A DNA stretch of 64,000 bases from Erysipelotrichaceae bacterium. Lineage in GTDB: Bacteria > Bacillota_I > Bacilli_A > ML615J-28 > CAG-313. Shown one piece after another: positions 1 through 64,000 of this stretch; position 1 is the stretch's first letter; each line of letters begins with the position of its first letter. The notes under the pieces are model-generated. The model was given only the letters and a program-made list of their open reading frames with translations. It searched no databases and was not told where the DNA came from. The translations under genes and the position numbers were made by a program. The stretch is taken from positions 62,001 through 126,000 of the forward strand of contig SVBG01000004.1 in the NCBI GenBank assembly GCA_015059015.1, in the 5' to 3' direction.

Positions 1-231
1 TTTTCCAGGAATATTATCCTTATTACGTTTGAAATCGATTAAACGATATTGTCTTCTTTGAGCGCCACCTTTATGACGAACTGTAATTTGTCCGTGAGCA
101 TTACGACCTGCTTTATAATTTAATTTAACTAGAAGGCTCTTTTCGGGAGTTGATGTTGTAATTTCATTAAATGAAAGACATGTCATGTTACGACGACCAT
201 TAGTCGTTGCTTTGTATTTCTTAATACCCAT
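1..231 (-). CDS. rplB: 50S ribosomal protein L2, N-terminal part (runs off the window)
   Basis: The first 77 codons of L2 are visible. It is a core protein of the large subunit that binds 23S rRNA near the peptidyl-transferase centre. The start [17 protein letters not shown] and the following [17 protein letters not shown] stretch are characteristic of L2. ATG is at 231 with an upstream GGAGG on the minus strand. It is the fifth gene of the S10 operon in this window, 16 nt after rplW. The rest lies beyond position 1. Confidence 0.97.
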
Positions 232-247
232 ATCTGATTTCCTCCTA

Positions 248-532
248 TTATACTTCGAATGCCTTAATTGTTTGACCTGGTTCAAGTCTTACGATAGCTT
301 TCTTATAAGCTGATTTGAACCCTTCATAACGAGACATTCTTTTTGGTTTTTTATGAACATTAACTGTTCTGATTGCTACTACTTTAACATTGAAGATTTC
401 TTCAATAGCTTTTTTAATTTCAACTTTATTTGCATCTTTTGCTACCTCAAATGTGTAAACTGCTTTTTCTGCAAGTAATGCTGATTTTTCAGTAATGATT
501 GGTCTTTTAATAATATCATAAGATGTTTTCAT
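248..532 (-). CDS. rplW: 50S ribosomal protein L23
   Basis: This 94-residue protein is the normal size for L23, which sits at the peptide exit tunnel and docks trigger factor and SRP. The motif [14 protein letters not shown] at residues 4-17 and [12 protein letters not shown]-like basic loop (here [12 protein letters not shown]) are diagnostic. The start codon overlaps the rplD stop by one base (TAATG at 530-534), so translation is probably coupled. It is part of the S10 operon. Confidence 0.97.
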
Positions 533-1158
533 TATTTAAGAACCTCCTCATATTTTTCGATTGCTGCTTTAGTTACTACTAATACATCAGCGTTCATCAT
601 TTGATAAACTGAAGTATGAGCTTGAGTTGAAACTTGAGCATAAGGAATATTTCTTCCTGCTAGTTCAACATTACCATTTGGTTCTGCTAAAACAACGATA
701 ATTTTGTTAGGACCTACATTTAATGCATCGAACACTTGTAGTAATCCTTTTGTTTTGAAGCTTTCTAATTGTAAGTCTTCTAAAACGAAGATTTGATTTT
801 CTCTAACTTTAGCACTTAATGCACAACGCATTGCAAGTCTAACAACTTTTTTGTTAACTTTAATAGCATGTGATCTTGGAGTTGGGGCAAATACAACACC
901 ACCACCACGCCATTGTGGAGCACGGATTGAACCTTGACGAGCTCTACCAGTACCTTTTTGTCTCCATGGTTTTCTACCACCGCCGCGAACTTCATGACGA
1001 GTCTTAGCTTTTTGAGTACCTTGACGCATTGCAGCTCTTTCAGCAACGATTGTATCGAAGATAGCTTGTTGATTATCTTCTTGACCAAACACATGTTCGC
1101 TTAATTCGATTTGTCCAACTTGTGAACCATCTTGTTTATATAATACAACTGTAGGCAT
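532..1158 (-). CDS. rplD: 50S ribosomal protein L4
   Basis: A 208-residue L4, whose extended loop lines the exit tunnel. The loop appears as the GGGRKPWRQKGTGRARQGS region at about residues 59-77. In some bacteria L4 also represses its own S10 operon; whether that occurs here cannot be seen. It lies between rplC (14-nt gap) and rplW (1-base overlap). A 92-residue reading frame overlaps it on the same strand but is only a shadow. Confidence 0.97.
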   Translation of the reverse strand: MPTVVLYKQDGSQVGQIELSEHVFGQEDNQQAIFDTIVAERAAMRQGTQKAKTRHEVRGGGRKPWRQKGTGRARQGSIRAPQWRGGGVVFAPTPRSHAIKVNKKVVRLAMRCALSAKVRENQIFVLEDLQLESFKTKGLLQVFDALNVGPNKIIVVLAEPNGNVELAGRNIPYAQVSTQAHTSVYQMMNADVLVVTKAAIEKYEEVLK

Positions 1159-1172
1159 GTTTTACTCCTTTC

Positions 1173-1832
1173 TTATGCTAATGCAGCAGGATTGATTGCA
1201 GGGTTTTTAGCCTTAACTGCATTTTTAACAACTACATAGCTGTTCTTTGCTCCTGGTACATTACCTTTAATTAAAATTACATTGTTTGCTTCGTCATATT
1301 TAACGAATTCAAGATTTTGAACTGTTCTTTGAACACCACCCATACGACCTGGCATTTTCTTACCTGGTTTAATACGAGCTGGGTTTATAGAACCCATTGA
1401 ACCGATACCTCTATGGTATCCTGAACCGTGAGCCATAGGTCCTAAATGGGCATTATAACGTTTAATAATACCTTGGAAACCTTTACCCTTTGATGTACCT
1501 GTAACATCTACTAGTTCACCTTCAACGAAGATATTTCCTTTAACCTCTTGTCCAACTTCAAACGCTAGCATTTCTTCCCCAGCGATTTCTTTAACGAAGC
1601 GCTTAGGGGCTGTGTTTGCTTTAGCAGCATGTGCTGTTTCAGCTTTAGTTGCATGCTTTTCTTTTTTATCTAAATAACCTAATTGAACAGCATTGTAACC
1701 ATCTGTTTCCACAGTCTTTTTTTGTAATACAACGTTTGGAGTAACTTCAATAACTGTAACAGGGATTAAAGTGCCTGCTTCAGTAAAAATTTGTGTCATT
1801 CCGATTTTCTTACCTAAGATTCCTTTGGCCAT
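1173..1832 (-). CDS. rplC: 50S ribosomal protein L3
   Basis: A 219-residue L3, one of the first proteins to assemble on 23S rRNA. The N-terminus [16 protein letters not shown] and the central [16 protein letters not shown] and [13 protein letters not shown] motifs identify it. It starts at 1832 behind a strong GGAGG and follows rpsJ after 19 nt in the S10 operon. Confidence 0.97.
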
Positions 1833-1851
1833 GAGCTTTTCCTCCTTTACT

Positions 1852-2160
1852 CTATTTTAATACGATGTCGACACCAGATGGTAACTCTAAATGAGCTAAC
1901 GCATCCATTGTTTTTGGAGTGATATTTGCAATATCAATTAAACGTTTGTGAGTACGACGTTCAAATTGTTCACGACTATCTTTATATTTGTGAGGTGAAC
2001 GAAGAATTGTAAATACTTCCTTTTCTGTAGGTAGCGGGATTGGACCTGAAACAGTAGCTCCAGTTCTTTTCGCAGTCTCTACAATTTTTTTCGCAGATTC
2101 ATCTAATAATCTGTGATCATAAGATAATAATCTTATTCTTAATTTTTTTGCTTTTGCCAT
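1852..2160 (-). CDS. rpsJ: 30S ribosomal protein S10
   Basis: A 102-residue S10 (NusE), a small-subunit protein that also takes part in NusB/NusG antitermination. [39 protein letters not shown] and [10 protein letters not shown] are diagnostic. The open frame extends upstream to 2256, but that part lies in the conserved operon leader. The ATG at 2160 has GGAGG 6 nt upstream and gives the family length, so it is the start. First gene of the operon. Confidence 0.96.
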
Positions 2161-2280
2161 GTTTTTTCCTCCTAGCTTGATTTTAATAAGCTTTAGGCTC
2201 AACACGAATTCCCTGACAAACGCACTACTCGGCAACTCCTCCGTGCGTATCAGCAACCTCGCATATCACTGCCTCTTTTT
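2161..2280 (-). promoter_or_regulatory. Structured 5' leader of the S10 operon
   Basis: About 120 nt of untranslated RNA separate the promoter from rpsJ. On the minus strand, CTGATACGCAC (2253 downward) pairs with GTGCGTTTGTCAG (to 2213): two helical segments separated by a 2-nt bulge around a purine-rich loop containing GGAGGAGTTGCC. The sequence resembles the leaders found upstream of rpsJ in Bacilli, as I remember them. Ribosomal-protein autoregulation is an inference. Confidence 0.55.
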
Positions 2281-2291
2281 TAGCCTATTAT

Positions 2292-2319
2292 ATTATACTC
2301 ATTTTGCATTTTTTTTCAA
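2292..2319 (-). promoter_or_regulatory. Promoter of the S10 operon
   Basis: Read on the minus strand: -35 TTGAAA (2319-2314), a 16-bp spacer, and -10 TATAAT (2297-2292). A housekeeping-type promoter about 130 bp upstream of rpsJ that fits the leader RNA. Confidence 0.7.
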
Positions 2320-2409
2320 TTTAAATGCTTAAAAATTTACACTTTTTTACAGTTTCATTATTTTATAAAAATTTTTATTTTCCAAAAATTTCCTATATTG
2401 TTTTTTATT

Positions 2410-2620
2410 ATTAAGTTGGAGGAAATAAATAAAATAATTTATTTATTTCCAACCACTCACACCACCACACGTACTGTTCCTATATATGGCGGATTAATAT
2501 GCATTTAAATGTTGAGAGTAATATTCTAACATTAAAACTAATTTTCTTACAGCTATTGCTTTACTACTGCTCACGCACAAGAGACTTTCACTCTCTAGAT
2601 ATTTACCATACCCGTAAAAC
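2410..2620 (-). mobile_element. Putative decayed group II intron remnant (no maturase ORF)
   Basis: The minus strand carries segments that resemble bacterial group II introns as I remember them: a GAGAGTGAAAGTCTCT hairpin (about 2599-2582), GTGCGTGAGCAGTAGTAAAG just after it, then CCGCC, AACAGTACGTGTGG and TGGTGTGAG, and a terminal A/T-rich hairpin (2453-2415) flanked by GTTGGA/TCCAAC. There is no reverse-transcriptase ORF and only about 200 bp remain. It lies directly downstream of the terminator at 2621-2654, the kind of site chosen by group IIC introns. Recognition is from memory, without a covariance search. Confidence 0.45.
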
Positions 2621-2654
2621 AAATAAAGTGATAGTTAAAACTATCACTTTATTT
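2621..2654 (-). terminator. Terminator of the ABC exporter operon
   Basis: Perfect 15-bp inverted repeat (AAATAAAGTGATAGT, 4-nt loop) overlapping the stop codon of the permease gene, followed on the minus strand by TTTGTTTTA. Confidence 0.75.
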
Positions 2655-3761
2655 AATAAAAGTTAATAAAAACATTCCTGGAATTATTAAGATTTTATAT
2701 AGAGGTACTTTGAAAGATCTGTATTCCGCTAGCAAAACTATAAAATATGAAATTGAAATAAAATTAAAAAATATAAAACTAATACTAAAAGAAGTACCAT
2801 ATGAACAAATAATTGTTAGAATCGAGAATAAAATAGGATTTAAAGTGGTAAGACCAAATTTAGAGTTGCTAATTTCTCCAGCATTTTCAGGTTTCCTTTT
2901 TTTCTCTAAAATCAAGAATAATATTATTGCTGTTACAGCTATTATTATTAACACTATCAAATATAACAAATCAAACTTATATGTTTCCTGAAACCAAATA
3001 CTATATTGTTTAATGTCTTTATTTGAATGAGTTGCTCTAACTACATAATCGTGATAATTGTATTTTGCAAGAATCAAATCATTATAGTAATTTCCATACA
3101 TTACAAAAGAAATAAATGGTATGAAATAAAGAGCATATTTAAAATCAAATTCTTGAACTGCATTTAACTTTGTAATTTCACTTTCTTTAAGTAATAATAA
3201 CACTACGTATACAATACCTGCTAAAGCAAAATTAGCAAATAAAGTTGCTACAAATCCATCCACATTTCTGTTATTTCTAGTAAAAAAGAAAGTATTAAAC
3301 ATAAAATAGAATATATAAGAAACAATTAATATGAAATATAATTCAATATAATATATATATAATAATTCAGGTAATATAATAATAGTAATTAAAGAACCAA
3401 CAAAATAAACAACTGTAAAAGGAATAATTGTAATTATTAATTTAACTAAAATATGAATAATACTTAAACTCATTCTATCAATAGGTAAAGAATAATACGT
3501 ATCAAAATGATTTTTTCTAGTTATAAAATCAAAAGAATTCATCGGTAATATAAAACCAAATACCGCTAGTAATGTCACTATTCCACCATACATAGTGCTT
3601 GCATAAAAATATTTTTCATCAGACATATTATATTGTTCATCTAAAGATAATAATAGAGGAACAATATAAGTAATAATAAATACAATAAATATTAACAAAC
3701 AAGCGGGAATATGTTTTTTAAGTGTAAATAGAAAATATTTTTTATTTATACTATTTTTCAT
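2649..3761 (-). CDS. ABC-2-type exporter permease
   Basis: A 370-residue integral membrane protein with about eight hydrophobic segments: one at residues 17-37, several between about 55 and 235, and a cluster from about 265 to the end. This looks like the membrane subunit of a GntR/YtrA-controlled ABC-2 transporter. The motif NSFDFITRKNHFDTYYSLPI (about 75-94) resembles the 'YsLPi' region of such permeases. The start overlaps the ATPase gene by 11 nt, so the two are translationally coupled. The substrate cannot be told; family members often confer resistance to wall-acting antibiotics or export peptides. Confidence 0.8.
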   Translation of the reverse strand: MKNSINKKYFLFTLKKHIPACLLIFIVFIITYIVPLLLSLDEQYNMSDEKYFYASTMYGGIVTLLAVFGFILPMNSFDFITRKNHFDTYYSLPIDRMSLSIIHILVKLIITIIPFTVVYFVGSLITIIILPELLYIYYIELYFILIVSYIFYFMFNTFFFTRNNRNVDGFVATLFANFALAGIVYVVLLLLKESEITKLNAVQEFDFKYALYFIPFISFVMYGNYYNDLILAKYNYHDYVVRATHSNKDIKQYSIWFQETYKFDLLYLIVLIIIAVTAIILFLILEKKRKPENAGEISNSKFGLTTLNPILFSILTIICSYGTSFSISFIFFNFISISYFIVLLAEYRSFKVPLYKILIIPGMFLLTFIK

Positions 3762-4653
3762 AATTAATATACCCCTCTTTCTTTACTTTTAGAATAAATA
3801 ATTCTTCAAAGTCTATCGTTAATTTATCTAAAATGATTGGATTAAATGATTTTAAATGATTTTCTATCTCTGTTTCTTCACCAACACAAACAATTTGATA
3901 TACTTTACCAACCTTTTCTTTTGATACAATATCTAATTTATTAAAGTCCGATTCTTCAAAATCATCTGAAAATGCTACTTGATATTTATGATATTGATTT
4001 AAACTACTTTCAATATCACCTGAAGATTCAATGATTCCACCATCAAGTAAACCAAAACAATCACAAATATCTTCAAGTTCTCTTAAACTATGACTCGATA
4101 TAATAATAGTCATATTATTTTCTTCCATTAAGTTTAAAATATTCTTCTTAAATGTTAGTCTCGCAAGCGGATCTAAACCATCAAATGCTTCATCTAAAAA
4201 TAAATATTTTGGAGCTATACTTAATGCTAAACATAAATACACTTGACGTTGCATTCCTTTTGAAAATTTATTAATATTAGTTTTAGCATTTAAAACTTTT
4301 TTATCAAATTTAAATTCATTTAAAAATTGATAAAACTTATCTTTATTCACATCATAAAAAACTTTATAAAATTCTAATAACTCATCCACAGTTCTACATA
4401 TTTCAGAATGAGGATTGTCTGGTAATAAGAATATTTCTTTTTTTACTTCCAAATCTTTATATTTTATATCATCAAAAAGAATTTCACCATTATCAATATC
4501 ATATACACTAGATAAAAGTCTTAGGAGAGTTGACTTTCCTGCACCATTAATACCAATTAAACCAAAGATTGAATTATCTTTAATTGTTAAATTTAAGTTG
4601 TTCAATACTTGTTTTGTGCCAAATGATTTAGATACATTTTTTATTTCAATCAT
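3751..4653 (-). CDS. ABC transporter ATP-binding protein (exporter, YtrB-like)
   Basis: A 300-residue nucleotide-binding subunit: Walker A GINGAGKST (residues 34-42), signature FSKGMQRQ, Walker B YLFLDEAFDGLD, and an H-loop in IISSHS. It pairs with the permease that follows. I chose the ATG at 4653 because GGAGG lies at the right distance; an ATG 15 nt upstream is embedded in that ribosome-binding site. The start overlaps the end of the gntR gene, giving a three-gene operon. Confidence 0.9.
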   Translation of the reverse strand: MIEIKNVSKSFGTKQVLNNLNLTIKDNSIFGLIGINGAGKSTLLRLLSSVYDIDNGEILFDDIKYKDLEVKKEIFLLPDNPHSEICRTVDELLEFYKVFYDVNKDKFYQFLNEFKFDKKVLNAKTNINKFSKGMQRQVYLCLALSIAPKYLFLDEAFDGLDPLARLTFKKNILNLMEENNMTIIISSHSLRELEDICDCFGLLDGGIIESSGDIESSLNQYHKYQVAFSDDFEESDFNKLDIVSKEKVGKVYQIVCVGEETEIENHLKSFNPIILDKLTIDFEELFILKVKKEGYINYEK

Positions 4654-4984
4654 GATATACCTCCTCAATAATTTCTATTAATTCTTCCTTAGTTAGATTA
4701 CTTTTTTTATAAACATTAATATCTTTTTTTATTTTTTCTTTAATTAACGCTTTATCATCGTCTTTATTATATGCAACATATACGCCTTTTTTCTCTATAG
4801 TAGTAATATATCCTTCTGACTCTAAGATTTGATAAGCACGCTGAATAGTATTAGGATTAATCCCCATTTCAACTGCTAGAGTTCTTACACTTGGTAATCT
4901 ATCATTGTATTTGTACACACCAAGTTCAATATATTTTTTATAATCTTCTACTATTTGTAAATATAATAAATTATTTTTTTTCAT
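4646..4984 (-). CDS. GntR-family (YtrA-type) transcriptional regulator
   Basis: A 112-residue winged-helix regulator. The GntR domain spans residues 5-72 (YKYNDRLPSVRTLAVEMGIN then TIQRAYQILESEGYI), with a short tail and no large effector domain, which is the YtrA subfamily architecture. It is the first gene of the operon with the ABC exporter, and such regulators usually repress their own operon and respond to wall-active compounds. Its TGA stop at 4646-4648 confirms that TGA is a stop codon here. Confidence 0.9.
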   Translation of the reverse strand: MKKNNLLYLQIVEDYKKYIELGVYKYNDRLPSVRTLAVEMGINPNTIQRAYQILESEGYITTIEKKGVYVAYNKDDDKALIKEKIKKDINVYKKSNLTKEELIEIIEEVYHD

Positions 4985-5027
4985 ACTTCTCAGTCCTTAT
5001 ATTATATTAAATTTTATTTTTTACAAA

Positions 5028-5044
5028 ATCTGTATTATCTGTAT
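5028..5044 (-). promoter_or_regulatory. Tandem ATACAGAT repeats, candidate GntR operator
   Basis: Two direct copies of ATACAGAT, 9 bp apart from start to start (+ strand ATCTGTAT at 5028-5035 and 5037-5044), lie just downstream of the -10 box of the gntR-ABC promoter, where a repressor could block transcription. The operator role is inferred from position only. Confidence 0.35.
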
Positions 5045-5046
5045 TA

Positions 5047-5075
5047 ATTATAACATTATTATATATATATGTCAA
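5047..5075 (-). promoter_or_regulatory. Promoter of the gntR-ABC operon
   Basis: Consensus housekeeping promoter on the minus strand: -35 TTGACA (5075-5070), 17-bp spacer, -10 TATAAT (5052-5047), about 60 bp upstream of gntR. Confidence 0.85.
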
Positions 5076-5084
5076 AGAAAAAAT

Positions 5085-5116
5085 AAAAATACCCCTAAAT
5101 TAATAGGAGTATTTTT
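5085..5116 (-). terminator. Terminator of the M16 peptidase gene
   Basis: 13-bp stem (AAAAATACTCCTA on the minus strand, one G-U pair) with a T-rich tail, immediately after the stop codon at 5118. Confidence 0.75.
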
Positions 5117-5117
5117 A

Positions 5118-8006
5118 TTAATTAAATAAATTTTTAACTTCTTTAAATAATTGTTTTGCAGAATCTACTTTAGATTCATTACCAACAGTACAAATAATTT
5201 GTTGATCTAATACTGCTTTTAATAATGGTTTTAATGCTTTTATATCTTTAATAGTTACATTCAATACTTCTTTTCTTTCTTTTATTAAATCTTCGTCTTT
5301 TATTCCTTTTAAATAATAGATAAAATCATTTTCACCTTTTACTCTTGGAGTAAGTGGTGTATCAAGAGTACCTATAGCACCAATAATATATTTTGTTAAT
5401 TCTTCTTCAGATGGGTTAAAGTTTTCTATATATTCTATAACTTTTTCAAATACATCATTAGTTCTTTCTAAGTTTGGATCACGATATGATACAAAATATA
5501 TATCGTTTTGACGAGATGTTTGCGTCATACAACCATAAGCTCCACCTAAAACTCTAACTTGAGTCCATAGATAGTCATATCTAAGAGCCATTCCAAATAC
5601 TAAGAAGGCTCCTGTATAATCTCCAACATTATCATAATTACCAAATCTAGCTACATATTGTACTTGAGATGGAGTCTTAAATCCTTCATTTTTTATTTCA
5701 GATACGAATTTATATGGTTCTTTTTGAATATTTTCAGTATATAAATCATTTATTAAAGTAGATATATATTTTTTATAATCATCATTATCCCCAGTATAAG
5801 AAATAATTAGGTTTTCTTTTCTAAATATATATATAAGAAGTTCTTGTAAATTAGAGATTATTTCTTTCTTTTTACTTTCAAAGTCTTTTTCTAATGATTC
5901 AATAAACCAATATTGTTCAATTCCATCAACTTTATCTTGATATTTTAAATAACTTCTTACATAACTACCAGCTCTTACATATGCTGCAGCATGTCCTGCT
6001 CCCATTAAACGCATTTGCATTTGAGATTTAAGACTCGCAATAATTTCATATAATCTTTTTTCATCAGTAAAATCAGATTCTTTAATAATTTCTTTGATAA
6101 TATTAACTACAAATTCACTCTTTTCAAATAATGAACTAGCATTAATTGTAAATAATGGTAACAAATCATTATTTTGAAGGCTAACAATTGATACCATAGA
6201 ACCTATTCCACCAGTATTAACATTAATTTCAGTAGTTAAGTCTTGATATGTATGATGTTTAGTATTTACTTTACCTAAAACTGAAACTAGTAATCCAATA
6301 TAAGGTATTAATTTTTCAGGAACATTAATTGTATTAAAGCATAGTTTTAAATAACCTATACCATTTGTGAATAAATCATGTTTTATAATTTTTACATTAT
6401 CTAATTCTTCTTCAATATTATTAATTGAATCTATTTTTTCATCTATATCATCTTTTGTTAAAAGTGGTATTTTCTTTAAATCTTCTTCACTTGAAGGTTC
6501 TTGTTGATATTCTTTTAATGCTTTTGTATCGTTGACTAGTTTAATTAATTCTTCTTCAGATAAAGTTTCTTTATATGCTTTTAGTTTTTGTTTTAATGCT
6601 ACTTCTTTTTCTTCAGCAATTGTATTAGATGGATTTGCAGTAACAAATACTTTATGGCTATTATTTAATATATATATATTAATTAGTTCTTCAAAGTAAT
6701 TAGTTTCGACTTTTTCTTTTAACAATTTAAATAATTTATTTGTTTCAAGTCGTGATGTAGGATTATTTTCATCATAAAGCCATGTTTCAAGTGCATTAAT
6801 AGTAAATACTAAACCTTTAGGAGCTCTACCAAAATCTGATTCACGATATTTAAATTCAAAATAATTGATTGCAGCTTTTAAAGATTTTTTATCTATTCCG
6901 TTTTCAATCAACTGTTTTAACGTATTATTTATAACTTTTTTAAATTCTTCTAATTTATTTGCTGGTGCATCTTTAGTTACAATCATAAGCGTTGGTTGAA
7001 GTAATCCTGAATCGTAAGAACTCATGATATCTTTACCAAGTCCTGCATCTAATATTGCTTGTTTAAGTGGAGCACCTGGTGCAGAAAGCAAAGTATATTG
7101 TAAAATAGTCATTGCAAGAGCAAGTTCATCGTCTTTATAATCACCAATTACAACACCACAAGAATAATATGTTTTATTATCTAATGATTCATCTTTTCCA
7201 ACTGGATAATATATATCTTTATCAATTGGTTGTTTAAATGTTGGTTGATAAACTACCTCAGAATCAGTTTCAATTACATCAAAATCAGATAAATATTCTT
7301 TATCCATCCATTCCAAGCGTTCTTCCATATTCATATTACCATAAAGAATAATATAACTATTAGCAGGACTATAAAAACGTTTATGAAAATTCTTAAATTC
7401 TTCATATGTAAGTTCTGGTATAAAGTCGGGATCACCACCAGATTCTACACCATATGGTGAATCTGGATACATATAATGTCTTGTCATTCTATCGATTACT
7501 TGTTCGGCAGATGAAAATGCACCTTTCATTTCATTATAAACAACACCATTATAAATTATATCAGAATCAACACTTTCAAGTTCAAAGTGCCATCCTTCTT
7601 GTTTAAAAATTTCTTCGTGAATATATACATTTGGATAAAACACTGCATCCATATACACTTCCATTAAGTTTTTAAAGTCTTTTTCATTACAACTTGCAAC
7701 AGGATAAATAGTTTTATCTGGAAAAGTCATTGCATTTAAAAATGTATTTAAAGAACTTTTTAATAGTTCAATAAAAGGATCTTTTACTGGAAATTTTTTT
7801 GAACCACAAAGTGTTGAATGTTCTAATATATGGGGAACACCTGTATCATTAGTTGGTGGTGTTCTAAAACCAATTGTAAATACTTTATTATTATCATCAT
7901 TTTCAAGAAGTAAAATTCTTGCTCCTGATTTAATATGCTTAAGTAGTTTTACATTAGATTGAACTTCTTCAACATATGATTCTTTTATTAATTGATATTT
8001 AGACAT
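5118..8006 (-). CDS. Presequence-protease-like M16C metallopeptidase
   Basis: A 962-residue insulinase-family zinc protease with the inverted zinc motif HILEH at residues 59-63 and the downstream YNEMKGAF segment that supplies the third ligand. Length and the four-domain layout match the PreP/Cym1 (M16C) group, which degrades peptides inside a closed chamber. No signal peptide is visible, so it is predicted to be cytoplasmic. It is a single gene with its own promoter and terminator. Confidence 0.9.
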   Translation of the reverse strand: MSKYQLIKESYVEEVQSNVKLLKHIKSGARILLLENDDNNKVFTIGFRTPPTNDTGVPHILEHSTLCGSKKFPVKDPFIELLKSSLNTFLNAMTFPDKTIYPVASCNEKDFKNLMEVYMDAVFYPNVYIHEEIFKQEGWHFELESVDSDIIYNGVVYNEMKGAFSSAEQVIDRMTRHYMYPDSPYGVESGGDPDFIPELTYEEFKNFHKRFYSPANSYIILYGNMNMEERLEWMDKEYLSDFDVIETDSEVVYQPTFKQPIDKDIYYPVGKDESLDNKTYYSCGVVIGDYKDDELALAMTILQYTLLSAPGAPLKQAILDAGLGKDIMSSYDSGLLQPTLMIVTKDAPANKLEEFKKVINNTLKQLIENGIDKKSLKAAINYFEFKYRESDFGRAPKGLVFTINALETWLYDENNPTSRLETNKLFKLLKEKVETNYFEELINIYILNNSHKVFVTANPSNTIAEEKEVALKQKLKAYKETLSEEELIKLVNDTKALKEYQQEPSSEEDLKKIPLLTKDDIDEKIDSINNIEEELDNVKIIKHDLFTNGIGYLKLCFNTINVPEKLIPYIGLLVSVLGKVNTKHHTYQDLTTEINVNTGGIGSMVSIVSLQNNDLLPLFTINASSLFEKSEFVVNIIKEIIKESDFTDEKRLYEIIASLKSQMQMRLMGAGHAAAYVRAGSYVRSYLKYQDKVDGIEQYWFIESLEKDFESKKKEIISNLQELLIYIFRKENLIISYTGDNDDYKKYISTLINDLYTENIQKEPYKFVSEIKNEGFKTPSQVQYVARFGNYDNVGDYTGAFLVFGMALRYDYLWTQVRVLGGAYGCMTQTSRQNDIYFVSYRDPNLERTNDVFEKVIEYIENFNPSEEELTKYIIGAIGTLDTPLTPRVKGENDFIYYLKGIKDEDLIKERKEVLNVTIKDIKALKPLLKAVLDQQIICTVGNESKVDSAKQLFKEVKNLFN

Positions 8007-8029
8007 ATATATCTCCTTTCGTTTTTAAT

Positions 8030-8057
8030 AGTTTACCATATTTAATTTGTTTGTCAA
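8030..8057 (-). promoter_or_regulatory. Promoter of the M16 peptidase gene
   Basis: -35 TTGACA (8057-8052), 16-bp spacer, -10 TAAACT (8035-8030) on the minus strand, upstream of the ATG at 8006. Confidence 0.6.
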
Positions 8058-8100
8058 GAGATTTCTATTATTAGTATTTTATATAATTTATTATTTATAC

Positions 8101-8136
8101 AAAAAAATATATAAGTTGAATAACTTACATATTTTC
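8101..8136 (-). terminator. Terminator of the first phosphodiester glycosidase gene
   Basis: Hairpin around AAGTT-GAAT-AACTT with AT-rich extension, followed on the minus strand by a run of seven T, just below the stop at 8145. Confidence 0.65.
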
Positions 8137-8144
8137 ATATTAAT

Positions 8145-10604
8145 CTATTTTCTTTTTCTAAAGAATATTCCTATTATTGCAGTTAACGATAATATACCAA
8201 TAACTACGTCAACACTCTTTTTACTACATTTTTTCTTTGCAGGTTCAGGTTGTGGATCGTTAGGTTCAACATAATTTGGGTCTTTTTCTCCGCATTCACA
8301 CATCCCTTTTTTATATTCATGTATATGAGGAGCCACATAATTTGGATCTTTTTCTCCACATTCACAACTACCTTCTACAAATGTATGTTCATGTGGTGGT
8401 ACATAATTTGGATCTTTTTCTCCACATTCACAACTACCTTCTTTAAATTCATGAATATGTTCTATTTTCTCAATAAGTAAGATATCAGAATTTAAAGATT
8501 TATATACGTTATTTTCTTTATATAACACCACTAATACTAATTCATAATCCTCTTGTTCTAAGTTAATATTTTCAATTATATATATATTAGATAATTGTTC
8601 ACAATCTAATTGTCTACCATTATAGCTTATATAACAAGCATATGAAAGATTAAAATCATCTATTATTTCTACATTTATTTCTATAGAATTTTTATTTTTA
8701 TTTGTAACTTCAAATTTTATTATTTCTGGAATATTGTATTTTTTTGTTATTTTATTAATTTCTTCTTTTCCTTCATAAATTTTACCATCAACAATGTCTT
8801 TTACTGAATAAGAAATTTGTAGTTTATAAACTGTAGAAGGAGATAAATTTTTAATTATAACTTCTTTATTTTCAATAGTTAAATCATATGTTTCATTATT
8901 ACAAGTAACTATTGCGGATATTACTTCGTCTTCTGTTTGTGATTTTCGTTCTAATATAATTGAATTAGCAGTAACTTTTTTAACACTTATACCAGAGGAA
9001 GGCATCACAAATGAAGCGGTATGGGCAATTACTTGTTGTTCGCCTTTTACAATTTGTCCATTAATATTTACATCATAAGTTAATTCTATAATGTATTCAG
9101 TATCATATGCTAAATCATCTATTGTTAAATTTTCATTTGAGATATTATATGTTTTTCCATTAATTTTTGCTACAACATTAGATATATATTCATCGTTATA
9201 ATTATTTACTTTTGTTAATGTGATACTATTTTTTGTAGAATCTTTTTTATATGATCTATATCCACTATCTCTTACAACAAAGAAACATCCTGAAAGTATT
9301 TGTCTTTCTTTAACGCTTGAGTCACTACTTTCGTTTACAAGATCAAAAGAATCGTTTGCATTTCTAATGATCGCTGTCACACTTCCACCACCATCTTGTT
9401 GGTATGCATCAGTTACACCAAATTGTTTTAAAATTGTATTTGATTCGTTTTGTGTTGTTCCGCTATATGTTCCTTTTGCGACAGTCATTAAGACATATGT
9501 TCCATCTGCTTTTTTTCCAAAAATTGAACGATTATATCTTCTAGCATCATATGCTGCTGTTGTTTTTACATCTTGATCGTTTTCTCTTTGCACAGAATGA
9601 TAACCAAAAGAAGCTTCTACATTATTCATCTCTTCATTTTCGTAGTAATATTGAACTCTAACTTTAACATTTTCTTTTAAATATTTTATTAAATCATTGT
9701 TTGAAGTTTCAATACCAAAACTACCTGTTGTAAATTTATATTCATTTGAAACTAAACTTATTTTACCTTTTCCAAATAACGAATCGGCAGCACCTGCATA
9801 AGGATATGTACTTGAATTATTCATATATGCTAATTCTGCATTTTCAATTATATATAAATTCTTATCTGTTTGAACATTATGTTCTATATATTTTCCACTT
9901 TGTTCTGATGATACATAAGAAAACCACACCGAAGTTTCATTTTCAATAGGGTTATTGTTAACTTTATCTACATTATGTATATATATAACTTGATCATTTT
10001 CATCTAATATTTCAATTTTTAAATCAGCAAGTGGTGATTCGTTGATAAAACTTTCTTCTTCGTTATTATTTGCAATACCAACATAATTATAATCTGAATT
10101 ACCTGTTGGAGTTATTGGGAATCTTCTTTCTCCATCAATAATCATTGGATAATATGGTTGATTATAGTAATAAAATGAACCATCTGTTCCTAGTCCAGAA
10201 CCATATTTTGTGTAATACTGATCACCGTTAATACCTGCCACTACAATCCAACCCGGATGATTTTCTTCATAATCTTTCGCTATAGCAGATAAACCACCTC
10301 TTGCGTAGGTTGTAGCACCATTCATAGCCCACGAAACAAGTTTTGAATTGACACCATCTGTTTTCATTTCAAATACATTAACTTTTTGATTTCCTTTTTC
10401 TTCTTGAGAAGTATCAGTACTTTCTCCTAACATATAAGTATGAGTAACACCATTTAATGTTTTTGTGGTTTGTTCATTTACTTGCCATGTAGCTGATTTA
10501 TCATCATTTGTATATATATTTGATGCTGATAATGTTTTAGGAGTAATTATTAAAACAAACATAATAATTAATATACATATATATAATCTTTTCAATAAAT
10601 TCAT
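8145..10604 (-). CDS. Surface phosphodiester-glycosidase (NAGPA-like) protein with CxCGE repeats
   Basis: An 819-residue secreted protein. Residues 1-27 form a signal peptide (hydrophobic core, cleavage near LSA). The NAGPA domain lies at about residues 50-440, with GINGDQYY, GLGTDGSF and QQDGGGSVTA; this family contains phosphodiester glycosidases acting on sugar-phosphodiester bonds. Three fibronectin-III-like modules follow, then three CxCGE repeats (about residues 716-779), and a C-terminal PAKKKCSKKS, hydrophobic helix and RKRK tail. The tail looks like a membrane or sorting anchor but has no LPxTG. It is a paralogue of the next gene. The substrate is unknown; wall polymers such as teichoic acids are possible. 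Confidence 0.8.
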   Translation of the reverse strand: MNLLKRLYICILIIMFVLIITPKTLSASNIYTNDDKSATWQVNEQTTKTLNGVTHTYMLGESTDTSQEEKGNQKVNVFEMKTDGVNSKLVSWAMNGATTYARGGLSAIAKDYEENHPGWIVVAGINGDQYYTKYGSGLGTDGSFYYYNQPYYPMIIDGERRFPITPTGNSDYNYVGIANNNEEESFINESPLADLKIEILDENDQVIYIHNVDKVNNNPIENETSVWFSYVSSEQSGKYIEHNVQTDKNLYIIENAELAYMNNSSTYPYAGAADSLFGKGKISLVSNEYKFTTGSFGIETSNNDLIKYLKENVKVRVQYYYENEEMNNVEASFGYHSVQRENDQDVKTTAAYDARRYNRSIFGKKADGTYVLMTVAKGTYSGTTQNESNTILKQFGVTDAYQQDGGGSVTAIIRNANDSFDLVNESSDSSVKERQILSGCFFVVRDSGYRSYKKDSTKNSITLTKVNNYNDEYISNVVAKINGKTYNISNENLTIDDLAYDTEYIIELTYDVNINGQIVKGEQQVIAHTASFVMPSSGISVKKVTANSIILERKSQTEDEVISAIVTCNNETYDLTIENKEVIIKNLSPSTVYKLQISYSVKDIVDGKIYEGKEEINKITKKYNIPEIIKFEVTNKNKNSIEINVEIIDDFNLSYACYISYNGRQLDCEQLSNIYIIENINLEQEDYELVLVVLYKENNVYKSLNSDILLIEKIEHIHEFKEGSCECGEKDPNYVPPHEHTFVEGSCECGEKDPNYVAPHIHEYKKGMCECGEKDPNYVEPNDPQPEPAKKKCSKKSVDVVIGILSLTAIIGIFFRKRK
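8268..8459 (-). repeat. Three in-frame 66-bp CxCGE repeats
   Basis: Tandem copies encode about 22 residues each with consensus HxHxFxxGxCECGEKDPNY. One histidine pair and one CxC pair per copy suggest a metal-binding or disulfide mini-module in a surface stalk. The antisense frames over them are shadows. Confidence 0.85.
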
Positions 10605-10656
10605 ATAATCACCTCTTTTACATTATTTTATCATAAATAAATTACATATAAAAGAA

Positions 10657-10684
10657 AAAGAAGAAGTTTTTTTACTTCTTCTTT
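10657..10684 (-). terminator. Terminator of the second phosphodiester glycosidase gene
   Basis: 11-bp stem AAAGAAGAAGT/ACTTCTTCTTT with a 6-nt loop and a T-rich minus-strand tail, 7 nt below the stop at 10691. Confidence 0.7.
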
Positions 10685-10690
10685 AATTAA

Positions 10691-13231
10691 TTATTTTCTT
10701 TTTCTAAAGAATAATCCAATTACTGCAGTCAATGATAAAATACCAATAACTAATTCAGCACTCTTCTTACCACATTTTTTCTTTGCAGGTTCTGGTGTAT
10801 AGTTTGGATCAGATTCTCCACATTCACACTTGCCTTCTACAAACTTATGTTCATGTGGTGGTACGTAGTTTGGATCTTTTTCTCCACATTCACAAGTACC
10901 TTCTACAAACTTATGTTCATGTGGTGGTACGTAGTTAGGATCAGATTCGCCACATTCACACTTACCATCAATAAACTCATGTTCATGTGGTGGTACGTAG
11001 TTTGGATCTTTTTCTCCACATTCACAAACTCCCTCTACAAAATTATGCTCATGTGGTGGTTCATATACTAAAGCAACTGATTCTACTTTAATTGTATTTC
11101 CTTTTTCATCTAAGTATTCAATTACTAATTTAATTTCATATTTATTTTCTTTAAATTGTAATCCTGATAAAGACACTGTTCCTGTTTTTAGTATTACTTC
11201 TTTATTTTGTTCCCCGTTTACTATTACATATGCATTTTCTACTACATTATCTTCATCACTAAATTCATATTCAACTGTTAATGTTGAAGTTCCTTTTCTC
11301 TTTTCAACAAATTTATCGATTGTAGGTTCTTTAAATGCTTTTGTATGTACATTAAATATTTCTGTTTGACCAGTAAATGTAACTTGGGATGCAGGATCAA
11401 AAATGTCATATGTTGCGCTTACTTCATAATCAACATCTTTATATAAGTCAGTACATATATATTCATCTTTATTTCCCATATTAAATGTATCATGACCAAT
11501 CTTTAATATAATATTAGAAATGTTTTCTGCATAACTATTTGCTGTTTTAACAATTTTTATTGTTGTATCAGTTACTTCAGTTATTTTAATTACTTCATTT
11601 GGGAAAATGTATTCTTTTGTAGTAACGTATATATATACATAATCTGAAATTATATTATTATTTTCTACAATATCATATGTAATTTTAAGTTTATATTGTG
11701 TTTTTTCTGTTAAACCGGCAATTGTTAATTGTGCATCATCACCAAAATCGTATTCTTGATTATCTAAACTTACTTTTAAATTTTCAATTTTTACATTACC
11801 TAATAATTCTTTTTTATCAAGTGTTATAGAATAGTGAGTAGTTAAACTTTGATTTTGAACTACACCTGGATCACGTTTTACAAAGAATAAATAACTTAAA
11901 TTTTCACGTGGATTATTAGGATTACCTGAATCTTTTGGATAATTAGTAACTTTAAATGATCCATCATCTTGTCTTGCAAGCGCTGTTACACTTCCTCCAC
12001 CATCCATTTGATAAAGATCAGTACAATCAAAGTATTTTGCAACTGCATTACATTCAGTAAAATTAAGTCCATAAGAACCTTCAAGTACAACGTAGTCACC
12101 TGTAATTAAAACATATGTTCCATCAGCTTTTTTTCCAAATAAAGCACGAGAATATGATTTTGCGTTATATGCATTAGTAGCATTAGCAGTTTGTACAGAA
12201 CCATTAACTATATGTGCACTATGATAACCCATTGCTTCATCCACTGCATTTAATTCTTCGCTACCAAATAATAATTCAACTTTTACTTTAAGTCCATCAT
12301 TTAATGCAGATATTACTGATTCGTTTGTTGTTTCAATAGCAAATTGACCTTTTGAAACAGTATATTGTTTTAAACTTGAATTAGAAATTGTTCCTTTACA
12401 GAATAAAGAAATTAGATCTCCAGTAGGATAACCGTAACTAGGATCAACACTTACTTGTGCTAAATCAGCGTTTTCTATTAAATATAATTGATTAGTTGTA
12501 TTGATAGTTTGTTCTTGTACTTTATTAGGATACCCTGTGTGAACAGGTGCACACCAAACAGTAGTTTCTGTGCCTGATGCGTTTCTGTTTATTCCATTTA
12601 CAACAAAAGTATTTAATTCATTACCTAATTCATCAATAATTGAAAGTCTATAACCTCCAACAGTGCCATTAGGATATGCAAAACTGTTTGTACTTCCATC
12701 ATTTTTGAATCCTACTACATTTGAAGAATTGTTATAAGGATTAACTGTGTATCTTATTTCACCATCTGTAATCATTGGATAATATGGCGAAGGTTCAAGA
12801 ATAGCACTACCATCTACACCTAAACCATTACCGAATTTATAGAAATATTGGTCGGCGTTTATACCACCAGTAACAATCCAACCTGGATGTTTTGCTTCAT
12901 AATCTTTTGCAGCTTCAATAATATCAGCTCTTTTGTATGATGAATTATCTTGTTGTACAGCCCAAGTAACAAGTTTTGAAGTTATTCCATCTGTTTTCAT
13001 TTCAAAAGCATTTATTAATTGACCTTTTGAGTTACCATTAGTTACTGTTGTAGCTTTTTGTAACGTATGTGTCATTCCATAAATATCTTTCACAATAGAT
13101 TCTGTTGGTGTATATGTACTAACACCAGTAGGATCAGTTGCACTATCTTTATTTGCAGCCTTTGTAGGAATTACAAAGATACATAATAAAGAAATTATAA
13201 TTATATATATAACTTTTTTTATTGATTTCAT
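10691..13231 (-). CDS. Surface phosphodiester-glycosidase (NAGPA-like) protein, paralogue 2
   Basis: An 846-residue homologue of the neighbouring gene with the same order of parts: signal peptide (about 1-25), NAGPA domain with GGINADQYF, GLGVDGS and QMDGGGSVTA, fibronectin-III-like modules (about 455-720), four CxCGE repeats (727-812), then PAKKKCGKKS, a hydrophobic helix and RKRK. The catalytic-region motifs are intact in both copies, so both are probably active. -35 TTGGAA and -10 TAAACT lie upstream. The tandem arrangement and different repeat numbers point to local duplication followed by repeat expansion. Confidence 0.8.
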   Translation of the reverse strand: MKSIKKVIYIIIISLLCIFVIPTKAANKDSATDPTGVSTYTPTESIVKDIYGMTHTLQKATTVTNGNSKGQLINAFEMKTDGITSKLVTWAVQQDNSSYKRADIIEAAKDYEAKHPGWIVTGGINADQYFYKFGNGLGVDGSAILEPSPYYPMITDGEIRYTVNPYNNSSNVVGFKNDGSTNSFAYPNGTVGGYRLSIIDELGNELNTFVVNGINRNASGTETTVWCAPVHTGYPNKVQEQTINTTNQLYLIENADLAQVSVDPSYGYPTGDLISLFCKGTISNSSLKQYTVSKGQFAIETTNESVISALNDGLKVKVELLFGSEELNAVDEAMGYHSAHIVNGSVQTANATNAYNAKSYSRALFGKKADGTYVLITGDYVVLEGSYGLNFTECNAVAKYFDCTDLYQMDGGGSVTALARQDDGSFKVTNYPKDSGNPNNPRENLSYLFFVKRDPGVVQNQSLTTHYSITLDKKELLGNVKIENLKVSLDNQEYDFGDDAQLTIAGLTEKTQYKLKITYDIVENNNIISDYVYIYVTTKEYIFPNEVIKITEVTDTTIKIVKTANSYAENISNIILKIGHDTFNMGNKDEYICTDLYKDVDYEVSATYDIFDPASQVTFTGQTEIFNVHTKAFKEPTIDKFVEKRKGTSTLTVEYEFSDEDNVVENAYVIVNGEQNKEVILKTGTVSLSGLQFKENKYEIKLVIEYLDEKGNTIKVESVALVYEPPHEHNFVEGVCECGEKDPNYVPPHEHEFIDGKCECGESDPNYVPPHEHKFVEGTCECGEKDPNYVPPHEHKFVEGKCECGESDPNYTPEPAKKKCGKKSAELVIGILSLTAVIGLFFRKRK
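10796..11053 (-). repeat. Four in-frame 66-bp CxCGE repeats
   Basis: Four tandem units encode HEHxFxxGxCECGExDPNY plus a PP linker. Copies differ mainly by alternating K/S before DPNY (GEKDPNY, GESDPNY, GEKDPNY, GESDPNY), which suggests duplication as a two-unit block. Confidence 0.9.
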
Positions 13232-13300
13232 GTAAATGTTCCTTTCTTGGTTATTTTACATTTATAGTTTAACATAAGAATATTTGTTTTCCAAATAAAA

Positions 13301-13328
13301 AGATAAAGCTTTTATATTAGCTTTATCT
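13301..13328 (-). terminator. Terminator of the lipoprotein-glycosyltransferase operon
   Basis: Perfect 10-bp stem AGATAAAGCT with an 8-nt loop, then TTTTTATTT on the minus strand. It lies just below the stop at 13337. Confidence 0.75.
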
Positions 13329-13336
13329 ATTGTTAT

Positions 13337-14221
13337 TTATTTCGTTTGTTTAAAAGGTCCTTTAATCCCTTTTTTATAATCACTTCTTGCTCTATCTATC
13401 ATCATAAATTTTTCTTTATAATGTTTATCTTTTGCTCTTAATTCTTGTTGTTCTTTTTTAGCAAGTTTTTTATCTAATAAAACATAATCACGATCTAAGT
13501 TTTTATATTCTTCCCACAAATAATATCTATTTCTTGTTTCGTAATATACATCTATTAGATCTCTTTCAAACATTGTTAATGTTATAAAACCAATTTTTCT
13601 AGTTAAAACTTTATAGTTTTGTTTTCTTAATACAAGATTTTGGGCAAGCATTATATCATAACCAAGAAGTCTAGTTTGTAAACAATAATCATAATCAAAT
13701 GTTGTTTGATAATACTCTGTTTTTATTCCTCTTGTTTCTTTATAAATATGTAAATTTAATAGTGCTCCATATGCATTACATCCTTTAATAGCTCTAAATT
13801 CTTCTGCTTTTCTTTCATGTAATTCAGAACCGAATAAAGGCATAGGTGTCAAAACAGAAATTCTAGATACATCTGCTTGTGTGATGTATTTTTTTAATTC
13901 AATAAATGAGTCGTTTTCGTAATACATATCAGGTTTTAATAAAACAATATAATCAGCATTATCTTCTTCTGATTTATCAATTAGTGCTTTATATATTTCA
14001 GCATCACCATAATCAATACATTTAGCTATCTCTACATATGGATATTTAGTTAGATATGTTATAAATTTAGAAACATCTACTTCTTTTGTTAAATATATAT
14101 ATAATTTATCTATTTGATTAATATAAGTTAGTGCGTTTTCATAGTATTGTTTTATTTCTTCTTCAATAGTGATTGATTTATTTATAATTAAACCAATATT
14201 AATTTTAATTTGTTTTTCCAT
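13337..14221 (-). CDS. GT2-like glycosyltransferase
   Basis: A 294-residue cytoplasmic protein that looks like a GT-A family 2 (rhamnosyltransferase-like) enzyme. The acidic nucleotide-binding region is YIVLLKPDMYYEND (about 92-105). FDYDYCLQTRLLGYDI (about 168-183) corresponds to the 'DyDyclR' acceptor motif, and YYETRNRYYLWEEY (about 231-244) matches the usual RN-x-YL segment. The C-terminus is lysine-rich. It begins 1 nt after the preceding lipoprotein stop, so the two are co-transcribed and may share a surface-glycan role. Donor and acceptor are unknown. Confidence 0.75.
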   Translation of the reverse strand: MEKQIKINIGLIINKSITIEEEIKQYYENALTYINQIDKLYIYLTKEVDVSKFITYLTKYPYVEIAKCIDYGDAEIYKALIDKSEEDNADYIVLLKPDMYYENDSFIELKKYITQADVSRISVLTPMPLFGSELHERKAEEFRAIKGCNAYGALLNLHIYKETRGIKTEYYQTTFDYDYCLQTRLLGYDIMLAQNLVLRKQNYKVLTRKIGFITLTMFERDLIDVYYETRNRYYLWEEYKNLDRDYVLLDKKLAKKEQQELRAKDKHYKEKFMMIDRARSDYKKGIKGPFKQTK

Positions 14222-14222
14222 A

Positions 14223-16268
14223 TTAATTATATTTAGTTAATAATTGTTGTAATGTATCATAATTATTAACTAATTTCTTTCCTTTCTCTGATAAATTATC
14301 ATACATTTTCTTTACATATCCAACTGTTTCATTATTTACAATTGCTTTAGCGGTTGTTAAATTATAAATATATATATCTACTAAATTAGAATTATCTAAA
14401 TCAACTTGATTTTGATCTATTGTCCATTTTGCATATAATTTTTTTGGTGTAGTATTTGATAATAATGTAATTTTTTCACCTTCATAGTTTTCATTATCAT
14501 ACCAACCCTCAAATATATATCCTCTTAATTTAATAGTTGTTGTATTGAGACTTAATTCAGAAAAATTATATACTACAGAAGCTACATTAGTTAAACAATC
14601 TATCATTCTATCAGTTTTTACATATGATGTGTTTTCATCATAATAGAAGAATTTCGCAATATCTACAGTTGGTGCCCAACTTTCTGCAAATATATCTGCT
14701 CCATAATTAGAACTACTTGCATATTTTTCATCTATTCGCCAAAAAGCAAAGAAATTTATAAAGAATGGTAACAAATCTTTATATAAATTATTTTGATAGC
14801 AAAAACCAAAAAAACCATTTTCAGTTTGATTTTCTAATATACCATTAACATCTTTTTCTAACATGTATCTTCCCGCAATATTGCCTATACCATATAAATT
14901 ATTTGCACCAGCTCCAGTGAAATCACCTGCAAGTTTTACAAAATCATCTACATTATATAAATTGTTATCTTTAAGATGATTTAAGCCATGATATGCAGCA
15001 ATATAATAATAAAAATCTGTAAAAAATGCTTCAAATAATTGTTGTTTTGAAGTATAAATATTATTTGTATTATAAGTATTCAAATAAAAAATATGAGATT
15101 TATTTTTTAGATTTTGTAAATTATCATATAATAACTGTATTTTTTCTTTAGAGTTTAATAAATCTTTTATATTTTTATCTAAATTTTGATATTCATTATA
15201 TAAATTTATTATTTCTTCTTCATAAAATTGTTCTACAAAAATAGGTAGTTTCGCAATTTTTTTATCAAATTCTTGTGCCTCTTTATAATATTGTTCATAT
15301 AATGCATTTACTTCATCAATAATTGTATTTAGTCTAACATAATCTAAATTAGGAATATAATCTATAATAGTTTGATCTAAAGATTCTAATGATATCATTA
15401 AGTTTTCTAAATCATATTTTAAAATAGGAGATATATCTTTATTGTATACTTCTTCAAGTTTACAATAAAATGCATAAGCTGTTTTTAATTTTTCTATATT
15501 TTGATAAGCTGTTTTTAATTTATTATAGCTTTCTATTAATTGTTTATTTTGATATGAAAGTTTTTGATAAGAATTATATGCGTGTTCAATATTATCTATA
15601 TCAAATATTGTTACATCAATAGGAACATTTTCAACTAAAAAATTAACATATTCTACAGTTGGAACAAGTTTTGCATAAAGTATTATTTCATCATTAATTT
15701 GAGAATATTTAATACTTTCTACTTTCTTGCCTAAGTATGAATCATTATAATACCATCCTTCGAATGTATAATTTTGATTTTCAATAACAGGTAATTCAAA
15801 ATTTTCTAAGTCTTGACTTTCTGATTTATTTAATAAAAAGCCATTAGTATAAAAATTTATTACATAGCTTGAAGAAGATAGATTATATATAGGTGTAAAT
15901 GTTGTACTTTCTTCAACCTTTACACTATTGTTTTCAATTAATATATTATCAGTAGTTTTCCATCCATAAAAAGTAAAATCATAAATACTTCTAGTATATA
16001 TCACAGTATCTTCTTCTAACACAGTGTTATCTACTATATATATTTTGCTTTCTATTTGTGGAAAAACGAATTCTTCATCTTTTTTGATTTCATAATTTTG
16101 ATCATATGTAATAAAATCTTTTAATTCGTCACTGTAATTTAATGTAATTTTAAGATCAGATTCTTGATTATTATCATTTTTATTATTGTTATTATTATTT
16201 ATTTTATTTCTACAACTATAACTAAACAATAATAAAAACACTGCTATAAATATATATATTTTTTTCAT
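14223..16268 (-). CDS. Lipoprotein with InlB-type repeats, function unknown
   Basis: A 681-residue protein with a lipoprotein signal (lipobox ending at the Cys in FSYSCRNK, residue 19). Three InlB/Flg_new-type beta modules are visible, marked by FYGW at about 107, FEGWYYND at about 170 and FEGWYDNENYEGE near 610, the last ending in KKLYAKW. Between them is a long helical region (about 210-390) rich in tyrosine, asparagine and lysine. The middle part (about 400-590) is not recognised. It heads a two-gene operon with the glycosyltransferase and is probably an exported adhesin or glycan-binding protein. Confidence 0.65.
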   Translation of the reverse strand: MKKIYIFIAVFLLLFSYSCRNKINNNNNNKNDNNQESDLKITLNYSDELKDFITYDQNYEIKKDEEFVFPQIESKIYIVDNTVLEEDTVIYTRSIYDFTFYGWKTTDNILIENNSVKVEESTTFTPIYNLSSSSYVINFYTNGFLLNKSESQDLENFELPVIENQNYTFEGWYYNDSYLGKKVESIKYSQINDEIILYAKLVPTVEYVNFLVENVPIDVTIFDIDNIEHAYNSYQKLSYQNKQLIESYNKLKTAYQNIEKLKTAYAFYCKLEEVYNKDISPILKYDLENLMISLESLDQTIIDYIPNLDYVRLNTIIDEVNALYEQYYKEAQEFDKKIAKLPIFVEQFYEEEIINLYNEYQNLDKNIKDLLNSKEKIQLLYDNLQNLKNKSHIFYLNTYNTNNIYTSKQQLFEAFFTDFYYYIAAYHGLNHLKDNNLYNVDDFVKLAGDFTGAGANNLYGIGNIAGRYMLEKDVNGILENQTENGFFGFCYQNNLYKDLLPFFINFFAFWRIDEKYASSSNYGADIFAESWAPTVDIAKFFYYDENTSYVKTDRMIDCLTNVASVVYNFSELSLNTTTIKLRGYIFEGWYDNENYEGEKITLLSNTTPKKLYAKWTIDQNQVDLDNSNLVDIYIYNLTTAKAIVNNETVGYVKKMYDNLSEKGKKLVNNYDTLQQLLTKYN

Positions 16269-16286
16269 ACTATACCTCTTTTTTAT

Positions 16287-16315
16287 AGTATAACAAAAAT
16301 TCTATATTATTTCAA
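16287..16315 (-). promoter_or_regulatory. Promoter of the InlB-repeat lipoprotein operon
   Basis: -35 TTGAAA (16315-16310), 17-bp spacer, -10 TATACT (16292-16287) on the minus strand, 19 bp upstream of the start. Confidence 0.7.
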
Positions 16316-16320
16316 AGAAA

Positions 16321-16355
16321 AAAATTAGATTATAGAAAAACTATAATCTAATTTT
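16321..16355 (-). terminator. Terminator of fba
   Basis: Perfect 15-bp stem (AAAATTAGATTATAG) with a 5-nt loop. On the minus strand it runs into TTTTTTTC. It lies 11 nt below the fba stop. Confidence 0.85.
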
Positions 16356-16366
16356 GTATTATGTTA

Positions 16367-17227
16367 TTAGTTTTTGTTAACTGAACCAAATACATTCATT
16401 TTTTCGGTAACTGCAGCTTTAATACCTTTAGTAGCAGGACCTAAAATCTTACGTGGGTCATATTGATTTGCATTTTTAGGATCAGCAATCCATTCTCTTA
16501 ATAATTTATTAAATGCAAGTTGGCATTCAGTATTAACATTAATTTTGCAAGTACCGCAAGCAATAGCTTTTTGGATTTTTTCATCAGGAATACCTGTACC
16601 ACCATGAAGAACAAGTGGCATATTAGTAGCTTCTTGAATTTCTTTCATTTCAACAAAACCTAATACTGGTTCACCTTGGTAAGGACCATGAACTGAACCT
16701 AGTGCTGGAGCTAATGCATCAACACCTGCTTCTTTTACTAATTTTACACATTCAGCACAATCAGCATACTTAATACCACCGATAACACCATCTTCGTTAC
16801 CACCAACAGTACCTACTTCTGCTTCTACGCTTGCGCCATGTGCATGAGCATAGTCAACAACTTCCTTAGTCATTTTAATATTTTCATCAATTGGATGATG
16901 AGAACCATCAATCATTACTGATGTAAAACCAGCATCAATAGCTTTTTTACAGTTTTCAAAACTTTGACCATGGTCTAAATGAATTGCAACAGAAACTGTA
17001 ATGTTTAATTCTTCGATTAAACCTTTTACCATACCAACTACAGTTTTGAAACCGCCCATATATTTAGCTGCACCTTCAGATACACCTAAAATTACTGGTG
17101 AATTTTGTTCTTGTGCAGTTTCAAGGATAGTTTTTGTCCATTCAAGATTGTTAATGTTAAATTGACCAACAGCATATTTGCCTTCTTTTGCTTTAGTAAG
17201 CATTTCACACATATTAACTAGTGCCAT
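16367..17227 (-). CDS. fba: Class II fructose-1,6-bisphosphate aldolase
   Basis: A 286-residue zinc-dependent aldolase that cleaves fructose 1,6-bisphosphate to glyceraldehyde 3-phosphate and dihydroxyacetone phosphate in glycolysis. HLDHGQ (about residues 83-88), the glycine-rich [10 protein letters not shown] and [10 protein letters not shown] motifs carry the zinc and phosphate ligands. Tagatose- or ketose-bisphosphate aldolases share this fold, so narrower specificity is inferred. It is a single gene with its own terminator; an inverted repeat lies upstream at 17288-17320. Confidence 0.92.
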
Positions 17228-17287
17228 TTTTTTATCTCCTTTGTTAAATTATATTTAATTACTTCTATATTATAACACATTTATACA

Positions 17288-17320
17288 TTTTCTAACTATT
17301 ATTTGCTTTTTGTTAGAAAA
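17288..17320. promoter_or_regulatory. Inverted repeat upstream of fba, candidate operator
   Basis: Perfect arms TTTTCTAAC (17288-17296) and GTTAGAAAA (17312-17320) separated by 15 bp. They lie just upstream of a TATAAT-like -10 for fba (near 17270) and downstream of the spoVT terminator. No run of T follows on either strand, so an operator is more likely than a terminator. Confidence 0.35.
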
Positions 17321-17327
17321 TTATAAA

Positions 17328-17350
17328 GCAGTAAACTTAATGCTTACTGC
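17328..17350 (-). terminator. Probable terminator of the pth-mfd-spoVT operon
   Basis: 7-bp stem GCAGTAA/TTACTGC directly after the spoVT stop, with TTTATAATTTT following on the minus strand. The stem is weak for a terminator. Confidence 0.5.
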
Positions 17351-17351
17351 C

Positions 17352-17882
17352 TTAGATTTCTAAATATCTACTCATAAATAATCCACCAAATTCAGCTAAA
17401 CTCTTTTCTGAATCTGTAACTTGTGGTTTCCCTTCTACAATAACACATCCTAACACATCTCCAAATACATTGATGGGTTTTACGATAGAGGCATTATTAA
17501 TTGTATAGTTTTCACATACATTTAACGAAACTCCAGAATTATTTATTTGAGTATTTCTATTTTTTAATCTTTCTTCTAATTCTTTTGTTATTTTTTTGCC
17601 TGTTAAATCAATTTTAAAGTCACCACTTGCTGCAACAATTTTTTCATTATCAGTAACTATGATATTTCTTTTGTTTGTTGTATACATACTTTCTGTAAAT
17701 TCCTTAACAAAATCAGTCATTTGATTTACAGGAGAGTATTTTTTTAATACAATTTTATTATCTCCGTCAGTATATATTTCAAGTGATTCTCCTTCTTTTA
17801 TACGCATTGTTCTTCTTAGCTCTTTAGGAAGAACAATTCTACCTAAATCATCTATTCTTCTTACAACACCTGTTGCTTTCAT
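17352..17882 (-). CDS. spoVT: SpoVT-like AbrB-domain transcriptional regulator
   Basis: A 176-residue protein with an N-terminal AbrB swapped-hairpin DNA-binding domain (MKATGVVRRIDDLGRIVLPK, then RTMRIKEGESLEIY) and a C-terminal GAF-like domain (about 60-176). Both length and architecture match SpoVT, which tunes forespore genes in Bacillus. It lies 60 bp downstream of mfd, the same place as in Bacillus. Whether it controls sporulation here is open, but cwlJ and gerQ lie nearby. Confidence 0.88.
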   Translation of the reverse strand: MKATGVVRRIDDLGRIVLPKELRRTMRIKEGESLEIYTDGDNKIVLKKYSPVNQMTDFVKEFTESMYTTNKRNIIVTDNEKIVAASGDFKIDLTGKKITKELEERLKNRNTQINNSGVSLNVCENYTINNASIVKPINVFGDVLGCVIVEGKPQVTDSEKSLAEFGGLFMSRYLEI

Positions 17883-17942
17883 AATAACATCTCCTTTTTG
17901 AGTTTTCTATGTTTATTATGAACTTTTTTTCCAAGATTATAC

Positions 17943-20900
17943 TTAAATTTTAATATTTTCTAAGAATTTTGTAAGTATATATATATAACTATCTTTATAA
18001 TCTTTTGGATCAATATGAATAAATATACGATTATTCTTTAACGAGAAAGTAAATAATGGCGCATTTTTTGATGCGTTGTGTGATAAATCTTTATAATTAA
18101 TTTTTGATGTTGTCTCTTCGTCAAAATTAATTGTTATTTCATCTTTTGTTTCTTTAAAGTTTTCTATTCCTTTTGATTTTAGTAAAAATTCTAAATATTT
18201 GGTTTCCATATATAATAAAATATCTTGATTTAATGTTCCGTATCTATCAGTATATTCTTCTATTAAACTTTTTATTTGGTCTCTTGATTTGATTTTACTA
18301 ATTTCTTTATGCATGGCAATTCTTATTTCATCATCAATTACATAATTCGGATCAATATGTTTTGAGATTGATATATTAAAATATTTATGTTCTTTAGGCT
18401 CTTCTTTTTCTCCTTTTAACTCATTTATGGCTTCATTAAGTAATTTCATATATAGATCCATACCTATTGCGTCAATGAAACCTGATTGTTCATCTCCTAA
18501 TATATCTCCAGCACCTCTTATCGCAAGGTCTTTCATAGCAATTTTATAACCACTTCCAAGTGCTGTGAACTCTTTTATTGCATCAAGTCGTTCTTTTGCT
18601 TGTTGCGTAAGTACTTTATGTGGTTCATACATTAAATATGCATAAGAAATTCTATCACTTCTTCCAACTCTACCTCTAATTTGGTATAATTGACTAAGCC
18701 CTAAATGGTCAGCTTTTTCGATAATAAGCGTATTTGCATTAGGTATATCGATTCCTGTTTCAATAATTGTAGTACAAACTAATACATCATATTCTTTATC
18801 TAAGAAACATACTAATTCATCTTCTATTTGTTCTTTACTCATTTTACCATGAATTAATCCAACTTTTGCTATAGGACATAGCTTATGTATTTTAGAAATA
18901 ATTCTATCTAACTCATCTATATGGTTTAATAAATAAAATACTTGACCACCACGTCCCATTTCTCTATTTATAGCTTCTCTAATTACTGAAGCGTTAGTTT
19001 CTAGAACATATGTTTGAACTGGGAGTCTATTTGTAGGAGGTGTTTCTATTAAAGATAAGTCTCTTAAGCCCGATAAAGCCATTTGAAGTGTTCTTGGAAT
19101 AGGTGTTGCTGTTAGAGTTAAAATATCAACATTTGCTTTTAATTCTTTTATTCGTTCTTTATGTAATACACCAAAACGTTGTTCTTCATCTATTATTAAT
19201 AAACCAAGATTCTTAAATTCTAAATCGTTAGAAAGAACTCTATGCGTGCCTATAACTATATCAACATATCCTTTTTTTAGTCCTTCTAGGACTATTTTTT
19301 GTTTTGAAACAGGTACAAATCTATTTAATAGTTCTACTCTTATGCCATATTTTTCAAATCTATCTTTAAAAGTATAAAAGTGTTGTCTTGTAAGAACTGT
19401 TGTAGGCGCTAAATATACCACTTGTTTGCCATTATCTACAGCTTTAAAGGCTGCACGCATTGCTACTTCTGTTTTTCCAAAACCTACATCACCACAAACT
19501 AAACGATCAAGTGGACGTTTGCTTTCCATATCTTGCTTTACTTCGTTTATTGCTTTAATTTGATCAGCAGTTTCTTTAAATTCAAAATCAGATTCAAATT
19601 CTAATTGTTCAACTGAATCCTTATCATATATATATCCTTGTTTTAAATCGCGTTCAGCTTGGACTTTTATTAGTCTTCTTGCTACATCCATTACTTTTTC
19701 TTTAATTTTAGCTTTCTTTTTCTTCCATTCTTTACCGGTTAAGTTATTTAACTTAGGTTTTGCATCCTTAGAAGTATTATATTTTTCTAAAAGATATATA
19801 TTTTCAACTGGAACATATAGTTTTCCCTCATCTGCATATTGAATATGTAAGTAGTCAATTTGTTTTTCTCTTAATGTTTTTGTTTCAATTCCTAAATATA
19901 TTCCAATACCATATTCTTGATGAACTACATAATCACCAGGTTTTAAGTCATCTTTATCATAGATTTTAGTTGTATTTTTATAATATTTATGATATTTACC
20001 TTGTTTACTTATTTTCCCTGGTGCAAATTCATTAGGTGTAAGTATTTCTAGGTTATATTCATAGTCTATAAAACCATATGCATTTTTTGAAACTACTAAA
20101 TTTATTTGATTTTCTTTTATTTTATCTCCTTTATTAAATGATATACCGTTGTTTTCAAATATATTTTCTAAAAAAGCTAACTTTTTCTCATCAAAATGAG
20201 TGATAATATAAGTTTTTGCTTTATTAAGTTTTATATCTTCTATAACAAGTTTTATATTATTATTGTAATCAAAGTTATTTCCGCTTCCTAAATCAATTAA
20301 TTTAGTTAGTTTTATATCATTTAAAGAAGATATATCTTGTGAGAAAAATATATTTTGATTTGAATAATTTAAATTTTCAATTACTGGAATAAATAAATCG
20401 TTATTTAATTTATATTTTACACTTAATAAGTATTCTCTTATCTCTTCTAATTGTACTGCTTGATGATCTATTATATGTTTTAAGTCTTCATAAAAGCATA
20501 TTGGACTATCAATAAGCGTCAAAAAGGGCGTATATTTAGGATCAATATACGGTAAGTATATATATAGTTGGTCTAATGAATCATAATTTTTTATTTTTCT
20601 TAAGTCTTTATCTACTTTTTCTGTTAGATTATGTTCTTTTAAAATACGTTCTTCGATTAAAGATATTTCTTTTTCTTCATAATAAACATCATATAAAGGA
20701 AATATATATATATCATTTACTTTTCCTTCACTCATTTGCGTAGAAATATTTACCTTTTTAATCGTTTCTATTTCATTATCAAAGAAATTAATACGAAAAA
20801 CACCATCAGAATTAATTGGATATATATCTACAATGCTGCCTCTTACACTAAAAGTACCAAGTTCTTCGGTAATTGAGGTTTTTTTATATCCTCTTATTAT

Positions 20901-21374
20901 TAGTTTTTCTACTAATTCTTTTAATGGTATCTCTTGTCCTACTTGTAATTTAATAGTTGATGCTTTAATTTTCTCTTTAGACATCATTTGTTTTGTTACA
21001 CCTTCAGTACATGTAACAATTAATCTAGGATTTTTTTCTACGATATTATGAAGTGTTAACATTCTTGCTAGTCGAAATGTTAAACTACTTGCAACAAGTT
21101 CTGATGAAATAAATTCTTCCTGTGGAAAAAAACTTACCAAATCATCACCTAATAAATCACAAAATGTTTCATAAGCTTTTGATGCTTCATATATGTTTTC
21201 AGCTATATAAACAATATTTTTATTTGTTTTTATAAATGTTAGTGCTGCTAGCATCCTTGAAAGATTGCAAGCAGCATTACCAACATATATATTTTCTTTG
21301 TTATTTGTGTTTAAAATACTGTTTATAACGTTCATATATTTAGCTTTTTGTTCTAAAAAGTTAAGTATATTCAT
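17943..21374 (-). CDS. mfd: Transcription-repair coupling factor Mfd
   Basis: A 1143-residue translocase that pushes stalled RNA polymerase off DNA and recruits UvrA. The N-terminal UvrB-like part is followed by the RNA-polymerase-interaction domain starting at KPGDYVVHQEYGIGIYLG (about 478-495). The helicase motifs are GDVGFGKTE, IDEEQRFG and TATPIPRT, and the C-terminal TRCF domain ends the protein. Length matches the family. It starts 10 nt after pth. Confidence 0.96.
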   Translation of the reverse strand: MNILNFLEQKAKYMNVINSILNTNNKENIYVGNAACNLSRMLAALTFIKTNKNIVYIAENIYEASKAYETFCDLLGDDLVSFFPQEEFISSELVASSLTFRLARMLTLHNIVEKNPRLIVTCTEGVTKQMMSKEKIKASTIKLQVGQEIPLKELVEKLIIRGYKKTSITEELGTFSVRGSIVDIYPINSDGVFRINFFDNEIETIKKVNISTQMSEGKVNDIYIFPLYDVYYEEKEISLIEERILKEHNLTEKVDKDLRKIKNYDSLDQLYIYLPYIDPKYTPFLTLIDSPICFYEDLKHIIDHQAVQLEEIREYLLSVKYKLNNDLFIPVIENLNYSNQNIFFSQDISSLNDIKLTKLIDLGSGNNFDYNNNIKLVIEDIKLNKAKTYIITHFDEKKLAFLENIFENNGISFNKGDKIKENQINLVVSKNAYGFIDYEYNLEILTPNEFAPGKISKQGKYHKYYKNTTKIYDKDDLKPGDYVVHQEYGIGIYLGIETKTLREKQIDYLHIQYADEGKLYVPVENIYLLEKYNTSKDAKPKLNNLTGKEWKKKKAKIKEKVMDVARRLIKVQAERDLKQGYIYDKDSVEQLEFESDFEFKETADQIKAINEVKQDMESKRPLDRLVCGDVGFGKTEVAMRAAFKAVDNGKQVVYLAPTTVLTRQHFYTFKDRFEKYGIRVELLNRFVPVSKQKIVLEGLKKGYVDIVIGTHRVLSNDLEFKNLGLLIIDEEQRFGVLHKERIKELKANVDILTLTATPIPRTLQMALSGLRDLSLIETPPTNRLPVQTYVLETNASVIREAINREMGRGGQVFYLLNHIDELDRIISKIHKLCPIAKVGLIHGKMSKEQIEDELVCFLDKEYDVLVCTTIIETGIDIPNANTLIIEKADHLGLSQLYQIRGRVGRSDRISYAYLMYEPHKVLTQQAKERLDAIKEFTALGSGYKIAMKDLAIRGAGDILGDEQSGFIDAIGMDLYMKLLNEAINELKGEKEEPKEHKYFNISISKHIDPNYVIDDEIRIAMHKEISKIKSRDQIKSLIEEYTDRYGTLNQDILLYMETKYLEFLLKSKGIENFKETKDEITINFDEETTSKINYKDLSHNASKNAPLFTFSLKNNRIFIHIDPKDYKDSYIYILTKFLENIKI

Positions 21375-21384
21375 TATATTCCCC

Positions 21385-21951
21385 CTATTTATTATAATTG
21401 TTCATTATATAATCAATACCATGATTAATTAAATCATTAATAATGTTTGCAGAAACATTTAAAATTTCATTTAAAATATTCATTTCTGACTTCGAGAAGT
21501 TAGAAAGAACAAAATCTACTACTTTATCATGTGAATCTTCTTTACTTCTTCCGATTCCAATACGAAGTCTAGCAATTTCACTAGTTCCAACTTCTTTAAT
21601 CATTGATTTCATACCATTATGTCCACCAGCTGAACCACTTTTTCTTATTCTTTTAGTTCCAATTGGTAAATCCATATCATCATATATTACAAAAATATCA
21701 TCACTTTCAATATTATAATAATCACTAAACAATCTAACTGCATGACCAGATAAGTTCATATATGTTGTTGGTTTCATTAAATAATGTTTTTTACCATTTT
21801 GAACAAATTCTCCAATAAAACATTGAAATTTTTTTTCTAATTTAAATGTAACATTATAACTCTTTGCTACTTCATCAACAAACATAAATCCCACATTATG
21901 ATGAGTTTTTTCATATTGTTTACCAGGATTTCCAAGTCCAACAATTAACAT
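21385..21951 (-). CDS. pth: Peptidyl-tRNA hydrolase
   Basis: A 188-residue Pth that recycles peptidyl-tRNA released from stalled ribosomes. The N-terminus LIVGLGNPGKQYEKTHHNVGF contains the catalytic His and substrate-contact Asn. DDMDLPIGTKRIRKSGSAGGHNGMKS is also typical. The start overlaps the upstream lipoprotein gene by 7 nt. The order pth-mfd-spoVT is that of Bacillus, without fin. Confidence 0.95.
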   Translation of the reverse strand: MLIVGLGNPGKQYEKTHHNVGFMFVDEVAKSYNVTFKLEKKFQCFIGEFVQNGKKHYLMKPTTYMNLSGHAVRLFSDYYNIESDDIFVIYDDMDLPIGTKRIRKSGSAGGHNGMKSMIKEVGTSEIARLRIGIGRSKEDSHDKVVDFVLSNFSKSEMNILNEILNVSANIINDLINHGIDYIMNNYNK

Positions 21952-23858
21952 ATATATTCCCCCTCTTTTTTATAGTAATTTTTTTCATCTTTTTCTAAAT
22001 AAAATATAACTTTGCTTATGCTTTGTCTTTGTTTTTGTACCTTTTTTGTTTTGGAAAAATCATTAGTTAACTGTTCTACTAATTTATCAGAAATTAATTT
22101 CATTCCATCAGCATTATAATGTAAAGAATCTCCTAAATAAGAACTATAGTTGTCACTTGTAATATATTTTGCAAGGTCAAAAATTCTAACATTTGAATAA
22201 GTATTTGCTAATTTTTTAAACATTTCATTATATTCAAGTCTTCTTTCTTCTGTATAATTATATCCAGAATATGCTGAATAACCGTTAGTAAATAAGTAAA
22301 TATAAGGAATTTTTGCAGTATTATTTGAGAAATCAATATAATTTTTACTAATATATTCAATCATTTTTATATATGCAGTTTCTAAATTCGTAACCGTATG
22401 ACCATTTACGTTATCATTTGTTCCTAAAAAGATTACAACTATATTTGGAGTACCATTATCGCCTAAAGTTTTTAATCGATATTCGCTCATTCCAGCAGAA
22501 TTACCATTACCATATGCAGCACTACCACTCCAAGAATTATTAACTCCTAGTTTTAAACCTAGTTTTGTATATGTTTGATGCCACCAAGTAAGTTCAACTG
22601 ACTTAACTGTTGTAGAATATATTGGATAATAAAACTGATTAGTACCACCATAAAGGCTATTTACGCTAGAATTTTTATCATAAAATGTTGAAATACTATC
22701 GCCTATAAAACTAATTGTCGCGTTTTCTAATGTCGTTTCTTCGTAATCATATATATCATATTTTGGATAAATGGTAGTATTCTTGATAACTTCTTTATCA
22801 AAATCAAATAATTCTTCTGTTTCAGTGTCGTACCAACCATAAAAACGATAATATTTATTAGGATCCTTATCAAATTTTGGTTCTTCTATTGTATTAATAT
22901 AACTATCATAATCACATTTTTCTATTGTATATACACTTCCATCTAAATTTAATGCTGTAACAGTCATTTCATCATATACTTTTGTATATCTTGCGGTAAA
23001 TGTTAAATCTTTTGTTACAACAGTTTGTTTTATTGTCCAATCCTTAAACACATATGAATACCCTACTCCACCATCTCTTGTTGGATTTTCAGGAAATATT
23101 ACTTCAGATCCATATGGTAATGTATAAGTAGTTATTAAAGTTTTATCATAATCATAAAAGTTTACTGTATATTCTTCAAAAACTTGAGTATATTGGGCTT
23201 TAAAATCTAAATTTTTTGTAACAATTGTGTCAGTTAAAGTCCAATCTTTAAATTCATATGAATACCCTACTCCACCATCTCTAGTAGGTTCATCAGGAAA
23301 TATAATCTCTGATCCATATTGTAAAATATAGCTTTTAATTAAAGTATTATCATAATCATAAAAATTAATTGTATATTCTTCTAAGATTTTTGTATATTGG
23401 GCTTTAAAATCTAAATTTTTTGTAACAATTGTATCAGATAAAGTCCAATCTTTAAACTCATATGTACAACCTATTTCTGCTTCTCTTGTAGGATTATTTG
23501 GAAATATTACTTCTGATCCATATTTTAAAGTATAACTATCTATTAAAGTACCATCATAATCATAGAAGTTTACTGTATATTGATTATAAACAAAATTAGC
23601 ATAAATAGTTAAATCACTCATTATTTCTGTATCAAAGCTAAATTTATTGCCAGATTCATCCACATATTGTATATCATTTACTTCAATAGGTAAATTAAAG
23701 TTAGGTTCAGTTATTTTTGAACCTTTTTTTATTTCTGTTATTATTTCTTTAGTTCCATCTTCATAAATAATTGTAACATCAAATTTATTTTTCTTACAGC
23801 TACAAAAAAGGCTTAGAAGACTTACTAAGCATAACGCTAAAAACATATATTTTTTCAT
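21945..23858 (-). CDS. SGNH/GDSL-hydrolase lipoprotein with InlB-type repeats
   Basis: A 637-residue exported lipoprotein (lipobox Cys at residue 21 in LFCSC). Three near-identical 68-residue InlB-type repeats occupy residues 94-297, each with VNFYDYD, YGSEVIFP and FKDWT. A C-terminal SGNH esterase domain (about 378-615) carries all blocks: FIGDSIST with the Ser, SAAYGNG, LGTNDN and DSLHYNADG with Asp and His. It is probably a carbohydrate esterase working on extracellular glycans. It heads the transcript containing pth-mfd-spoVT and overlaps pth by 7 nt. Confidence 0.82.
   Translation of the reverse strand: MKKYMFLALCLVSLLSLFCSCKKNKFDVTIIYEDGTKEIITEIKKGSKITEPNFNLPIEVNDIQYVDESGNKFSFDTEIMSDLTIYANFVYNQYTVNFYDYDGTLIDSYTLKYGSEVIFPNNPTREAEIGCTYEFKDWTLSDTIVTKNLDFKAQYTKILEEYTINFYDYDNTLIKSYILQYGSEIIFPDEPTRDGGVGYSYEFKDWTLTDTIVTKNLDFKAQYTQVFEEYTVNFYDYDKTLITTYTLPYGSEVIFPENPTRDGGVGYSYVFKDWTIKQTVVTKDLTFTARYTKVYDEMTVTALNLDGSVYTIEKCDYDSYINTIEEPKFDKDPNKYYRFYGWYDTETEELFDFDKEVIKNTTIYPKYDIYDYEETTLENATISFIGDSISTFYDKNSSVNSLYGGTNQFYYPIYSTTVKSVELTWWHQTYTKLGLKLGVNNSWSGSAAYGNGNSAGMSEYRLKTLGDNGTPNIVVIFLGTNDNVNGHTVTNLETAYIKMIEYISKNYIDFSNNTAKIPYIYLFTNGYSAYSGYNYTEERRLEYNEMFKKLANTYSNVRIFDLAKYITSDNYSSYLGDSLHYNADGMKLISDKLVEQLTNDFSKTKKVQKQRQSISKVIFYLEKDEKNYYKKEGEYIC
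22968..23579 (-). repeat. Three tandem 204-bp repeats coding InlB-type modules
   Basis: In-frame 204-bp (68-codon) units. Protein identity between units is high, with modules 2 and 3 sharing RDGGVGYSY, which suggests recent duplication or recombination. Confidence 0.85.
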
Positions 23859-23881
23859 ATTTTACACCTCACTTAATATAA

Positions 23882-23909
23882 ATTATATCATATTTTAAAT
23901 TATTTTCAA
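23882..23909 (-). promoter_or_regulatory. Promoter of the SGNH-pth-mfd-spoVT operon
   Basis: -35 TTGAAA (23909-23904), 16-bp spacer, -10 TATAAT (23887-23882) on the minus strand, about 25 bp upstream of the lipoprotein start. Confidence 0.75.
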
Positions 23910-23922
23910 TATAAATTTAACT

Positions 23923-24402
23923 TTATTCATTATTTTTCTGTTTATACGCAAATTCAATCGCATTTTTAAATAATTTATCACAACTTTCACCAAGTGGATT
24001 ATGATATAGACAATTATTATCTTCTTTTATATTTAATTTTTCAAATATTTTTTCTTTTGTTAAGTTTTGTTCATCACTATTTTTCACTATTTCTACAATA
24101 TTAGTTAGTTTTATATTATGACAATAGCATATAATTTGCTCATTAAGGCTTGATTTGAACCAAATTTGCGTTTTTATATCATCTTTAGTAAAATATTTAG
24201 GGTTTTCTTCTTGATAATAAATTATTGGGCATTTTCGGTTTATACAAATATATATATTATTATCATTCAAATAATGATTTTTATCTTTTAAAAGCGATTT
24301 TACTGTTATTAATGGTACATTTTTCCCTAGCACATTACATATTGGACAACCATTATTACATTTTGATGAACATGTATTACAATTTTGATCACATTTATTC
24401 AT
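23923..24402 (-). CDS. CopZ-like zinc/[2Fe-2S]-binding protein
   Basis: A 159-residue cysteine-rich protein. The N-terminal part has CDQNCNTCSSKCNNGCPIC (residues 4-22), an extension plus a zinc-ribbon pair. VPLITVKSLLKDK, NRKCPIIYY and the IICYCHN segment followed by a helical region match the N-terminal zinc/[2Fe-2S] domain of the Archaeoglobus CopZ family, whose last half resembles BFD ferredoxins. There is no C-terminal heavy-metal-associated domain, so copper delivery is not supported. A redox or metal-sensing role is inferred. Confidence 0.7.
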   Translation of the reverse strand: MNKCDQNCNTCSSKCNNGCPICNVLGKNVPLITVKSLLKDKNHYLNDNNIYICINRKCPIIYYQEENPKYFTKDDIKTQIWFKSSLNEQIICYCHNIKLTNIVEIVKNSDEQNLTKEKIFEKLNIKEDNNCLYHNPLGESCDKLFKNAIEFAYKQKNNE

Positions 24403-24495
24403 ACTTTTAGTTCCTTTAAGTTATTTTTTATATATTCTAATAGATTTTAGTATATTTTTCAATTATCTTGAATATATTTTTCTTGAGGTGTTAAA

Positions 24496-24915
24496 ATGAG
24501 TGTTGTTAAATATACTAAAAAAGAATTAGAATTATTAGCAAGATTAATGAGAGCAGAAGCTGAATCAGATGGAGAACTAGGAATGTTAATGGTAGGGAAC
24601 GTTGGAATTAATAGAGTTTTAGCAAAATGTCTAGATTTTAGAAACATTACATCAATTGAACAAATGGTATTTCAACGCCCTGGCGGCTTCGAAGCAACTC
24701 TTTATTCTTATTTTTATCAAGCTCCAAGAGAAATAGATAAAAAACTTGCAAGAAGAGTAATTTATGGTGAAAGATTTCACCCCGCAACAAAAGCTTTATG
24801 GTTTTATAATGCAGGTGAAGATGATTGTAGAGCGAAATGGTGGAATCAATGGAACTCAGGCCGTTATAAATCACACTGTTTTTACACACCTGTAGAAAGT
24901 GAAAATTGTTATTAG
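24496..24915 (+). CDS. cwlJ: CwlJ/SleB-family cell-wall hydrolase
   Basis: A 139-residue protein made of a single Hydrolase_2 (SleB/CwlJ) domain: ELLARLMRAEAESDGELG (residues 10-27) with the catalytic Glu, then GNVGINRV, and ALWFYNAG near residue 98. It lacks a signal peptide and peptidoglycan-binding domain, as in CwlJ, which degrades spore cortex at germination. It shares an operon with gerQ, whose product is needed for CwlJ placement in the Bacillus spore coat, so the assignment is stronger than from sequence alone. Confidence 0.85.
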   Translation: MSVVKYTKKELELLARLMRAEAESDGELGMLMVGNVGINRVLAKCLDFRNITSIEQMVFQRPGGFEATLYSYFYQAPREIDKKLARRVIYGERFHPATKALWFYNAGEDDCRAKWWNQWNSGRYKSHCFYTPVESENCY

Positions 24916-24923
24916 GAGGAAAA

Positions 24924-25295
24924 ATGACGATTAATTATCAACAACCTTTTTATCAAAATCCATATGGAGGAGTCCCATATATATATCCTCAGCCACCAAT
25001 TTACCCATATCCACCTGAAGTGGGAACAAATCCTAACCAAATTTATAACGAACAATCATATATTGAAAACATTTTACGACTTAATAAAGGTAAAATCGCA
25101 ACAATTTATATGAGTTTTGAAGGAAGTCAATGGGGATCTAAAATTTTTAGAGGTGAAATTGTAGAAGCAGGGCGCGACCATATAATACTTCATGATGTAC
25201 AAAATAAAATTAATTACTTATTATTAACTATTTACTTATCTTATATTACATTTGATGATACAATTGACTATAATTTAAATTTTAGTGGTGAATAA
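24924..25295 (+). CDS. gerQ: GerQ-like spore coat protein
   Basis: A 123-residue protein with a Tyr/Pro-rich N-terminus (about residues 1-36) and the conserved GerQ C-terminal domain: QSYIENILRLNKGK, IATIYMSFEG and AGRDHIILHD. In Bacillus GerQ is cross-linked into the coat and holds CwlJ. An upstream TTG at 24906 keeps the frame open, but the ATG at 24924 has AGGAGG 4 nt before it and is the start. The ribosome-binding site overlaps the cwlJ stop. Confidence 0.88.
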   Translation: MTINYQQPFYQNPYGGVPYIYPQPPIYPYPPEVGTNPNQIYNEQSYIENILRLNKGKIATIYMSFEGSQWGSKIFRGEIVEAGRDHIILHDVQNKINYLLLTIYLSYITFDDTIDYNLNFSGE

Positions 25296-25321
25296 AAGCT
25301 TATCTTTTTAGATAAGCTTTT
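25294..25321. terminator. Bidirectional terminator between gerQ and GDPD
   Basis: Perfect 11-bp stem AAAAGCTTATC/GATAAGCTTTT with a 6-nt loop. It lies between convergent stops and is T-rich on both exits. Confidence 0.85.
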
Positions 25322-25324
25322 AGT

Positions 25325-26086
25325 TTATTTTTTTGGTGAAATATAGTTAGTAGTAACCATATCTACTTGCATATTTAGATATTTATCTAGTAAACTATCA
25401 TCATCTAGAGTCCAAATGTTAATTAATTGATTATATTTCCTTGCATTTTCAAGTACTTCTTCATCTAATTGTAAGTACTGAACATCTAAATCTATTCCTT
25501 TTTCTCCAACAAAAGACATAAATTCTTTAGTTCTTGCGTTACATAACCACTGTAATTTAATATTCGGATATTTTTCTTTTACATACAGCAAACAGCCTAT
25601 CATTGAAGTCATAATAACTGCTGTATTTTCTAAATTATGATTATAAATTTTTTCAACTAATCCATCTAAATTAGAATAATTTGCGTTTTCAAAATTGTCA
25701 TTACTAGAATAAATACCATTTGTCCATTTAAGTTCAATAATTGGTATACAATTATATTCTTTACAAATCGATAAATATTCATCAAATGTACAGATTTTAC
25801 CTACTCTTTTTGTATCGCTTGTAATTTCAACAAGTTCTAAATGTTTAATGTCTTTAAAATGACATTCTTGAACGTTAATAGCTGTTTTATTTTTACTATT
25901 TTTTGTTAATCTTAATAAATTTTCATCATGACAACAAATATATACTTTATCAAGAGTTACTCTAATGTCAGTTTCAATTGCTTGATAACCAAGTTGCGCT
26001 GCTTCTAGGTATGCTTCTTTTGTATTTTCAACACCAATTCCTAATTTTGTTCCTCTATGACCAACATAAATTACATCTTTACTCAT
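25325..26086 (-). CDS. Glycerophosphodiester phosphodiesterase
   Basis: A 253-residue GDPD/TIM-barrel enzyme that hydrolyses glycerophosphodiesters to glycerol 3-phosphate and an alcohol. GHRG (8-11), VENT, ETDIRVT and CCHDENL are the classic catalytic and metal ligands, and the C-terminal NIWTLDD is typical. No signal peptide is visible, so it is predicted to be cytoplasmic. It is a single gene. Confidence 0.9.
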   Translation of the reverse strand: MSKDVIYVGHRGTKLGIGVENTKEAYLEAAQLGYQAIETDIRVTLDKVYICCHDENLLRLTKNSKNKTAINVQECHFKDIKHLELVEITSDTKRVGKICTFDEYLSICKEYNCIPIIELKWTNGIYSSNDNFENANYSNLDGLVEKIYNHNLENTAVIMTSMIGCLLYVKEKYPNIKLQWLCNARTKEFMSFVGEKGIDLDVQYLQLDEEVLENARKYNQLINIWTLDDDSLLDKYLNMQVDMVTTNYISPKK

Positions 26087-26196
26087 ATTTTGTCTCCTAA
26101 AATTAATAATTTATATAATAATTTTATCACATTTAATTTATTTTTTTATATTTGTTGATAAAATAAAGTATAAAATTATATTTAGAGGTGATTAAA

Positions 26197-26595
26197 ATGT
26201 GTGTATTTTGTAAAATATTAAATGGTGAAATTCCTGGATCTAAAATTTATGAGGACGATTATTGTATTGCAATACTAGATATTTCTCAAACAACTAAAGG
26301 TCATACTTTAGTTGTTCCAAAACGTCATGTTGAAAATGTTTTTGACCTTAATAAAGATGAATGTGCAGCTATTATGGAAGCATGTGTATATGTTTCTAAT
26401 AAATTAAAAGATAAATTAGGTGTTGAAAACATTAATTTATTAAATAATAGTGGAAGCCTTGCGGGGCAAGTTGTAATGCATTTTCATATGCATATTATTC
26501 CACGTTATGAAAATGATGAATTTAAAGTAATTCAACCTTCCCATGAACCTGATTTTAATGAACTTGATAAATTAAAAGATTTGTTAAATAATTAG
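26197..26595 (+). CDS. HIT-family nucleotide-binding protein
   Basis: A 132-residue histidine-triad protein. CVFCKILNGEIP at the start and MHFHMHIIPR (HxHxHxx) near residue 110 are the family marks, and the N-terminal cysteine pair is common in bacterial HinT-like members. Probably a purine-nucleoside phosphoramidase or dinucleotide hydrolase. The open frame begins with a GTG at 26188, but the ATG at 26197 has the better spaced GAGGTG and the family N-terminus. Confidence 0.9.
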   Translation: MCVFCKILNGEIPGSKIYEDDYCIAILDISQTTKGHTLVVPKRHVENVFDLNKDECAAIMEACVYVSNKLKDKLGVENINLLNNSGSLAGQVVMHFHMHIIPRYENDEFKVIQPSHEPDFNELDKLKDLLNN

Positions 26596-26607
26596 ATTTT
26601 AGTTAAG

Positions 26608-26636
26608 AAAAAGAGACTTTTTGTAAGTCTCTTTTT
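26608..26636. terminator. Bidirectional terminator between HIT gene and gyrA
   Basis: Stem AAAAAGAGACTT/AAGTCTCTTTTT with a 5-nt loop. It ends in a T-run on the plus strand and an A-run that becomes a T-run for gyrA. Confidence 0.85.
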
Positions 26637-26641
26637 TGTTT

Positions 26642-29266
26642 TTATTCAGTTTCGTCTTCTTTAGTTGCATCAGCTTTTGGAACGACAACAATTGATGCTA
26701 CTTTATGTCCCTCATTAAGTTTAATAATACAAACACCTTGAGTATCTCTACCAATTACAGAGATATTTGTAAGTTCAATTCTTATAATCATACCTTTATC
26801 TGTAACTACAACTAGATCTTCTTCTGGTTTACAAACACTTAACGCAACAGGATTTCCACTCTTAGCAGTGATATTCATATATTTAACACCTTTTGTGTTT
26901 CTTCCTTTTACTTTAAATGACGCAGCTTTTGTACGTTTACCAAAGCCTTTTTCTGTTAATACAATAATTTCAGCTTCATCATTAGGAACTACAGCCATAC
27001 CAACTGCTCTTTCACCATCTTCTAGTTTGATTGCTTTAACGCCAGCAGCACTTCTATTAGTAGGACGAACCTCTACTTCATTAAATCTTACAGCTTTACC
27101 ATTTGATGCACCAAGAATAATAGTTTGATTGCCGTCACTCTTTTCAACAGCAATAAGTTCATCACCGTCATTTAAGATTAATGCTCTAATACCTGTTGAT
27201 CTAATGTTCTTATATTTTGCAATTTCTGTTTTCTTAACATTACCATTCTTAGTTCCAAAGATTAAGTATCCTGGATCTTCTAGTGTTTTTACATTAATTA
27301 CAGCAGCAAGACGTTCTCCATCTGAGAATTTCAATAAGTTTACAATAGGAAGTCCTTTAGAGAATCTTCCTTGAGCAGGAATTTGATATGCTCTTAAGTT
27401 ATAAACTTGTCCAAAATTAGTAAAGAACATAATATTATCATGACTTGAAGTATACATCATCTTTTCAACAAAGTCATCTTCTTGCATCTTTGTACCAGTG
27501 ATACCTTTACCGCCACGTTTTTGAACTTTATAAGTATCAACACTTAAACGTTTAATGTAACCTCTATTAGTAATTGTGATGATTACATCTTCTTCTGGTA
27601 TTAAATCTTCATCTGCAACGTCTAAATCTTCTGTTAAATCAATTTCAGTCTTTCTTTCTGTACCAAATTTTCTTTGAACTTCAGTTAATTCATCAACGAT
27701 AATACTCATTAATTTTTCGCGACTTTCTAAAATTGACATTAAATATTCAACTAATTCACGAAGTTCAGCTGCTTCTTGTTGAAGTTTTTCGATTTCTAGA
27801 CCTGTTAAACGTTGAAGTTTCATATCTAGAATAGCTTTTGCTTGAATATCAGTTAAAATAAATTTAGCAACTAATTGATTTACTGCTTCTTCAGTTGATT
27901 TAGATTTCTTAATTGTTGCTACTACTTCATCAATATCGGCAAGTGCAATTAATAAACCTTCAACAATATGTAGTCTATTTTTAGCTTTTTCTAAATCATA
28001 TTCAGTTCTTCTAGTTACAACTTCTACTTGATGTTTTACATATGCTTCTAAAATTTGTTTTAAATTTAGACATTTTGGTTGTCCATGATCAAGTGCAATC
28101 ATATTTACACTATATGTTGTTTGCATTTGTGTAAAACGATATAAGTTATTTAAAATTACGTTAACATTTGCATCTCTTCTAATTTCAATAACGATTTTCA
28201 TACCTTTTCTACTTGATTCATCACGTAAATCGGTAATTCCTTCGATTATTTTATCTTTAGCAAGTTCTGCAATTCTTTCAATTAATCTTGTTTTATTAAC
28301 TTGATAAGGGATTTCTCTAACTAAAATCTCTTTTTTACCATTAGAAAGTTCAACAATTTCAACTTTTGCACGACAAGTTACAGTTCCCATACCTGTTTCA
28401 TAGGCTTGTTTTATATTGGATAAGCCCATTACTGTACCACCAGTAGGAAAATCTGGTGCTGGAATATAATCCATAAGTTGATCTATTGTAATATTTGGAT
28501 CTTTAATTAATGCAAGAGTAGCATTTATTACTTCTGTTAAGTTATGTGTAGGAATACTTGTAGCCATACCTACCGCAATACCTGATGCCCCATTTACTAA
28601 AATATTAGGGAATTTTGCAGGTAAAACCTCAGGTTCTTGTTCAGAACCATCATAGTTATCCATAAAATCTACAGTGTTTTTTCCAATATCTCTTAACATT
28701 TCGTTAGCAATTTTGCTTAAACGAGCTTCTGTATAACGCATTGAAGCTGCTCCATCACCGTCAACAGAACCAAAGTTACCATGACCTTCGACTAAAGTAT
28801 ATCTAAAACTAAAGTCTTGAGCCATACGAACCATTGCTTCATAAATAGCACTGTCACCATGAGGATGGTATTTCCCCATTACGTCCCCAACAATACGGGC
28901 ACTTTTCTTATATGGTTTATCACTATAAACACCAAGTTCAGCCATTGAATATAAAATTCTTCGTTGAACTGGCTTTAAACCATCTCTTACATCAGGTAAT
29001 GCACGAGCTACAATAACGCTCATTGCATATGACAAAAAGGAATCTTGCATACAATTAGATAAATTTATGGGTAAAATATGGTCAACATGACTTTCTAATA
29101 ATTCTTTATCTTTTTTAGCATCTTCTCTAGATTTTTCTAAATCTTCTTCATCTTCTTGATCTATATCAGAGTCATTTTCTTCTAAATCTTCGTCTTGATT
29201 TTCTAAATCTTCGTTTTGATATTCGTTTTCTATCTCATCAAGACTTCTAATTTTCTTTTCAGCCAT
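26642..29266 (-). CDS. gyrA: DNA gyrase subunit A
   Basis: An 874-residue breakage-reunion subunit. Motifs: [14 protein letters not shown], quinolone-determining region [19 protein letters not shown] with the usual Ser and Glu intact, active-site Tyr in [12 protein letters not shown], and the GyrA box QRGGKG, which marks gyrase rather than topoisomerase IV. The first 65 or so residues are an extra acidic, Asp/Glu-rich extension before the canonical [10 protein letters not shown] start. It follows gyrB by 14 nt. Confidence 0.97.
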
Positions 29267-29280
29267 AGATTATTACCTCC

Positions 29281-32271
<2,991 letters not shown>

Positions 32272-32282
<11 letters not shown>

Positions 32283-32493
32283 TTTCTATTTTTAAAACAT
32301 ATTTTTGATCATTTATTTGGACTAAATCACCAGAAAAAAGCTTTTTTCCTCTTCTTTTTTCTGAAACTTCATTTACAAAAATATCGTTTTCTTCCAGAAA
32401 TTTTTTTACTTCTCCACCAGAGTAAATTAACCCCAAAAACTTAACAAATTGACCTAAAGTTATGGGTTCAGAATAAATTTTAATTTTGACCAT
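32272..32493 (-). CDS. yaaA: S4-domain RNA-binding protein YaaA
   Basis: A 73-residue protein with an S4 domain: TLGQFVKFLGLIYSGGEVK, then FLEENDIFVNE and GDLV. Located directly before recF as in Bacillus, where it is implicated in ribosome assembly. Its upstream neighbour is usually dnaN; here that link is broken by the par insertion. A possible -10 lies near 32515. Confidence 0.88.
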
Positions 32494-32846
32494 AAAACCA
32501 CCTCTTTTTTATACTAATATTATACCAAAATTTCAATCTTTTTTCCACTAATTTGACCTCTCTTTTTTTGTCTCTTTTTTGCCCCTTTTTTCATCTATTT
32601 TTATCATCACTTTTTTCTAGCGATTTTTTCCTATTAAAAAATTGACGTTTTCTATTACAACCCCTAAAAAATCAACGTTTTTTTATTTATTTATGTATAT
32701 TCCTTATTTTTATATATAATTTTTATATTAAATTTTTTTGCTTTTAAAACGTTTAGTTTTTTTATAGTTTTTTTAAAATTTTTCGTCATTTTTGTTGTTT
32801 TTTTAAAAGTTTTTAATTTAAAACTATTTAATAAATTACATACAAC

Positions 32847-32872
32847 AATACAACAATAATTATTGTTGTATT
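32847..32872. repeat. Perfect 26-bp palindrome
   Basis: AATACAACAATAA followed by its exact complement, centred between 32859 and 32860, with no spacer. It is the longest perfect palindrome I found in the gap. Confidence 0.85.
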
Positions 32873-32988
32873 TAAAACAATAAAAAAATAATTATTATCA
32901 TATTTTTATACATTTTACAATAAAAAAATATTTATTTTTGTATTTTTTTATTTAATTAAATAATTACATCAAAAAATAAAATATATTC

Positions 32989-33049
32989 ATATTTAAATAT
33001 TTTTTTATTTATATATTTAAATATGTTTGCATGTTGAATATTTAAATAT
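32989..33049. repeat. Three evenly spaced ATATTTAAATAT palindromes
   Basis: Exact 12-bp copies at 32989-33000, 33013-33024 and 33038-33049, so start-to-start distances are 24 and 25 bp. Even spacing is typical of protein-binding arrays, but AT-rich DNA makes chance copies more likely. Confidence 0.7.
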
Positions 33050-33809
33050 TTAAAAGAGTAACTTTTATTTTTATTGTTTTACATACATAAATAAATATTT
33101 AATAGCGTTTCATAAATAAAAATGTAGAAATTGTTTTATGTAAAAACGTAATTACATAAAAGAAAGACCTACAAAAACTAAATATTGTTTTTAAAATAAA
33201 ATAATTTATTTTTGATTAAAAACTTTAATTAAAATATTTTTTGATTTTTATTTTTAATTCTGTTTTAATTTAAAATTTTTATGTTTTAATTGTTATCTTT
33301 TCTTGAATGTTTGATACAATGGTTTATTTTTAAATTAAAAGTTTTTACGTTTTTTACTTTTAATTTAAAGATTTTTTGTGTATTTTTTTGATTTTTTATT
33401 TATTTTAAAAATATAAAGTTTTAAATTAATATTTTTTTGTGTTTTCGTCTGAAAAATAAAAGTTACATTTTAAGGTTTTACATAAATACATATAACCATA
33501 ATATTTTTTAAAAAACAAAAATAAAAAATTAGGTGTTGTTAATCGCAAAAATAACAGGCTTTTTTTGAGTTTTTAAAAAAGCATTTTTTTTGATTTTACC
33601 CCTAGGGGTGCGAATAAGTTTTAGTTTTTTTTGCAAAAGTTTAAAAAACAGCGCTTTTTTGCCCTTATTTTTAATTTTTGAACTTATTTTTGATTTCAAT
33701 TCGCAAAATTATTTAATTAAAACAATTTTCAGAGATTTAGTCGTTTTATAATAAAATACTTTTTTATGGTTGTATGTATATACTTTTGTAAATAAATATT
33801 GCTAAACAC

Positions 33810-33838
33810 TTGCATTATTTTAATTAAAGTGATATAAT
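33810..33838 (+). promoter_or_regulatory. Promoter of the RHH-parA operon
   Basis: -35 TTGCAT (33810-33815), 17-bp spacer, -10 TATAAT (33833-33838), 31 bp before the RHH start codon. Confidence 0.75.
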
Positions 33839-33869
33839 TTTATTGTATAAATTAAAGGAGGACAATATA

Positions 33870-34274
33870 ATGAATAATTTTCCAAAAAAGAGAACAAATC
33901 CATTTGAAAAACCTATTTCAGCTGTAAAAGAAGAAAAAGTTGAGACAGTTGTTAAGGAAGAACCTGAAATCGAAGAAGAAGTTGAAGAATTAGTTCAACA
34001 AGAAGAAGAAATTGAAGAATATGTTGAACCTACACCAGTTGTAAAGAAGCCAGCGCCTAAACAACCTGTTAAACCAGCACCTAAACAAGCTAGATCAGGG
34101 TCTCGTAATTCTAACGTTTATGTTGAGAGTGATAATAGACTTAAATATACTGCAACAATGGATAGAGAATTACGTAGAAGAATTAAAATAGTGTGTGCAA
34201 CACGTGAAATTATGTTTTCTCAGTTCATTGAACAAGCATGTATTGAAAAATTAAACAGAGAAGGAGATAGATAG
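33870..34274 (+). CDS. Ribbon-helix-helix DNA-binding protein, probable partition partner of ParA
   Basis: A 134-residue protein. Residues 1-85 are low-complexity: a Glu-rich acidic stretch (about 20-50) then a Pro/Lys linker. The C-terminal 45 residues fit a ribbon-helix-helix fold: beta strand LKYTATMD, helix RELRRRIKIVCATRE, turn, helix FSQFIEQACIEKLN. A gene of this type directly before a short ParA matches type Ib partition systems, where a ParG-like RHH protein binds the centromere and represses the operon. GGAGG precedes the ATG at 33870; an upstream TTG at 33843 is not favoured. Exact family is unverified. Confidence 0.65.
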   Translation: MNNFPKKRTNPFEKPISAVKEEKVETVVKEEPEIEEEVEELVQQEEEIEEYVEPTPVVKKPAPKQPVKPAPKQARSGSRNSNVYVESDNRLKYTATMDRELRRRIKIVCATREIMFSQFIEQACIEKLNREGDR

Positions 34275-34276
34275 GT

Positions 34277-35062
34277 ATGCCAATCGTATCAACATTTTGC
34301 AAAAAGGGTGGTGTAGGCAAAACTACATTCATCGGATACCTTGCTCATTACTATGCTAATCAAGGTAAAACAGTATTAGTAATTAGCGCAGATGACCAAA
34401 ACAGTATTTTTAAAATTTTTGGTTGTGAAAACTTTGTTACAGCTAACGATGATGATTTCTTTGAAAATCTTTTAATAGGTGAAAAAAAGCCAGAAGAAGT
34501 AGTTTTTGAAGTTAGACCTGGTATGTATTTAATGAAAACCTTAAATACAGACAGACTTTCTATTAATTTAACGCTAAAAAGGTCAGAAGAGAAGAAATTA
34601 CGCGGTTTAATTGAAGATTTTACTAACTATTTTGATTATATTTTTATTGATTTTCCACCTTCAAGTAGTCGTTTGACAGAAATTTTGCTAGATATTAGTG
34701 AAAAGATACTTCTTGTCGTGGGCTTAGATCCACTTGGAATTGACGGCTATAAGAACACAATTCAGTATTTTGTAGATTGTGACATAGAAATTAGCAAAAT
34801 TAGCCACATAATCCCTATTGGATACCACCCAATTAAGATCACTCCAAACAAGGCTTTGAAAGAGCTAAAAATTTTAGCTGAAAACTACTCTCCAGACGCC
34901 ATAATTGCTACTCCAATCAAAGATAAAGCAGTTATTCAAAATTTACAGTCTGAAGGTATCTCTGTATTCGATAATTACACTATGAAAGACAAGTTTCATC
35001 AAAAAAATCTTAATGAAATCTCAAAAGACCTTACAGAAGTATATAAATCTATCGTTTTATAA
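34277..35062 (+). CDS. parA: ParA-family ATPase
   Basis: A 261-residue ATPase with the deviant Walker A KKGGVGKTT (9-17), SADDQNS (about 38-44) at the switch position, and IFIDFPPSSS (about 115-124). It lacks the N-terminal helix-turn-helix domain of type Ia ParA, so it is a short type Ib-like ParA. It starts 2 nt after the RHH gene. The pair lies opposite dnaN and divergent from yaaA, inside a block that is normally one operon. MinD-like relatives are possible but lack an RHH partner. Confidence 0.85.
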   Translation: MPIVSTFCKKGGVGKTTFIGYLAHYYANQGKTVLVISADDQNSIFKIFGCENFVTANDDDFFENLLIGEKKPEEVVFEVRPGMYLMKTLNTDRLSINLTLKRSEEKKLRGLIEDFTNYFDYIFIDFPPSSSRLTEILLDISEKILLVVGLDPLGIDGYKNTIQYFVDCDIEISKISHIIPIGYHPIKITPNKALKELKILAENYSPDAIIATPIKDKAVIQNLQSEGISVFDNYTMKDKFHQKNLNEISKDLTEVYKSIVL

Positions 35063-35083
35063 GCTATTTTAAGCTTAAAATAC

Positions 35084-35113
35084 AAAAAAAAGCACCAAAA
35101 TTGGTGCTTTTTT
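35084..35113. terminator. Bidirectional terminator between parA and dnaN
   Basis: Stem AAAAGCACCAA/TTGGTGCTTTT with T-runs on both sides, between convergent stops. Confidence 0.85.
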
Positions 35114-35119
35114 GTATTT

Positions 35120-36250
35120 TTAAAATGTTCTTACAGGTATTAATAATTGTTTAAGTTCTATATTAGATTCGCTTGTAATAATAGCAGGCCTAATCTCTCC
35201 TCTAAAATACATAATAATTTCTTGAGTTTCGAACGCTTTTAATGCATCCATAAGGTATTTTGTAGAGAAAGCTATCTGAAAATCTTGTTCTTCACTCACT
35301 TCAATAGGCTTCAAACTTTCAACTACTCTACCAATTTCAGTAGAATTTGATGAAATTTCAATATTATTAGAGTTTTTAGAAAGTGAAAATTTAACAAAAC
35401 TGATGTTTTCTGAATCAATAAATAGTGATGCTCTATTAACAACTGAGATTAATTCTTCACGATTTAACTTAATACTTAATAAAAAATCATTTGGAATTAA
35501 ACTTGATGTGTCAGGATAACTACCTTCAACAAGTCTAGACATGAATGATAAATTAGCTACTTTAAATAATACTTGATTATTTGAAATATAAACATTTACA
35601 TCATCGTTATAATCGTTTAAAATTTTACTGAATTCTTCTAAAGATTTACATGGAATGTTAATTTGAATCTTTGAATTAAAGCCTGAACTTATGCTAGAAG
35701 TTCTTCTAGCTAATCTAAAACTATCTGTTGCGATAACTGTTAATTGATTATCTTTAATAGTTAAATTAATGCTTGTTAAGATTATTCTTTCTTCTGTAGA
35801 TGCACAAGCAAAAGATGTTTGTTTTACGATTTGTTTTAACTCTTTACTCTTTAACACAATTGGTTGTGTATTAAGATCAAAATTAGTATTAGGGAAATTA
35901 TTTTTTTCGTAAGCTCTTAAAGTGAAGTCTGAATTCTTTGAAAGAATTTTTATTGTTGTTTGATCAAATAAAGTTACTTCAACTTTTTCACCTTCAATAC
36001 GCTTAACAATATCTACAAAATATTTACCTGGAACAACACATGAACCATCCTCTATTATATCTAAATCATTAGATGATTCTAATATTACTCTAACTGAGAT
36101 TTCTTTATTAGTTGTTATAAAAGTTAATAAGTTATCTTTAGCTGTTATTTGAATCCCCATTAAAATAGGTAATGGTGTTTTATTAGATAATCCTTTAGAA
36201 ACACTTTGTAATATATTATCTAATAAAGTTCTTGAAATTTCGAATTTCAT
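35120..36250 (-). CDS. dnaN: DNA polymerase III beta sliding clamp
   Basis: A 376-residue clamp that encircles DNA and tethers polymerase III. Three tandem domains of about 120 residues are apparent, with TPLPILMGI near the start, ATDSFRLARR in the second domain and the C-terminal LIPVRTF. Located 72 bp downstream of dnaA. Normal length. Confidence 0.96.
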   Translation of the reverse strand: MKFEISRTLLDNILQSVSKGLSNKTPLPILMGIQITAKDNLLTFITTNKEISVRVILESSNDLDIIEDGSCVVPGKYFVDIVKRIEGEKVEVTLFDQTTIKILSKNSDFTLRAYEKNNFPNTNFDLNTQPIVLKSKELKQIVKQTSFACASTEERIILTSINLTIKDNQLTVIATDSFRLARRTSSISSGFNSKIQINIPCKSLEEFSKILNDYNDDVNVYISNNQVLFKVANLSFMSRLVEGSYPDTSSLIPNDFLLSIKLNREELISVVNRASLFIDSENISFVKFSLSKNSNNIEISSNSTEIGRVVESLKPIEVSEEQDFQIAFSTKYLMDALKAFETQEIIMYFRGEIRPAIITSESNIELKQLLIPVRTF

Positions 36251-36302
36251 TTTTGTACTCCTTATTATTTATATTTATTAAATTATTTATTATTATTAGC
36301 AA

Positions 36303-36319
36303 TGTGGAAATGTGGATAA
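36303..36319 (-). promoter_or_regulatory. DnaA boxes between dnaA and dnaN
   Basis: An exact consensus TTATCCACA (minus strand, 36319-36311) adjoins ATTTCCACA (36311-36303) in the 72-bp dnaA-dnaN gap. These may be a second oriC cluster or autoregulatory sites. Confidence 0.65.
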
Positions 36320-36322
36320 CTT

Positions 36323-37714
36323 TTAGATTTTATATTGTTTATCTAAATTAGTAATTAAATTATCTACATCTTCTTTTATGTTAGAATCTGTTTTTATAGC
36401 TTCTTGGATTTTTTCAAAAGCATGAGAAATAGTAGCGTGATCTCTACCACCTAAGGCAGCCCCAATAGCTGTCAATGTTTGATTGTATTTTGTTTTTAAA
36501 ATGTAAACAGTTAATTGTCTAGCATAAACAAATTCTTGTTTACGAGACGGACTTGCTAAATCTTTAACATTAATGTTAAAATATCCTGCAATGATTTCTT
36601 TAATCTTTTCTATATGTAGTTTTGTATTACTATTAGAAGAAGATTTCGAAGTTGAAATAATAGCATCTAATGCTAAAACAGCGTTATCATAATTAAAATC
36701 TATATTAAAAGAAACACAATAAGAAATAAACCTTCTTAAAGCACCTTCTAAATCACGTACGTTTTCATCAAAGTTTTCTGCAATATAAGTAATAACGTTT
36801 GCAGGAACTTCATCTGTATCAGAAATTAAGAATTTTAATTTTCCTCGTAAAATAGCTTCTCTTAATAATTGATTTGGTTTCTTTATATCGGTTTGCATCC
36901 CCCAACTAAATCTAGATTTTAATCTAGCCATAATGTTTAACTCATTTGCTGGACGATCTGATGTAACGATGATTTGTTTATTATTTTCAAAAAGATATTC
37001 AAATAATTTAAAGAATTCATCTTGAGACCCTTGTCGATCTGCTAAATATTGAATATCGTCAACTAAAAATAGATCAGCTGAACGATAATAATTATCAAAT
37101 TCATCAGCAAAGGCGGTATTCTTTTGGTTTTTATTTTTAGCTTTATAAAAATCTTCAACAAATTGTTGTGCAGTTGTGTAAACCACATTTGCATTAGGAT
37201 TGTTTTCTAATATATAATGACCAATAGCTGTCATTAAATGTGTTTTACCTAGCCCCACATCTCCAAAAATATAAAAAGGATTAATTGTTACATGAGGAGA
37301 TTCAGCTACTTTTACAGAAAAAGTAAAAGCTTCACGATTAGCTTCACCAGTAATAAAATTACTAAAAGTGTATTCAGCTCGTAAATTTCTTTTCTTTATA
37401 ATAGAAGGAGTGATTGTAGAAACGTTAGTTTCTTTTTTTTGTGCTTTTACTTGCTCATCAGCTTCAGCTTTTGAGATAAAACCAAAAGACATTTGTTCTC
37501 CTGCGATTTGAGTTAATAGTTCGTTCATTTTTACAAGATAAAATCTTTTTAGTCTAAAAATATCGAGAGAGTTATTAACAATTAAGTAAATAACGTTATT
37601 TTGAACTTTATATATTTCTGTTATTGGTGCAAATGTTTGATTAAATGTAGCTTCATCATTAGATGCTTTAAGCATTTCTTTGACTTGCTCCCATAATTCT
37701 AATTCTTTATTCAT
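36323..37714 (-). CDS. dnaA: Chromosomal replication initiator DnaA
   Basis: A 463-residue initiator that binds DnaA boxes and opens oriC. Domain I is residues 1-80, the AAA+ domain has Walker A GDVGLGKTH and Walker B LFLVDDIQ, and the C-terminal DNA-binding signature is LGGRDHATISHA. Transcribed away from the origin at 37715-37931, with DnaA boxes on both sides. Confidence 0.97.
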   Translation of the reverse strand: MNKELELWEQVKEMLKASNDEATFNQTFAPITEIYKVQNNVIYLIVNNSLDIFRLKRFYLVKMNELLTQIAGEQMSFGFISKAEADEQVKAQKKETNVSTITPSIIKKRNLRAEYTFSNFITGEANREAFTFSVKVAESPHVTINPFYIFGDVGLGKTHLMTAIGHYILENNPNANVVYTTAQQFVEDFYKAKNKNQKNTAFADEFDNYYRSADLFLVDDIQYLADRQGSQDEFFKLFEYLFENNKQIIVTSDRPANELNIMARLKSRFSWGMQTDIKKPNQLLREAILRGKLKFLISDTDEVPANVITYIAENFDENVRDLEGALRRFISYCVSFNIDFNYDNAVLALDAIISTSKSSSNSNTKLHIEKIKEIIAGYFNINVKDLASPSRKQEFVYARQLTVYILKTKYNQTLTAIGAALGGRDHATISHAFEKIQEAIKTDSNIKEDVDNLITNLDKQYKI

Positions 37715-37931
37715 ATACTCACCTCTTTATAAATAATACCATAAAACGAAAAAAAAAGAAAATAATACGAATATTTATTTTTTTCCACATACTTATAAAC
37801 AATTTATCCACACTAATAAAAAAAAGATATCTTCTTGTTTTCCACGGTGGAAATGTGGAAAAGTATGAAAAATATCTTTTACTTGCAATTAAATAAAAAT
37901 AATGGTAAAATAATGCAAGAAGAGGTACGTT
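37715..37931. other. Probable chromosomal origin (oriC) upstream of dnaA
   Basis: A 217-bp AT-rich region with an exact TTATCCACA DnaA box at 37804-37812 and near matches: TTTTCCACA at 37781-37789, TTTTCCACG at 37838-37846, and TTTTCCACA on the minus strand at 37862-37854. The back-to-back TTTCCAC-G-GTGGAAA forms a palindrome at 37839-37853. Arms AAAAGATAT (37822-37830) and ATATCTTTT (37872-37880) flank the last boxes. Gene orientation diverges here. The likely unwinding element is among the A/T runs and is not resolved. Confidence 0.8.
37883..37911 (+). promoter_or_regulatory. Promoter of the origin-proximal unknown gene
   Basis: -35 TTGCAA (37883-37888), 17-bp spacer, -10 TAAAAT (37906-37911), next to the DnaA boxes, so DnaA could affect it. 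Confidence 0.55.
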
Positions 37932-38939
37932 ATGAATAGAATTTTTAAAATATTAATTTTAATAGTGTATACTTTTGCTATTTTTGCTGTTGCATTTATT
38001 ATCGTTTCTTTAACTAATAAAGGACCTGCGTTTAGTGAATATTCAGATAAAGCTTCAGACGAAAATATTGCAGTTGTAACACAAGTTATCGAAAAAAGAA
38101 AAAATAGTAAACAAACAAAGACTGATTATGAAGAAAGTGTATATGATCTTTATTTTTATATAAAGAAAACATCTACATTAGATTTAAATGATATTTTTGT
38201 TTATATTGCGGTTGAAACTGAAGATGGCGTTAGATATGTTCAATCTACTAGTGGTAAAGAATTGAAAGGTACAACAACAATTACATCTACTATAAGTATT
38301 ACTAATTCTTCTGCTGGAGATTTTGCTGTGAATGAAATTGTTGAAGAGGATGATGTTGTAAAACACATTAACAAAGTTCCTAAAACTGTTTACGTTAGAG
38401 TTTCTTATGATAAAGTAGTTGAAAAACAAGATGTTGCTTGTGAATTAAATTATAAATTTGATTATGATGATGTTGCAAAAGAATCGTTTGATGATTACGA
38501 ACAAAGAGATGTTATTGTAAGTAGTAGTAATACTACGCAATACGTTGATTGTAAAAACGATTATGTATCAATAAAATTCTTAAAAGTTCCAGTTGAAACA
38601 AGTAGTGATGAAGTTAAATATAGTGATTATCGTTTATCTAATGTAAAAATGGTAAAAAGTAATTTACCTGAAGATACTACAATTAGTAAAATAAAAATTG
38701 AAGTATTTGGAGAAATAGGAAACGAATCACTTTTAACAAAAGAATATTTTTCTAAGTATGTTAAGCTATTTGTTTATGAAGGAGCTTTAGCTGCTGATAT
38801 TACAAGTTCAAGAACGGCATCATTAGCTGATGAATATAAACTAGATAAAGTTTATTTTAATGTTGAACTTGAATTAAGTAACGGAGATAAAGCAAATTAT
38901 AAATATTTTGTATTAGTTTCTAACTTATTAGCTAGTTAA
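37932..38939 (+). CDS. Membrane-anchored protein of unknown function between dnaA and rpmH
   Basis: A 335-residue protein with an N-terminal transmembrane helix or uncleaved signal (residues 6-27) and a large outer part predicted to be beta-rich. I do not recognise a known domain. It shares long stretches with the lipoprotein at 42064-43263, for example VSSSNTTQYVD, FLKVPVETS and LFVYEGALAADITSSRT, so it belongs to a local paralogue pair. The position between the origin and rpmH is unusual. Confidence 0.6.
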   Translation: MNRIFKILILIVYTFAIFAVAFIIVSLTNKGPAFSEYSDKASDENIAVVTQVIEKRKNSKQTKTDYEESVYDLYFYIKKTSTLDLNDIFVYIAVETEDGVRYVQSTSGKELKGTTTITSTISITNSSAGDFAVNEIVEEDDVVKHINKVPKTVYVRVSYDKVVEKQDVACELNYKFDYDDVAKESFDDYEQRDVIVSSSNTTQYVDCKNDYVSIKFLKVPVETSSDEVKYSDYRLSNVKMVKSNLPEDTTISKIKIEVFGEIGNESLLTKEYFSKYVKLFVYEGALAADITSSRTASLADEYKLDKVYFNVELELSNGDKANYKYFVLVSNLLAS

Positions 38940-38942
38940 TTT

Positions 38943-38978
38943 ATAAAAGCTTGGTAATTGTTGTTACCAAGCTTTTAT
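38943..38978 (+). terminator. Terminator of the origin-proximal unknown gene
   Basis: Perfect 15-bp stem ATAAAAGCTTGGTAA/TTACCAAGCTTTTAT, 3 nt after the stop. Confidence 0.85.
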
Positions 38979-39029
38979 TTATATTTGAAAAGAAATTTTA
39001 CAAGATATAAATACATATAAGCAAATTTA

Positions 39030-39058
39030 TTGATATTAAATATAAAATATTGTATAAT
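39030..39058 (+). promoter_or_regulatory. Promoter of rpmH
   Basis: -35 TTGATA (39030-39035), 17-bp spacer, -10 TATAAT (39053-39058), 37 bp before the rpmH start. Confidence 0.8.
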
Positions 39059-39095
39059 AATTCAAGCATGGTTTAATAATTGGAGGTGCTCAAAT

Positions 39096-39230
39096 ATGAA
39101 AAGAACATACCAACCTAATAAACGTAAACATAGTAAAACTCATGGTTTCCGTGCTCGTATGTCTACAGCAAACGGAAGAAAAGTATTAGCACGTAGACGT
39201 TCAAAAGGTAGAGCTGTATTATCAGCTTAA
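39096..39230 (+). CDS. rpmH: 50S ribosomal protein L34
   Basis: A 44-residue L34 of standard length. [20 protein letters not shown] and [12 protein letters not shown] are diagnostic. An in-frame ATG 66 nt upstream (39030) falls in the promoter; the real start is at 39096 behind GGAGG. Confidence 0.97.
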
Positions 39231-39247
39231 GAATATTTTATCAAACT

Positions 39248-39297
39248 AGGACCACTTCTTGTCATTTCTTTATTTGCAAGGAGTGGTCTTTTTTTGT
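39248..39297 (+). terminator. Terminator or attenuator after rpmH
   Basis: 14-bp stem AGGACCACTTCTTG/CAAGGAGTGGTCTT (two G-U pairs), followed by TTTTTTT. It would limit read-through into rnpA, helping to keep L34 far above RnpA levels. Confidence 0.8.
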
Positions 39298-39317
39298 GAA
39301 ATAATGAAGGAATTAAA

Positions 39318-39653
39318 ATGAAAAAAAAATATAGAATAAAGAAAAATGAAGAAATTGCAAAAATTGTTTTAAATAAACAAAAAGTAAAAAGTGATTATTT
39401 CTTTATTTATTATAAAAAAAGTGACACAATAACAAGAGTGGCTATTTCTGTATCAAAGAAAATTGGTAATTCGGTAAAAAGAAATCATGCTAAAAGAATT
39501 ATCAGAGAGATTATAAGACCACATTTGAATTCTTTTGGGTTTGTTGATCTTGTTGTTGTTGTTAAAAAAGATTTAAGTGATGTTAGTTTTGAAAAGGTTA
39601 AAAACGATATGTTTCATTGTTTAACTACAATTGATAAAAGATTATATAAATAA
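39318..39653 (+). CDS. rnpA: Ribonuclease P protein component
   Basis: A 111-residue RNase P protein that helps the RNA subunit remove tRNA 5' leaders. The core SVSKKIGNSVKRNHAKRIIRE (43-63) corresponds to the RNR motif, with His in place of the usual second Arg. Normal size and expected position after rpmH. Confidence 0.92.
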   Translation: MKKKYRIKKNEEIAKIVLNKQKVKSDYFFIYYKKSDTITRVAISVSKKIGNSVKRNHAKRIIREIIRPHLNSFGFVDLVVVVKKDLSDVSFEKVKNDMFHCLTTIDKRLYK

Positions 39654-39679
39654 TGAAATAATTACTTTTAGGAGGAAAA

Positions 39680-41278
39680 ATGAAAAAGAAAATAAATTTA
39701 AGTAGAATAACTGTGTTTTCTGTTTTGATTTTTACGCTTTGTTTATTGATGCTTACATCTTGTGGTTCTAAATATGGACAAAAAAATGCTTATTTAGAAT
39801 ATAGTTCTAATAATTCAGCTGGTTGTGGAGGAAGTAGTCAAATTGATTCAAAAGCGGTATGGTTAGAAAAATATATTAGCGAAGGTGTTGTAAGCTCTGT
39901 AGATTCATATTTAGAATACATAAAAAATGAATCATATTATGAACAGGCAGTTACAGAAAAAGAAAACATAAAAGTTAATGGAATGTTTAATGGTCAAGTT
40001 TGTAAATATATTAATGCAGATGGAAATGAAGTTGCTGTTAGAACTTATTTAGGTAACTTAGAAAATTTATTTAATAAATATGTAGATGATGATCATAAAC
40101 AAGCTATTGCAAATAGTGCAGATGATGTTGAAGTAGCAGAACATTTCCAAGTATGTTTAATTGAAAATGATATTGAATTATTTAAAACTTATCTTGGTAA
40201 TATTAATAAAGCTGATATTACATCTATTGATAAAGTTAAAACAGCATTAAATGGAACTGCTGGATGTTTTGATACGTCGAGTGAAAAAGAAGCTATTAAC
40301 GCGTTAAATGAAGTTGATAAAGTAGATGATGCATATTTATTAGGTGCGTTATTCCTAATAAGAATTGATGATAGATTATTAGAAGCAGAACCTGTTACTT
40401 TTAAAGCAAGAACAGTTGGTGAATTCTTTAGTCATTTTTGGAATAATATGTTTATTTTCCCTGTAGCTTGGTTACTATATCAAATTTCTTCTTTATGTGG
40501 TGGATATTATATTTTAGGGTTATTAATTACTACATTACTTGTTAGAACACTTGGTTGGCCAATTTATGCTAAATCAAATAATATGTCACAAAAAATGGCT
40601 GAATTACAACCTGAACTTCAAAAGATTCAAGAAAAATATGCTGGTAGAAATGATGCTGATTCACAACGAATGATGCAAATGGAACAAGCACAATTATATA
40701 AGAAACATAAGATTGGTATCGGAGGATGTCTTGCTCCGTTCTTACAATTCCCTATCTTTATGGCAGTATATAACGCTATTTCTAGACTTCCTTATACAAA
40801 ATTAATTGAAGGTTCAAGATATACTTTAAACTGGGCTAACGAATTAAACGGAACTTTATTTGGTATAAATTTATTTGAAGACCGTAACGGTGGTGGCACA
40901 AATCAATTAATTGGTGTTATAGTTTTAGTGTTATTAGTTGTTGGTACCCAAATATTAAGCCAATTCTTATCACAACGTAGACAAAAATTAGCTCAAGAAA
41001 AGCGTCAAGAAGATATTCCAGCATATCGTAGACAAGCTTATAATCAAACACAAAATCAATCTGCTAACACAATGAAATATATGTTATGGTTTATGATTTT
41101 TATGATGGGTTCATTTGTTTGGACTTCTAAAGCAGGTCTTGGGGTATATTGGTTTATTGGTAATATTTATTCAGTAGTTCAAATGTTTGTTAATAATTAT
41201 TTAAATGATAGAAAATTAGAACAAAAGAAAGATAAAGGTGCTGCATACACTATTTATCCTAATAAGACAAAGAAATAG
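39680..41278 (+). CDS. yidC: YidC/SpoIIIJ membrane insertase with enlarged N-terminal extracellular region
   Basis: A 532-residue insertase, about twice the usual Gram-positive length. It has a lipoprotein signal with the Cys in LMLTSCGS (residue 28). About 220 residues of an unrecognised extracytoplasmic region follow before the first insertase helix (FPVAWLLYQISSLCGG near 255). The conserved domain follows: TTLLVRTLGWPIY with the key Arg, a helical hairpin with LQPELQKIQEKY, then FLQFPIFMAVYNAI, a helix near 410 and the last near 475. It lies 26 nt after rnpA. Confidence 0.9.
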   Translation: MKKKINLSRITVFSVLIFTLCLLMLTSCGSKYGQKNAYLEYSSNNSAGCGGSSQIDSKAVWLEKYISEGVVSSVDSYLEYIKNESYYEQAVTEKENIKVNGMFNGQVCKYINADGNEVAVRTYLGNLENLFNKYVDDDHKQAIANSADDVEVAEHFQVCLIENDIELFKTYLGNINKADITSIDKVKTALNGTAGCFDTSSEKEAINALNEVDKVDDAYLLGALFLIRIDDRLLEAEPVTFKARTVGEFFSHFWNNMFIFPVAWLLYQISSLCGGYYILGLLITTLLVRTLGWPIYAKSNNMSQKMAELQPELQKIQEKYAGRNDADSQRMMQMEQAQLYKKHKIGIGGCLAPFLQFPIFMAVYNAISRLPYTKLIEGSRYTLNWANELNGTLFGINLFEDRNGGGTNQLIGVIVLVLLVVGTQILSQFLSQRRQKLAQEKRQEDIPAYRRQAYNQTQNQSANTMKYMLWFMIFMMGSFVWTSKAGLGVYWFIGNIYSVVQMFVNNYLNDRKLEQKKDKGAAYTIYPNKTKK

Positions 41279-41290
41279 AGGAAAGAATAT

Positions 41291-41917
41291 ATGAAACAAA
41301 AGAAATATTTTGGTAAAAGTTTACAAGAAGTTGAAAAATTAGCAGTTCTTGAACTTGGTGTAGCATATGATGATTTATATTTCGATGTAATTAGTCCTGA
41401 TGGAACTAAAGATGAAGAAATGGAAATTGAAGTTATTGTAGATGCTAATCCAGTTAAAAAGGGTAAAGATTTTTTAGAAAAATTCTTACAAGATGCAAAT
41501 ATTTACGGCTTTGTAGAAAGAAAAATGCGTGATAATGTTGTTGAATATTCAATCACTACAGAAGATGCAAATGGCGCTTTAATTGGTTATAACTCTCAAA
41601 CATTAAATGCTTTACAATTAATTACTTCTTTAATTGTTAATCAATATTTTGATCGTGATAACGAAACTGGTTTAATTGTTAAAGTAGATGTTGGTGATTA
41701 TCGTAAATCACGTGATGAAAAACTAGAAAAATTAGCTGTAAGAGTAGGAAGAGAAGTTGCAAGAACAAAGATTCCGGTAAAACTTCGTTATATGAACGCA
41801 TATGAAAGAAAAATAATTCATAATAAATTATCAACTTGGAGAGATGTTAAAACTCATTCTGAAGGTGTCGAACCAAGAAGATATATTGTAGTTGAACCAA
41901 AATCAGCTGATGAATAA
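41291..41917 (+). CDS. jag: RNA-binding protein Jag (KhpB)
   Basis: A 208-residue protein with the Jag_N domain (residues 1-50), KH domain with IGYNSQTLNALQ at about 98-109 in place of the usual GKRGQTLDALQ, and C-terminal R3H domain (LAVRVGREVARTK, then MNAYERKIIHNKLS). Partner of KhpA in RNA control of cell division and envelope genes. It follows yidC by 12 nt, as in other Firmicutes. Confidence 0.93.
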   Translation: MKQKKYFGKSLQEVEKLAVLELGVAYDDLYFDVISPDGTKDEEMEIEVIVDANPVKKGKDFLEKFLQDANIYGFVERKMRDNVVEYSITTEDANGALIGYNSQTLNALQLITSLIVNQYFDRDNETGLIVKVDVGDYRKSRDEKLEKLAVRVGREVARTKIPVKLRYMNAYERKIIHNKLSTWRDVKTHSEGVEPRRYIVVEPKSADE

Positions 41918-41921
41918 AAAA

Positions 41922-41964
41922 ATAAGAGTAAAAATTTCTTAAAAAGAAGTTTTTACTCTTTTTA
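41922..41964 (+). terminator. Terminator after jag
   Basis: 11-bp stem AAGAGTAAAAA/TTTTTACTCTT with inner TTCTT/GAAG pairing, then TTTTATTT. Confidence 0.8.
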
Positions 41965-42063
41965 TTTAACTCTTTTTATTTTAATAATTTGTAAATGGAA
42001 AAATATTTTGTTATAATCAATCTGTTATAAAATGATTATGATAGGTTTGAAGGAGAATTTGAA

Positions 42064-43263
42064 ATGAAAAATTTAAAAAATCTTTTTATGTTAATTATGA
42101 TTGTTTCTTTAATATTCTTGACAGGCTGCAACGAAAAACACGTTCATAATTATGAAGAAGTGATTATAGAACCTACTTGTACGCAAAACGGATATATTAA
42201 AAAGATTTGCGAATGTGGTGACAACTATATAGAAAAAGAACTTTCTTCAAAAGGGCATACATTTGGTGAATGGGTAATAATTAAAGAAGCTACTAAAGAA
42301 ACTTTAGGTTTACAAGAGAAAAAGTGTATTAATTGTGAATATAAAGAAGAAGAAAATATAACATATAATTATAATGAATATTTAGATTATTATTTTGATG
42401 AAAATATCTCGGTTACAACACAAATTATTGAAAAAAGAAAAAATAGTAACCAAGCAGGTAATGATTATGAAGAGAGTGTATATGATCTCTATTTTTATAT
42501 AAAAAAGACTTCGAGTTTTGATTTACAAAATATTCGTGTGTATGTTGATGTAAAAACAAAAGATGGAATTAAAAGTTCAAAATCTATAACATCTAAAGAT
42601 TTGCAAGGTCCTATGACTATTGTCTCTACAATTAGTATTACTAATTTTCTTGTTAATAAAGTAGTAATAGAAGAAGGAAAAATAAAAAATATAAACGAAA
42701 TTCCTGAATTTTTATATTTTAAGATTTCTTATAATATAATAGTTAATGAACAAGTAGAAAGTTGTGAATTAAATTATAAAATAAAATATGATGATGTAAC
42801 AAAAGAATCATTTAATGGTTATGAACAAAGACAAGTTGTTGTAAGTAGTAGTAACACTACTCAATATGTAGACTATAAAAATGATTATGTATCAATGAAA
42901 TTCTTAAAAGTTCCAGTAGAAACAAGCGGTGATACTGTTAAATATAGTGATTATCGTTTATCAAATGTAAAAATTGTAAAGAACAATTTACCTAAGGAAT
43001 CTTCAATAAGTAAAATTAAAGTAGAAGTATTTGCAGAAATTGGAAATGAAGCTATATTAACAAAAGATTATTTTTCTAAATATGTTAAGTTATTTGTTTA
43101 TGAAGGAGCTTTAGCTGCTGATATTACAAGTTCTAGAACATCATCTTTAGCAGATGAATATGAAGTAGAAAAGATTTATTTCAATGTTGAGATTGAATTA
43201 GATAATGGAGATAGTGCAAATTATAAATTTTATGTTTTAACTTCTGATTTGTTAGAAAAATAA
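42064..43263 (+). CDS. Lipoprotein with Cys-rich N-terminus, paralogue of the 37932 gene
   Basis: A 399-residue lipoprotein (lipobox LTGC, Cys 21). Just after the anchor is HVHNYEEVIIEPTCTQNGY then CECGDNY (about 45-51), the common CxxCG surface mini-module, and a second such module with CINCEY at about 92-97. The remainder matches the 37932-38939 protein almost end to end; this copy exchanged the transmembrane anchor for a lipid anchor plus modules. The core function is unknown. It lies between jag and mnmE. Confidence 0.65.
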   Translation: MKNLKNLFMLIMIVSLIFLTGCNEKHVHNYEEVIIEPTCTQNGYIKKICECGDNYIEKELSSKGHTFGEWVIIKEATKETLGLQEKKCINCEYKEEENITYNYNEYLDYYFDENISVTTQIIEKRKNSNQAGNDYEESVYDLYFYIKKTSSFDLQNIRVYVDVKTKDGIKSSKSITSKDLQGPMTIVSTISITNFLVNKVVIEEGKIKNINEIPEFLYFKISYNIIVNEQVESCELNYKIKYDDVTKESFNGYEQRQVVVSSSNTTQYVDYKNDYVSMKFLKVPVETSGDTVKYSDYRLSNVKIVKNNLPKESSISKIKVEVFAEIGNEAILTKDYFSKYVKLFVYEGALAADITSSRTSSLADEYEVEKIYFNVEIELDNGDSANYKFYVLTSDLLEK

Positions 43264-43305
43264 TAATAACCACTTAGTGATTCTATTTGCTAAGTGGTTA
43301 TTATT
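43262..43305 (+). terminator. Terminator of the paralogue lipoprotein gene
   Basis: Perfect 16-bp stem AATAATAACCACTTAG/CTAAGTGGTTATTATT with a 12-nt loop. Confidence 0.85.
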
Positions 43306-43369
43306 TTATATTTATTTCCGTATTTATTTTTATAAGTAAAATCTATATAATTTTGAAGTAAATATATAT

Positions 43370-43482
43370 ATATATTAAAAATGAAAAGATGATTCTAGGC
43401 AATGAATCATCTTTTCAAGAAACGAGAATTGAATAAAAATTAAGGGCTCTTTGTAAAATGAATACCTTTGATTACAAAGAGT
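43370..43482 (-). ncRNA. Candidate minus-strand small RNA
   Basis: Upstream on the minus strand is a -10 TATAAT (43494-43489) and a 4/6 match to a -35 (ATAACA, 43517-43512). Going down, stem CTCTTTGTAA/TTACAAAGAG (about 43480-43447) is followed by an AT-rich linker and a perfect 14-bp hairpin TGAAAAGATGATTC/GAATCATCTTTTCA (43417-43382) with TTTTTAAT after it. This terminator has no gene to serve on the minus strand, so a roughly 110-nt RNA is the simplest reading. No family is recognised. Confidence 0.4.
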
Positions 43483-43605
43483 ACTTTGATTATAACATAC
43501 TAAAAAATAGTTGTTATAAAAAAAACTTATGAAAATGTTTACAAAAAATAATATAAGATGAAATTTTATAAAATATTTGGTATACTAATATTGAGGTATA
43601 AAAAT

Positions 43606-44970
43606 ATGAGTAATAGTTTAGATGATATTATTATAGGAATTTCAACAGCTTTATCTGAAGGAGCAATATCAATTATTAGATTAAGTGGTAAAGGTTGTAT
43701 TGAACTTGTTAATAGATGCTTTAAAGGAAAGAATTTAACTAAGGCGCTTAGTCATACAATTAATTATGGATATATTATAGATGAAAATAAAGAAATTGTT
43801 GATGAAGTATTAGTAAGTGTGTTTAGAGCTCCTAAAACTTATACAACTGAGGATGTTGTTGAGATTAATTGTCATGGTGGGTTATTTGTTACAAACAAAA
43901 TATATGAATTATTAGTTATTCTTGGAGCAAGACCATCTGAGGCTGGTGAATTTACGAAAAGAGCATTTCTTAATGGTCGTATTGATTTAACTAAAGCTGA
44001 AGCTGTAATGGATATGATAAGTGCTGAAAATAGTTCTGCATTAAAAATCGCAAGTAGAGGTCTTCTTGGTTTTATAAAAAGAACAGTTGATGATTTAAGA
44101 AAAAGACTTTTAGATGTTGTTGCAACAATTAGTGTAAATATTGATTATCCAGAGTATGATGATGTCCAAATGCTTACTACAAACGAAATTAGGCCTGGTA
44201 TTGAAAGTATTTATAAAGATGTGGTTAATTTATTAGAAAAATCTAAAAGCGCAAAATACCTTAAAAATGGGGTTGATACAGCAATTGTAGGACGCCCTAA
44301 TGTTGGTAAAAGTAGTTTGTTAAATGCGTTATTAGAAGAACAAAAAGCGATTGTTACTAATATTCCTGGTACAACAAGAGACTTAGTAGAAGCTAAGATT
44401 AATTTAGGAAGTGTTACGCTTAACTTAATTGATACTGCAGGTATTAGAGAAACTATAGATATCGTAGAACAAATTGGTGTATCTAAATCTTTAGATGTAA
44501 TTGAAAAGGCAGAACTTGTACTACTTGTTTTAGATGGTAGTGAAAAGTTAACTAATGAGGATTTAGAATTATTAGATAAAGTTAAAGATAAAAAACATTT
44601 AGTAATAGTAAATAAAGATGATTTAGGATTAAAAATAGATTTAACTAAATTAAATAATCCAATAGTTATTTCAACTACTAATGAACAATCAATAGATGAA
44701 CTTAAAAATTCTATTTTAAGCCTTATTAAGGTAGAAAATATCCAAAATAAAGATATTACCTATATAAGTAATGCAAGACAAATAGAAAAGTTAAAATTAG
44801 CAAAATTAGAACTTGAAGAAGCACTAAAAGAAATTGAAGAAAATGCGTTTATTGACTTTGTAGATATCCATCTAAGAGCATCTTGGATGTATTTAGGAGA
44901 AATAATTGGAGAAACTTCTTCTGAATCGTTACTAGATGAATTATTTAGTAAATTCTGTTTAGGTAAATAA
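43606..44970 (+). CDS. mnmE: tRNA modification GTPase MnmE
   Basis: A 454-residue enzyme that, with MnmG, makes the 5-carboxymethylaminomethyl group on U34 of tRNAs. The N-terminal folate-binding domain begins with DDIIIGISTALSEGAISIIRLSG. The G domain has GRPNVGKSS and DTAGIRET, and the C-terminus ends in FCLGK with the conserved Cys. The open frame extends 16 codons upstream, but the ATG at 43606 has TGAGGT at 43592-43597 and gives the family start. gidA/mnmG is not adjacent. Confidence 0.95.
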   Translation: MSNSLDDIIIGISTALSEGAISIIRLSGKGCIELVNRCFKGKNLTKALSHTINYGYIIDENKEIVDEVLVSVFRAPKTYTTEDVVEINCHGGLFVTNKIYELLVILGARPSEAGEFTKRAFLNGRIDLTKAEAVMDMISAENSSALKIASRGLLGFIKRTVDDLRKRLLDVVATISVNIDYPEYDDVQMLTTNEIRPGIESIYKDVVNLLEKSKSAKYLKNGVDTAIVGRPNVGKSSLLNALLEEQKAIVTNIPGTTRDLVEAKINLGSVTLNLIDTAGIRETIDIVEQIGVSKSLDVIEKAELVLLVLDGSEKLTNEDLELLDKVKDKKHLVIVNKDDLGLKIDLTKLNNPIVISTTNEQSIDELKNSILSLIKVENIQNKDITYISNARQIEKLKLAKLELEEALKEIEENAFIDFVDIHLRASWMYLGEIIGETSSESLLDELFSKFCLGK

Positions 44971-44980
44971 AGTTTTTATT

Positions 44981-45009
44981 TTGACAAAATTAAATTAATT
45001 AGATATAAT
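44981..45009 (+). promoter_or_regulatory. Promoter of the T-box asnS unit
   Basis: -35 TTGACA (44981-44986), 17-bp spacer, -10 TATAAT (45004-45009): full consensus, just after the mnmE stop. Confidence 0.9.
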
Positions 45010-45017
45010 TATAAAAA

Positions 45018-45335
45018 AATATAATGCGTTGAATAGAAAAGTATAATTAAAGAAATCTATAAAGGGACTTAACGATAGTGAGACGTTAGGAGAAAGTATT
45101 TAATTAGAAATAACATCTATGAGCAAAGAGAAGAAAGAATAAATATTATAAAATTTATATAATATTATTTGATTAGAACTCTTCGTATGCTGGCGTTAAC
45201 AGTAATTAAGGGTAAAAAGAAAATTCTTTTTAAACTAAGGTGGTACCGCGCTTATTTTAGATTAAAGCCTGCTAAATAAACGTCCTTAGAGTAAATATAC
45301 AATATTTGTATATATATTCTAAGGCTTTTTTATTT
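45018..45335 (+). promoter_or_regulatory. T-box leader of asnS
   Basis: The T-box sequence AAGGTGGTACCGCG is at 45237-45250. A terminator follows: CCTTAGA (45283-45289) pairs with TCTAAGG and runs into TTTTTT. Upstream lies a long stem-I region (AGTA near 45040, GACTTAACGATAGTGAGACG). A candidate AAC specifier (Asn) at 45112-45114, followed by A, fits the downstream gene. Uncharged tRNA-Asn would favour antitermination and asnS expression. Confidence 0.9.
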
Positions 45336-45354
45336 ATTTTTAAGGAGAATAAAA

Positions 45355-46734
45355 ATGAAAAGAACAAAAATTAAACAATTATTTTTAGAAAAAAAAGAAG
45401 GTAGTGTACTTGTTTGTGCATGGGTAAGAACTAATAGAGCACAAGCTCAATTTGGCTTCTTAAATGTTAATGATGGATCATGTCTTGCAAATTTACAAGT
45501 AGTTTATGATGCTAAACTAGCTAACTTTGAAGAAATTTCAAAGTATCGTGTTGGTGTATCTGTTAAAATTAAAGGAAATGTTGTACTTACACCTTCTGCT
45601 AAACAACCTTTAGAAGTACATGCGGAAGAAGTAATTATGCTAGGCGACTGTCCAGAAGATTATCCAATTCAACCAAAACGTCACACTAGAGAGTTTTTAA
45701 GAGAAAACGCTCATTTAAGAGCAAGAACTAACCTTTTTAATGCAGTATTTAGAGTAAGAAGTGTAGCAGCTATGGCAGTTCATTCATATTTCCAAAGTCA
45801 TGGTTACGTATATGTACATACTCCACTTATTACTTGTGCTGACTGTGAAGGTAGTGATCAAATGTTTAAAATTACAACTTTAAATATGCAAAATCCACCA
45901 CTAAATGAAGATGGAACAGTAGATTTTTCAAAAGACTTATTTGGAAAGCAATCATTTATTACTGGATCAGGTCAACTTCAAGGCGAAACTTACGCAATGG
46001 CGTTTGGTGATATTTATACATTTGGTCCAACATTTAGAACAGAAAATTCAAATACTAAGACTCACGCAAATGAATTTTGGATGATTGAACCTGAAATGGC
46101 ATTCTGTGATTTAGAAGGTTTAATGGATGTAGAAGAAGAAATGTTAAAATATGTAATTAAATATGTTCTTGATAACTGCGAAGAAGAAATTAATTTCTTT
46201 GATCAATTTGTTGAAAAAGGTTTAAAGAAAAAATTAACTGATTTAGTAGATGCTAAATTTGTTAGAATTTCTCACCATGATGTTGTAGATATTTTATTAA
46301 ATGCTAATCAAAAATGGGAATTTACTCCATCTTATGATGATGATATCGCAAAAGAACATGAAAGATATATTACAGAACATTTTAACGGACCTGTATTTAT
46401 TAAAGACTGGCCAAAAGATATAAAAGCTTATTATATGAAAGTTAATCCAGATGGAAAAACAGTTGCTGCGGTAGATTTAGTTGTTCCGCTATCTGGTGAA
46501 TTAATGGGTGGATCACAAAGAGAAGAAAATTTAGATGTTCTTCTAAAGCGAATGGAAGAAATGCATGTTGAAAAAGACGGTATTGAATGGTATTTAGATA
46601 CAAGACGTTATGGAGGATGTGTGCATTCAGGATTTGGTATGGGGTTTGAAAGATTAATTATGTACCTAACAGGAATTGAAAATATTAGAGATGTAATTCC
46701 GTTCCCTAGAACTCCAAAATCTTGTGAATATTAA
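45355..46734 (+). CDS. asnS: Asparaginyl-tRNA synthetase
   Basis: A 459-residue class IIb synthetase that charges tRNA-Asn. An N-terminal OB-fold anticodon-binding domain (about 15-105) precedes the catalytic core: motif 2 region FGPTFRTENSNTKTHANEFW and motif 3 GFGMGFERLIMYLTG. The TFRTENSNT and HANEFWM segments favour AsnRS over AspRS. The T-box leader with an AAC specifier supports asparagine. Confidence 0.95.
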   Translation: MKRTKIKQLFLEKKEGSVLVCAWVRTNRAQAQFGFLNVNDGSCLANLQVVYDAKLANFEEISKYRVGVSVKIKGNVVLTPSAKQPLEVHAEEVIMLGDCPEDYPIQPKRHTREFLRENAHLRARTNLFNAVFRVRSVAAMAVHSYFQSHGYVYVHTPLITCADCEGSDQMFKITTLNMQNPPLNEDGTVDFSKDLFGKQSFITGSGQLQGETYAMAFGDIYTFGPTFRTENSNTKTHANEFWMIEPEMAFCDLEGLMDVEEEMLKYVIKYVLDNCEEEINFFDQFVEKGLKKKLTDLVDAKFVRISHHDVVDILLNANQKWEFTPSYDDDIAKEHERYITEHFNGPVFIKDWPKDIKAYYMKVNPDGKTVAAVDLVVPLSGELMGGSQREENLDVLLKRMEEMHVEKDGIEWYLDTRRYGGCVHSGFGMGFERLIMYLTGIENIRDVIPFPRTPKSCEY

Positions 46735-46740
46735 AAAAAG

Positions 46741-46772
46741 AAAATGTGTAACTAATTTCAGTTACACATTTT
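46741..46772. terminator. Bidirectional terminator between asnS and the next gene
   Basis: Perfect 13-bp stem AAAATGTGTAACT/AGTTACACATTTT between convergent genes. Confidence 0.85.
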
Positions 46773-46778
46773 TGTTTG

Positions 46779-47921
46779 TTATTTTTTGTTTTTCTTTGGT
46801 TTTAATTTTTTAGGTGCTTTAGTAGATGTAATTTCTTCATCGTCTTGCCAAATTAAGTAATATAATACAGCAAGAATACCAGAAACAACAAATGTAATAG
46901 CTGCTTCTAAGAAAATATCCCAGAAAACGAATTTTCCAAAACCTGCTTTGTATAAATCATTTCTATAACCTTCAAAAACAACACCATCTCCAACTTTTGA
47001 ATTAAAATCTTCAGCATCTTTATATGGATTTGTATAAGTTCCTCTTACTATTTCTTCTAATTCGTCAGTTGTTCCATTTTGAATAGCAGTAGTTAAGTTG
47101 TTTGAACCACTATGGAAAATTGAGAAAGTACATGAATCTAATTCATAGAACCATCTTGCGCTTTCAATATCGTCATCTAAATCACTAGTATAAGACAATG
47201 CTTCAGTCATTGTTGTCAAACGATAAATATATGGAGTTTCATCGTCTGATACACCGTTACCTGTTGCGCCATTATCGTAAATGTATAACGGATTACTTGA
47301 TGCTTGAGTTCCTGTATAAGAGTATTGAGGTAAGTTTGTTCCGTTAGGACCACCATATTCAGCATCTTTAACTTCTTGAATCATTAAATCAAGTTTTGTA
47401 ACACCATAAAGTTCAGTTTCTTCTGATTCACCAGTACCATCAACGAACATAAAATATAATTTATCAACAATGTCAGCTGTTTTATAATTAACATTGAATA
47501 GATAAAGATAGTATGTAAATACCCATTCTTCTGCGTCTGTATTATAAGTTGTTTCAGCATACATAGTTAAATCAAACCATCCAGGAATATGTAATATACC
47601 ATTATCCCAAGTAACACCATTAATCAGATTTTTATTATGTTCTGATGGAGTAGCGTTATATTCTTTTTTAGATTTTACATCATAGAATGATAAACCATCT
47701 TCTATAAGTGCGTAATTTTGAGCTTTCATTTTTTGATAATTTTCAATTTGATCTAAAGCGTTAACTGATTCATAATCTTCAGCATGAAAATAATCATTAA
47801 CGAAATTAACTTTTTTAATATCGTGTTTGTAATAAGAATAAAGACTAATTCCTGTTACACTACCTACGACAATTAACAGCGCAATGATAAAATGCACTAA
47901 TTTAAATTTAATATTTTTCAC
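46779..47921 (-). CDS. Membrane protein of unknown function
   Basis: A 380-residue protein with an N-terminal transmembrane helix (about 9-30), a large extracellular region (about 31-325) rich in Thr, Tyr and Asp, and a second helix (about 328-352), then a basic tail with PKKLKPKKNKK. No known domain is recognised. The minus strand goes against the direction of most genes right of the origin. Confidence 0.55.
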   Translation of the reverse strand: MKNIKFKLVHFIIALLIVVGSVTGISLYSYYKHDIKKVNFVNDYFHAEDYESVNALDQIENYQKMKAQNYALIEDGLSFYDVKSKKEYNATPSEHNKNLINGVTWDNGILHIPGWFDLTMYAETTYNTDAEEWVFTYYLYLFNVNYKTADIVDKLYFMFVDGTGESEETELYGVTKLDLMIQEVKDAEYGGPNGTNLPQYSYTGTQASSNPLYIYDNGATGNGVSDDETPYIYRLTTMTEALSYTSDLDDDIESARWFYELDSCTFSIFHSGSNNLTTAIQNGTTDELEEIVRGTYTNPYKDAEDFNSKVGDGVVFEGYRNDLYKAGFGKFVFWDIFLEAAITFVVSGILAVLYYLIWQDDEEITSTKAPKKLKPKKNKK

Positions 47922-48048
47922 TTTTACCTCCTAAATATTCAGTTGATATTTATTTTCCGATTTATTATACCACTTTTTTAAAAAAATATCAAGCATTAAC
48001 TACAAAAGTTAAAATAAAGTTTATAAAAATATTTTTTTAAATAAAATA

Positions 48049-48077
48049 TTGACATATTTTCGTAATTATTTTATAAT
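48049..48077 (+). promoter_or_regulatory. Promoter of the nfeD-like/paraslipin operon
   Basis: -35 TTGACA (48049-48054), 17-bp spacer, -10 TATAAT (48072-48077), full consensus. Confidence 0.9.
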
Positions 48078-48102
48078 ATTATTGTCAAGGAGGATAAGAT
48101 TT

Positions 48103-48555
48103 ATGTTTTTAATTAATTTCCAACCATGGGGAAATATTTTAATGTGGTTAATAGTTGTTATTATTGCTGTAATAATTGAAATTTCAACATATCAAATCGT
48201 TTCTGTTTGGTTTGCGGTGAGCGGACTTATTACAATGATATTAGCATCATTTAATTGTCCAATTGAAATTCAAATTATTGTATTTGTTATATTAACAGCT
48301 GTTTTATTTGTTCTTAGTAGACCGCTTGTGAAGAAAATTCAAAACAAAAAATCTGATAATTCAACGATTGAATCGATGATAGGAGAAGAAGTTTTTGTTA
48401 CGAAAGCAATTAAGGTAGGAGAAGTTGGAGAAATTAAAGCAAGATATGATTACTATTCGGCGATTGCTCCTCTAGAAACAAAAGATATTCCTGTAAATAC
48501 TGTATGTATAATTAAAGAAATTCGCGGGAATAAAGTTATTATAGAAGTTAAATAA
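48103..48555 (+). CDS. NfeD-like membrane protein
   Basis: A 150-residue protein: hydrophobic segments at about 10-35, 38-55 and 60-75, then a C-terminal beta-barrel OB domain (about 87-150) with MIGEEVFVTKAIKVGEVGEIK. This is the short NfeD1b type that pairs with stomatin-like proteins, as here (17-nt gap). The reading frame opens at 48049, but AGGAGG sits before the ATG at 48103. Confidence 0.88.
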   Translation: MFLINFQPWGNILMWLIVVIIAVIIEISTYQIVSVWFAVSGLITMILASFNCPIEIQIIVFVILTAVLFVLSRPLVKKIQNKKSDNSTIESMIGEEVFVTKAIKVGEVGEIKARYDYYSAIAPLETKDIPVNTVCIIKEIRGNKVIIEVK

Positions 48556-48572
48556 AGGAAAGGAAGAAAATT

Positions 48573-49592
48573 ATGAATTTATTTTTAGCTAATGTATCGG
48601 CTGGTGTAGCTGTACCAATCATTATTGTTGTTATTTTATTAATTATTGTGATTTCAAATATAAGAATTGTTCCTCAAACTCAATCTTATATTATTGAAAG
48701 ACTTGGAAAGTATTGTAAAACTTGGGGAACTGGTATTCATATGTTAATACCTTTTATCGATAGAGTTGCAATAGATGTTAGCGCTCCAGCGCATGTTCAA
48801 TCTAAACTTGATAATCCTAGAAAAATAGGTATCGTTAATCTTAAAGAACAAGTTATTGACTTTGATCCACAACCTGTTATTACAAAAGATAATGTTACAA
48901 TGCAAATTGATACAGTAATTTATTTCCAAATTACTGATCCTAAACTTTATGTTTATGGTGTTTCTAATCCTATTAGAGCTCTTGATAACTTAACTACTAC
49001 TACTATTCGTAATATTATGGGTGGTATGGAACTAGATGTAGCGTTAACAAGTAGAAATGCAATTAATGAATCGATGCGTCAAGACTTAGATGAAGCAACA
49101 GATCCATGGGGAATTAAAGTTAAACGTGTTGAAATTAAAAATATTATGCCTCCAAAAGATATTAGAGAAGCAATGGAAAAACAAATGCGTGCTGAACGTG
49201 AAAAACGTGCTGCTATATTAAAGGCTGAAGGCGAAAAAGAAGCTGCAATTCGTCAAGCAGAAGGTGAAAAAGAATCAGAAATTCTAAGAGCAGAAGCACA
49301 AAAAGAGGCAGATATCTTAAGAGCAGAAGCACAAAAAGAAGCAGATATTTTAAGAGCAGAAGGTGAAGCTGAAGCAATTCTTAAACTTCATGAAGCACAA
49401 GCTCAAGGTATTGAATTGTTAACTAAAGCAGGTGCTGATAAAGCAGTTCTTACACTAAAGGCATATGACGCTTTAGTAAAAGTAGCAGACGGACAAGCTA
49501 CTAAGATTATTATTCCTTCTGAACTTCAAAGTTTAGCAGGTATTGCTCTTTCTGCAAAAGAAATAATTACTGAAACTAAAGAAGGTAAATAA
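48573..49592 (+). CDS. SPFH/Band 7 stomatin-like protein (paraslipin)
   Basis: A 339-residue protein: N-terminal membrane anchor (about 10-30), an SPFH domain starting at RIVPQTQSYIIERLGKY (about residues 31-47) and extending to about 200, and an Ala/Glu-rich coiled coil (about 200-280) with a repeated ILRAEAQKEAD. It probably forms membrane-bound oligomers in lipid microdomains with the NfeD-like protein. Confidence 0.92.
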   Translation: MNLFLANVSAGVAVPIIIVVILLIIVISNIRIVPQTQSYIIERLGKYCKTWGTGIHMLIPFIDRVAIDVSAPAHVQSKLDNPRKIGIVNLKEQVIDFDPQPVITKDNVTMQIDTVIYFQITDPKLYVYGVSNPIRALDNLTTTTIRNIMGGMELDVALTSRNAINESMRQDLDEATDPWGIKVKRVEIKNIMPPKDIREAMEKQMRAEREKRAAILKAEGEKEAAIRQAEGEKESEILRAEAQKEADILRAEAQKEADILRAEGEAEAILKLHEAQAQGIELLTKAGADKAVLTLKAYDALVKVADGQATKIIIPSELQSLAGIALSAKEIITETKEGK

Positions 49593-49602
49593 AAAAACTT
49601 AC

Positions 49603-49630
49603 AAAGGTTAATCGAAAAAGATTAGCCTTT
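49603..49630 (+). terminator. Terminator after the paraslipin gene
   Basis: 11-bp stem AAAGGTTAATC/GATTAGCCTTT (one G-U), then CTTTTTATTT. Confidence 0.8.
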
Positions 49631-49685
49631 CTTTTTATTTTATAGTAAATTTATGGTATGATATATATCAAGGAGATAAAATAGT

Positions 49686-51503
49686 ATGTTTTTACCTGTA
49701 AATAAAAAAGAAATGTTAGAAAGAGGAATAGAACAACCAGACTTTGTCTATGTTTGTGGAGATGCTTATGTAGACCATCCTTCTTTTGGACATGCAATAA
49801 TAAGTAGAATTTTAGAAGCACATGGGTTTACTGTTGTAATGCTTCCTCAACCTGATATATCAAATCCTGATTGGATGAAAGAATATGGAAGTCCTCGTCT
49901 TGCGTTTTTAGTTTCTGCTGGTAATATTGATTCAATGGTTAATCATTATTATGTAAGTAAGAAAAGAAGAACAAAAGATTACTATACACCGGGTGGTGTA
50001 ATGGGGAAACGTCCTGATCATGCAACAACCACATATTCTAAAGCGATAAAAAAAGCATATCCTGATGTTCCGATAATTATTGGAGGGGTTGAAGCGTCTT
50101 TAAGAAGATTGTGTCACTATGATTATATTAGTGATTCGTTAATGAAATCAATCCTTCTAGATAGTTTCGCAGACCTTATACTATATGGTATGGGAGAAAG
50201 AAATACTATTGAAGTAGCAGAAGCATTAAATGCGGGGCTTAATATTAGTGATATTATATATGTAAGAGGAACTGTATGGAAGACAAAAGATGAATCATTA
50301 CTTCCAAGTGATGCAATTTATCTACCAACATATAATGAATTAAAGAAAGATAAGCTTGCGTATGCAAGAAGTTTTAAAATTCAATATGAAAATACAGATC
50401 CATATATATCTAAACCTTTAGTTGAAAGATATGATAAGACTTTTGTTGTGCAAAATATTCCATCTCTTCCTTTAACAAGAGAATTAATGGATTGGACGTA
50501 TGGATTAGAATATGAAAGAACATATCATCCAATGTATGAAAAAGATGGTGGTGTTCCTGCTATTATAGAAGTAGAAAATAGTATAACTGTTAATAGAGGT
50601 TGTTTTGGAAGCTGTAGTTTTTGTGCAATAACATCCCATCAAGGTAGAATTATTCAATCTAGAAGTAAGGAAAGTGTTTTAGAAGAAGCTGTAAAAATAA
50701 CTAAAGGGCCTAATTTTAAAGGATATATTAATGATGTAGGTGGTCCTACTGCTAATTTTTACAAACCTTCTTGCCAAAAACAATTAGAACATGGTACTTG
50801 TCCTAAAAAACATTGTTTACACCCTGATAAATGTAAAAATTTAGAAATAAATCATGATGATTATTTAGATTTATTAAGAACGCTAAGAAATTTACCTGGC
50901 GTAAAGAAAGTTTTTATTAGAAGTGGCATAAGATATGATTACTTATATTATGATAAAGATGAGACTTTCTTTAGAGAATTAGTTAAATATCATATATCTG
51001 GTCAATTAAAAGTTGCACCAGAACATGTAAGTAATAACGTTTTGCATTATATGCAAAAACCTAATAGTGAACTTTATAAGAAATTTGTTGAAAAATATAA
51101 AAGATTAAATAAAGAAGAAAATAAAAATCAATATTTAGTTCCTTATTTAATGAGTAGTCACCCTGGATGTACGTTAAAAGATGCGATTATTCTTGCAGAA
51201 TATATTCGTGATGAAAAATTATATATAGAACAAGTACAAGATTTTTACCCAACTCCTACAACTTTAGCAACCGCAATGTATTATACAGGTGTTGATCCAA
51301 GAGATATGAAACCGGTGTATGTAGCAAAATCAAAAGAAGAAAAAGCCATGCAAAGAGCGTTGATTCAATATAAGAACCCAAATAACTATGATTTAGTTAA
51401 AAAAGCACTAATTCTTGCACATAGAGAGGATTTGATCGGAAATGGTCCAAAATGCTTAATTCCAAGAGTTAAACCTAATCCAAAATTTATAAAAAGAAAA
51501 TAA
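49686..51503 (+). CDS. YgiQ-family radical SAM protein
   Basis: A 605-residue member of the YgiQ (UPF0313) family. The [4Fe-4S] motif is GCFGSCSFCAIT (about residues 312-323). N-terminal DYYTPGGVMGKRPDHAT and C-terminal EQVQDFYPTPTTLATAMYYTG are family signatures. The reaction is not established for this family. Single gene with its own terminator. Confidence 0.92.
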   Translation: MFLPVNKKEMLERGIEQPDFVYVCGDAYVDHPSFGHAIISRILEAHGFTVVMLPQPDISNPDWMKEYGSPRLAFLVSAGNIDSMVNHYYVSKKRRTKDYYTPGGVMGKRPDHATTTYSKAIKKAYPDVPIIIGGVEASLRRLCHYDYISDSLMKSILLDSFADLILYGMGERNTIEVAEALNAGLNISDIIYVRGTVWKTKDESLLPSDAIYLPTYNELKKDKLAYARSFKIQYENTDPYISKPLVERYDKTFVVQNIPSLPLTRELMDWTYGLEYERTYHPMYEKDGGVPAIIEVENSITVNRGCFGSCSFCAITSHQGRIIQSRSKESVLEEAVKITKGPNFKGYINDVGGPTANFYKPSCQKQLEHGTCPKKHCLHPDKCKNLEINHDDYLDLLRTLRNLPGVKKVFIRSGIRYDYLYYDKDETFFRELVKYHISGQLKVAPEHVSNNVLHYMQKPNSELYKKFVEKYKRLNKEENKNQYLVPYLMSSHPGCTLKDAIILAEYIRDEKLYIEQVQDFYPTPTTLATAMYYTGVDPRDMKPVYVAKSKEEKAMQRALIQYKNPNNYDLVKKALILAHREDLIGNGPKCLIPRVKPNPKFIKRK

Positions 51504-51512
51504 TTATATATA

Positions 51513-51544
51513 ATAAAGAAAGAAAAAAGATTCTTTCTTTATTT
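51513..51544 (+). terminator. Terminator after the radical SAM gene
   Basis: Perfect 13-bp stem AATAAAGAAAGAA/TTCTTTCTTTATT with TTTTT following. Confidence 0.85.
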
Positions 51545-51619
51545 TTTTCTATTATAATGAGTAGATAAAAATATAAAATTATACAACTAAAATCTACAAA
51601 AAAATACTTGTTAAATGTA

Positions 51620-51648
51620 TTGCATTTATAAGCAATTTATGATATAAT
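51620..51648 (+). promoter_or_regulatory. Promoter of dnaX-ebfC-recR
   Basis: -35 TTGCAT (51620-51625), 17-bp spacer, -10 TATAAT (51643-51648), 39 bp upstream of dnaX. No SRP RNA is visible in the 184-bp gap, unlike Bacillus. Confidence 0.8.
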
Positions 51649-51687
51649 ATATATAATAAAGAAAGAATTGATTAAAGGAGAATCACT

Positions 51688-54600
51688 ATGGGATATAAAG
51701 CATTATATAGAAGTTATAGACCCACAACTTTTAAGGAAGTTATCGGACAAAAGCATGTAATTCAAACGTTAAAGAACGCTATTGTTGAAAATAGAACATC
51801 ACATGCGTATGTTTTTAGTGGATTAAGAGGAATTGGTAAAACTACAATTGCACGTATTCTAGCAAAAGCAGTTAACTGTCAAAATCCAATTGAAGGGGAA
51901 CCATGTAATGAGTGTGAAAGTTGTAAAGCAATTAATGAAAATATAACTACTGATGTTGTTGAATTAGATGCTGCTAGTAACAATGGAGTAGATGAAATTA
52001 GATCTTTACTTGAAAAGGTAAATTTTTTACCAAGCTTTTTAACTAAAAAAGTATATATTATCGATGAAGTACATATGCTATCTACAGCTGCTTTTAATGC
52101 TTTATTAAAAACATTAGAGGAACCACCTGCATATGTTATGTTTGTTCTTGCTACAACTGAACCACATAAAATTCCAATGACAATTCTTTCTAGATGTCAA
52201 CGTTTTGATTTTAAACAATTTACAATCGAAGAATTAACAGAAGAATTAGTTTATATTTGTGCAAAAGAAAATATTCAAATAACAAATGAAGCGTTAAATG
52301 GTATTGCGGAAGCTGCAGAAGGTGGAATGCGTGACGCGTTAAGTATTCTTGATCAAGCAAGTGTCTATGCAGAAGGCGAAATTACTGTTGAAGATATAAA
52401 TAATGTAACAGGAAATATATCTAATCAAAAAATAATAAAACTTTTAAAAGCTTTAAATAATGATGATGCTACTGATGCTATTTCAAATATAAATGAACTA
52501 TTAAATATGGGAAAAGAAGTTAGTAGACTGATTACAAATGTTATTCAATTTTGTCGTGATTTATTGCTATATAAGAGTGTTAATGAAGCTCCGAATGATA
52601 AATATATATATTCTACAGAGGAATTTAAAGAATTAGTTGAAGAAACAGATAGTAAAAGATTGTTCTATTATATAGATGTTTTAGTAGATGTTCAAAATAA
52701 AATAAGATTTACTAACTCGCAAAAAATATATTTAGAAGTAGGAATTATGAAAATTGTTAATTCAGCTTCTGAAGATATTGATTTATTAGGTCGTATTCAA
52801 GAATTAGAGTATCGCTTAGAAAATGGTGAAGGTTATGAATATAGTGGTAGTTATTCATCTAACAATTCATCGTTCGAACAAAGAATATTAACAATCGAAA
52901 ATAAGATTAAAAAAATACAAAATGAAATAGAAAAAACTAATATTAATGGGTTTAAAGAAACTATAAATAGTAAAATCAGTGTGTTAGAAGATGTTGTATC
53001 TAAAACAAGTGCTTTACCCAATACAATCGAACAAAGAATAACAATTTTAGAGAATAGATTAGAAGATATTGAAAATGGTGATTATGAAGAAAACATAAAT
53101 AACTCTGAAAATAATAATCAAAATGTGATAGATGTTAAAGCTGATAGTTATGCAAATCCACTTGATTCTAGTTTAAACGAAAAAATAGAAAAAATAGAAA
53201 AAGATTTAAACGACTATATAGCTAAAACAAATGCCATTTTAACTGCAGTTGTTGAAGATTTAGAAAACGTTAAAGATGATAATAACGATATTTCTGAAAC
53301 AAGTTCTACTGTTGATGATGATGTTATTTTAGAACTAATTGATAAAATTTCACAAATTGAAGAAAAAATTAATAACATTCAAAATATTGCTGTTCCGGTT
53401 AACAATAATTCGTCTGAATTAAACGAAAAAATAAATACTTTAACTGAAATAGTTAATAGTCTTAAGAGTAAAGTTGAAGTTATTTATAATAAAGGATATG
53501 CCGAAGTTAGTTTTCAATCATTATTTGATGTTGATACTCCAGCACAAAACAATGATCTTGCAGATGCGGTAAATGAGTTAATTCAAGAATTCAATTTAGT
53601 TAAAGAAGAAATTGAAAAAATTAAAACGCAAGGGGACTCTAATTTTTCTTTATATAATAAGGACAAGGAAAACGATTCGAATGTTGAATTATTAACTGGT
53701 TTGGTTAAAGAGTTAGAGTATAAAGTTAATGAACTAGAACAAAAAATAATTAACCTACCTAATCCTTCTGTTTCTCCTTATAGTGTTCAAAATAATGATG
53801 TTATAGCAAATCAAATTGCTGAAATCAAAACTAATTATTTTGTTTTAACTCAAGCATTAACTTTAATGAAAGAAAAATATGATAATCTTCAAATAGGTGG
53901 AATACCTCAACCTGTTATTGTTCAAATTGAAAATATTGAAAATACATTAAAAGATTTGCGTATTGAACTTGATGAATTGAAATCTTGTGCATTAAAAGAT
54001 GGTGCTTTAAATGAAACAATTGAAACTATTCATGTTTTAGAACGTGGTGTTAAAGAATTAGAAAATAAATTAAATGAAGTTTTAAATAATCCACAACCTA
54101 TTATTCATAAGGAAGAAAAAGTAGAAATAGTTGAAAATGTTGTTAAAGAAGAACCTGTTGTAAAGAATCCTGCACCACAAGAAGACAAAGTGGAAACAAT
54201 TATTCCTATTCAATCAGATTTAATTGAGGTAGATTTAACTCCTGAAATTTATAATATTAAAGTTATTGAAAATATTTTACATGAAGCAAGACTTCCTGAG
54301 TGTAAGAATGTTAAGAATCAATTAATGAGTGCTTGGTCTAATTTAGAAGATAAAGTAGGTGCTCAATTAATGTATGTTGCTAAAATATTAAGTAATGGTT
54401 TATTAGTTGCAAATGGTAAAACACATTTAATTATTGTTTATCCGAATGCTCAACTTTGTAACCATATTATGACGCCTAAACATTATGAAAATGCCAAAGA
54501 AGTTTTAAAAGTTGGGTTAGGAAAGGCTTACGAGTTTGTAGCTTTACCTGATGATACTTGGAAAGAAAAACGATTGGAATATCATGATAAATTTAGAGTA

Positions 54601-54735
54601 GGCGATGTTTATCCTGTGTTATCGCCAATCAATAATCCTAAATTAAGAGTGGTTGTTAGAAAAGAATCGCCAAAGTCTGAACGTGAAATTGCAATTGAAA
54701 AAGCAAATAATTTCTTTGGTGATGATGAAGATTAA
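51688..54735 (+). CDS. dnaX: DNA polymerase III gamma/tau subunit with long coiled-coil insert
   Basis: A 1015-residue clamp loader subunit, far longer than the usual 550-650. Residues 1-355 are standard: Walker A GLRGIGKTT, four zinc-binding Cys in the CQNPIEGEPCNECESC stretch, IIDEVHML and SRCQRFDF. Then roughly 485 residues (about 360-842) of Glu/Lys/Asn-rich heptad sequence are interposed before a recognisable tau-type C-terminal domain (about 843-1015, with AWSNLEDKVGAQLMYV). No frameshift heptamer was identified. Confidence 0.92.
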   Translation: MGYKALYRSYRPTTFKEVIGQKHVIQTLKNAIVENRTSHAYVFSGLRGIGKTTIARILAKAVNCQNPIEGEPCNECESCKAINENITTDVVELDAASNNGVDEIRSLLEKVNFLPSFLTKKVYIIDEVHMLSTAAFNALLKTLEEPPAYVMFVLATTEPHKIPMTILSRCQRFDFKQFTIEELTEELVYICAKENIQITNEALNGIAEAAEGGMRDALSILDQASVYAEGEITVEDINNVTGNISNQKIIKLLKALNNDDATDAISNINELLNMGKEVSRLITNVIQFCRDLLLYKSVNEAPNDKYIYSTEEFKELVEETDSKRLFYYIDVLVDVQNKIRFTNSQKIYLEVGIMKIVNSASEDIDLLGRIQELEYRLENGEGYEYSGSYSSNNSSFEQRILTIENKIKKIQNEIEKTNINGFKETINSKISVLEDVVSKTSALPNTIEQRITILENRLEDIENGDYEENINNSENNNQNVIDVKADSYANPLDSSLNEKIEKIEKDLNDYIAKTNAILTAVVEDLENVKDDNNDISETSSTVDDDVILELIDKISQIEEKINNIQNIAVPVNNNSSELNEKINTLTEIVNSLKSKVEVIYNKGYAEVSFQSLFDVDTPAQNNDLADAVNELIQEFNLVKEEIEKIKTQGDSNFSLYNKDKENDSNVELLTGLVKELEYKVNELEQKIINLPNPSVSPYSVQNNDVIANQIAEIKTNYFVLTQALTLMKEKYDNLQIGGIPQPVIVQIENIENTLKDLRIELDELKSCALKDGALNETIETIHVLERGVKELENKLNEVLNNPQPIIHKEEKVEIVENVVKEEPVVKNPAPQEDKVETIIPIQSDLIEVDLTPEIYNIKVIENILHEARLPECKNVKNQLMSAWSNLEDKVGAQLMYVAKILSNGLLVANGKTHLIIVYPNAQLCNHIMTPKHYENAKEVLKVGLGKAYEFVALPDDTWKEKRLEYHDKFRVGDVYPVLSPINNPKLRVVVRKESPKSEREIAIEKANNFFGDDED

Positions 54736-54755
54736 TATAGAAAGGATGTAGTATA

Positions 54756-55055
54756 ATGAATCAACAAGCTATGTTACGTAAAATGCGTCAACTTCAAAAA
54801 GAAATGTTAGAAACTCAAAAACAAATTGAAGAGACTTTGTTCACTGCTACTTGTTTCCCTGTTACAGGTGAAATGTATGGTTCTAAAAAAGAATTTAAAG
54901 TAAGCGTTGATAAGGATTTTGTGATTGAAGATGAAGATGATCGTGAAACATTAGAAGATGCAATTGCATCTGTTGTAAATAAATTATTAAAAGATATTGA
55001 TAAGATGACAGAAGAAAAAATGTCTAAGTATCAAGCTTTGACTGGATTCTTCTAA
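54756..55055 (+). CDS. ebfC: YbaB/EbfC-family nucleoid-associated protein
   Basis: A 99-residue protein of the YbaB/EbfC family, normally a small DNA-binding dimer. The helical N-terminus MLRKMRQLQKEMLETQKQIE and the EEKMSKYQALTGFF end fit. The position between dnaX and recR is invariant in Firmicutes. The central PG-rich loop is replaced by an acidic stretch (EDEDDRE near 65-71). Confidence 0.88.
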   Translation: MNQQAMLRKMRQLQKEMLETQKQIEETLFTATCFPVTGEMYGSKKEFKVSVDKDFVIEDEDDRETLEDAIASVVNKLLKDIDKMTEEKMSKYQALTGFF

Positions 55056-55059
55056 AAAT

Positions 55060-55662
55060 ATGTCTAATTTGAAGTTTTTAGATTTTTTAGCTGCATCTTT
55101 TGAAAATCTTCCTGGTGTTGGAAAAAAGACAGCTAAAAGATACGCTTATTATGTTATTGAAAAGATGAGTGTTGAACAAGTTGAAGAATTTGCAAAAGTA
55201 TTAATTGAAACTAAAAACAGTGTTCATAATTGTCCAATTTGTGGAATGTTAAGTTTACAAAACCCTTGTGAAATTTGTTCATCTAAATTAAGAGATAAGT
55301 CAAAAATAATGGTTTTAAAAGACACTAAAGATATAATTGCGGTTGAAAATATGGGAGAATATAATGGTTTATATCATTCTCTTAACGGTTTAATTTCGCC
55401 GATGGATGGAGTAGGTCCTGATAATTTAACAATTGATTTGTTAGAAAAAAGATTAGATAATTCCGTTAATGAGCTAATTATCGCGACAAGTTTTACACCT
55501 TCTGGTGAAACAACAGCTTTGTATTTAGAGAAAATTTTTGAAAATAAAAATATTATTATATCTCGTTTGGGGTATGGACTTCCAGCCGGAGGAGATATTG
55601 AATTTATTGATGAATTAACTTTAAAAAGAGCTTTAAGTAATAGAGTAAGTAATAAAAAATAG
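55060..55662 (+). CDS. recR: Recombination protein RecR
   Basis: A 200-residue ring-forming protein that acts with RecF and RecO. The helix-hairpin-helix contains LPGVGKKTAKRYAYYV (17-32), then the four-Cys zinc finger (CPICG and CEIC), and the TOPRIM domain starts at IMVLKDTKD. It starts 4 nt after ebfC. Confidence 0.95.
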   Translation: MSNLKFLDFLAASFENLPGVGKKTAKRYAYYVIEKMSVEQVEEFAKVLIETKNSVHNCPICGMLSLQNPCEICSSKLRDKSKIMVLKDTKDIIAVENMGEYNGLYHSLNGLISPMDGVGPDNLTIDLLEKRLDNSVNELIIATSFTPSGETTALYLEKIFENKNIIISRLGYGLPAGGDIEFIDELTLKRALSNRVSNKK

Positions 55663-55670
55663 GAGCAAAT

Positions 55671-55895
55671 ATGAATGTGATTAATAAAATTTCTGAAATT
55701 GGAAATGCGTTCTTTAATTTAATATCGGATTGGATCATTCCATTACCTGGTATTATTAAAGGCTTTATAGCACTAGTTGTTTTAGGACTGGTTGCAATAG
55801 GAATACTTACACTACTTAAAAAGTCTTTTAAGATTTTTGGAATTATATTGTTAGTGATTTTTATTGTTATATTTGCTTCTGCTATATTTAATTAA
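55671..55895 (+). CDS. Small membrane protein, BofA-like position
   Basis: A 74-residue protein with two hydrophobic segments (about 29-49 and 53-72) and an amphipathic N-terminus. It follows recR by 8 nt and is probably co-transcribed. In Bacillus bofA lies downstream of recR, but I see no BofA sequence similarity. It could be a remnant or an unrelated membrane peptide. Confidence 0.5.
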   Translation: MNVINKISEIGNAFFNLISDWIIPLPGIIKGFIALVVLGLVAIGILTLLKKSFKIFGIILLVIFIVIFASAIFN

Positions 55896-55913
55896 TAGGA
55901 AAAAATTAGCAAG

Positions 55914-55961
55914 CAAAAAAAGAGTTTTACGCTGATTATTTGAAGTAAAACTCTTTTTTTT
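55914..55961 (+). terminator. Terminator of the dnaX-recR operon
   Basis: Stem AAAAAGAGTTTTAC/GTAAAACTCTTTTT with a 14-nt loop and a long T-run. Confidence 0.85.
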
Positions 55962-56034
55962 ATACTTTTTTTGCATTTAATAAAAAAACAAAAAAATATT
56001 TTTTTCTCCAAAATTAAATATTATTTACTAACTT

Positions 56035-56099
56035 GTTTGCTAAAAAGAACAAAATGTGGTAAAATAAGATACGTGAATGGAGCTATTTTTTTAGCAAAC
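56035..56099. promoter_or_regulatory. Inverted repeat around the ABC importer promoter, candidate operator
   Basis: Arms GTTTGCTAAAAA (56035-56046) and TTTTTAGCAAAC (56088-56099) are exact complements 41 bp apart. The left arm overlaps the -35 region and the right lies in the 5' leader. They may bind a repressor with DNA looping or form a leader stem. No regulator gene is adjacent. Confidence 0.4.
56037..56065 (+). promoter_or_regulatory. Promoter of the ABC importer/nuclease locus
   Basis: -35 TTGCTA (56037-56042), 17-bp spacer, -10 TAAAAT (56060-56065), 60 bp upstream of the ATPase gene. Confidence 0.6.
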
Positions 56100-56124
56100 T
56101 TTAATAAGTAGGAGGAAAATTATT

Positions 56125-57186
56125 ATGGACATTCGCTTAGTGAATTTAACAAAAATATTTGCTGATAAGAATTCAGAAGTGCGTGCAGTGGATAATCTTA
56201 ATATTGATATCCCTTCTGGTAAACTTATTGGCTTACTTGGTCCTTCTGGGTGCGGTAAATCTACAACACTTTATATGATTGCTGGTTTACATGAACCTTC
56301 ATCAGGACAAATTTTCTTTGGAGACGAAGATGTTACTGCTTTACCGCCTGAAAGAAGAGGTATTGGTTTAGTGTTCCAAAACTATGCGCTATACCCTCAT
56401 ATGACTGTAAGACAAAACATTATGTTTCCACTTCAAAATATGAAATTAGAAAAAGATGTCATTGCAGCAAGAACTATTAAATATGCAAGACTAGTTGGTA
56501 TCGAAGAATTACTTGATAGAAAACCAAAACAATTATCAGGTGGTCAACAACAACGTGTTGCTATTGCAAGAGCATTAGTTAAAGAACCAAAAGTATTATT
56601 ACTTGATGAACCTTTATCAAATTTAGATGCAAGACTTCGTTTACAAACACGTGAAGAAATTAGAAGAATTCAACGTGAAACAGGTATAACAACAATCTTC
56701 GTTACTCATGACCAAGAAGAAGCTATGAGTATTTCAGATGAAATTGTTGTTATGAAATTTGGTCTTGAACAACAAACAGATGCACCACAAAAAGTTTATG
56801 ATAATCCTAAAAACTTATTTGTTGCTAAATTCTTAGGTACTCCACCTATTAATGTATTCTCTGGTTATGTTCATGATGGCGGATTATTTATTGGTGAAGA
56901 TCGCGTTGGCGATACAAATCTTTCTGACCAAGAAGTTACTATCGGTATTCGTCCAGAAGGTTTTGAAGTTTCAGAAGAAGGTACTATGAATATTCATGTT
57001 AAACAAATTGAACGTATCGGTCGTGACATGTCAGTTATTGCTGTAAATCCTTTCTCTGAAAAAGATACGTTTAGATTTATTATTGAATCAGATGTTGAAC
57101 TTCAAGAAAACACAGATGTTAAAGTATTAGTTAAACCTCGTAAATGTTTTGTATTCCATAAAGTAACTGAAGAGAGGTTACAATAA
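56125..57186 (+). CDS. ABC importer ATPase (MsmK/UgpC/MalK type)
   Basis: A 353-residue nucleotide-binding subunit: Walker A GPSGCGKST, signature LSGGQQQRV, Walker B LLLDEPLSNLDARLR, H-loop THDQEEAMS, and a C-terminal TOBE-like regulatory region (about 240-353). This type energises carbohydrate or glycerol-phosphate importers. It leads an operon with two permeases and a binding protein. Confidence 0.93.
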   Translation: MDIRLVNLTKIFADKNSEVRAVDNLNIDIPSGKLIGLLGPSGCGKSTTLYMIAGLHEPSSGQIFFGDEDVTALPPERRGIGLVFQNYALYPHMTVRQNIMFPLQNMKLEKDVIAARTIKYARLVGIEELLDRKPKQLSGGQQQRVAIARALVKEPKVLLLDEPLSNLDARLRLQTREEIRRIQRETGITTIFVTHDQEEAMSISDEIVVMKFGLEQQTDAPQKVYDNPKNLFVAKFLGTPPINVFSGYVHDGGLFIGEDRVGDTNLSDQEVTIGIRPEGFEVSEEGTMNIHVKQIERIGRDMSVIAVNPFSEKDTFRFIIESDVELQENTDVKVLVKPRKCFVFHKVTEERLQ

Positions 57187-57188
57187 TT

Positions 57189-58160
57189 ATGGTTGAAGGA
57201 AATAAGACAAAAAATTTCTGGAGAGGAATGTTATATTTATCACCAGCGATTATTTTGCTGTTAGTATTTACATTCTATCCAGTTATACAAACGTTTGTAA
57301 TATCGTTTAACTATGGATACAATTATGCGTTAACTAGATTTGGCTTTTTTGCTCCTTATAACCCTGAAGGTTGGGGGTTTGCGAATTATGCTAAAATTTT
57401 CTCAGAAGGAAATCCGTTTGTACAATGTTTAATTAACACAATTATTATTGTTTTTGTGTCTGTTCCAATTTCTATTATGCTTTCGTTGGTTATTGCTGTT
57501 GCATTAAACTCAATTAAGCCTTTACAAAAATTCTTACAAACTATTTTCTTTTTACCGTATGTAACAAATACAATTGCGATTGGTATGGTATTTAGTGTCA
57601 TGTTTGAATCAGAACAAGGTTTAATGAATACATTCTTAAATTTAATGGGACAAAGTAGTGTAAATTGGCTAGGTGGAAATCCTGATGCTTCAATATTGTT
57701 TGATAGTCAATTCTTTACATCGTTAATTGTGTTAGTTACTTATATCGTATGGAATTCGCTTCCTTTTAAAGTTATTATTTTACTTAGCTCGCTACAAAGT
57801 GTTGATAGACAATATTATCAAGCTGCACAAATTGATGGAACTACTAAATTTAGAACATTTACTAAAATTACTGTTCCGCTTCTATCACCACAAATATTCT
57901 ACTTGCTAATTACATCGTTTATTGGTGCGTTTAAAGAATATACATCAGTTGTTGCTATCTTTGGAGATCGTGCTGAATCAGTTGGTAGCCATAATAATAT
58001 GGGAACAGTTGTTTGGTATATTTATGAATACTTAAAAGGAAATAGAAGTGGTGCTGCTACTACCGGATATGCTGCTGCAGGTGCGGTTGTGTTGTTCTTT
58101 ATTATTTTATTCTTCACTGGAATTAATAAAATAATTGAAAAGAAGAAAGTACATTTCTAG
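57189..58160 (+). CDS. ABC importer permease (UgpA/MalF-like)
   Basis: A 323-residue permease with six transmembrane segments. The EAA loop motif YYQAAQIDGTTKFRTFTKIT is at about 217-236. It starts 2 nt after the ATPase gene. Substrate is not determined by sequence. Confidence 0.9.
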   Translation: MVEGNKTKNFWRGMLYLSPAIILLLVFTFYPVIQTFVISFNYGYNYALTRFGFFAPYNPEGWGFANYAKIFSEGNPFVQCLINTIIIVFVSVPISIMLSLVIAVALNSIKPLQKFLQTIFFLPYVTNTIAIGMVFSVMFESEQGLMNTFLNLMGQSSVNWLGGNPDASILFDSQFFTSLIVLVTYIVWNSLPFKVIILLSSLQSVDRQYYQAAQIDGTTKFRTFTKITVPLLSPQIFYLLITSFIGAFKEYTSVVAIFGDRAESVGSHNNMGTVVWYIYEYLKGNRSGAATTGYAAAGAVVLFFIILFFTGINKIIEKKKVHF

Positions 58161-58172
58161 AGGTGAACGAAT

Positions 58173-59177
58173 ATGACAATGTTTATACTTACAATAATCG
58201 CTGTTGTTATAGGTGTTATATATTTCAATTTTAAAGTTAAATCAAACGAAAGCGTTGACGAACGTTTATTTAATCATGTACCATCTAAAAAGACAGCATA
58301 TATCGGAGATTCTGCTGAAGAAACAATGCGTCGTGAACGCGTTATGAAAATCTTTAAGTATGTTATGTGTTATACATTCCTTGGTATTTTAGCAATCTTT
58401 ATGTTGATTCCGTTCTATTGGATGATTTCAACATCACTTAAGACAGAGGCTGAAATTGAACTTGCTATTCCAACATTCTATCCACATACGCTTGCATTAT
58501 CTAATTATCCAAAAGCTATTGCAAGGCTTAATGCGGGAAGATTATTCTTTAATACTGTTTGGGTTGGTGTATGGTCTACACTTGGAACTCTTGTAACTAC
58601 AGTATTAGCTGCGTTTGCTTTTTCAAGAATTCAATTTAAAGGTAGAGAATTAGTGTTTAATATTTTCTTAACTACAATGATGATTCCAGGCGAAATGATG
58701 ACTATTTCAAACTATATCACTGTAGTAGGTTACTTAAAAGGAGCTAATACATATTGGGCGTTAATTGTTCCGTTTGTTATTAGTGTTTATTATATTTACT
58801 TATTAAGACAAAATTTTAAACAAATTCCAAATGAATTGTATTACGCTGCAAAAGTTGATGGTACAAGTGATTTTAAATATCTATTAAAAGTTATGGTTCC
58901 AATTGCTATGCCAACACTTATTACTATTACAATTCTTAAAATGATGGGTTCATGGAACTCATATATGTGGCCTATGATGGTTACACAAGATCCGAATAAG
59001 TACTTAATCACATATGGTTTACGTCAAGCATTTAAATCATCTGATGTAGATGGTCGTACTATTCAAGGTCTTCAAATGGCAGGTTCTGCTATCGTTACTG
59101 CGCCACTTCTTGTTGTATTTATCTTCTTACGTAAATACATTATGAGAGGTGTAAGTCGTAGTGGTATTAAAGGCTAA
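58173..59177 (+). CDS. ABC importer permease (UgpE/MalG-like)
   Basis: A 334-residue permease. The EAA loop is YYAAKVDGTSDFKYLLKVMV (about 226-245). An extra N-terminal helix (about 2-19) and a hydrophilic stretch (about 20-70) precede the six core helices, somewhat longer than typical MalG. Confidence 0.9.
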   Translation: MTMFILTIIAVVIGVIYFNFKVKSNESVDERLFNHVPSKKTAYIGDSAEETMRRERVMKIFKYVMCYTFLGILAIFMLIPFYWMISTSLKTEAEIELAIPTFYPHTLALSNYPKAIARLNAGRLFFNTVWVGVWSTLGTLVTTVLAAFAFSRIQFKGRELVFNIFLTTMMIPGEMMTISNYITVVGYLKGANTYWALIVPFVISVYYIYLLRQNFKQIPNELYYAAKVDGTSDFKYLLKVMVPIAMPTLITITILKMMGSWNSYMWPMMVTQDPNKYLITYGLRQAFKSSDVDGRTIQGLQMAGSAIVTAPLLVVFIFLRKYIMRGVSRSGIKG

Positions 59178-59247
59178 AACTAAAAAAGAAATAAAATTCT
59201 TTGTTTAGCGAAAATAAAAAAACCAAAAAAATTAAAAGGAGAAAAAA

Positions 59248-60699
59248 ATGAAAAAGTTTTTAACTTTATTAATCATGTTAATCGCTTTAGTAAGCGTTGC
59301 TTCTTGTGGAGGTAAAACTAATAATTCTGGTGATATTTTAGAACCAAATCAAATTGATAAATCTAAAGAAACAGTTGTTACTTTCTATCACGCAATGGGC
59401 GCTGCTAACCAAGCGGTTATTCAAGCTATTATTGAAAATTTCCAAGAAGATATGTATAATCAATATGGTGTTAGAGTTACTGTTGAACAAACAAGTCAAG
59501 GTGACTATGACACTTTAAGACAAACAATTGCTTCAAGTTTATCAGTTGGTGAACAACCAACTATTGCTCAAGCTTATCCAGACCATGTATCTTTATATTT
59601 ACAAGGTCGTGCTGTTAGCTCATTAGATAAATATATTGAACATGATAAATATGGTTTAGAAGGTAGTGCTTCTGATTCATATGGTTTCATTGATAGATTC
59701 TGGGCTGAAGGTAGTATTTATGATGCAGAAGGAACAATCTATTCTATTCCATTTAATAAATCTACTGAAGTATTATTCTATAATAAAGATTTATTTGATA
59801 AATATGATTGGGAAGTTCCTGAAACTTGGGATGATGTAATTGAAATTTGTAATGCATGGAAAACTACTACTGAATATCAAAATGCTAAAGATGCTGGTAA
59901 AAAAGTTGGTGGTATTGGTATCGACTCTGAAGCTAACTTCTTCATCACATTAATTCAACAATGGGGTGGTGAATATACAGGCTTTAATAAAAATGGTGTT
60001 GGTGAATACAGATTTGATAATCCTCAAGCAAAAGCTGCATTAAATTGGTTAGTTGAAGAATTTAACAATGGTAATACAGTTACTGCAACTTATCTTGGTA
60101 CTAACTATTGTTCAGATGCATTTAAAGCTGTTCAACTTCCTATGACTTTAGGTTCATCTGCTGGTGCTACTTATAACGTTGTTACTGATGGTTCATTCGT
60201 TACTGGTGTTGCTCCATATCCTCAAATGGCTGGTGCTTCTGAAGATGAAAAACAAGTTATTCAACAAGGTACAAATGTTACATTATTTGAATGTGGTGAT
60301 AAACAAGAAGAATTATTCGGTTGGTTATTTATGAAATATTTAACTAATTATGAATCTGCATTAAAATGGACATTAGAAACTGCTTATTTCCCAATTCGTA
60401 AAGACGTTGCTGCTTCTAAAGAATATCAACAATATATTAGCCAAATTATTTATGACGAAAATGGTAATCCTCAATTAGATGAAAATGGTCAACCTGTTAA
60501 AGAATACGATGCAGTTAAAGAAGTATGTGTTGTAGGTCTTGCTCAAGCTGATTATTATTATACTTCTGTTGCATTCCCTGGTTCTGCTCTTGCTCGTTCT
60601 GAAGGTGAATTCGTTATTAAAGCTATTTTATATAACCAAAAAGAATATGATGTTGATAAAGCTATTAAAGAAGCTTTAGATGCATTAGAAAATAGTTAA
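59248..60699 (+). CDS. ABC importer solute-binding lipoprotein
   Basis: A 483-residue lipoprotein (lipobox SVASC, Cys 20) of the family-1 extracellular binding proteins (UgpB/MalE group). VTFYHAMGAAN near 45-55 and IAQAYPDHVSLYLQG near 108-122 are typical. AKAALNWLVEEFNNG recurs in these proteins. Glycerol-3-phosphate, sugars or, given the neighbouring nuclease, nucleosides are possible ligands. Confidence 0.88.
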   Translation: MKKFLTLLIMLIALVSVASCGGKTNNSGDILEPNQIDKSKETVVTFYHAMGAANQAVIQAIIENFQEDMYNQYGVRVTVEQTSQGDYDTLRQTIASSLSVGEQPTIAQAYPDHVSLYLQGRAVSSLDKYIEHDKYGLEGSASDSYGFIDRFWAEGSIYDAEGTIYSIPFNKSTEVLFYNKDLFDKYDWEVPETWDDVIEICNAWKTTTEYQNAKDAGKKVGGIGIDSEANFFITLIQQWGGEYTGFNKNGVGEYRFDNPQAKAALNWLVEEFNNGNTVTATYLGTNYCSDAFKAVQLPMTLGSSAGATYNVVTDGSFVTGVAPYPQMAGASEDEKQVIQQGTNVTLFECGDKQEELFGWLFMKYLTNYESALKWTLETAYFPIRKDVAASKEYQQYISQIIYDENGNPQLDENGQPVKEYDAVKEVCVVGLAQADYYYTSVAFPGSALARSEGEFVIKAILYNQKEYDVDKAIKEALDALENS

Positions 60700-60728
60700 T
60701 ATTAAAATTTTTTAAAAGGTTAAAAATT

Positions 60729-62102
60729 ATGTTTAAGAATATAGTAAAATATTTCTTATTGTTCTTGTTAGTTTTTATTCTAGCAGGTTGTGATCCAAAT
60801 CAATCACACACACATAGTTATGTTAATGGTAAATGTGAATGTGGTGAAGAAGATCCTAATTATGATCCGTTTGCGGATACATATAATTATGTTACTCCTG
60901 AAACTGATGCACTTAAATTAAGTGCATCATGGGAAGGAAAAGATTTTGTTAAAGATGGCATTGGTGAAGTTACTGTTAGTCAATTTGTTGATGGTGATAC
61001 AGCTCATTTTAAAACAAAAAATGGTGAAAAAGTTACTGTTCGTTTTTCAGGTGTAAATACTCCTGAATCAACTTATAAAGTTGAACCTTGGGGGTTTGCA
61101 GCTAGTAAATATACAAAAGAAGCGTTACGTAATGCTTACAAAATTGTATTACAATGCGAAGATTTAGAAGAAAGATTCGATTCAACTGGTGAAAGATACT
61201 TATCTTGGGTATGGCTAATTGATGAATCTGGTGATTCAAGATTACTTAACTTAGAATTAGTAGAAGTTGCATTAGGTAAAGCTAAAGCAAGTGATACTGT
61301 ATATGCAGATATATTTACTAAAGCTGTTTATGATGTTACTATTGCAAGATGTCGTATTTATGGTTATAATAATGACCCTGATTATGACTATTCAAAAGAA
61401 GCTTCTGCTATGTCTTTAAAAGAAATTAAAGAACAATATGGTACTATTGAAGCTGGTGTTGAAGGTAAAGACAAAGGTAAAAAAGTAATTATTTCTGGTG
61501 TTGTTGCAAGACGTGATGGTACTACATCTGCTTATATTCAACAATATAACGACGAAGATAATACATATTATGGAGTTTATGTGTATGGTGGTTATACTCC
61601 AAAAGCTGAACTTAAATTAGGTAACTCTGTTGTTATCGAAGGTAAAATTGGTTATTACTTTGGAACTTTACAACTTACTGATATTACAGTAAAAGTAAGA
61701 TCTTTTGCTCCAAGTGATCCTTCTTCTGTTATTAACATTGATTATATTACAGATAATTCTGTTATTAACGTTAATAACCCAATATTAATTGGTAGTTTAG
61801 TTAATATTACAGATTTAACAGTTACAGGTGGTTATGACGATAATGACGGTAACGCATTTACTGTTAAAACAACATATGTTAACAATGAAGGTCATACTGT
61901 AAGACTAGATGTTCGTGTTGGTGCTAATATTAATTTAGTTGGACCAGATAAAAATAGAATTACAAGTTATGAATATTTTATGGGAAAAACAATTAAATCT
62001 ATAACTGCTGTTGTATCTTATTATGATAGCAATATAGATGACAATAATAATGGTTATATTCAAATGATGTTAACATCGTTTGACGATATAGTTTTAGAAT
62101 AA
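60729..62102 (+). CDS. Thermonuclease (SNase)-like lipoprotein with OB domain
   Basis: A 457-residue lipoprotein (LAGC, Cys 21). After one CxCGE module (HTHSYVNGKCECGEEDPNY, about 27-45) comes a staphylococcal-nuclease domain (about 80-210): VDGDTAHF, VRFSGVNTPES with the catalytic Arg and Glu, and STGERYLSWVW with the second Arg, so the active site looks intact. A C-terminal OB-fold region (about 245-325) with VIISGVVARRDGTT may bind nucleic acid. It is 29 nt after the binding-protein gene. Confidence 0.82.
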   Translation: MFKNIVKYFLLFLLVFILAGCDPNQSHTHSYVNGKCECGEEDPNYDPFADTYNYVTPETDALKLSASWEGKDFVKDGIGEVTVSQFVDGDTAHFKTKNGEKVTVRFSGVNTPESTYKVEPWGFAASKYTKEALRNAYKIVLQCEDLEERFDSTGERYLSWVWLIDESGDSRLLNLELVEVALGKAKASDTVYADIFTKAVYDVTIARCRIYGYNNDPDYDYSKEASAMSLKEIKEQYGTIEAGVEGKDKGKKVIISGVVARRDGTTSAYIQQYNDEDNTYYGVYVYGGYTPKAELKLGNSVVIEGKIGYYFGTLQLTDITVKVRSFAPSDPSSVINIDYITDNSVINVNNPILIGSLVNITDLTVTGGYDDNDGNAFTVKTTYVNNEGHTVRLDVRVGANINLVGPDKNRITSYEYFMGKTIKSITAVVSYYDSNIDDNNNGYIQMMLTSFDDIVLE

Positions 62103-62129
62103 AAACATACAAGGAGGAATAAAAAAAGT

Positions 62130-64000
62130 ATGTCTAAAAAACGCAATTTACTTGCTGGTTTGATTTGCTTGATTCTTGCATTTGTTTGTTTAGTTGCTTG
62201 TGATGGAGTAACAGAATCTCCAGAAGTTGCTGCAAAACAAAAAGCTGAAGCTGATGCTCAAGAAGTATTAGGTAAATTAATTTGGGATGATGAAGACAGA
62301 GTCAAAATAACTGGTTCGTTATTCTTTGCTACTCAAAATAAAAATTATCCAGGTGTTTCAATTTCATGGACAAGTTCTGAAGAAGACATTATCTCTAATA
62401 CAGGTAAAGTTAATCGTCCTGAATCAGATGATGAAAGAAATGTTCTTGATGGTGAAGATTTATATGCTACTGTAATTATTACTGCAACAGTTGTTGCTGA
62501 ATATAAATGGGAAGATAATGGTACTCAATCTGCTACAACTGATCCTATTTCAAAACAATTTACATTTACAGTATTAGCTAAACCTGAAGGTACTGATGTA
62601 GGTACTATTGAAGATGTAAAAGCACGTGCTTGGAATTACATTTATGTTGAACAAGGTGTTGACAAAGCATTAGTTACTAATAGTAATGTTACTTATAATG
62701 TATTATTAAGTGGTGTTGTTACTGCAAAATTAACTGCTGAAGGCGCTACTAAAGGTTTCATGTTACATGATGGTACTGATGGTATTTATGTTTATGGTGA
62801 TAATACAAAAGTTGAAATTGGTGACTATGTAGAAGTTATTGGTGGTGTTTACTCATACTATGGAAGCTTACAAGTTGGTTCAAATGTATCTGTTTCTAAA
62901 TCAAATGGTAAAGTTACTTTACCTGAATATAAAGTAGTTACTCCTCAAGAATGGGAAGATCAAAATAAAGGTCTTGGTGATGATGTTATTGGTCATTTAG
63001 GTGGTGACTTATATAAAGTTGAAGGTTACTTAGGTTATGAATATAACTCAACTACTAAAGATGAATTCTTTATTACTGATGCTTATACAGGTGAAGTTGC
63101 ATGGATTTATTACAAATCATATACTGCTGAAATGAAAACTCAATTAGAAGCTTTAGTTGGTGAATATGTTCAAGTTGCTGGTTGTGGTTATGATCGTGAC
63201 TCAAGAATTGTTAAAAACCACTTATTATGGAATGGTGAAGTTGAAAAAGTTGAAGCTCCAGTAGTTGATGATGAAACTAAAGCTAACGTTGCATTAACTC
63301 AAATTACTTTAAAAGATACTTATGATGCAGACTTTGATTTAAGTGATGCTGGTACTTGGGAAGTTGTTTCTGGTACAGGTATTGAAATTGTTGAAGGTGT
63401 TGCAAAAGTAACACGTACTGAAGAAGATCAAGTTGTTGTATTAAAAGTTACTGTTACTGTTGGTGAAGCAACTGCTTCTAAAGAATTAACAGTTACAATT
63501 AAGAAGATTGTTAAGGAAACTCCAAAACATGCTGGTACTAAAGAAGATCCATATACAGTAAGTGATGCTGTTTTAGTTGCTGGTGAACTTGCTGCTGATA
63601 CTCCAACAGAACAAGTGTATGCTGTTGGTACAATTAAAGAAATTACTGATTTAAGTGTAAGTTATGGTAATGCTACATTTGTTATTACAGATGGTGTTAA
63701 AGATATTATTGTATTCCGTGCTAAATATTTAAATAACGAAAAATTCACTGCTGAAGATCAAATTAAAGTTGGTGACGTTGTTGTTATTGTTGGTCAATTA
63801 GTTAACTATGCTGGTACTACATTAGAGTTTAATTCTGGATGTTATATTGATAGTTTTGTAGAAGAACCAATCATTGTTGAAGGTCCATTCAAAACAGATT
63901 ATGCTTATAAATTCGAAGTAGTTCAAGGTAATACAAACAAAACATTATATTTAACTGGTAATTATAAAAATACTTACTATGGTGAAAGTACTGAAGATGT
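62130..64000 (+). CDS. Large OB-fold lipoprotein, C-terminus beyond the window
   Basis: At least 623 residues are seen with no stop. MSKKRNLLAGLICLI begins a lipoprotein signal with Cys in CLVACDG (residue 24). An Ig-like segment with SISWTSSEEDIISNTGKV (about 76-93) is followed by one OB-fold domain (about 185-260, LLSGVVTAKL, GFMLHDGTDGIYVYG, IGDYVEVIGG) and another starting at AGTKEDPYTVSDAVLVAG (about 468) of the DUF6359 type. Such domains flank secreted nucleases, and a nuclease domain may lie downstream. AGGAGG precedes the ATG. Confidence 0.7.
   Translation, partial: MSKKRNLLAGLICLILAFVCLVACDGVTESPEVAAKQKAEADAQEVLGKLIWDDEDRVKITGSLFFATQNKNYPGVSISWTSSEEDIISNTGKVNRPESDDERNVLDGEDLYATVIITATVVAEYKWEDNGTQSATTDPISKQFTFTVLAKPEGTDVGTIEDVKARAWNYIYVEQGVDKALVTNSNVTYNVLLSGVVTAKLTAEGATKGFMLHDGTDGIYVYGDNTKVEIGDYVEVIGGVYSYYGSLQVGSNVSVSKSNGKVTLPEYKVVTPQEWEDQNKGLGDDVIGHLGGDLYKVEGYLGYEYNSTTKDEFFITDAYTGEVAWIYYKSYTAEMKTQLEALVGEYVQVAGCGYDRDSRIVKNHLLWNGEVEKVEAPVVDDETKANVALTQITLKDTYDADFDLSDAGTWEVVSGTGIEIVEGVAKVTRTEEDQVVVLKVTVTVGEATASKELTVTIKKIVKETPKHAGTKEDPYTVSDAVLVAGELAADTPTEQVYAVGTIKEITDLSVSYGNATFVITDGVKDIIVFRAKYLNNEKFTAEDQIKVGDVVVIVGQLVNYAGTTLEFNSGCYIDSFVEEPIIVEGPFKTDYAYKFEVVQGNTNKTLYLTGNYKNTYYGESTED

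Follow-up and report, generated by a model that had tools for sequence, protein, structure and literature searches.

Partition systems of the ParABS type are missing in about a quarter of bacterial species, and how these organisms segregate their chromosomes is an open matter (PMC7333895). Among plasmids, the type Ib systems make use of centromere-binding proteins with an unstructured N-terminal tail that carries an arginine finger and a C-terminal RHH domain, and the operon is preceded by a centromere made up of repeats, both direct and inverted (PMC5016525). In pSM19035 the RHH protein omega recognises 7-bp repeats that lie end to end and overlap with promoters, and four or more of these contiguous units are needed for full activation of its ParA (PMC9499535). 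That an RHH–ParA pair can serve a chromosome is known from the archaeal SegAB system (PMC12284271); of a bacterial chromosomal type Ib system we found no description in the open-licence literature searched.

The locus considered here combines an RHH gene with the gene for a short ParA at a bacterial chromosome origin. Like delta/omega of pSM19035, it has a ParA without HTH, an RHH partner with a basic N-terminal tail, and contiguous short boxes, in both orientations, which overlap the partner's promoter region; it differs in being chromosomal, in forming one operon with the RHH gene first, and in the boxes themselves, which are of an 8-bp TATGTA type and make up a two-part array of up to nearly 3 kb, whereas parS of pSM19035 is built of 7-bp WATCACW repeats. 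With ParF/ParG/parH of TP228 it shares a partner made of N-terminal tail and RHH domain (Pfam ParG matches are weak, E=0.016) and upstream direct and inverted repeats with AT-rich spacers and a second repeat set near the genes (for parH, see PMC5016525), but the gene order is reversed, and the pair is chromosomal and has been inherited vertically across an order. The archaeal SegA/SegB pairs (Sulfolobales and others) are likewise chromosomal, with an RHH partner and palindromic sites near the genes (PMC12284271). Their 13-bp sites (TCTAGA-S-TCTAGA) are scattered and mostly intragenic, and segA comes first, whereas here packed arrays of 8-bp TATGTA-type boxes are confined to the origin, the RHH gene comes first and the host is bacterial (the distinction is one of description, not of SegB sequence). 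Finally, chromosomal ParABS (Soj/Spo0J) resembles the present locus in having a ParA-family ATPase at the origin, with presumably the same job, but its partner is the HTH protein ParB rather than an RHH protein, parS is not found beyond chance in the DNA analysed, the ParA clade is separate from Soj, and the Soj of the genomes of this order is a different, orphan gene.

The RHH–parA operon between yaaA and dnaN

The window (the whole 64,000-nucleotide stretch of DNA that was analysed) lies on contig C8 of a 2.01-Mb genome in 14 contigs, 98% complete, referred to below as G000. Between yaaA and dnaN it carries a + strand operon in which the RHH gene and parA are 2 bp apart (Table 1). The initial annotation had noted that an RHH gene and a short ParA separate yaaA from dnaN on the opposite strand, with a promoter and terminator of their own, and the open reading frames and motifs agree with this. 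Its placement of the pair near the chromosome origin is borne out by GC-skew computation: the minimum and change of sign fall at 34–38 kb, so that the pair is at the replication origin. To call the pair 'inserted' is right when measured against the gene order of Bacillus, but nothing recent should be understood by it, since the order as a whole shares the arrangement. That first account did not mention four things that are taken up below: arrays of 8-bp boxes, a Soj without ParB, the loss of SMC together with ScpA, and a motif conserved at the N-terminus of the RHH protein. No mobile-element genes surround the pair in the list of window open reading frames, and an Rfam search of 32.0–38.5 kb gave nothing significant. 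Further along, between dnaA and rpmH, is an open reading frame of 335 aa (37932–38939) without a Pfam match; it has an 83% match in a relative of the window genome, the goat-caecum MAG 'Bacilli bacterium RGIG1779' (RGIG1779).

Table 1. Features of the RHH–parA locus (window coordinates), with related and orphan loci elsewhere
Feature	Position	Strand	Remarks
yaaA	32272–32493	-	flanks operon
Distal 8-bp-periodic A+T-rich array (putative part of centromere)	32837–33160		tandem repeats with periods 8, 16, 24, 32 and 40, about 32837 to 33054
Distal-array boxes	33080; 33137/33153		latter two 16 bp apart
TACATA box pair	33479–33492		8 bp apart; near end of distal array
Conserved box-free spacer between the two arrays	33520–33720		TTTACCCCTAGGGGTGCGAATAAGTTTT...
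Promoter-proximal array	33765–33804	+	five consecutive 8-bp units, TATGGTTG TATGTATA TACTTTTG TAAATAAA TATTGCTA; ends 5 bp before -35 box
Sigma-70-type promoter of operon	33810–33838	+	TTGCAT (33810–33815), 17 bp, TATAAT (33833–33838); read from sequence
RHH gene (candidate centromere-binding protein)	33870–34274	+	134 aa; ATG start; ribosome site AAAGGAGG; KKRTNPF at residues 6–12, acidic/proline-rich linker, C-terminal RHH domain about residues 90–130
parA (short ParA ATPase)	34277–35062	+	261 aa; starts 2 bp past RHH gene; deviant Walker A CKKGGVGKT, Walker A' DDQNS, Walker B DFPPSS; AAA_31 E=3.6e-21
Bidirectional terminator hairpin with A/T tails	about 35084–35115		common to parA and convergent dnaN; read from sequence
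dnaN	35120–36250	-	flanks operon; convergent with parA
Related f10 ParA pairs	L060 9175–10332; L061 9028–10151		partner with two KR..[NS]PLE motifs; one pair about 8 kb from dnaN
Orphan soj loci	G000:C7:9703–10467 (L033); L069–L074, L077, L078		

The pair is present in 38 of the 43 genomes of the order (nearly all of them fragmented drafts), with ParAs that are 46–99% identical. When 150 relatives were searched, ParA identities of 46–99% were confined to the order (families f1 and f2), those outside being 20–32%. A ParA profile run against 395 Bacilli genomes found matches in 38 members of the order and in two genomes of family f10, and the corresponding RHH profile found matches in 37 genomes, all from the order and each directly upstream of that ParA. 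The dnaN neighbourhood held in all 30 loci checked, and the yaaA–RHH spacer was 1.3–2.8 kb in every locus measured, so the survey of related genomes that the initial annotation had envisaged shows the same location, flanked by yaaA and dnaN, across the whole order. Its absence from the five remaining genomes is explained by the fact that dnaN was not found in those assemblies either (in a search run without a positive control, which a very divergent dnaN could escape, above all in G037). The two f10 genomes are single-contig chromosomes in which a related ParA pair occurs beside a full ParABS, not adjoining dnaN and without a large array; it follows that serving the chromosome is not necessarily the task of the family in every case.

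The assignment of the partner to the RHH proteins would be weak from the single sequence (Pfam RHH_10, E=0.039), but a profile of 29 orthologues matches the solved RHH protein 2KEL with E=1.8e-8, and among the orthologues there are Pfam matches to RHH_3 (2.6e-7), 56B_RHH (2.4e-6), Omega_Repress (9.8e-4) and ParG (0.016). It is the orthologue profile and these member matches that make the assignment safe, and they predict an RHH DNA-binding fold for the C-terminal domain. Of the two fold checks proposed in the initial annotation, profiles gave support; structure prediction was poor and is not used here, AlphaFold giving from two sequences one long helix (pTM 0.25) with low pLDDT across most of residues 1–87. 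In the alignment of the 29 orthologues, a KKRxNP[LF]-type motif stands near the N-terminus, with R8 and P11 invariant and K7 and N10 nearly so, and is joined to the RHH domain by a linker that varies in sequence and in length (roughly 10 to 80 residues). In the two f10 genomes, the protein paired with the related ParA has two copies of this motif, and beyond it that partner shows no detectable similarity to the RHH protein of the order. Being conserved amid variable linkers and doubled in the f10 partners, the motif is the best candidate for a tail that contacts ParA.

In ParA, the Walker A, A' and B motifs are essentially invariant across 29 orthologues, and a Pfam domain search of the open reading frame revealed no N-terminal HTH. 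The initial reading of a ParA that lacks this HTH, and is preceded by an RHH partner, as type Ib-like therefore stands, given the AAA_31 match and the orthologue profile of the partner. Among solved structures, the ParA profile scores highest against Soj from Helicobacter (43 bits) and delta' from pSM19035 (2OZE; 37.5 bits), so that the protein belongs clearly to neither group. In a ParA tree, the ParAs of the order and the two from f10 form a long-branched clade of their own, far from Soj; because of the long branches, we do not interpret the joins to plasmid ParAs. Apart from gene order, the pair has the features of type Ib systems that could be tested. In plasmid parFG the gene for ParA precedes that for its partner, an order that is probably not strictly defining, and here the RHH gene precedes parA. 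As the partition genes of pSM19035 are transcribed separately (PMC5016525), gene order does not appear to be strict in type Ib systems. By analogy, it seems that the pair works like a type Ib system; kinship by descent is no more than a possibility, since no near relative of this ParA was found on plasmids.

Arrays of 8-bp boxes upstream of the operon

Across 27 loci, TATGTA/TACATA boxes occur in the first 150 bp (0–150) ahead of the RHH start, are nearly absent between 150 and 350 bp, and reappear from about 350 bp outward. Family f2 has the clearest array: boxes are present in both orientations, and their intergenic density is 13.3 per kb, control DNA having 0.5–0.8 per kb. Box pairs spaced at 8, 16, 24 or 32 bp number 193, those at other even spacings 3. 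Up to 17–18 clusters of boxes are found across 2–2.7 kb. A palindrome, TACATANNTATGTA, is nearly restricted to the locus: of 65 matches in the f2 genomes, 55 lie no more than about 3 kb from the pair (the pattern read backwards gave about 20 matches in these genomes). It is absent from G000, the window's genome. These packed boxes fit an omega-like mechanism, since omega needs four or more contiguous repeats.

A period of 8 exceeded dinucleotide shuffles in all 21 intergenic regions tested (z 2.3–10.7), the window being the weakest (z=2.3). Boxes that are unambiguous in f2 are degenerate in the window's genome and in family f1. The type Ib feature of direct and inverted repeats ahead of the operon is clear in f2 and degenerate in the window genome, so that the centromere is less certain in the window's own family. 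Period 8 alone is no proof in the window genome, because two coding regions, at 49.9 kb and 61.9 kb, score as high as the array in a window-wide scan. The phased units of the promoter-proximal array recur in f1 orthologues and are stronger in f2, and the window probably has an array of its own, of which the distal A+T-rich repeats would form part. The spacer between the two arrays contains, in the window and at the same place in the 27 loci, a conserved non-coding element (ACCCC..GGGG.....AATAAnTTT....GATTTnA....AAATTT) without an Rfam match.

ParB, SMC and ScpA in the order, and an orphan Soj

The initial annotation had also recommended a look in the genome for Soj, ParB and parS, and this led to a Soj that is an orphan, to no canonical ParB and, within the window, to no parS beyond chance. 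ParB_N (PF02195) is not found in the window's genome, and ParB at chromosomal strength is absent from the order, in which eight genomes have weak matches (best 3e-11); in most other Bacilli families of the class, matches are at 1e-28 to 1e-38. Canonical parS was considered for the window and rejected as not clearly above chance: there are 6 matches, all with 3 mismatches, versus 2.2 expected, and 5 of 100 shuffles reach 6. The condensin search covered SMC and ScpA. It gave no ScpA in the order apart from one 21-bit fragment match, and for SMC weak matches only (best E 3.5e-16, typically 1e-4 to 1e-9), families that have SMC giving about 1e-95 and better. Families f4, f13 and f22, and parts of f7, f10 and f18, are also without SMC and ScpA and have kept ParB, and from f4, f13 and f22 it follows that loss of SMC and ScpA does not force the loss of ParB. 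In some genomes of f7, f18, f20 and f21, strong matches are lacking for ParB and SMC alike.

Soj itself is retained at mnmG–rsmG–soj, with no ParB after it, in nine loci examined from both f1 and f2. Eight of these nine Soj proteins have DEQ or DQQ in Walker A' in place of the usual DPQ, and in most f2 genomes examined (L070–L074) a small membrane protein of about 265–270 aa fills the slot after soj.

A probable plasmid-style system for the chromosome

How might such a pair be employed? From its type Ib-like features, the precedent of SegAB and the missing ParB, segregation of the origin emerges as the most likely role, and we regard it as likely that in this order a type Ib-like partition system has replaced ParABS for chromosome segregation. 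RHH dimers would bind in register along the 8-bp boxes upstream of their own gene, beside the origin, building a segrosome and at the same time repressing the RHH–parA operon. ATP-bound ParA would coat the nucleoid, and on contact with the segrosome the RHH protein, through its KKRxNP[LF] tail, would set off hydrolysis of the ATP bound to ParA, so that sister origins might separate along a ParA gradient in the manner of a diffusion ratchet. RHH–ParA may have taken over once ParB was lost, with Soj staying on without it.

It might instead be supposed that the role of the pair at the origin is to regulate replication or transcription and that it moves no DNA, the RHH protein being an autorepressor or origin-binding factor and the ParA acting on DnaA as Soj does. 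The boxes do overlap the RHH promoter region, the locus adjoins dnaN–dnaA at the GC-skew switch, and Soj/Spo0J of Bacillus modulate DnaA (PMC7022226). However, the 17–18 box clusters over 2–2.7 kb far exceed what an operator needs, the R..P tail joined to an RHH domain has the architecture of segregation adaptors, ParB is missing, and the order already has a Soj that could serve DnaA; we therefore think regulation alone rather unlikely.

The initial annotation had raised the possibility of capture from a plasmid. As a recent event this is not supported, in view of the fixation of the pair across two families, the separate ParA clade and the lack of near relatives on plasmids or in viruses: searches of plasmids and phages yielded only distant ParAs (about 26–31% identity), the plasmid search yielded no relative of the RHH protein, and viral contigs contained no member of the family. 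A recent plasmid or phage origin is accordingly rejected, and an ancient acquisition is possible. Nor does it seem at all probable that the pair, as a partition cassette of a plasmid or an integrated element, became fixed near the origin by chance and has no present role in chromosome segregation; it has the architecture of a plasmid type Ib module, and a related pair lies elsewhere, together with ParABS, in the two f10 genomes, but in the order the motifs are intact, the position is the same in both families, and element genes nearby, RHH relatives on plasmids and viral members of the family are all lacking. Least probable of all is that the ParA positions some other cargo (a membrane or cytosolic assembly, cf. 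McdAB or PpfA), to which the RHH protein would serve as a tether of sequence specificity. ParA relatives do position many cargoes (PMC9178275), and the linker is of variable and often considerable length, but the fold of the partner is a DNA-binding one, and it is at the origin that the boxes are clustered.

Returning to segregation of the origin, it appears, with somewhat less assurance than the replacement of ParABS as such, that the whole order has exchanged ParB–SMC–ScpA for a plasmid-style RHH–ParA system with a dense centromere of 8-bp boxes at oriC, a bacterial counterpart of SegAB. For one group without ParABS, the pair offers a concrete machine, a site and a partner motif, and it shows how a plasmid-type centromere could replace ParB–parS in a lineage that has also lost SMC and ScpA; these bacteria may be sorting their chromosomes as plasmids do.
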